The notes under the pieces are model-generated. The model searched no databases and was not told the origin of the DNA. It saw only the letters and a list, made by a program, of their open reading frames with translations. From the IMG/VR virus record IMGVR_UViG_3300035665_000249, positions 1-23,397 of that record: 23,397 nt of DNA; one strand, written 5' to 3'. Source of the stretch: a virus. Below are positions 1 to 23,397 of this stretch, piece after piece. Both the position numbers and the translations under genes were made by a program. The stretch's first letter is position 1. Every line of letters begins with the position of its first letter.

Positions 1-1907
1 AAGCAACTTCTGGTGCGGCTAGTTACGATGCCTTTGGTGGTGGTGTTCCTGTTGCGGTTAACTACATTGAGGATGTGTTCTCTTGCTTTCTTTACAGCGG
101 CACAAATGCGGCTCAAACGATTACTAATAATATTGACTTGTCTACTTATGGTGGATTGGTTTGGCAAAAACCCCGAACATCTGCTACTAAGCATAGATTA
201 TTTAGCACCAGTATGACATTGGGAAGGTCATTGTCTTCTAATACTATTTTTGCCGAAGATACTGCTGTAAACATAACTTCATATTCCACAACTGGATTTA
301 CTGTAGCCTCACCAATTAGCGATACTGGTACAAATTATGTAACATGGACTTTTCGCAAACAGCCAAAGTTTTTTGACGTTCAAACGTGGACAGGTTCAGG
401 GGCTAACAGAACTATTTCACATGACCTTGGCTCTGTGCCTGCCTGTATTATTGTGAAGTGCATAGACGATGATTTGGCGTGGGCGGTTTATCATAGAAGT
501 TTAGCCAATACGCAATATCTTGTTCTTAACGACACAGCAGCAGCAGCCACAGGTGCAACTTGGTGGAATAGCACAACCCCAACATCCTCAGTCTTTAGCC
601 TTGGTACAAACTCAACTGTTAATGCTTCTGCCAAAACTTATATTGCCTATATCTTTGCCCATGACGCAGGAGGCTTTGGCCTAACTGGTACAGACAATGT
701 GATTTCGTGTGGGTCTTACACGGGCACTGGTTCTACGCTTTCTATCACATTGGGATATGAGCCTCAATGGGTAATGATTAAGCGAACCGATACAACTGCT
801 GATTGGCAAATAATTGACAATATGCGGGGTTGGACAGCAGATGGAGTTTGCCAACGCTTAGTACCTAATACTTCTGCCGCAGAAGCAGGGCCAACAGGTT
901 CAACTTTTTTATTCCCAACAGCAACTGGTTTTGGTTCTGCTGGGTCATCAGCAATCGTTAATGCTAGTGGTGGGACTTACATCTACATAGCCATTCGCAG
1001 AGGCCCGATGAAAGTGCCTACGAGTGGGACTAGTGTTTACGAATCAGGTACTCAATTATCTACATCACCATCATTTGTATCTGGGTTTCCCGTTGATCTT
1101 GCAATGCGTAAATACACAGGTATTAGCGATGGATGGAATCAAGTAACCCGTCTTCAAGGTACTGCAACGCTTGGTTCTGATTCAACTGCGGCAGAAACAA
1201 CTGGTGTAGCTGCTTTTACATTTGATTATCAAACAGGTTGGTCAACGATTAACAGCGCAGATTCTGGAATTAGGTCTTGGATGATGAGGAGAGCGCCATC
1301 GTTTATGGATGTGGTTTGCTATACAGGGACGGGAAGTGCTAGGACTGTTACGCACAACTTGGCGGCAGTGCCTGAGTTAATAATTGTGAAAAGAAGAAGC
1401 GCATCAAATAGTTGGTACATATATAACAGCACTATTGGCGCGGCAAATGCTTTGTTCTTAAATGCAGTAAATGCAAGCACCGCAGATAATGCGGCTTGGA
1501 ATAGCACTTCTCCAACTAACACTGTCTTTACTGTCAATACAGAAAGCGCAGTAAACTTTTCTGGTCAAACCTATGTTGCCTACCTATTTGCCACTTGTGC
1601 AGGTGTTTCTAAAGTAGGCTCATACACAGGCACAGCCACAACACTTCAAGTTGATTGTGGTTTCACAGCGGGTAGCCGTTTCGTTCTCATTAAGCGCACA
1701 GACTCAACTGGTGACTGGTATGTGTGGGACTCAGCACGAGGCATCGTAAGTGGTAATGACAGCTACATTTTGCTAAACACTACAGCCGCTGAAGTAACAA
1801 ACACCGACTACATTGACACCTATAGCGCAGGGTTTGAGATTAGTTCAACTGCGCCAGCCGCCATCAATGCAAGTGGTGGAACATTCATCTTTTTAGCAAT
1901 TGCTTGA
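1..1907 (+). CDS. Tail-fibre-like virion protein, C-terminal part (5' end outside window)
   Basis: The frame is open from base 3, so the gene begins before the window and the GTG at 75 is not its start. About 634 residues are visible. They are built from two module types in the order A1-B1-linker-A2-B2. A modules (about 351-690 and 1285-1610) share a GTGxxRTxxHxLxxVPxxIIVK pattern and a later WNSTxPTxxVF stretch. B modules (about 690-1010 and 1612-1904) share GSYTGT, LIKRTDxTxDW and INASGGTxIxxAIA-type ends. The B pattern is what I remember as DUF7483 of phage virion proteins; that name is from memory. No enzyme motif, signal peptide or membrane segment is visible. A tail-fibre or receptor-binding role is inferred from the Ser/Thr/Gly-rich beta repeats and from the tail chaperone gene just downstream. 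The gene looks clearly AT-richer than the virion genes after 5230. Confidence 0.7.
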   Translation, partial: ATSGAASYDAFGGGVPVAVNYIEDVFSCFLYSGTNAAQTITNNIDLSTYGGLVWQKPRTSATKHRLFSTSMTLGRSLSSNTIFAEDTAVNITSYSTTGFTVASPISDTGTNYVTWTFRKQPKFFDVQTWTGSGANRTISHDLGSVPACIIVKCIDDDLAWAVYHRSLANTQYLVLNDTAAAATGATWWNSTTPTSSVFSLGTNSTVNASAKTYIAYIFAHDAGGFGLTGTDNVISCGSYTGTGSTLSITLGYEPQWVMIKRTDTTADWQIIDNMRGWTADGVCQRLVPNTSAAEAGPTGSTFLFPTATGFGSAGSSAIVNASGGTYIYIAIRRGPMKVPTSGTSVYESGTQLSTSPSFVSGFPVDLAMRKYTGISDGWNQVTRLQGTATLGSDSTAAETTGVAAFTFDYQTGWSTINSADSGIRSWMMRRAPSFMDVVCYTGTGSARTVTHNLAAVPELIIVKRRSASNSWYIYNSTIGAANALFLNAVNASTADNAAWNSTSPTNTVFTVNTESAVNFSGQTYVAYLFATCAGVSKVGSYTGTATTLQVDCGFTAGSRFVLIKRTDSTGDWYVWDSARGIVSGNDSYILLNTTAAEVTNTDYIDTYSAGFEISSTAPAAINASGGTFIFLAIA

Positions 1908-1917
1908 GGTAATCAAA

Positions 1918-2424
1918 ATGCAAATCAGAACAAATAATGGTCAAGTAATGTACGAAGCAGAATTTCGTGCATACACAAAAGCCAATGGTGGCCCATCATG
2001 GGAGACAACAACAACTGAAGTCTTAGAGGCTTTGGGTGCTGATGTAGTCTTTGAAGGCCCACAAGCTACAGGCGGTACTGTTTACCAATACTCTCAAGCC
2101 TCTGGTGTTGAGCAGATTGATGGCAAGTGGTACACAAAGTATATCCTTGGCCCTGTCTTTGTAGATACTACAGATGAGACGGGCAATGTCACATCTGCTG
2201 CCGAGAATGAGGCTGCATATAAAGCCACTAAAGATGCAGAGCAGGCTAAGTCTGTGCGCACAACACGCGACACCAAGCTGGCCGAATGCGACTGGCGCGT
2301 CATCAAGGCTGCTGAGACTGCAACAACATTGGACTCAGCCTGGGCAACTTATCGCCAGGCGCTGCGTGATGTAACTGCCCAGTCTGGATTCCCTTGGACC
2401 ATCACATGGCCTGATGCGCCTTAA
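1918..2424 (+). CDS. Tail fibre assembly chaperone-like protein
   Basis: This encodes 168 residues. The C-terminal 50 or so carry an RDxxLxxCDWxV...WATYRQALRDV...GFPWTITWP pattern, typical of the phage tail assembly chaperone domain at the end of many tail-fibre assembly proteins (Pfam Phage_tail_APC, from memory). Such proteins help fold or attach fibres and need not be in the virion. An in-frame TTG exists at 1900, but ATG 1918 is preferred because a TTGAGGT ribosome site lies 7 bases upstream and just after the fibre gene stop. The fibre-chaperone gene order supports both calls. The N-terminal half is not recognised. Confidence 0.7.
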   Translation: MQIRTNNGQVMYEAEFRAYTKANGGPSWETTTTEVLEALGADVVFEGPQATGGTVYQYSQASGVEQIDGKWYTKYILGPVFVDTTDETGNVTSAAENEAAYKATKDAEQAKSVRTTRDTKLAECDWRVIKAAETATTLDSAWATYRQALRDVTAQSGFPWTITWPDAP

Positions 2425-2430
2425 TGAATC

Positions 2431-2628
2431 ATGGATGCCGATGTTGACAAAAGGCTTGCCGTGCATGAAGCAATCTGCTTAGAGAGATACAACAACATAG
2501 ACAAGTCATTGCGCGATGGGGACAAGCGCATGACGAAGATTGAATATCTTCTCTATGCGGTAATCATTGCCGTGTTGTTTGGACCAGGTGTGGCTGCCGA
2601 ATTCGTCAAGAAGATTTTCGGGCTATGA
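2431..2628 (+). CDS. Small membrane protein, XhlA/holin-like candidate
   Basis: A 65-residue protein with a charged, probably helical N-terminal part (residues 1-36) and one hydrophobic segment near residues 38-54, then a short basic tail. This resembles the layout of XhlA-type haemolysin/holin-associated proteins. It opens the lysis region and overlaps the next small frame by ATGA. No clear Shine-Dalgarno sequence precedes ATG 2431. A role in membrane permeabilisation before endolysin release is inferred from position and topology only. Confidence 0.5.
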   Translation: MDADVDKRLAVHEAICLERYNNIDKSLRDGDKRMTKIEYLLYAVIIAVLFGPGVAAEFVKKIFGL

Positions 2629-2717
2629 AAGACTGGGCCGTGGCAATCATTGCTGCGGTATGCATAACTGTCTTTGTCATTTGGGGCAGTTTTGTCATCA
2701 TTTTGATGTGGCCGTGA
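2625..2717 (+). CDS. 30-residue single-pass membrane peptide
   Basis: This starts at ATG 2625 inside an ATGA overlap with the preceding stop. It encodes M-K-D-W followed by an almost wholly hydrophobic run (residues 5-28) ending in Met-Trp-Pro. Its stop overlaps a GTG start for the next frame. The chain of stop/start overlaps and the clean membrane helix argue that it is real, though very short. A small holin, antiholin or holin accessory is possible; no family is recognised. The ribosome site is weak, so it may depend on translational coupling. Confidence 0.45.
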   Translation: MKDWAVAIIAAVCITVFVIWGSFVIILMWP

Positions 2718-2836
2718 TCTATGCTCTAGTCTTATTAGCAGCTGCCGAATATCGATGCATCAGGTGGACATGGACCGGTGATGTTTACAATCGAAGGGTT
2801 GTTTGCCTTGAATGGAAAAAGGTAGAAAAGAAATGA
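2714..2836 (+). CDS. 40-residue hypothetical protein with hydrophobic N-terminus
   Basis: It starts at GTG 2714, overlapping the stop of the 30-residue peptide, and ends in an ATGA overlap with the next gene. The first 11 residues are hydrophobic (IYALVLLAAA). The rest is Trp-, Arg- and Lys-rich (IRWTWTGDVYNRR, then LEWKKVEKK), so it probably sits at the inner membrane with its basic tail in the cytoplasm. The frame is open further upstream, but that part only shadows the preceding genes. Function is unknown. Confidence 0.45.
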   Translation: MIYALVLLAAAEYRCIRWTWTGDVYNRRVVCLEWKKVEKK

Positions 2837-3336
2837 TTCCCATCGATCCAATGACCGCTTTAGCGGGTATCCAGTCAGCCATCTCAATGGTCAAAAAGGC
2901 AGCAAATGTTGCCAATGACTTAGGCTCACTTGCGCCCATGATTGGCAAACTTTTCGATGCCAAGTCAACTGCTACCAAGGCCATGCTTCAAGCCAAGCAG
3001 TCTGGCAAAGGCTCAAACATGGGGACAGCTTTGCAGATTGAGATGGCCCTAGAGCAGGCCAGAGCCTTTGAGGAAGAGCTGAAAATGCTCTTTATGCAGA
3101 CCGGCAAGATCGATGTCTGGAACAAAATCAAGGCGCGCCAGGCTGAAATGGACCTTGCTGATGCCAAAGAATTGAGCGCTTTAAAAAAGGCAGAAAAAGA
3201 AGCCAAAGCCAAAGAAGATGAAATGAATGAAATTGCCATGATCATTGGCGGTGTGGCTTTTGTTCTGTTTTTGGTGTTCATTGGAGTCAATGAGCTGATG
3301 GAATTCTGTGCCACAACAAGAAGGTGTGGTCGGTGA
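2833..3336 (+). CDS. Coiled-coil protein with C-terminal membrane anchor
   Basis: The 167 residues include a helical Ala/Lys-rich N-terminal half, a Lys/Glu/Ala-rich likely coiled coil at about 98-132, a hydrophobic segment at about 135-152 and a short Cys/Arg tail. ATG 2833 is chosen because it forms an ATGA overlap with the upstream stop and has an AAAAAGGT sequence upstream; the frame also has an ATG at 2812. It lies between small membrane-protein genes in the lysis region. It could be lysis-associated or a membrane-attached virion component. No family is recognised. Confidence 0.55.
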   Translation: MIPIDPMTALAGIQSAISMVKKAANVANDLGSLAPMIGKLFDAKSTATKAMLQAKQSGKGSNMGTALQIEMALEQARAFEEELKMLFMQTGKIDVWNKIKARQAEMDLADAKELSALKKAEKEAKAKEDEMNEIAMIIGGVAFVLFLVFIGVNELMEFCATTRRCGR

Positions 3337-3488
3337 ATGAGTATCAAAAGACCTTTGACCTATGCCTCAAGATATTCGTTTACGGGTGTGTGGCTTTATA
3401 TGCCCTTGGCTTTCTCAAATTTTTGCCGGATGACTTGTCGGACCGGATCGTTAATTTACTGCTGGGTAGAATAGGATTAGGCAAATGA
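3333..3488 (+). CDS. 51-residue small membrane protein
   Basis: It starts at GTG 3333 within a GTGA overlap with the preceding stop and ends in an ATGA overlap with the lipoprotein gene. A GAAGG ribosome site lies about 8-10 bases before the GTG. Residues about 13-31 are a membrane-helix candidate (IFVYGCVALYALGFLKF), followed by an acidic DD and a Leu-rich amphipathic end. The coupled overlaps on both sides support translation. It may be a holin component; function is inferred only from neighbours. Confidence 0.5.
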   Translation: MNEYQKTFDLCLKIFVYGCVALYALGFLKFLPDDLSDRIVNLLLGRIGLGK

Positions 3489-3676
3489 GATATCTATTGC
3501 TTCTTTTACTGCTGACTGGCTGCGAAGATCGCTACAGGTACAAGTGCCAGAATCCTGACCATTTCCATGCGCCAGAGTGCCAGAAGCCAAAGTGTCTATT
3601 CACTCAGCAATGTCCAGAGTATCTGGTCGCACCCATACTGGAGAAAAAAGTTGATGAAGTTAAACCTAACAACTGA
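3485..3676 (+). CDS. Small lipoprotein
   Basis: A 63-residue protein starting M-R-Y then seven Leu and T-G-C. This is a compact signal peptide with a lipobox whose Cys is residue 13, so the mature product should be a lipid-anchored protein of about 51 residues. The mature part contains six Cys besides charged residues, and disulfides are plausible in the periplasm. It overlaps the upstream gene by ATGA and the next gene by 23 bases. It could be an extra outer-membrane lysis protein, an anti-superinfection lipoprotein or an entry-exclusion factor; the sequence does not decide. Confidence 0.6.
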   Translation: MRYLLLLLLLTGCEDRYRYKCQNPDHFHAPECQKPKCLFTQQCPEYLVAPILEKKVDEVKPNN

Positions 3677-4163
3677 AGAGATCGAGGTCAGGGTCTGGGG
3701 CTTTGTGGTCATTGCGGTGACTTGCATTCTCTGCTTCATTGTGGTGGCGCTTTTGTACTCAGTGACCTTTGTCACCCAGCCCATCAAATCAATGGCCCCC
3801 ATTGACCAGGCATATACAAAGATGCTGAACGATATCGTTCTATTGATTGTGGGTGGCATTGGCGCGGTTATGGGTAAGAAGGCTGTGGGGACTGCCGCCA
3901 AGGCTTTTGGTGGCCAACAATCCATGCAGCCGATGTGTCAGCCAATGCAAGGCTACGGCCAGTATGGCTACAGCAACAATCACGGCTTTAACGCAAGCAC
4001 CAATGGCATCCCCAATCAGCCATTTGGTGCAATGCCCAAGTGGACCAACCCAGAGCTTGACGAGTCTTGGACCCCTGGCCCACCACCCACAACGCCACCA
4101 GAGCATCTTGAGGATGACCATGAGCGCGAGCAATTGGCAGCGGCCAGACAGGAGACTGATTGA
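3654..4163 (+). CDS. Two-helix membrane protein, holin candidate
   Basis: The 169 residues have two hydrophobic segments, at about 14-37 and 60-74, joined by a short loop. A long Gln/Gly/Asn- then Pro-rich tail follows, ending in a charged cluster. ATG 3654 is chosen for its GGAGAAA ribosome site; longer in-frame starts shadow the lipoprotein gene. Its place directly before Rz/Rz1 and the endolysin makes it the best holin candidate here. The long soluble tail is unusual for a small holin, so a different membrane function is possible. Confidence 0.5.
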   Translation: MKLNLTTEEIEVRVWGFVVIAVTCILCFIVVALLYSVTFVTQPIKSMAPIDQAYTKMLNDIVLLIVGGIGAVMGKKAVGTAAKAFGGQQSMQPMCQPMQGYGQYGYSNNHGFNASTNGIPNQPFGAMPKWTNPELDESWTPGPPPTTPPEHLEDDHEREQLAAARQETD

Positions 4164-4639
4164 TGTTACCAATACCCTTACCCTGGCTCATTGTTGGCGT
4201 CTTGGTCTCATTATTCGGTACATACCGAGTGGGCCACCACTACGGGTGGCTAGAGCGAGACAATGACATGAAGATTGCCATTGCCAAAAAGAACGATGAG
4301 GCCAGAGCCAAAGAGGCAGAGCTTGGCACTAAGTTGATTGACCAGGAAACGAAACTCAGAAAGGCCCAAGATGATGTCAAGAAAAAACAGTCTGCTATGC
4401 ATGAGCTTGCTAGGACTGGCCGGCTGCGCCTCCCAGCCCCAAGTTGTCCACAAGCCAGTCCAAGTGCCACCATTACCATTGGAAATCCACAACCCAGCCA
4501 GCCCGATGAAAGCGAACTTGAGCGACAGACTATTGCAACTCTTATCGACCTCGCAGCCGAAGGAGACAAAGCAATCACCAAGCTCAACGCCTGCGTCAGC
4601 GCCTACAACGAAGTGAGGAGCATAGTCAATGGTCAATAG
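4163..4639 (+). CDS. Rz: Rz-like inner-membrane spanin
   Basis: A 158-residue protein with one N-terminal membrane helix (about 8-25), then a charged Ala/Lys/Glu-rich helical region (about 30-85) that should form a periplasmic coiled coil, and a Pro/Ser-rich part before a helical end. This is the i-spanin layout: it links the inner membrane to the o-spanin and drives outer-membrane disruption in the last lysis step. ATG 4163 overlaps the previous stop as TGATG. The whole Rz1 gene lies inside it in the +1 frame, and the endolysin ATG at 4629 overlaps its 3' end. Confidence 0.75.
   Translation: MLPIPLPWLIVGVLVSLFGTYRVGHHYGWLERDNDMKIAIAKKNDEARAKEAELGTKLIDQETKLRKAQDDVKKKQSAMHELARTGRLRLPAPSCPQASPSATITIGNPQPSQPDESELERQTIATLIDLAAEGDKAITKLNACVSAYNEVRSIVNGQ
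4371..4616 (+). CDS. Rz1: Rz1-like outer-membrane spanin lipoprotein, embedded in Rz
   Basis: This 81-residue frame lies entirely within Rz, offset by +1. It starts M-M-S-R-K-N, has a hydrophobic stretch, then the lipobox L-A-G-C with Cys at residue 19, as expected for an outer-membrane lipoprotein. The mature part is Pro-rich near its start (PVQVPPLPLEIHNP), a hallmark of o-spanins. An AGAAAGG ribosome site is 6 bases before ATG 4371 and 9 before ATG 4374, so either may be used; a TTG at 4338 is less likely. Nested Rz/Rz1 genes are well known from lambda-like and T7-like phages. Confidence 0.8.
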   Translation: MMSRKNSLLCMSLLGLAGCASQPQVVHKPVQVPPLPLEIHNPASPMKANLSDRLLQLLSTSQPKETKQSPSSTPASAPTTK

Positions 4640-5222
4640 TGAGCAATTAGCACGGCTGCACATTGGCCCAGAGTGGGTCGATGCGCTTAATGAGACTTTT
4701 CAGCGCTTTGACATTTCAACGCCCCTGCGCCAGGCTGCCTTTATTGGTCAGTGTGGCCATGAGTGTGGCAATTTTAAAATACTTCAAGAGGGTCTGTCAT
4801 ATTCTGCTGCCGGACTGATGAAGACATGGCCCAAGCGCTTTGATGCTGAAAAGGCCCAAGCCTGCCAGCGAAATCCAAAGCTCATTGCCAATACTGTTTA
4901 CGCAAATCGGATGGGCAACCGAGATGAAGCCTCTGGGGATGGGTATCGTTTTCGCGGCAGGGGTTGCATCCAATTGACAGGCTCTAGCTCGTATTTTCAC
5001 GCTGGCAAGGCCTTGGGTGTTGACTTCTGGGCAAACCCCGATCTTGTGGCTACACCTCAGTATGCTGCCCTGACTGCGGGTTGGTTTTGGGACACCCACA
5101 AGCTCAACCAGTATGCGGACTCCCAAGACTATAAAACCTTAACCAAGAAGATCAATGGCGGCTTTATTGGTCTGGATGATCGGATCAAACACATCAACCA
5201 TGCGCTGTCTGTCCTGACATAA
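4629..5222 (+). CDS. GH19 chitinase-type endolysin
   Basis: The 197 residues match phage glycoside hydrolase family 19 lysozymes. An FIGQCGHECGNF motif places a likely catalytic Glu at residue 45, followed by LSYSAAGLMKTWPKRF, YANRMGNRDEASGDG and YRFRGRGCIQLTG at about 91-117. It should cleave peptidoglycan glycan strands. No signal peptide or SAR helix is seen, so export should depend on a holin. ATG 4629 has a GAGGAG ribosome site 8 bases upstream and overlaps the Rz stop. Length is usual for a single-domain member without a separate wall-binding domain. Confidence 0.9.
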   Translation: MVNSEQLARLHIGPEWVDALNETFQRFDISTPLRQAAFIGQCGHECGNFKILQEGLSYSAAGLMKTWPKRFDAEKAQACQRNPKLIANTVYANRMGNRDEASGDGYRFRGRGCIQLTGSSSYFHAGKALGVDFWANPDLVATPQYAALTAGWFWDTHKLNQYADSQDYKTLTKKINGGFIGLDDRIKHINHALSVLT

Positions 5223-5229
5223 TTAGCCC

Positions 5230-5880
5230 ATGGCCAGCCAAACACAACAACTTGAGAATCCAGCTCCACCAGGACTCGGTTATCCGACCGAGACCTATGA
5301 GCGCAGGCATTTCAATGAAAACAATGGTGCATTGACTGTTTACTTTAAGAAACTGTCATTTGTGCTTGGTTCTTTGTTTGGGCCAAGGGGCGGTCGGTTT
5401 ATGAATAACCCCCATGGGGCTTTCCAAGATTCGACAGACCAGACTGCGGCCAGCACCACAGCGGCCTATGCAGTCACATTTAACACCACAGACTTTTCCA
5501 ATGGCGTGACAATAGCCAGTAACTCTCGGATCACTGTGGCCGATGCCGGAATCTGGAACTTGCAGTTTTCCATTCAGTTTAAGAACACCAGCAATGATGG
5601 TCAGGATGTTGACATCTGGTTTCGCAAGAATGGGACAAACATTGATAATTCAAATAGCAGATTTCACTTGTCACAAAGAAAATCGGCAGGCGACCCAAGC
5701 CATTTGATTGCAGCCATGAACTTCTTTGTAAGTATGGACAGCGCAGACTATATTGAGATAATGTGGCGTACCACAAGCACTGCTGTAAGTTTGGAACATT
5801 TCAGCACTAGCACCAGCCCAACACGACCAGCAGTGCCATCGGCCATCGTCACGATGAGCTTTGTGTCTAACATTACATAA
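5230..5880 (+). CDS. C1q/TNF-like jelly-roll virion protein
   Basis: The 216 residues have a soluble N-terminal part (1-75) and a C-terminal domain. The latter's alternating strands, with GIWNLQFSIQF, VDIWFRKNGT and a SADYIEIMWR segment, look like a C1q/TNF-type jelly roll as seen in phage minor tail or head-fibre proteins. It lies 7 bases after the endolysin and 8 before the gp10-like gene. No good Shine-Dalgarno sequence precedes ATG 5230. It may trimerise and bind surfaces; the family call is by pattern only. Confidence 0.55.
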   Translation: MASQTQQLENPAPPGLGYPTETYERRHFNENNGALTVYFKKLSFVLGSLFGPRGGRFMNNPHGAFQDSTDQTAASTTAAYAVTFNTTDFSNGVTIASNSRITVADAGIWNLQFSIQFKNTSNDGQDVDIWFRKNGTNIDNSNSRFHLSQRKSAGDPSHLIAAMNFFVSMDSADYIEIMWRTTSTAVSLEHFSTSTSPTRPAVPSAIVTMSFVSNIT

Positions 5881-5888
5881 TTGTCATC

Positions 5889-7367
5889 ATGTACATACCT
5901 CTTAAATTACCTCCAGGTGTTTTCCGAAATGGTACTGAATACCAGGCAGCAGGCCGCTGGTATGACGCAAACCTAGTGCGCTGGTATGAAGGGACACTGC
6001 GCCCCATCAATGGATGGCGCACCAGGTCAAGCTCACAGATGTCTGGCTCATGTCGAGGCATCATCACTTGGCGCGATAACAGTGGCAACCGATACATTGG
6101 CGCTGGAACACATTCCAAGCTCTATGCCATGAATGAGGCTGGGACACTCAAAGACATTACGCCCACAGGCTTCACAAGCGGTTACGCTAGCTCCACAGTG
6201 CTGACAGGCTATGGTTACAGCACCTATGGCACATTTGCCTATGGCGTGGCACGGCCTGACACTGGGACACCCATTGCAGCCACCACCTGGTCACTCGATA
6301 CATGGGGCGAGTATTTGATTGCTTGCTCTAGCACCGATGGCAAGCTCTATGAGTGGCAATTAGGTTTTTCAACACCCACATTGGCAGCGGCCATTGCCAA
6401 TGCGCCAGTCAATAACAAGGCGGTTTTAGTCACCCAAGAGCGCATTATCTTTGCCCTTGGCGCTGGTGGAAACCCACGCAAGGTGCAGTGGTGCGACCAA
6501 GAAAACAATACCCTTTGGACACCAGCAGGCGACAACCTTGCAGGCGACTATGACTTGGCCAGCCCTGGCACATTGATCGCTGGCAAGCGGGTCAAGGGTG
6601 TCAATCTACTGTTTACCGATGTGGATGTCCACACGGCCCAGTATGTTGGCGCTCCATTTGTTTATGGCTTTGAGAAGGCGGCAAGTGGGTGCGGCCTCAT
6701 TTCGGCCCAGGCTGTGGCGGCCATTGACACTGCTGCCATTTGGATGAGCAATTCTGGCTTCTGGATATATGACGGCTATGTCAAACCACTGCCAAGTGAT
6801 GTGTCAGATTACATTTTTGCCAATATCAACTTTGCCCAGGCATCTAAGATTTATGCGGTCCATGTCAGTAAATTTGGTGAAATCTGGTGGTTTTACCCAA
6901 GTGCAGCCAGCAATGAGAATGACAGCTATGTCACTTTCAACTACCGCGAAAACCACTGGAACATTGGCACATTGGCCCGAACTGCTGGGGTTGACGCTGG
7001 TGTTTACACATACCCTTTGATGGTCTCAAGCACTGGCTATATCTACGAGCATGAGGTCGGGTTTAACTATGACAGCGCCAGCCTTTACGCTGAGTCTGGA
7101 CCAGTCCAATTGGGCAATGGCGACAACATCATGTCTGTGCGCCAAGTTGTCCCAGATGAGCAAACGCTAGGTGAGGCGGTGGTTTCATTCAAAACCCGCA
7201 ATTACCCGACAGGCACACAATCGTCATTTGGACCATATACGGCAGCCAACCCGACTTCAGTCCGGTTTTCTGGCCGTCAAGTCAATATGAAGGTGACTGG
7301 CAACACTTTGGCCGACTGGCGCATTGGCGTGATGAGGCTTGACGCTGTGCCAGCTGGTAAGCGATGA
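5889..7367 (+). CDS. P22 gp10-like tail hub / DNA stabilisation protein candidate
   Basis: The 492 residues are rich in Gly, Trp and Tyr, with repeated short strand patterns (RGIITWRDNSGNRYIGAGT, DTWGEYLIACSSTDGKLYEW, TERIIFALG-like and WMSNSGFWIYDG segments), suggesting a beta-propeller. The end has VRFSGRQVNMKV then DWRIGVMRLDAVPAGKR. This layout and length fit the phage stabilisation/tail-hub family that includes P22 gp10 (472 residues), which plugs the portal and joins tail parts. The match is by pattern rather than alignment, so the exact role is uncertain. It overlaps the next gene by ATGA. Confidence 0.55.
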   Translation: MYIPLKLPPGVFRNGTEYQAAGRWYDANLVRWYEGTLRPINGWRTRSSSQMSGSCRGIITWRDNSGNRYIGAGTHSKLYAMNEAGTLKDITPTGFTSGYASSTVLTGYGYSTYGTFAYGVARPDTGTPIAATTWSLDTWGEYLIACSSTDGKLYEWQLGFSTPTLAAAIANAPVNNKAVLVTQERIIFALGAGGNPRKVQWCDQENNTLWTPAGDNLAGDYDLASPGTLIAGKRVKGVNLLFTDVDVHTAQYVGAPFVYGFEKAASGCGLISAQAVAAIDTAAIWMSNSGFWIYDGYVKPLPSDVSDYIFANINFAQASKIYAVHVSKFGEIWWFYPSAASNENDSYVTFNYRENHWNIGTLARTAGVDAGVYTYPLMVSSTGYIYEHEVGFNYDSASLYAESGPVQLGNGDNIMSVRQVVPDEQTLGEAVVSFKTRNYPTGTQSSFGPYTAANPTSVRFSGRQVNMKVTGNTLADWRIGVMRLDAVPAGKR

Positions 7368-7732
7368 GTGATAAAGAGCATTTGGAAAGACTGCGCCATC
7401 ATGTGGAGGCGGCATTAGAATACTCCGGAGGCACACATAATTTTGACGATGTCGCTGAGATGGTTGAGGATCACAGATTACAGTTGTGGCCGGCCAAGGA
7501 CTCGGTGGTATTGACAGAGATCATTGTCTATCCCAGGCTAAAGAATTTGCATTATTTTCTGGCTGGTGGCGACCTAGATGAACTCTCAAGGATGAGACCA
7601 TTGATCGAATCCTGGGGCAAATCAGTTGGTTGCACCAGGGTGACTTTGGCAGGCCGAAGAGGCTGGGCAAAGACATTTTTGAAAGACGAAGGTTACAGCC
7701 CACAATGGTCTGTAATGGCAAAGGAACTTTAG
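7364..7732 (+). CDS. GNAT-fold-like phage protein
   Basis: A 122-residue protein resembling the short acetyltransferase-fold proteins found among podovirus head/tail and ejection genes, of which T7 gp13 is the known example. Visible features are a helical start, a LTEIIVYPRLKNLHYFLAGG strand-turn segment at about 46-65 and an RVTLAGRRGWAKTFLKDEGY segment at about 93-112, reminiscent of the GNAT C-terminal motif. Acetyl-CoA binding residues are not evident, so it may be non-enzymatic. It is coupled to the upstream gene by ATGA. Confidence 0.5.
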   Translation: MSDKEHLERLRHHVEAALEYSGGTHNFDDVAEMVEDHRLQLWPAKDSVVLTEIIVYPRLKNLHYFLAGGDLDELSRMRPLIESWGKSVGCTRVTLAGRRGWAKTFLKDEGYSPQWSVMAKEL

Positions 7733-7742
7733 GGGAATAAAT

Positions 7743-8876
7743 ATGGCATCAGAAGCACTCAATTGGGCATTGGCCAACGGCATGACGCAGGCCGAATTTG
7801 ACCGAAACATTTTTAATGCTGTGCTTGATGCGCAGCAAAAAGGCACTAGCAATGCCATGTTGCGCATAGAAATGGACCGACTTGGCATTTCTCCAGCCGA
7901 TGTGGCCCGTGCTACTGGTGTGACCACTCAAAGTGTCGCGTCTCAATACACGACGGCAGTGCCAACAACTGAAGCAGAATTGATTGCCAATGCCGCGGCT
8001 GATGCAGAACTTGCAGCGCGTACAGCCAGAGACAAAACTGCCAGCCAAGCATTGATTGATGCTAGAAATTTAGAGGCTAGAACTTCTGCTGGCACTTTGA
8101 CTGCGGCTCAATTGGCAGCTGCTAATGCGGCCCAGCTTGATTTGGTCCGCAGACAAAATGAAGCGGCTTTACTTTTGCAGCAACGCAATGCTGAAGCAGC
8201 CCGTTTGGCTGAATTAGCGCGTTTGGCTGCACTGCAAAAGACTGGTGGCACAGGAACTGGCACTAACGTGACTGGTGGTGTGACTGGTGGCACTGGTGGC
8301 GTGACTGGTGGCACTGGTGGCGTGACTGGTGGCACTGGCGGCTTGCTTGGCCCAACTGGCAACATGGGCATCACTGGCACAACTCCATTTGCCAATGCCA
8401 CCCAAGGCTTTGCCCAGAACTTTGCTAATTACCAGTCAATCCCAATTGGCGCTCAATACAACCCCAATGTGGTCGGTGGCGCTGGTTCTCCATACGCCCA
8501 AGTCATGGGCCAGATGCGACCAGTTGGCAATCCATACGCCAATGTGGTGGCAGGCCAAGCAATGGGTGGCTATAACCCTGGTCTGTATGACCAGATCGCA
8601 GCTGCTAATTTGGCCAATACAACGGCAGAGCAGGCAGCGGCAACGGCAGCGCAAAACACTCAGCAAGAATCAACAGGCATGGCTCAAGGTGGCATGGTCC
8701 ATGGTGGCGTGATGTTTGGTGCAAACCCTCCTGGTCCAGATGATGGCGCTGTCAATCTTGATCTTGGCGAATATGTGATCAAGAAGTCTTCAGTCAACAA
8801 GTATGGCCGTGGACTTTTGGACATGATCAACGAAGGCAAAGTGCCTGCCAAGAAAATGAAATCTTTACTCGGATAA
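7743..8876 (+). CDS. Ala/Gly-rich virion protein with Thr-Gly repeat linker
   Basis: The 377 residues begin with a helical region, then an Ala/Gln/Arg-rich likely coiled coil (about 75-165). A Thr-Gly-Gly repeat linker (about 165-200) encoded by 21-base tandem repeats follows, then a Gly/Asn/Pro-rich middle. The C-terminal domain reads GGMVHGG...DDGAVNLDLGEYVIKKSSVNKYG...MINEGK. That ending recurs in phage internal or tail virion proteins in my experience; its function is not known to me. An AGGGGA ribosome site precedes ATG 7743. It opens a run of four ejection-like genes. Confidence 0.55.
   Translation: MASEALNWALANGMTQAEFDRNIFNAVLDAQQKGTSNAMLRIEMDRLGISPADVARATGVTTQSVASQYTTAVPTTEAELIANAAADAELAARTARDKTASQALIDARNLEARTSAGTLTAAQLAAANAAQLDLVRRQNEAALLLQQRNAEAARLAELARLAALQKTGGTGTGTNVTGGVTGGTGGVTGGTGGVTGGTGGLLGPTGNMGITGTTPFANATQGFAQNFANYQSIPIGAQYNPNVVGGAGSPYAQVMGQMRPVGNPYANVVAGQAMGGYNPGLYDQIAAANLANTTAEQAAATAAQNTQQESTGMAQGGMVHGGVMFGANPPGPDDGAVNLDLGEYVIKKSSVNKYGRGLLDMINEGKVPAKKMKSLLG
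8268..8342 (+). repeat. 21-bp tandem repeats coding a Thr-Gly-Gly linker
   Basis: Three consecutive 21-base units (8280-8300, 8301-8321, 8322-8342) encode V-T-G-G-T-G-G. They follow a partial 12-base unit at 8268-8279. The third unit differs only by a GGT to GGC change. The array stays in frame, so slippage would change linker length without breaking the protein. Confidence 0.9.
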
Positions 8877-8885
8877 GGTGGCAAT

Positions 8886-9821
8886 ATGTCAAAAGGTGGA
8901 ACAACAACGTCAACAAGCTCCATTGATCCCCAAATCAAAGAAGCATTCTTGGCCAACTTTCAGCAGGCCCAAGGGGTCGCTGGTGCATTGCCTGTCCAGC
9001 AGTTTGCTGGCTATAACCCGATGTACCAGGCAGGCGAGGAGGCTCTGGTCAACACGGGCCTCGCTGGCCCAGGCATCAGTGGCACAGACTTGGCGGCTCA
9101 AATGGCCGCTTATGGCGGTGTTTATCAGCCTGCACAGATTTCAGCGCAGCAGACTAATTTGGGATTGACTGGACCAGGCTCAATTGGCTCTTACATGAAT
9201 CCATATACATCAGCTGTGCGCACCAATGCATTGGCTGATCTGGAATCTGCAAGACGCGCTGCCATTCAGCAAACTGGTGAACGTGCCACGCAAGCCCGTG
9301 CATTTGGTGGATCACGCCAAGGTGTGGCCGAGGCTCTGACTAACCAAGGGTTTGCCAAGCAGGCCGCCACACTTGGAACAACTTTAAACGAGCAGGCATT
9401 TAACCAGGCGATGGCCATGCAGCAGGCAGACATTGCGCGCAGATCAGCAGCCGACATTGCCAATCAGCAAGCAGGCTTGCAAGGTGCGCAATTAAGGCTA
9501 GGCGGTGCAAGCCAGCTAGGTAATTTGGCTGCTCAACAACAAGCATTGCGTCTTGGTGGCGCTCAAGCGGTCATGGCCGCTGGCGGTGCGCGTCAGGCTT
9601 TGGACCAGCAACAAATGGATGCAATCCGAAATATTGGTTTGCAGCGTCTGGGTGTGGTCCAGTCTTCACTCGGTGCGCAGCCTGCCAATCTTGGCATGGT
9701 GGCAACGACTCCATACACAAGAAATGTGGGTGCGGGTATTCTTGGTGGTGCGGCGGCTGGGGCGCAAATAGGCGGCCCTTATGGCGCAATTGCTGGTGGA
9801 ATTCTTGGCGCACTTGGTTAA
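8886..9821 (+). CDS. Ejection-type internal virion protein candidate
   Basis: The 311 residues are Ala/Gln/Gly-rich. A helical core contains MNPYTSAVRTNALADLESARRAA and RATQARAFGGSRQGVAEALTNQGF-type segments, and the end is a Gly/Ala-rich hydrophobic stretch (about 285-311) of small residues that could insert in membranes. Such proteins are common in podovirus ejectosomes (for comparison P22 gp7/gp20), where they leave the virion with the DNA. An AAGGTGG ribosome site precedes ATG 8886. The role is inferred from composition and from its place between similar genes. Confidence 0.55.
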   Translation: MSKGGTTTSTSSIDPQIKEAFLANFQQAQGVAGALPVQQFAGYNPMYQAGEEALVNTGLAGPGISGTDLAAQMAAYGGVYQPAQISAQQTNLGLTGPGSIGSYMNPYTSAVRTNALADLESARRAAIQQTGERATQARAFGGSRQGVAEALTNQGFAKQAATLGTTLNEQAFNQAMAMQQADIARRSAADIANQQAGLQGAQLRLGGASQLGNLAAQQQALRLGGAQAVMAAGGARQALDQQQMDAIRNIGLQRLGVVQSSLGAQPANLGMVATTPYTRNVGAGILGGAAAGAQIGGPYGAIAGGILGALG

Positions 9822-9831
9822 GGGGTAAAAA

Positions 9832-11130
9832 ATGGCTAATTTTGATTTTGCAAATTTAGGCAATTTATTTGGTGGTGGCGGTCTTGGTGGCACTCCATCA
9901 GGACTTGATGCATTGTTGACAGAAGACCAGCGCAAACTGCTTGGCCGTAATGCGACACTTTCAGCGGCTGCTGCACTATTGCAGGCCAGTGGCCGAAGCA
10001 CAACGCCAATCAGTTTGGGCCAAGCACTTGGATCGGCTTTGCAGGCTGGTCAGCAAGGTTATCAACAAGCCCGTGCTGGCTCACTGCAAGATTTGCTTTT
10101 GGGTGAAAAGATAAAAGAAAGCCAACGTGCAGCTGCATCTGAGGCTAATTTTTTAAAGATGTTGCAACCACCAGAAGCCGCTGCGCCTGCACCGATGCAA
10201 CCATTGACGGGCGAGGCAGTGCCACCGATTGAGAGATTTATGTCGGAGACAATGCCAACAGCGCCTGCACCTACGGCAGCCAATCCATTGGCCAACTTGA
10301 GTTCACAGCAACGTGCCTTGATTGGCGGTCTTGGCCGAGAGAAAGGCACTCAGTATTTACTAGAGGCCATGAAGCCAGAGGCCACTCCAGAGAATATCAA
10401 GACTTTAAGGGCATTGGGTCTGCCCGTGACACTAGAAGGCTTACGTCAACTAGACAAGCCAGAGCCATCACCAGCCGAGTCGCGTTTGCTTAGAGAGGCA
10501 GGAATGCCTGTAACTCTTGAAAACATTATGCAACTGAGGCGCTCTGGTGCAACCAATGTCAATGTCAAAGTCCCAGTGGACATGACTAGTGGCCAAAAAG
10601 GGTTTGAAAATGAGATGAGTCTTGGCAAGGCATTTAAAGCAGAGCCAATCTACAAAGACTACAGCGATATGCAGTCTGCATTTGGTCAGGTGGTTTCATC
10701 ATTGAGTGCAGGCACACCAATTGGTGATGTGGCTGGTGCTACCAAGATTATGAAATTGCTAGACCCTGGCTCTGTGGTGCGTGAGTCTGAATTGGCAATT
10801 GCCATGGCCGCTTCTGGCCGTATGGATCGATTGAACAATTATTTCAGCAATATGCTAAGTGGCCAAAAGCTCACACCGACTCAGCGCGATGACTTTAAGG
10901 CTTTGGCCAACGAACTGTATGCAGCCGCTGGCGATGCGTACAACAAGAAGCGCAATGAGTATCGAGGATTTGGTGATGCTTATGGTTTCAAAAACCTTGA
11001 TACAGCCCTTGGCGCTCCAGCCACTATCCCGTCAGTCATGCGAACAAGACCTGGTGCATTACCAAGCGGTGGCGGTGGTGGTGCAGCAAGACCATCCCTT
11101 AGTAATATCTTTGGTGTACCAGGAGGCTGA
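9832..11130 (+). CDS. Ejection-type internal virion protein candidate with internal repeat
   Basis: The 432 residues have a Gly-rich N-terminus, an Ala-rich helical part and a Pro/Ala-rich linker (about 118-155). A two-copy motif follows (LRALGLPVTLEGLRQL then LREAGMPVTLENIMQL). A conserved-looking C-terminal domain contains IMKLLDPGSVVRESELAIA and LSGQKLTPTQRDDF at about 300-350, a pattern I associate with internal virion or DNA-transfer proteins of many podoviruses. It ends in a Gly-rich tail. An AAGGGG ribosome site precedes ATG 9832. No catalytic motif was found. Confidence 0.55.
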   Translation: MANFDFANLGNLFGGGGLGGTPSGLDALLTEDQRKLLGRNATLSAAAALLQASGRSTTPISLGQALGSALQAGQQGYQQARAGSLQDLLLGEKIKESQRAAASEANFLKMLQPPEAAAPAPMQPLTGEAVPPIERFMSETMPTAPAPTAANPLANLSSQQRALIGGLGREKGTQYLLEAMKPEATPENIKTLRALGLPVTLEGLRQLDKPEPSPAESRLLREAGMPVTLENIMQLRRSGATNVNVKVPVDMTSGQKGFENEMSLGKAFKAEPIYKDYSDMQSAFGQVVSSLSAGTPIGDVAGATKIMKLLDPGSVVRESELAIAMAASGRMDRLNNYFSNMLSGQKLTPTQRDDFKALANELYAAAGDAYNKKRNEYRGFGDAYGFKNLDTALGAPATIPSVMRTRPGALPSGGGGGAARPSLSNIFGVPGG

Positions 11131-11132
11131 TC

Positions 11133-13235
11133 ATGGATGGCATTAAAGAGAAAATCAAAGAAGCTCAAAAGGCTGGCTATAAGGATGACCAGATCATTCA
11201 GTTTTTGGCTCAACTGCCAGATGTTGGACCACAAGTCACAGCCGCGCTTGAGAATCAATATAAGCCAGGGGAAATCCTAAAATTCTTGGGACAGTCTCCG
11301 GCCTACCGAGAAGGCACAGAACTGCCAGAAAGTTTTCGCGGTTTTGTCAGCGCCATGCAAGGCCCAACATTCAACACATTCCCTAGAATTGTGGGTGCAG
11401 TTGGCGCTCCATTTGCAGCGCTTGAGCAAGGCATTCCATTGTCTGAAGCCTACGCGCAGGGCCGTGACATCATGCGCGGTGCTGCCGAGTCCTATCAGCA
11501 AGAATCACCATACAAGGCCGCTGGTGGCCAACTGGTGGCCAGTCTGCCCATGGTGGTTGGCGGACTGCCAAGCACTGTCGTCAGGAATGTTGGCGGTGCT
11601 ACGTTGCCTGCAATTCAACGAGTCGCGCCAAGCATTGCACCCTCAATTCAAGCGGCAGGCAGATACATGACTGCTGCGCCTGGTGCTGGCCAAGTCATGG
11701 GCATGGGCCAGCGCATGGCACAAGCTGGTGGCTCTGGCGCTGGCTATGGATTTGTCAGCGGTCTTGGCGGCTCATACGAAGATGACGCAATAGAGATGCT
11801 GAAAGAGGCGGGCAAAAGCGCATTGATCAGTGGCGGCCTAGGTGTTACCACTCAGCCAGTGATGGGCATTCTTGGTGCTGGTGGTCGTCAGGCCATGGCG
11901 CGTATGTCTCCCACAGCTGCTGGCACTTATGCCCAGCAAAAGGTGGCAGAGGCTTTGATTCGTGATGTGCCAGAGCCATTGACAGGAGCAAACGCATTGA
12001 CCAGAGCGCAGGCCAGACTCTTGAAATTAGGCCCAGAGGCTCGCATTGCTGATGTGGGTGGCCCGTCTACACGCAATTTGCTCGATGTGCAGGCCACATT
12101 GCCTGGCACAACGGCAAGTGCTACAGAACGTGCTATTCGTGAGCGCCAAGTAGGCCGTGCTGGCCGATTGATGGAAGCGTCTGATGAAACCCTTGGCACT
12201 GGTGGCGCTCAGTTTATGCAAAGCATTGAGAACTTTGCAAACAAGCGCTATCAAGAATCACGCCCTTACTATGCTGTGGTTGATGCTGCTAATTTATCTG
12301 TCGATAACAACTTGATCAATTTGCTTAAAAAGTCAGGCAATATGCAGCGCGATGCTGAAAACCTTTATAGAAAGCAAACTGGCCTAGACATTGATCTGTC
12401 AGCCTTAAAGTATGGCGAACAAGTGCCAATGAATGTTTTGGATACTCTGAAGCAGACTTTGTATGACTCAGCGCAAGCCTTAAGAAGAACAGGCAATAAC
12501 AATGACGCATTGGCAACTGACAAAATTCGCGTTGATTTGACCAATTTGCTTGTCAATAAATCACCCAAGATTGGTGGCCAGTCTGCTTATGGTTTGGCCA
12601 TGAAGACTTATGCTGGACCATCACAAATGATGGATGCTGCCGAGATTGGTCGAAAGGTCATGCAAGGTGACATTCTTGATGCGCAGCAAGCTATCAAAGG
12701 TTTAAACCCGTCTGAACTTGAAGCATACAGAATTGGTGTTTTGCAGGCTTTGCGTCAAAAGACTGGCACAGAGGCTGGCCAAACATCATTGCTCAAATTC
12801 TATAAAGAGCCTGCAACGCAAGACAGATTGAAGGCCGCATTTGGCAATGACTACAAAGCATTTTCTGCTGCCGTTTATAGAGAAGAGGCGCTTAAGCGTT
12901 TGGAATCTGCTGGCCGTGGCTCACAAACTGCTGCTAGATTGGCCGGACAGGCTGATCTTGATATTGCACCATTGGCCCAGACAGCTGGCGCAGCGGCTTC
13001 TGGAAGCCCAATGGCCATTGTCACGGCAGCCACTAATCTGGCCCGTCAGACTCAGACCCCAGAGGCCGTGCGAAATGAAATTGGCCGCATCTTGCTCTCG
13101 CGTGATCCCCAGCAGTTGACCCAGCTGGCAGATATTGTCAGGAAACTGAACGAGTCTCGCGCAAGAGCTGCTGGTGTTGCAGGCCGCGGTGCTGGTCAGA
13201 TCGGTGGAATGTTGCCCGACTATGTTGCACCATAA
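11133..13235 (+). CDS. Large ejection-type internal virion protein candidate
   Basis: The 700 residues are largely helical and Ala/Gln-rich. A Gly/Ala/Pro-rich hydrophobic region lies at about 125-260, where membrane insertion is conceivable. The C-terminal half contains AYGLAMKTYAGPSQMMDAAEIG, YRIGVLQALRQKTG and LLKFYKEPATQDRLKAAFGNDY-like segments, a pattern seen in large phage injection or internal core proteins. A strong AGGAGG ribosome site is 6 bases before ATG 11133. It is the last rightward gene of the virion block; its stop at 13233-13235 directly abuts the stop of the opposing wHTH gene. Confidence 0.6.
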   Translation: MDGIKEKIKEAQKAGYKDDQIIQFLAQLPDVGPQVTAALENQYKPGEILKFLGQSPAYREGTELPESFRGFVSAMQGPTFNTFPRIVGAVGAPFAALEQGIPLSEAYAQGRDIMRGAAESYQQESPYKAAGGQLVASLPMVVGGLPSTVVRNVGGATLPAIQRVAPSIAPSIQAAGRYMTAAPGAGQVMGMGQRMAQAGGSGAGYGFVSGLGGSYEDDAIEMLKEAGKSALISGGLGVTTQPVMGILGAGGRQAMARMSPTAAGTYAQQKVAEALIRDVPEPLTGANALTRAQARLLKLGPEARIADVGGPSTRNLLDVQATLPGTTASATERAIRERQVGRAGRLMEASDETLGTGGAQFMQSIENFANKRYQESRPYYAVVDAANLSVDNNLINLLKKSGNMQRDAENLYRKQTGLDIDLSALKYGEQVPMNVLDTLKQTLYDSAQALRRTGNNNDALATDKIRVDLTNLLVNKSPKIGGQSAYGLAMKTYAGPSQMMDAAEIGRKVMQGDILDAQQAIKGLNPSELEAYRIGVLQALRQKTGTEAGQTSLLKFYKEPATQDRLKAAFGNDYKAFSAAVYREEALKRLESAGRGSQTAARLAGQADLDIAPLAQTAGAAASGSPMAIVTAATNLARQTQTPEAVRNEIGRILLSRDPQQLTQLADIVRKLNESRARAAGVAGRGAGQIGGMLPDYVAP

Positions 13236-13622
13236 CTAAGACCCAAAAAACGCGGCCACAAGTGGGTCGCGTTTCACAACCCGTCTTTTCTGCCTGCGTC
13301 TGGCAGCGTCAAAGTCTTTGTCATCGGCTGACATTTTCTCGCGGTATTTCTTAATGCGCTCTGAGCCTGGCACTGGCCCAGGCGCAATGGCATCATCCCC
13401 ATCACCCCATGACCACAGAGGCCGCCACTGGCCATTGGCGCTCACTCTGGTATATCCAGAGATATATACCAATTCATGGCGGTGCAAATCAAACAGAATC
13501 CTTGCAGCACTGCGCCTGGCACAAAAGCACAACTTGGCCAGATCAAGGTCTGACAGATTGCCTTTCTTTTGGAGCGCTGCCTCAATGGCAGGGCTTACAC
13601 GGGGTTTTAAGCCTCTGGCCAT
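13236..13622 (-). CDS. Winged-helix-like DNA-binding protein
   Basis: The 128 residues look like a phage wHTH protein. A helical region (about 8-45) contains LSDLDLAKLCFCARRSAARILFDLH, followed by a wing-like HELVYISGYTRVSANGQWRPLWSWGDGDDA segment and a basic tail (ERIKKYREKM...RRRQKRRVVKR). This type is frequent in phages and probably binds DNA as a regulator, though no target is known. GGAGACC precedes the start. It ends the leftward operon and overlaps the upstream gene by 16 bases. Confidence 0.55.
   Translation of the reverse strand: MARGLKPRVSPAIEAALQKKGNLSDLDLAKLCFCARRSAARILFDLHRHELVYISGYTRVSANGQWRPLWSWGDGDDAIAPGPVPGSERIKKYREKMSADDKDFDAARRRQKRRVVKRDPLVAAFFGS
13248..13274. terminator. 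Hairpin at the convergent gene junction, possible terminator
   Basis: AAACGCG (13248-13254) pairs with CGCGTTT (13268-13274), with further G-T and C-G pairs inside, giving a stem of about ten pairs. Read leftward, the stem is followed by six T residues (complement of A 13245-13250), as in an intrinsic terminator. Read rightward only TTT follows. It lies inside the last codons of the leftward wHTH gene, just past the stop of the large virion gene. It may therefore serve mainly the rightward virion transcript. Confidence 0.4.
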
Positions 13623-13786
13623 GTGCTGGTCTCCATTCTGGCTTTTAAGCGCTCCAGCATTGTCCTGACAACGAATGCACGGGTTTTGACTTCATTGGGG
13701 ATTGCATGGCCAAAGACTTCTGGGTGCAGTAAGTCATTGACCAGGTCAAGGCAGGCATCAATGGCTGGTGGCAAGTCATCGGTCAT
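13607..13786 (-). CDS. Hypothetical 59-residue protein
   Basis: An acidic, helical small protein (MTDDLPPAIDACLDLVNDLL...) of unknown family. ATG at 13786 is preferred to the longer frame starting at 13813 because a GGAAA ribosome site lies upstream. It overlaps the preceding gene's stop by 11 bases and the next gene by 16, consistent with one leftward operon. Confidence 0.5.
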   Translation of the reverse strand: MTDDLPPAIDACLDLVNDLLHPEVFGHAIPNEVKTRAFVVRTMLERLKARMETSTWPEA

Positions 13787-14051
13787 TGTATTTTTCCAGC
13801 GCAGACACTTCAATGTGGTCCACCAGGCTTTGCAAGATCATGTGGGCAATGTCCACATCAGTGCCTGCGATGTATGCGTTATTGAGGGTCATGCACTCAT
13901 CAATATTTGGCTCATAAGGTGCGCCATAAGAATCAACTGATCCCTTTTCTTCTGGGCTGTATTCCAAGAAGCAGACCAGGTCAACGTCTTCAACCGAGCA
14001 TTCAAACTGGTACAAGCCTCTGGGGCAGTTAGGTGTTGGGCCGTAGTTCAT
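13776..14051 (-). CDS. Hypothetical acidic protein of the leftward operon
   Basis: This 91-residue protein starts at ATG 14051, within an ATGA overlap with the upstream gene; the longer frame to 14141 only shadows that gene. It is acidic, with a strand-rich start (GLYQFECSVEDVDLVCFLEYSPEEKG) and a helical end (IAHMILQSLVDHIEVSALEKY). No family is recognised. Confidence 0.55.
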   Translation of the reverse strand: MNYGPTPNCPRGLYQFECSVEDVDLVCFLEYSPEEKGSVDSYGAPYEPNIDECMTLNNAYIAGTDVDIAHMILQSLVDHIEVSALEKYNDR

Positions 14052-14317
14052 GCTTGGTCTTTTGTGTAGAGCGCAATTGGCTTGTATACGCTTGAAGGCT
14101 TTTTCCAGCGGAAATATCTGTGGCCAGCTGCGTTCTCGCAAAGGTATGCAACTGGCTCTGAAATTGCTATTGAGATCACGCCAGTCTGGGTGGGTGTTGG
14201 TTGTTCCAAGTATTTAGCGTAAACAAGATCAGCGACAAGCGCTGCAAAGTGTTCAATGTCGCCATGCAAGGTCAGGCCATTGGCCTCAATCAATTCAAAG
14301 ATTTCGTCTCTGCTCAT
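14048..14317 (-). CDS. Ea22/Eaa-like accessory protein
   Basis: The 89 residues have a helical N-terminus (SRDEIFELIEANGLTLHGDI) and end with PVAYLCENAAGHRYF...YKPIALYTKDQA. That resembles the PVAW...LYT ending of the Ea22/eaa-type proteins in lambdoid early regions. The function of that family is poorly known. ATG 14317 is preferred over 14329 because it overlaps the upstream peptide stop as ATGA and has GGTGG upstream. Confidence 0.5.
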   Translation of the reverse strand: MSRDEIFELIEANGLTLHGDIEHFAALVADLVYAKYLEQPTPTQTGVISIAISEPVAYLCENAAGHRYFRWKKPSSVYKPIALYTKDQA

Positions 14318-14409
14318 GCTGACCACCATGCGACAAGTAAAACAGCCAAGCCAACGCCAATGGCCAAGGCAGTCAAATAATCAAGGAGAGTTTCGGTTGA
14401 GGGTTTCAT
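14314..14409 (-). CDS. 31-residue membrane peptide
   Basis: M-K-P-S-T-E-T-L-L-D-Y leads into a hydrophobic helix (about 11-28) ending in Trp-Trp-Ser-Ala. The stop overlaps the next ATG as ATGA, which supports translation. A purine-rich GAAAGAAA precedes the start. Function is unknown; small membrane peptides in early operons sometimes affect host processes or superinfection, but nothing here decides. Confidence 0.45.
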   Translation of the reverse strand: MKPSTETLLDYLTALAIGVGLAVLLVAWWSA

Positions 14410-14429
14410 CGGTTTCTTTCGTTTGTGGT

Positions 14430-14909
14430 TTAAATAGCGTATTGGTCTAATGTTTTGTGGCACTTTGCAATTTGCTCTTCTGCCATAAATACATATTCAG
14501 TGTGGCCATTAAAGCGGCCCAGTCTCTCTTTTGTTTGCTGATCAATCTTGGTCCCAATTGCCAGCAGCTCTTTTTCAACTTTTCCAGCTTCAGCTTTTAT
14601 CTTTGTGAATCTGATAACTTTGAAGTCAAAACCTGATTTACGCATGTTGTCATACATGCGCTGCATGATTCGACCATCAGAGGAAATACCAACTTTGTAA
14701 ACATTCTCAAAGTCAGGGTCTAAAACCTTGGCCAAATACACAATGTTTCTTTTGTGATTTGTTTCCATGTGGGCGCTAATTCGTGTCCAGATTCCAAGTT
14801 TTCTAGCAGCAGCATAAGCACCACCATACTGGTCTTGAAAATCAATTTTTCTGGTGTACTGCTTTGCCAGCTCTTCAAGTTTCTCAACAGTCCAATTTGT
14901 GTAACTCAT
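14430..14909 (-). CDS. T5orf172/GIY-YIG-like nuclease-domain protein
   Basis: The 159 residues have a DNA-binding-like N-terminus (WTVEKLEELAKQYTRKIDF...GGAYAAARKLG, about 6-40). A GIY-YIG-type core follows, with IVYLA at 56-60, YKVGIS at 71-76, Arg residues at 80 and 84, and a later KVEKELL (Glu 113) and NGHTEYVF (134-141). This matches the T5orf172/Mug113 branch, found alone or in homing-type nucleases. GGAG lies before the ATG at 14909. It is the first gene of the leftward operon, behind the operator-bearing promoter. Cleavage activity is not certain. Confidence 0.7.
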   Translation of the reverse strand: MSYTNWTVEKLEELAKQYTRKIDFQDQYGGAYAAARKLGIWTRISAHMETNHKRNIVYLAKVLDPDFENVYKVGISSDGRIMQRMYDNMRKSGFDFKVIRFTKIKAEAGKVEKELLAIGTKIDQQTKERLGRFNGHTEYVFMAEEQIAKCHKTLDQYAI

Positions 14910-14934
14910 AATTTGTCTCCGTCATCACAAACGA

Positions 14935-14962
14935 ACTATGACAGAAATAAACTTTCTGTAAA
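14935..14962 (-). promoter_or_regulatory. Predicted promoter of the leftward operon
   Basis: On the minus strand TTTACA (14957-14962) and CATAGT (14935-14940) are separated by 16 bases, an acceptable sigma-70 pair. The transcript would start just ahead of the nuclease-like gene at 14909. The spacer is almost completely taken up by a perfect inverted repeat. Confidence 0.5.
14941..14959. promoter_or_regulatory. Operator-like perfect inverted repeat
   Basis: ACAGAAATAAACTTTCTGT has 7-base arms (ACAGAAA/TTTCTGT) and a 5-base centre. It covers the spacer and part of the -35 of the leftward promoter and lies 55 bases before the Cro-like HTH gene. Repression of the leftward operon by that HTH protein is inferred. 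Confidence 0.6.
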
Positions 14963-15014
14963 CATTTATTTTTATCTGTTGTTTTTATACATATTCCGCA
15001 ATTAGAATGCGGCC

Positions 15015-15215
15015 ATGGAATCAATTCACACAATACGCGCAAGGGCCAAGGCTCACAAGATAACCATGTCTGCGGTGTGCGATGAGGCTGGCATCCAGCA
15101 GTCCCAGGTCAGCCGGTGGCTGAGTGGAACTGTGGAGCCTCTGTGGACATCAGTCAATCAATTGCACTTGGCGCTTGAGAAACTGATTGACAAATCACCA
15201 GTCGTTATCGATTGA
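15015..15215 (+). CDS. Cro/XRE-type HTH repressor-like protein
   Basis: A 66-residue protein. Residues about 17-38 (TMSAVCDEAGIQQSQVSRWLSG) form a clear helix-turn-helix of the Cro/XRE type. It lacks a separate oligomerisation or peptidase domain, so it is Cro-sized rather than CI-sized. It is divergent from the leftward operon, with the operator-like palindrome between. Its last 21 bases overlap the end of the opposing SSB gene. The leader has a CCGCA/TGCGG inverted repeat (14996-15012) just before the ATG and no strong ribosome site. Confidence 0.7.
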   Translation: MESIHTIRARAKAHKITMSAVCDEAGIQQSQVSRWLSGTVEPLWTSVNQLHLALEKLIDKSPVVID

Positions 15216-15764
15216 AGGTGCAGCAGCTGGCGCGCTCTTACCGGCCACCACGCCAAAGTCACTGGCAGCCGATGGTTTTGCACCACCCAGCGAATCACCC
15301 TTGGCCAAAAGCATGATGTTGTTCAAACCATACGACACGCCTTTGTTGCCTGCCTGGTCATAAGCATAAGCATTCAAAGACACGCGGCCATAGTCACCAG
15401 ACACAATATCTTGTGATCCAAGAATGTCATGGCCATGGGCATCCACTGCACCAGGCTTGTTGGTGCTTTTGGTATTGAAAAAGTAATGCCCTGCATACTC
15501 TGGCCCCAGTGGTGATCCATCGGATTTGACTTCTGTATCGCCATCACGCAAGGGATTGCGCACAGTCTTGGGAATCTTGTCCCCGAACTTGGCGGTCAAT
15601 GCGGCCTTGGCTGCCGCTTTCAATTGGTTCACAGTTTCGGTGTCTGTCTTTGGGACAAGCACTTGCGTTGAGAACTCTTCTTTCCCGTTCATTTCATTCT
15701 TACGCGCAGTCAAAGCGCTGAAGTATGAGAAACGAACTTTTCCAGTTACGACTCTAGTTGACAT
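15195..15764 (-). CDS. Single-stranded DNA-binding protein (DUF2815 / Enc34-type)
   Basis: The 189 residues match the OB-fold phage SSB group once called DUF2815, with VVTGKVRFSYFSALTARKNE near the start and a KFGDKIPKTVRNPLRDGD segment. It also has HYFFNTKSTNKPGAVD, SGDYGRVSLNAYAYDQAGNKGVSYGLNNI and a Gly/Ala/Pro-rich linker. It ends in the acidic-aromatic tail SIDNDW, which in other SSBs recruits replication partners. AAAAGGAAAAAACC lies before its ATG. It is transcribed opposite to the rest of the replication genes. Confidence 0.8.
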   Translation of the reverse strand: MSTRVVTGKVRFSYFSALTARKNEMNGKEEFSTQVLVPKTDTETVNQLKAAAKAALTAKFGDKIPKTVRNPLRDGDTEVKSDGSPLGPEYAGHYFFNTKSTNKPGAVDAHGHDILGSQDIVSGDYGRVSLNAYAYDQAGNKGVSYGLNNIMLLAKGDSLGGAKPSAASDFGVVAGKSAPAAAPSIDNDW

Positions 15765-15795
15765 GGTTTTTTCCTTTTAAGGGTTTACGAGGTTT

Positions 15796-15826
15796 AACGA
15801 TTTATCGTTTTCTGCGTTTGCAGAAA
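15796..15826. promoter_or_regulatory. Two palindromes in the SSB-helicase divergent region
   Basis: AACGATTTATCGTT (15796-15809) is a perfect palindrome with 2-base centre, and TTTCTGCGTTTGCAGAAA (15809-15826) has 7-base arms and a 4-base centre. They touch each other and end exactly at the -35 of the rightward promoter. The CAGAAA/TTTCTG half-site also occurs in the palindrome at 14941-14959, in the opposite arrangement. Regulator binding is inferred. Confidence 0.5.
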
Positions 15827-15855
15827 TTGCACTTTAGCACAAATGCAGATATGAT
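15827..15855 (+). promoter_or_regulatory. Predicted sigma-70 promoter for the replication genes
   Basis: TTGCAC (15827-15832) and TATGAT (15850-15855) are separated by 17 bases, close to consensus. The helicase ATG is at 15884 with GAGGAAA upstream. It probably drives the rightward replication block. Confidence 0.6.
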
Positions 15856-15883
15856 CGCAACAACTTAAAACGAGGAAACCGAA

Positions 15884-17110
15884 ATGCAACTATTCCCCCA
15901 TCAGCAAGAGGCCAAGCTCTTCTTGCTGTCCAGGCGCAGGGCCATACTGGCCGACCAGCCACGGGTTGGCAAGACGCTACCCACAGCAGCTGCTGCACTT
16001 GAAAACCTACCGGCCCTCATCGTTTGCCCAGCCATTGCTAAGACAGTCTGGGAGTCTGCATTTGCCAAGCTCGCGCCCAAGACTTCAGTCCATGTGGTCA
16101 ATGGAAAACGCGAGGCTTCAGAGGTAAACAGCGCAGATATCACCATCATCAACTACGATGTTTTGCAATATGCACAAACAGATTTGGACAGATATAACAC
16201 TCTAGTTTTGGATGAGTGCCACAGAATTAAGAATCCAAAGGCCCAAAGAACCAAGGCTGCCATGCTGGCCATGAAGAAAGTGGACCATGTCTATGCATTG
16301 TCTGGCACACCAATTCCAAATCGGCCCATCGAGCTGTGGCCCATTCTGCACGGCCTTGGCATTTACCGAGGCGGCTGGTTTGACTTTGCGGCCAGATACG
16401 CAAAGATGTGGAACGCGCCATGGGGCTTGGATACCAGTGGCGCGTCTAACCTAGTCGAACTCAAAGAGCTGATGAAGCCCCATGTGCTGCGCAGAAAGAA
16501 GGAAAACATCTTCAAAGACTACAAAGACCCACAAGTCAGTCTGATCACCTTTGATCTACCCAATGACAAGCGAGAGCAAGCCTTTGATGCCGATGCCTTG
16601 ATGGCCAACCCCAACGCGCTCATGGCCTTTGAGGGTTTGGCCGAGATTATGCGGGAAGCTGGGATGCGCAAGGTTAAGGCCGCCAGTGAATTCATTGATG
16701 ACTTGCTCCAGGCCGATGAGCCAGTGGTGGTATTTGCGCATCACAAGGATGTAGTGGCCGAGCTGGAGAAGCTGTTAATGGTCCACAACCCCGTGATAGT
16801 AGTGGGTGACACTACAAGGGCCAAGCGCGACCAGGCGCTCAAAGACTTTCAGTCTGGCCAGACCAAATGCATCATTGGCAACATTGCCGCCATGTCTGAA
16901 GGTGTGGACCTATCCGCTGCCGACACGATTGTCTTTGTCGAATGCACTTGGTCCACATCAGCACTGGAGCAGGCATCAAGCCGAGTGGAGAACATCAACA
17001 AGTCAGGCATTCCACCCATCATCTACATTTTGACCATCAAAGCCAGCTTGGACCACAATGTCTTGGCCAAAGTGCTAAAGAAGCTCAATGTCGTCAACCA
17101 AATTATTTAA
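15884..17110 (+). CDS. SNF2-family DNA helicase/translocase
   Basis: The 408 residues contain an ordered superfamily 2 motif set: LFPHQ near the start (Q-motif-like), a Walker A variant DQPRVGKT (24-31), LVLDECHRIKN with DECH at 110-113, SGTP (140-143), a GDTTRAKRD...F motif V region and EQASSRVENINK from 362 as motif VI. SNF2 proteins move along double-stranded DNA; phage versions are tied to replication or recombination, but the precise task is unknown. It is short but complete. It is followed by a Cas4-like nuclease, as often in phage replication modules. Confidence 0.85.
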   Translation: MQLFPHQQEAKLFLLSRRRAILADQPRVGKTLPTAAAALENLPALIVCPAIAKTVWESAFAKLAPKTSVHVVNGKREASEVNSADITIINYDVLQYAQTDLDRYNTLVLDECHRIKNPKAQRTKAAMLAMKKVDHVYALSGTPIPNRPIELWPILHGLGIYRGGWFDFAARYAKMWNAPWGLDTSGASNLVELKELMKPHVLRRKKENIFKDYKDPQVSLITFDLPNDKREQAFDADALMANPNALMAFEGLAEIMREAGMRKVKAASEFIDDLLQADEPVVVFAHHKDVVAELEKLLMVHNPVIVVGDTTRAKRDQALKDFQSGQTKCIIGNIAAMSEGVDLSAADTIVFVECTWSTSALEQASSRVENINKSGIPPIIYILTIKASLDHNVLAKVLKKLNVVNQII

Positions 17111-17124
17111 CCCTTGGAGAAACC

Positions 17125-18132
17125 ATGCAACATGAAACCCGTAAACACGCCCGACTCTCAGCATCCAGAACAGACCGCTTCATGTCTTGCCCTGGCTCAT
17201 ACAGGCTTGAATCCCTCATGCCTTACGAGCCAGCAGGCGAAGCCGCTGCCATTGGCACAGCGATTCATGAACTCTCTGAGATCATTCTGCGCGGTGGTGA
17301 GATACCAACCGGAACTGATCCGGACCATCTTTCAATGGCCCAAGGCTATGCCAACTTTGTCAATACTCTGGTCGAGAATCCGCGCAAAAAGCTGATCGAA
17401 GTCAACCTAGATGAAGGTCTGAAGTCTCTGCACCCAGCACTTGGTGGCACGGCTGATGCCATCCTGGTCGATGGGGACCATCTCCATGTCATTGATCTGA
17501 AGACTGGCCGTGTGGCTGTAGATGCCCAAGATAACAAGCAGCTGCTGACCTATGCCCTTGGTGCCATGCGCCAGCTCAAAGCGCCAAGCACCATCACTTG
17601 CACCATGCACATTTTCCAGCCGCGGGTTGGCCACAGCAAGTGGACAGTGTCGGGCAACCGCTTGAACTTGCATGGTGAGCGCTTGAAGTCGGCAGCCGAG
17701 CTGGCGCTCACAGGCGATGCACCCACAAACCCAAGCCCCGATGCCTGCCGATATTGCAAGGCCAAGACCATTTGCCCCAGTATGCGTGAGAAGGTCCAAG
17801 AGGTCGCTAGGAACGATTTTCTGCCAGACACAAGCATTACCCCTGAGATGCTAGACAACGCAGCTCTGGTGGCCGCATGGGCCGATGCAGTGCAGTCTGC
17901 TGCCAAAGACCAATTGACCAATGGCCAAGCAATCACCGGCTGGACCATGCGCGCAGGCCGTAAGACAAAATTTTGGAAAGACGAGGCGCTGGTCATGGAA
18001 GCATTCAAAGACACGCCCACAGCCTGGGAGCTGAAGTCGCCCAGTGCTGTCTTAAAACTCGGTGTCGAGGTCAGCGAAGACCTAGTCGGTGAGAAGCAGG
18101 CTGCGCCAAGTCTTGTCAAGGCGAAGGAATAG
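17125..18132 (+). CDS. Cas4/RecB-like PD-(D/E)XK nuclease with Fe-S cysteines (DUF2800-like)
   Basis: The 335 residues show RecB-family motifs: GTAIHELSE (His 48), GGTADAILVDGDHLHVIDLKTGR with Asp 111 and Asp 124-x-Lys 126, and QLLTYA from 139. Cys 22 together with Cys 208, 211 and 217 (CRYCKAKTIC) fits the iron-sulfur cluster of Cas4/AddB nucleases. It should cut or resect DNA ends for recombination. ATG 17125 is preceded by TTGGAGA; the frame stays open further upstream but that part shadows the helicase gene. Confidence 0.8.
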   Translation: MQHETRKHARLSASRTDRFMSCPGSYRLESLMPYEPAGEAAAIGTAIHELSEIILRGGEIPTGTDPDHLSMAQGYANFVNTLVENPRKKLIEVNLDEGLKSLHPALGGTADAILVDGDHLHVIDLKTGRVAVDAQDNKQLLTYALGAMRQLKAPSTITCTMHIFQPRVGHSKWTVSGNRLNLHGERLKSAAELALTGDAPTNPSPDACRYCKAKTICPSMREKVQEVARNDFLPDTSITPEMLDNAALVAAWADAVQSAAKDQLTNGQAITGWTMRAGRKTKFWKDEALVMEAFKDTPTAWELKSPSAVLKLGVEVSEDLVGEKQAAPSLVKAKE

Positions 18133-18157
18133 AATCACATCCCCTGCCAAAAGAAAA

Positions 18158-18187
18158 GACCTGACAGCGCGTTAACACTGCCAGGTC
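18158..18187. promoter_or_regulatory. Strong inverted repeat upstream of the primase-helicase gene
   Basis: GACCTG and CAG pair with CTG and CAGGTC (one A-C mismatch), with a 10-base loop that contains GTTAAC. No T run follows, so it is not a standard terminator. It may be an operator, an mRNA processing site or a partial terminator between nuclease and primase-helicase. Confidence 0.45.
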
Positions 18188-18242
18188 AAAGGTCAACTCT
18201 CATGGCAACTTACAAATGAAACCCCAACTTAAAGGAATTTCA

Positions 18243-20372
18243 GTGTCAACTATAACTGAAACACCCCTGCCAGATACATTCAGCCAGTCCCAGTCTGTCG
18301 CCTGCAAAATAGGCGCTGTGGCCCCCGATGCGGTGTTCTGCACCTTTGCCTTGCAAGGCTCCAAGAAAATCCCTTACAAGCGATCTGGCCAAGGTGTGGC
18401 ACGGGATACAGACCCAAGCGATCTCTACAACGCTGAAGATGTCTGGACCATGGAGCAAGCGCCTCATGGCCAATATCTTGGCCTAGTCCAGCAGCGCCCT
18501 ATCATCAGCGCATCAGGAAACTATTTGGTTTGCCTTGATGTGGACATGAAGCACGCTAGTGGCCCCACCAACGTGGCCATCCAGCGCATGGCCAAGTATG
18601 TGAAACAAAAGCAGATGCTGACCGAGGTTTCTGTCTCAGGCCGTGGCCGTCATGTTTTCTTATGGGTCCAACCACCCAAAGAATCTGACCTGGTGCTGCC
18701 GAAGTACAAGCTGGGCGGTGGCCAAGAGCTTGAAGTCTTTGGCCTGCCAAACAGTGCAGGCAAGTCAGTCCTACTCAGTGGCAATGCTGTGGTCGGTGAA
18801 TTCCAAGAGGCAATCGATCTTTATGCCTTGCTCCAAGAGTGGGGGATCATCGAGCAGCACCAGTTGCAAGAGCCAAAGCCTGCACCACCCTCACAGTCAT
18901 TTGACTTCACCCAATTAGGGTCAAGGCTGGATGACAGCGATCTTGATCGTGCCATCAAGGCTTTGCACCATATTTCCCCAGACTGTGACTATGACCAGTG
19001 GATTGAACTGGGCCAAGCGCTGCACACAGAATTTGGAGAGGCGGGATTAGGCCCATGGATGACATGGTCCATGGCCGGCAACAAGTTTGCAGGCACAAAA
19101 GACATTGAAGTCCACTGGAAGAGCTTTCACCAGGGCAAAGGTGTTGGCATTGGCACACTGTTCAAGCACGCCAAAGACTGTGGGTGGGAAGCTCCAACTA
19201 AGCAGGCCGAGCGCAAATCAGCGGTGGAAGACTTTGCCGCGGTGATCAATGCGCCAGTCATAGAAGACGCACCAGACCCATCATGGCCAGAACTGACGCT
19301 AGACCTGACCCACCTCAACCCCATCGATTACCTGATCGAAGGTTTCATGGCCCATAGCTTTTTCATCTTGGCCGGTCAGCCTGGCGTGGGAAAGACCACA
19401 GCAGTGCTGTCCATGTGCATGGTCATGGCAGGGTTTAAAGTTGATGGCTGCGAGATTCACGCAAAGAAAAAACGCAAGTCAATCATCGTGACTGAAGATA
19501 GTGACCAGATAATCCGAACATTATTCGCATATTCAAAGCATTACAAGATAAATAATCTAAATGACTGGTTTGTGGTTATTGATGCCAGAAGGTCTAATGT
19601 CAAGGATTTACTCAGACTTGCACATAATATTGAGCGCCATACAGTTAATGGCATTAAGCCATTATTAGTCCTAGACACGGCCAATGCGACTATGGACATT
19701 GACAACGAGAATGACAACTCTGAAGTTGGAGCCTACATTGCCGCCATCAAGCAGACCATCTTCATTCAACAAAAAGCGCCAGTCTGCATCCTGACCCATA
19801 CCAACAAAACTATTAGTCGACAAGACTCCGATGCCATGGCCCGTGGTGCATCAGCATTCACAGGCGATGCAACCCTGACTGGCGTGCTTTTCATGGATGA
19901 GGATAACCAGCGCTACCTAAAACTCACAAAGACGCGCTATGAGCCTCAGTTCAGAGAGATCAAGTTTGACAGCATCACATTCCCAGAAATAGTTATCACC
20001 CCAGCTGGTGATCTGCAAGAGATTATTTGCAGGGTGGCTATTCCAGCCATGTCGTCAGAACAAGACCGGATGGCCGCCAAGCAGTCCCAGCAAGACACCG
20101 CCAAAGAGCAGCGCATCCAAGACAAGTGCGATGAGGTCTGCAACCATGTCCAAGCCATCATCAATGACAAAGGCAGCGTCATTATGCGAAGAGGACCAGG
20201 CAGGCCAGTTGTGCCAAAAGAACTTCAAAACGCCTATCAACTGGATTGGACTGAAATCTTCTCAACTGTAAAAGGCTCAGATGCAGGCTATATCCGCAAG
20301 CATATTGGCACGGCCATCTTCACCAGATTCGCACCAAACGAGCCATTGTCTGGCTGGGTGAGGTTGATGTGA
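18243..20372 (+). CDS. PrimPol-PriCT-helicase replication protein
   Basis: Start GTG 18243 is preferred because AAAGGA lies 6 bases upstream; an in-frame ATG at 18216 has no ribosome site. Counted from that ATG, three domains appear: a primase-polymerase-like part (CLDVDMK with Asp 108 and 110, SGRGRHVFLWV from 141), a PriCT-2-like part (about 240-325), and a RecA/RepA-type ATPase. The ATPase has GQPGVGKTT at 387-395, VTEDSD at 425-430 and Walker B LLVLDT at 483-488. It should prime and unwind DNA at the origin. The C-terminus ends in a region that may bind DNA. The gene ends 4 bases before a block of iteron-like repeats, a layout typical of a replication initiator and its origin. A stretch at about 19500-19680 is AT-richer than its flanks. 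Confidence 0.8.
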   Translation: MSTITETPLPDTFSQSQSVACKIGAVAPDAVFCTFALQGSKKIPYKRSGQGVARDTDPSDLYNAEDVWTMEQAPHGQYLGLVQQRPIISASGNYLVCLDVDMKHASGPTNVAIQRMAKYVKQKQMLTEVSVSGRGRHVFLWVQPPKESDLVLPKYKLGGGQELEVFGLPNSAGKSVLLSGNAVVGEFQEAIDLYALLQEWGIIEQHQLQEPKPAPPSQSFDFTQLGSRLDDSDLDRAIKALHHISPDCDYDQWIELGQALHTEFGEAGLGPWMTWSMAGNKFAGTKDIEVHWKSFHQGKGVGIGTLFKHAKDCGWEAPTKQAERKSAVEDFAAVINAPVIEDAPDPSWPELTLDLTHLNPIDYLIEGFMAHSFFILAGQPGVGKTTAVLSMCMVMAGFKVDGCEIHAKKKRKSIIVTEDSDQIIRTLFAYSKHYKINNLNDWFVVIDARRSNVKDLLRLAHNIERHTVNGIKPLLVLDTANATMDIDNENDNSEVGAYIAAIKQTIFIQQKAPVCILTHTNKTISRQDSDAMARGASAFTGDATLTGVLFMDEDNQRYLKLTKTRYEPQFREIKFDSITFPEIVITPAGDLQEIICRVAIPAMSSEQDRMAAKQSQQDTAKEQRIQDKCDEVCNHVQAIINDKGSVIMRRGPGRPVVPKELQNAYQLDWTEIFSTVKGSDAGYIRKHIGTAIFTRFAPNEPLSGWVRLM

Positions 20373-20612
20373 CCAGTCTAATGCGGAAAGGCGGAACTAA
20401 TACGGAACTAATGCGGAATTCCGTATTAGACAATGGCAGGGATTGTTGGATAAGTGGGGTCATTAGACCCACTTATCCACAGACCAGTCTCGGCTTGGAA
20501 GGTACTTCAGTTTCTAATGCGGAAAGGCGGAAAATTCCTTAAGGGCTTTCCGTATTAGAAACGAGCATTTGATGGTCCAACACAAAGGAAAGTTATGCAC
20601 AGGTTATCCACA
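20373..20612. other. Origin-like region: iteron motifs and DnaA boxes
   Basis: A 12-base motif, (T/A)CTAAT(G/A)CGGAA, occurs at 20377-20388, 20396-20407, 20407-20418 and 20513-20524 (+) and at 20419-20430 and 20548-20559 (-). A 20-base direct repeat starts at 20377 and at 20513. Copies at 20407-20430 form a near-palindrome centred on GAATTC. TTTCTAATGCGGAAAG (20511-20526) is matched at 15 of 16 bases by the inverted copy 20546-20561. A 12-base perfect inverted repeat spans 20447-20479. DnaA boxes TTATCCACA (20473-20481, 20604-20612) and TTATGCACA (20593-20601) are perfect. No gene of usual size lies here. Origin function is inferred. Confidence 0.65.
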
Positions 20613-20915
20613 AATTTAGATTTCATCGAAGATGAGCGCGTTTTCTGCCATCAATGCGCTAATGCGGAAATGGTCGAGCAGCGCCAGTCGATGCCATCAG
20701 AGCAGATGGAAAGACACCGAAAGGTTAACGCCAAACCATTGCAGTGGATGTTTGACCAAGCAAAGGTCAAAGGTGGATGGGCAACAGTCACATGGTCCGA
20801 ACATCAGTGCAGCCAAACTGGACTGGCTGCATTCCCGACCGACGTTAAGCACCGATGCCACCTATTCCAGACCAAACCCTCGGCTGTAAAATCCGAAGAA
20901 TGGTGGTTGACTTAA
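20595..20915 (+). CDS. Cys-rich, possibly zinc-binding small protein
   Basis: The 106 residues include Cys 18, 21, 72 and 88 plus nearby His, a C-x2-C...C-x15-C arrangement that could bind zinc. No family is recognised. AAAGGAAA precedes ATG 20595. Two DnaA boxes cover the start and first codons (20593-20601 and 20604-20612), and a further copy of the iteron-like motif is inside the gene at 20659-20669. Expression may thus be linked to origin occupancy. It overlaps the next gene if that starts at 20900. Confidence 0.55.
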   Translation: MHRLSTNLDFIEDERVFCHQCANAEMVEQRQSMPSEQMERHRKVNAKPLQWMFDQAKVKGGWATVTWSEHQCSQTGLAAFPTDVKHRCHLFQTKPSAVKSEEWWLT

Positions 20916-21268
20916 AACGCAAAAGAAAAAGCATTGAACACATTGACCAGGTCAAAGTGGTCCAACACTTTCGAGCGTTCTATCCAGACATCATCATTGC
21001 AGCAATACCCAACGGAGGCGACAGAACGGCCTCAGAGCGCGTCAGATTGCATTCTGAAGGGGTATTGGCAGGGATGCCTGACCTTTGCGTCTTGGAGCCT
21101 AAAAACGGCTTTCATGCGTTATTTGTGGAAATGAAGACCAAGGCCGGTGTGGTTTCAACCAAGCAAAGCGCTGTAGGTTTGCAGTTAAATGCAAAAGGGT
21201 ATCGAGCAGTGGTCGCCAGATCAGCTGCCGAAGCAATCAAAACAATTGAGGAATATCTGAATGGCTGA
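20900..21268 (+). CDS. VRR-NUC domain nuclease
   Basis: The 122 residues match a stand-alone VRR-NUC protein. They have AIPNGGDR (35-42), LHSEGVLAGMPDL with Asp 61, LFVEMKTKAG with Glu 77 and Lys 79, and a Q residue at 89 followed by a helix and RAVVARSAAEAIKTIEEYL. Such phage proteins belong to the PD-(D/E)XK superfamily and may act on branched DNA, for instance junctions before packaging. An alternative in-frame ATG is at 20855. It overlaps TerS by 8 bases, which ties it to packaging. Confidence 0.85.
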   Translation: MVVDLKRKRKSIEHIDQVKVVQHFRAFYPDIIIAAIPNGGDRTASERVRLHSEGVLAGMPDLCVLEPKNGFHALFVEMKTKAGVVSTKQSAVGLQLNAKGYRAVVARSAAEAIKTIEEYLNG

Positions 21269-21779
21269 ACCAAAACGTAAAGCACAAACACTTGCAGAAG
21301 TGGCCGACAACATTGCCGAAAGGCAGATGGGTCTCAAAGAGCAAGCAGCTCTTGCACGCAAAGAAGCTACTGATGTCAACAAGAAGATTCACGCTGCCGG
21401 TGGCGAAATTACCATCCTAGACAGACTCTCACAAGGAGAAACCATTCTCAGCTTGGCAAGGTCGTTGAAGGTAAGCCACACAGCTTTCTATGATTGGATC
21501 GATAGAGGGGGCGAAGCACGGGCTTCTGCCCTTGCGCGTGCGCGGGCGCGTGGTGGCCGAAGTTTAGCAGAGGAAACGCTAGAAATCGCAGACGCTGCCA
21601 CGCCTCAAGAGGCGCAGGTGGCCAAGCTGAGAGTGGATACAAGGCGCTGGCTGGCCTCTAAGCAGGCTCCAGATGAATATGGTGACAAGCAGCAGCCACT
21701 GGTCAACATCGACCTCGGAAGCATGGCCCTTGATGCCCTGCGCAAGCGCACTGTCGTGTCATTAGACGATTCTGAGTAA
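21261..21779 (+). CDS. terS: Terminase small subunit (Sf6-like)
   Basis: The 172 residues carry a HTH near 58-80 (GETILSLARSLKVSHTAFYDWIDR) and then ARARARGGRSLAEETLEIADAATP...AQVAKLRVDTRRWLASKQAPDEYGDK. That is the characteristic pattern of the Sf6-type small terminase, which recognises packaging sites as a ring. GAGGAA lies upstream of ATG 21261. The large subunit is not directly next but about 1 kb downstream. Confidence 0.85.
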   Translation: MAEPKRKAQTLAEVADNIAERQMGLKEQAALARKEATDVNKKIHAAGGEITILDRLSQGETILSLARSLKVSHTAFYDWIDRGGEARASALARARARGGRSLAEETLEIADAATPQEAQVAKLRVDTRRWLASKQAPDEYGDKQQPLVNIDLGSMALDALRKRTVVSLDDSE

Positions 21780-21827
21780 ATGAATACCGAAGCATTCAGT
21801 CACTTTATACAACGACCATTATGTTAA
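21780..21827 (+). pseudogene. Possible vestigial start of TerL
   Basis: A 15-codon frame starts on the base after the TerS stop. Its product, MNTEAFSHFIQRPLC, aligns position by position with the TerL start MKENVFSQWVERYQP: M, F, S and R identical and A/V, H/Q, F/W, I/V, Q/E conservative. The two DNAs share TTCAGTCA at the same offset from ATG. It could be a duplicated or left-behind 5' end, or chance. Confidence 0.3.
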
Positions 21828-22034
21828 GTGGATAAGTCGTTATCCACAGAATTAAGTGCATCAAAGTATTACAAGCCTACTTATGCACAGGAATCTGTGG
21901 ATAAAGTTGGCCAAAATCTGGGGACAAGTCGGTAGTGGCCAGCTGGCGGTCGGTGGCCGTGACCCCCCCGTGGCCGCTTTGGCGGGGGCGACTGTGGCGG
22001 CACTAAACACCTACAAAAAAAATTTTTAAAAAAA
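21827..22034. other. Second DnaA-box cluster with AT-rich tract
   Basis: The 313 bases between the TerS stop and the gene at 22093 hold no gene of usual size. GTGGATAA/TTATCCAC is an inverted repeat (21828-21847) that includes DnaA box TTATCCACA (21840-21848). TTATGCACA (21881-21889) and its inverse TGTGGATAA (21896-21904) follow. GTGGCC recurs at 21935, 21953 and 21970, and a GC hairpin spans 21965-21988. An A8-T5-A7 tract (22015-22034) could serve as the unwinding element. Origin function is inferred. Confidence 0.55.
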
Positions 22035-22092
22035 GTAACAACTAAGTCAAATTGTGCAAAAATGTCAACTCCACAAACAACGGAGCTAAACC

Positions 22093-22257
22093 ATGAAAAC
22101 GAAGCAGGCAACAATCATCATCAAAGACCAGGAGTGGATTGTGTTAGACACTGATGAGGCTCAAGACAAGAAAGTGTTCTGCAAGCTAATGAGCTTGGAT
22201 GGGACAATTGTCTGGCACACTTGGGTGGACATTAACCAGATCGTGGGGATAATATGA
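22093..22257 (+). CDS. Hypothetical 54-residue protein
   Basis: This starts at ATG 22093 with GGAG 8 bases upstream and ends in an ATGA overlap with the next gene. The product (MKTKQATIIIKDQEWIVLDTDEAQ...) alternates strand-like and charged stretches and has no known motif. It opens a run of four overlapping small genes between TerS and TerL. Confidence 0.55.
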   Translation: MKTKQATIIIKDQEWIVLDTDEAQDKKVFCKLMSLDGTIVWHTWVDINQIVGII

Positions 22258-22415
22258 ATATCACGTTATTAACTAAAGTCAGGAAGTTATTCTGTGTCGA
22301 TTATGTGCCTAATAGCACGAACAGACATAATCAATTGCAATATATTAAGGCATTAAGAATATTGGGTGATAAGTGGTTAATTCACCCTGATAATAAAGTG
22401 CAGAAAATACAGTGA
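22254..22415 (+). CDS. Hypothetical 53-residue AT-rich gene product
   Basis: ATG 22254 overlaps the previous stop as ATGA, and its own stop overlaps the next GTG. The product is basic (MNITLLTKVRKLFCVDY...). The gene uses many TTA, ATA and AAT codons, unlike the GC-richer neighbours, which suggests a different origin. No family is recognised. Confidence 0.5.
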   Translation: MNITLLTKVRKLFCVDYVPNSTNRHNQLQYIKALRILGDKWLIHPDNKVQKIQ

Positions 22416-22612
22416 AAAGTAATTTTGTAAATAACCATGTGAGATTGAATGGGAATGTGCATGGCCACAAATTACAGCTTTGTAATAAATGCGCTTTGAA
22501 AAAGCCACCGGAGGGTGGGGTGGAAATGAGTGCGACGAGGTGGCTGTGTGCATCGTGCTGGACCGACAGGATCACGGGTCAGAACTTAAAGCAAGCGAGG
22601 ATGGATAAATGA
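22412..22612 (+). CDS. Zinc-ribbon-like small protein
   Basis: The 66 residues contain CNKC (24-27) and CASC (46-49), 18 residues apart, as in a treble-clef or zinc-ribbon fold. GTG 22412 overlaps the previous stop as GTGA. DNA, RNA or protein binding is possible. It overlaps the next gene by ATGA. Confidence 0.6.
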   Translation: MKSNFVNNHVRLNGNVHGHKLQLCNKCALKKPPEGGVEMSATRWLCASCWTDRITGQNLKQARMDK

Positions 22613-22812
22613 CTGATTTATTGACAGCGCTGCACTTGTCGGTACTACTTCTGGATTTAAAGATTCGCATGATGGAGGCGATTGAAGAGGATCGGTTTGA
22701 CTTGGCGATGACGTATCACTTGCTGATACTGGTGCGGACTGATGAGCTAGAGGCGCATAAGTGGGCGATGAGTCCTAAGGCTTGGGCCATCTATGAGACG
22801 ATCCACCCATGA
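22609..22812 (+). CDS. Hypothetical 67-residue helical protein
   Basis: A Leu- and Glu-rich, probably all-helical protein (MTDLLTALHLSVLLLDLKIRMMEAIEEDRFDLAMTY...), translationally coupled on both sides by ATGA overlaps, the second one to the TerL start. No family or motif is recognised. Its place next to TerL hints at a packaging accessory role, but that is only position. Confidence 0.55.
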   Translation: MTDLLTALHLSVLLLDLKIRMMEAIEEDRFDLAMTYHLLILVRTDELEAHKWAMSPKAWAIYETIHP

Positions 22813-23397
22813 AAGAAAATGTTTTCAGTCAGTGGGTAGAGAGGTATCAGCCGGACCCTGTGCTGTTTGTGCGGGAGGTTTTGGGGGTTGACCCTGACCC
22901 GTGGCAGGTGAAGTTTCTTGGGGCGATTGCCCGTGGTGATCGGAAGATTAGTGTCAGGTCTGGCCACGGGGTGGGAAAGAGTACGGCAAGCAGCTGGGCC
23001 ATGCTCTGGTACTTTATGACGCGGTCTCCCGTCAAGGTGGTGGTGACTGCACCGACAAGCTCACAGCTGTATGACGCAATGTTTGCCGAGCTGAAGAGGT
23101 GGATCAATGCGATGCCTTTGCCTTTGCAGGGGTTGTTGACTGTCAAGCAGGAAAGGATTGAATTCAATGCTGCACCGACTGAGATGTTTATTTCAGCCAG
23201 GACATCAAGAGCAGAGCAGCCAGAGGCTTTGCAGGGGATTCACTCGGAGAATGTGATGCTGGTGGCCGATGAGGCTTCTGGTGTGCCGGAGCAAGTGTTT
23301 GAGGCCGCGGCTGGCTCGATGTCTGGCCACAACGCGGTGACAATGCTTTTGGGGAATCCGGTGAGGTCTAGTGGGTTTTTCTACGACACCCACACGC
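22809..23397 (+). CDS. terL: Terminase large subunit, N-terminal part (cut by window edge)
   Basis: About 196 residues are visible. Walker A is RSGHGVGKST (50-59), Walker B VMLVADEASG (149-158, with Asp 154 and catalytic Glu 155) and the coupling motif LLGNP (180-184), the packaging ATPase motifs. The nuclease domain would lie past the edge. ATG 22809 overlaps the preceding stop as ATGA. Its start DPVLFVREVLGVDPDPWQ is typical of this family and supports a complete N-terminus. Confidence 0.9.
   Translation, partial: MKENVFSQWVERYQPDPVLFVREVLGVDPDPWQVKFLGAIARGDRKISVRSGHGVGKSTASSWAMLWYFMTRSPVKVVVTAPTSSQLYDAMFAELKRWINAMPLPLQGLLTVKQERIEFNAAPTEMFISARTSRAEQPEALQGIHSENVMLVADEASGVPEQVFEAAAGSMSGHNAVTMLLGNPVRSSGFFYDTHT

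Follow-up and report, generated by a model that had tools for sequence, protein, structure and literature searches.

The 23,397-nucleotide stretch of viral DNA analyzed here (the window) very probably contains, at 20373–20670, the replication origin of a ~36-kb tailed phage, which sequence comparison suggests is recognized by the product of the gene ending at its edge. The region holds an array of 11-bp repeats (iterons) that keeps its geometry across relatives, changes its copies in concert, is tracked exclusively by the C-terminal domain of the adjacent primase-helicase and has been exchanged in nature together with that domain. The features discussed below are as follows, with offsets counted from the first iteron.

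18216–20372, plus strand: candidate initiator gene, 718 aa (PrimPol-like primase; PriCT_2; RecA-type helicase, AAA_25 and RepA/DnaB-like; C-terminal domain)
20061–20588, plus strand: exchanged cassette of ~530 bp (C-terminal domain and array), delimited in the natural chimeras L032, L034 and L036 by sliding identity to relatives of classes A and B
20070–20369, plus strand: C-terminal domain (codons 619–718), putatively iteron-binding, which tracks iteron class
20378–20388, plus strand: iteron 1, CTAATGCGGAA, offset 0
20386–20396, plus strand: half-iteron, GAAAGGCGGAA, offset 8, 8 bp past iteron 1; a full overlapping copy in classes B and C
20397–20407, plus strand: iteron 2, CTAATACGGAA, offset 19
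20408–20418, plus strand: iteron 3, CTAATGCGGAA, offset 30
20419–20429, minus strand: iteron 4, inverted, CTAATACGGAA, offset 41
20447–20479, no strand assigned: hairpin with arms TGGATAAGTGGG/CCCACTTATCCA, the DnaA box at 20473 lying in its 3′ arm; compensatory changes in relatives
20473–20481, plus strand: DnaA box, TTATCCACA, offset +95
20514–20524, plus strand: iteron 5, CTAATGCGGAA, offset 136
20522–20532, plus strand: second half-iteron, GAAAGGCGGAA, offset 144, 8 bp past iteron 5
20548–20558, minus strand: iteron 6, inverted, offset 170, forming a 17-bp inverted repeat with iteron 5
20593–20601, plus strand: DnaA box, TTATGCACA, overlapping the ATG of the downstream ORF
20595–20915, plus strand: downstream ORF, 106 aa, no family match, holding iteron 7
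20604–20612, plus strand: DnaA box, TTATCCACA, 11 bp past the box at 20593
20659–20669, plus strand: iteron 7, offset 281, in frame within the 106-aa ORF
21840–21904, no strand assigned: second DnaA cluster (TTATCCACA at 21840, plus; TTATGCACA at 21881, plus; TTATCCACA at 21896, minus) with a 22-nt inverted repeat
22015–22035, no strand assigned: conserved AAAAAAAATTTTTAAAAAAA tract after the second DnaA cluster, a possible unwinding element

Exact copies of CTAATRCGGAA number seven in the window, against 0.02 ± 0.14 in shuffled versions, and none of 100 shuffles reached seven; a search allowing up to two mismatches returned no one-mismatch copy anywhere in the window. Iterons 1–6 span 182 bp (20377–20558) on the 3′ side of the primase-helicase gene, beginning 6 bp past its stop codon. 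Together with the two half-iterons and the hairpin, they occupy the noncoding gap between the end of that gene (20372) and the start of the next ORF (20595). The initial annotation of this DNA had described seven copies, six of them within about 185 bases, and we recovered all of them at the same coordinates. Its further descriptions proved accurate as well: the copies at 20397 and 20408 abut at 11 bp, those at 20419 and 20548 are inverted on the minus strand, and the 20-base direct repeat linking 20377 and 20513 is exact. Several direct repeats in helical phase adjoin the candidate initiator gene, a feature of iteron-type origins. That annotation did not mention the half-iterons, the hairpin, the second DnaA cluster or the way the repeat varies in concert between phages.

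Strict TTATSCACA boxes occur six times in the window (0.5 expected), three at the array and three at 21840–21904. The earlier count of three perfect DnaA boxes at the array holds for TTATCCACA at 20473 and 20604, but the box at 20593, TTATGCACA, fits TTWTNCACA and differs from the canonical TTATCCACA; the boxes at 20593 and 20604 do lie exactly 11 bases apart, as had been noted. In relatives, the boxes, another feature of iteron-type origins, are fixed at +95, at +215 or +227, and at +226 or +238 from the first iteron. The single strand folds much better than its shuffles (z of −7.8), and 25 distinct sequences preserve the hairpin, several of its pairs showing compensatory changes on both sides, as counted from single-sequence folds rather than from a fitted alignment. 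By analogy, this hairpin may be a priming site like the ssi sites of RSF1010. No strongly AT-rich unwinding element adjoins the iterons, where AT content peaks at 0.64 (20575–20624); the nearest strong A/T tract is at 22015–22035, beside the second DnaA cluster. Neither a tRNA nor an Rfam family was found in the window.

The product of the gene preceding the array matches PriCT_2 (3e-18) and AAA_25 (1e-16) in Pfam as well as primase/polymerase families in PHROG. Invariant residues include D108/D110, G144-R-H146, E173 and the Walker A motif G387QPGxGKT. Pfam returned only PriCT_2 and AAA-type helicase families for this protein and no classical Rep family such as Rep_3; the helicase match is of the AAA_25/DnaB_C type, with no SF3 helicase, and searches of Pfam and PHROG families gave no Toprim match. 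Profile matches of the full protein to pentatricopeptide proteins in the PDB involve one 36-residue stretch and were judged spurious.

An AlphaFold2 model of the C-terminal domain, built from 36 sequences, has a pLDDT of 87 and consists of a long helix followed by strands flanking two helices, an arrangement compatible with a helix–turn–helix. The full-length model is mostly of low confidence and was used only for the last ~80 residues. The domain has no match in Pfam, among PDB sequences or, at significance, among PDB folds searched with Foldseek, so that its DNA-binding role is putative, and we dropped an assignment as a winged helix for want of a Foldseek match. Its sole strong fold match in a viral library is a 715-aa uncultured-phage protein, 50% identical over the aligned part. 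Within our loci and the phage collection, the domain was not found outside primase-helicases, and plasmid matches of the whole protein stop short of it.

Searching IMG/VR with the primase-helicase gave 80 loci of high similarity. The array is kept at near-fixed spacing in ~80 relatives, with direct copies at offsets 0, 19 and 30, an inverted copy at 41, a direct copy at 136/137 and an inverted copy at 170/171 in nearly all clade-1 relatives containing the region. The clade-1 offsets recur with one-base or 11/19-bp shifts. Iteron 7 often lies at offset 281–295, inside the ORF, and several relatives lack it or carry it with mismatches. At 8 and 144/145, most class B and C relatives have complete copies, with an overlap of 3 bp, in place of the half-copies. 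A few arrays have one unit more or one unit fewer (for example L042–L044 and L045); among the longer ones, L180 has gained an 11-bp unit and L042–L044 a 19-bp double unit, which suggests that arrays grow in whole units. The initial annotation had called for related phages to be searched for the motif at the same position, and motifs unconserved in relatives would have spoken against it. That search showed the opposite, with positions kept in ~80 relatives and a repeat that covaries with a primase-helicase domain.

The repeats fall into three classes: CTAATRCGGAA (A, 33 loci), GTAATGCGGTA (B, 9 loci) and GTAAASCGGTA (C, 35 loci). Copies within one phage change together across the array, and iteron 7 usually changes with the class, altering the encoded residues (CANAE, CSNAV, CSKAV). 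Such concerted change on a fixed geometry is expected if one shared binding protein constrains all copies. Phages of classes A, B and C all occur in a single metagenome, 3300031857 (L028, L056 and L075). Among more remote relatives, MW202879.1 (primase-helicase 52% identical over 93% of the query) and its IMG/VR kin carry TCGRRGATACC-like repeats at the same site, and in many of these kin the array begins 95–97 bp before a DnaA box. For several members of clade 2, the geometry score is not above that of shuffles. L223 (58% identity) has CTAATMCGGTT-like repeats in the same frame. This locus lies on a 9.9-kb contig in an Acidimicrobium MAG and the sole genome match; it is possibly misbinned and possibly a hint at the host. 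L129 holds two repeat copies only. We rejected as relatives 17 loci that fitted a two-motif pattern only through CTAATACGGAA copies 30 or 36 bp apart (L088, L092, L093, L095, L099, L102, L106, L107, L111, L113, L116, L119, L122, L124, L125, L132 and L135); six of them (L088, L092, L106, L111, L116 and L122) are repetitive, apparently coding tracts.

Which part of which protein follows the repeat class was assessed from the nearest neighbor of each sequence, with neighbors of 95% or higher overall identity left out (n = 77). This neighbor had the same class for 17 of 77 primase modules and 27 of 77 PriCT_2 modules, for 64 of 77 helicase modules (0 of 8 in class B) and for 77 of 77 modules comprising residues 619–718. 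The last module is also the only one whose lowest within-class identity (0.82) exceeds its highest between-class identity (0.78). The HTH, SSB, SNF2, exonuclease, VRR and terminase proteins carry no class signal.

Natural chimeras show the same association. L032, L033, L034, L036 and L078 encode a class A protein up to residue 618 joined to a class B C terminus, and their repeats are of class B; residues 1–618 are 85–100% identical to class A per 40-residue block, mostly 90–100%. In L032, L034 and L036, the last block before the exchange is 97–100% class A, and the sequence inside it is 85–100% class B. Class A sequence resumes after the exchange in L034, where the seventh iteron is still of class A. 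From this pattern, the C-terminal domain is the probable iteron-binding domain. Because its codons adjoin the array, linkage alone could make the two travel together, so linkage and function cannot be fully separated, and the number of independent exchange events behind the clean class separation may be small.

We propose that the 11-bp iterons, which would be arranged on one helical face, are bound by the C-terminal ~100 residues of the primase-helicase, and that host DnaA binds the fixed boxes and aids opening of the DNA. The tethered RecA-type helicase domain would thereby be placed on the DNA, and priming by the primase domain would follow, perhaps on the hairpin once it is exposed. Synthesis may then pass to the host replisome, as relatives yielded no DNA polymerase of family A or B. 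We infer binding, origin firing, the order of these events, the part played by the hairpin and the use of a host polymerase. PolA, PolB and integrase were not found in five relatives, whose records may be incomplete; their lack is consistent with host-dependent synthesis and a lytic life. In all 10 of the relatives of 35–39 kb examined, the minimum of the detrended circular GC skew precedes the first iteron by 0–430 bp; this lends slight support to the origin, since per-gene GC3 skew shows no clean switch at the array.

A second cluster of DnaA boxes (21827–22061) lies 1.2 kb downstream of the array, between the genes for the small and large terminase subunits, and could serve unwinding, packaging or regulation. 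Strands might open there, at the A/T tract, with the iteron array acting as an auxiliary initiator site 1.2 kb away through looping; the separated ori and crr of P4 offer a comparable layout. The cluster is strongly conserved regardless of iteron class (over 21780–22095, which holds three or four DnaA boxes along with a GC-rich block and the A/T tract), it includes an inverted repeat and the AAAAAAAATTTTTT tract, and GC3 skew becomes strongly positive only past ~22.4 kb. However, it lacks iterons, its place between the terminase subunit genes makes a packaging site equally likely, and it is known from relatives outside clade 2. We regard opening at this cluster as unlikely.

As an operator through which the primase-helicase or another protein represses or activates downstream ORF–VRR–terS transcription, the array would be suitably placed between two co-oriented genes, and initiators often autoregulate, as in iteron plasmids. 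Yet it lies downstream of the initiator gene, the plus strand of 20373–20600 has no promoter-like match, and at least seven sites over 290 bp exceed the needs of a simple operator, which would also leave the DnaA boxes and hairpin unexplained; we judge such a role improbable. The iterons might instead be bound by another phage protein, such as the 66-aa protein encoded at 15015–15215, which matches Cro/C1-type HTH domains, or the product of the 106-aa ORF that adjoins the array. Identity of the HTH protein is nearly the same within as between classes (0.883 versus 0.880), and that of the 106-aa product differs little (0.832 versus 0.788, with between-class pairs up to 0.94), so a different binder appears very improbable. 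A packaging or partition site has in its favor a small-terminase gene two genes away, but identity of that terminase subunit does not follow class (0.739 within versus 0.731 between) and the DnaA boxes would again have no explanation, which makes this the sort of role we hardly expect. An origin read by the C-terminal domain of the primase-helicase remains our preferred interpretation.

The initial annotation had proposed a plasmid-type iteron origin in a phage. Conserved positions and covariation with the adjacent primase-helicase domain support the origin, whereas its nearest functional analogs are P4 alpha, pRN1 ORF904 and the PLE RepA–ori pair rather than a classical Rep/RepE plasmid. The helicase of P4 alpha is of the SF3 type, and the one described here matches AAA_25/RepA. 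P4 alpha has a Toprim primase, in contrast to the PrimPol-like primase with PriCT_2 of the phage protein; moreover, DnaA boxes are fixed parts of the present origin, and the C-terminal domain has no fold match. The likeness lies in joining primase, helicase and C-terminal domain in one protein, with DNA binding presumed for ours; in P4 alpha, an origin-binding C-terminal domain acts on origin repeats (PMC4234260). ORF904 of pRN1 likewise combines a PrimPol, a helicase and a C-terminal DNA-binding domain (binding again presumed here), and in both systems the origin is directly downstream of the gene and a hairpin is present. In pRN1, whose host is an archaeon, there is a stem-loop but no iterons, and the helicase is of the SF3 type (PMC4234260). 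A C-terminal winged helix would be expected of an ORF904-like initiator; our confident model has two helices flanked by strands, without a significant PDB match. By analogy, the functional logic would equal that of P4 alpha and ORF904; we do not claim membership in either group because the protein lacks an SF3 helicase.

In the PLE satellites of Vibrio cholerae, the RepA_N domain covaries with ori, and the two function only in cognate combination, as proven experimentally (PMC8263062). The phages described here resemble them in that a DNA-binding domain, by our reading, covaries with an iteron origin, in contrast to the rest of the protein, and in natural module swapping. PLE RepA is a separate initiator in a satellite, whereas the putative specificity domain here forms the C-terminal part of a primase-helicase. 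One PLE origin type is the target of an origin-directed nuclease encoded by a phage (PMC8263062), and such a nuclease is, by analogy, one possible reason for the change of specificity here. RSF1010 uses RepA, RepB′ and RepC, with a RepA-type helicase, a dedicated primase, iterons and ssi hairpins at the origin (PMC4234260). The phage region shares helicase type, primase, iterons and hairpin but has one protein in place of three, and RepC has no counterpart outside the C-terminal domain. The lambdoid O protein and ori-lambda provide a phage initiator that binds a phage iteron origin (PMC7466680); in lambda, the O gene itself contains the iterons, an AT-rich region flanks them, and the O protein has neither helicase nor primase.

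Taken further, a single-polypeptide initiator of widespread uncultured phages, in which a PrimPol primase and a RecA-type helicase are joined to a DNA-binding domain of undescribed type, would change its origin specificity by swapping a ~530-bp cassette of domain and iterons, and coexisting phages could so avoid cross-recognition, satellite hijack or origin-directed nucleases; we hold this proposal to be evenly balanced between right and wrong. To our knowledge, few phage origins are known outside model systems. This natural test bed, with its swapped domains and three or more simple repeat classes on an unchanging scaffold, makes it possible to test directly how an initiator recognizes its origin and why origin specificity diversifies. 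No structural relative of the C-terminal domain could be detected in the PDB, and its structure with DNA would be new. In this architecture, one phage protein would act as primase and helicase and also recognize the origin, probably in partnership with host DnaA.

Several observations concern the wider genome. Genes for an Enc34-type SSB, an SNF2-like helicase and a PD-(D/E)XK exonuclease (DUF2800) lie upstream of the primase-helicase gene at 15195–18132, a probable replication/recombination block. A T5orf172-domain protein (14430–14909, minus strand) is present in only 3 of 80 relatives; the origin-directed nuclease Odn of ICP1 fuses a T5orf172-type nuclease domain to a RepA_N-like domain, a fusion not seen here. 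The 106-aa protein has several Cys/His residues; in some relatives a different N-terminal part has taken the place of the original one and iteron 7 is gone. Two relatives (G003 and G004) have direct terminal repeats of 97 and 91 bases, and the array lies at widely differing distances from the contig ends of relatives, a pattern that circular or permuted genomes would give.
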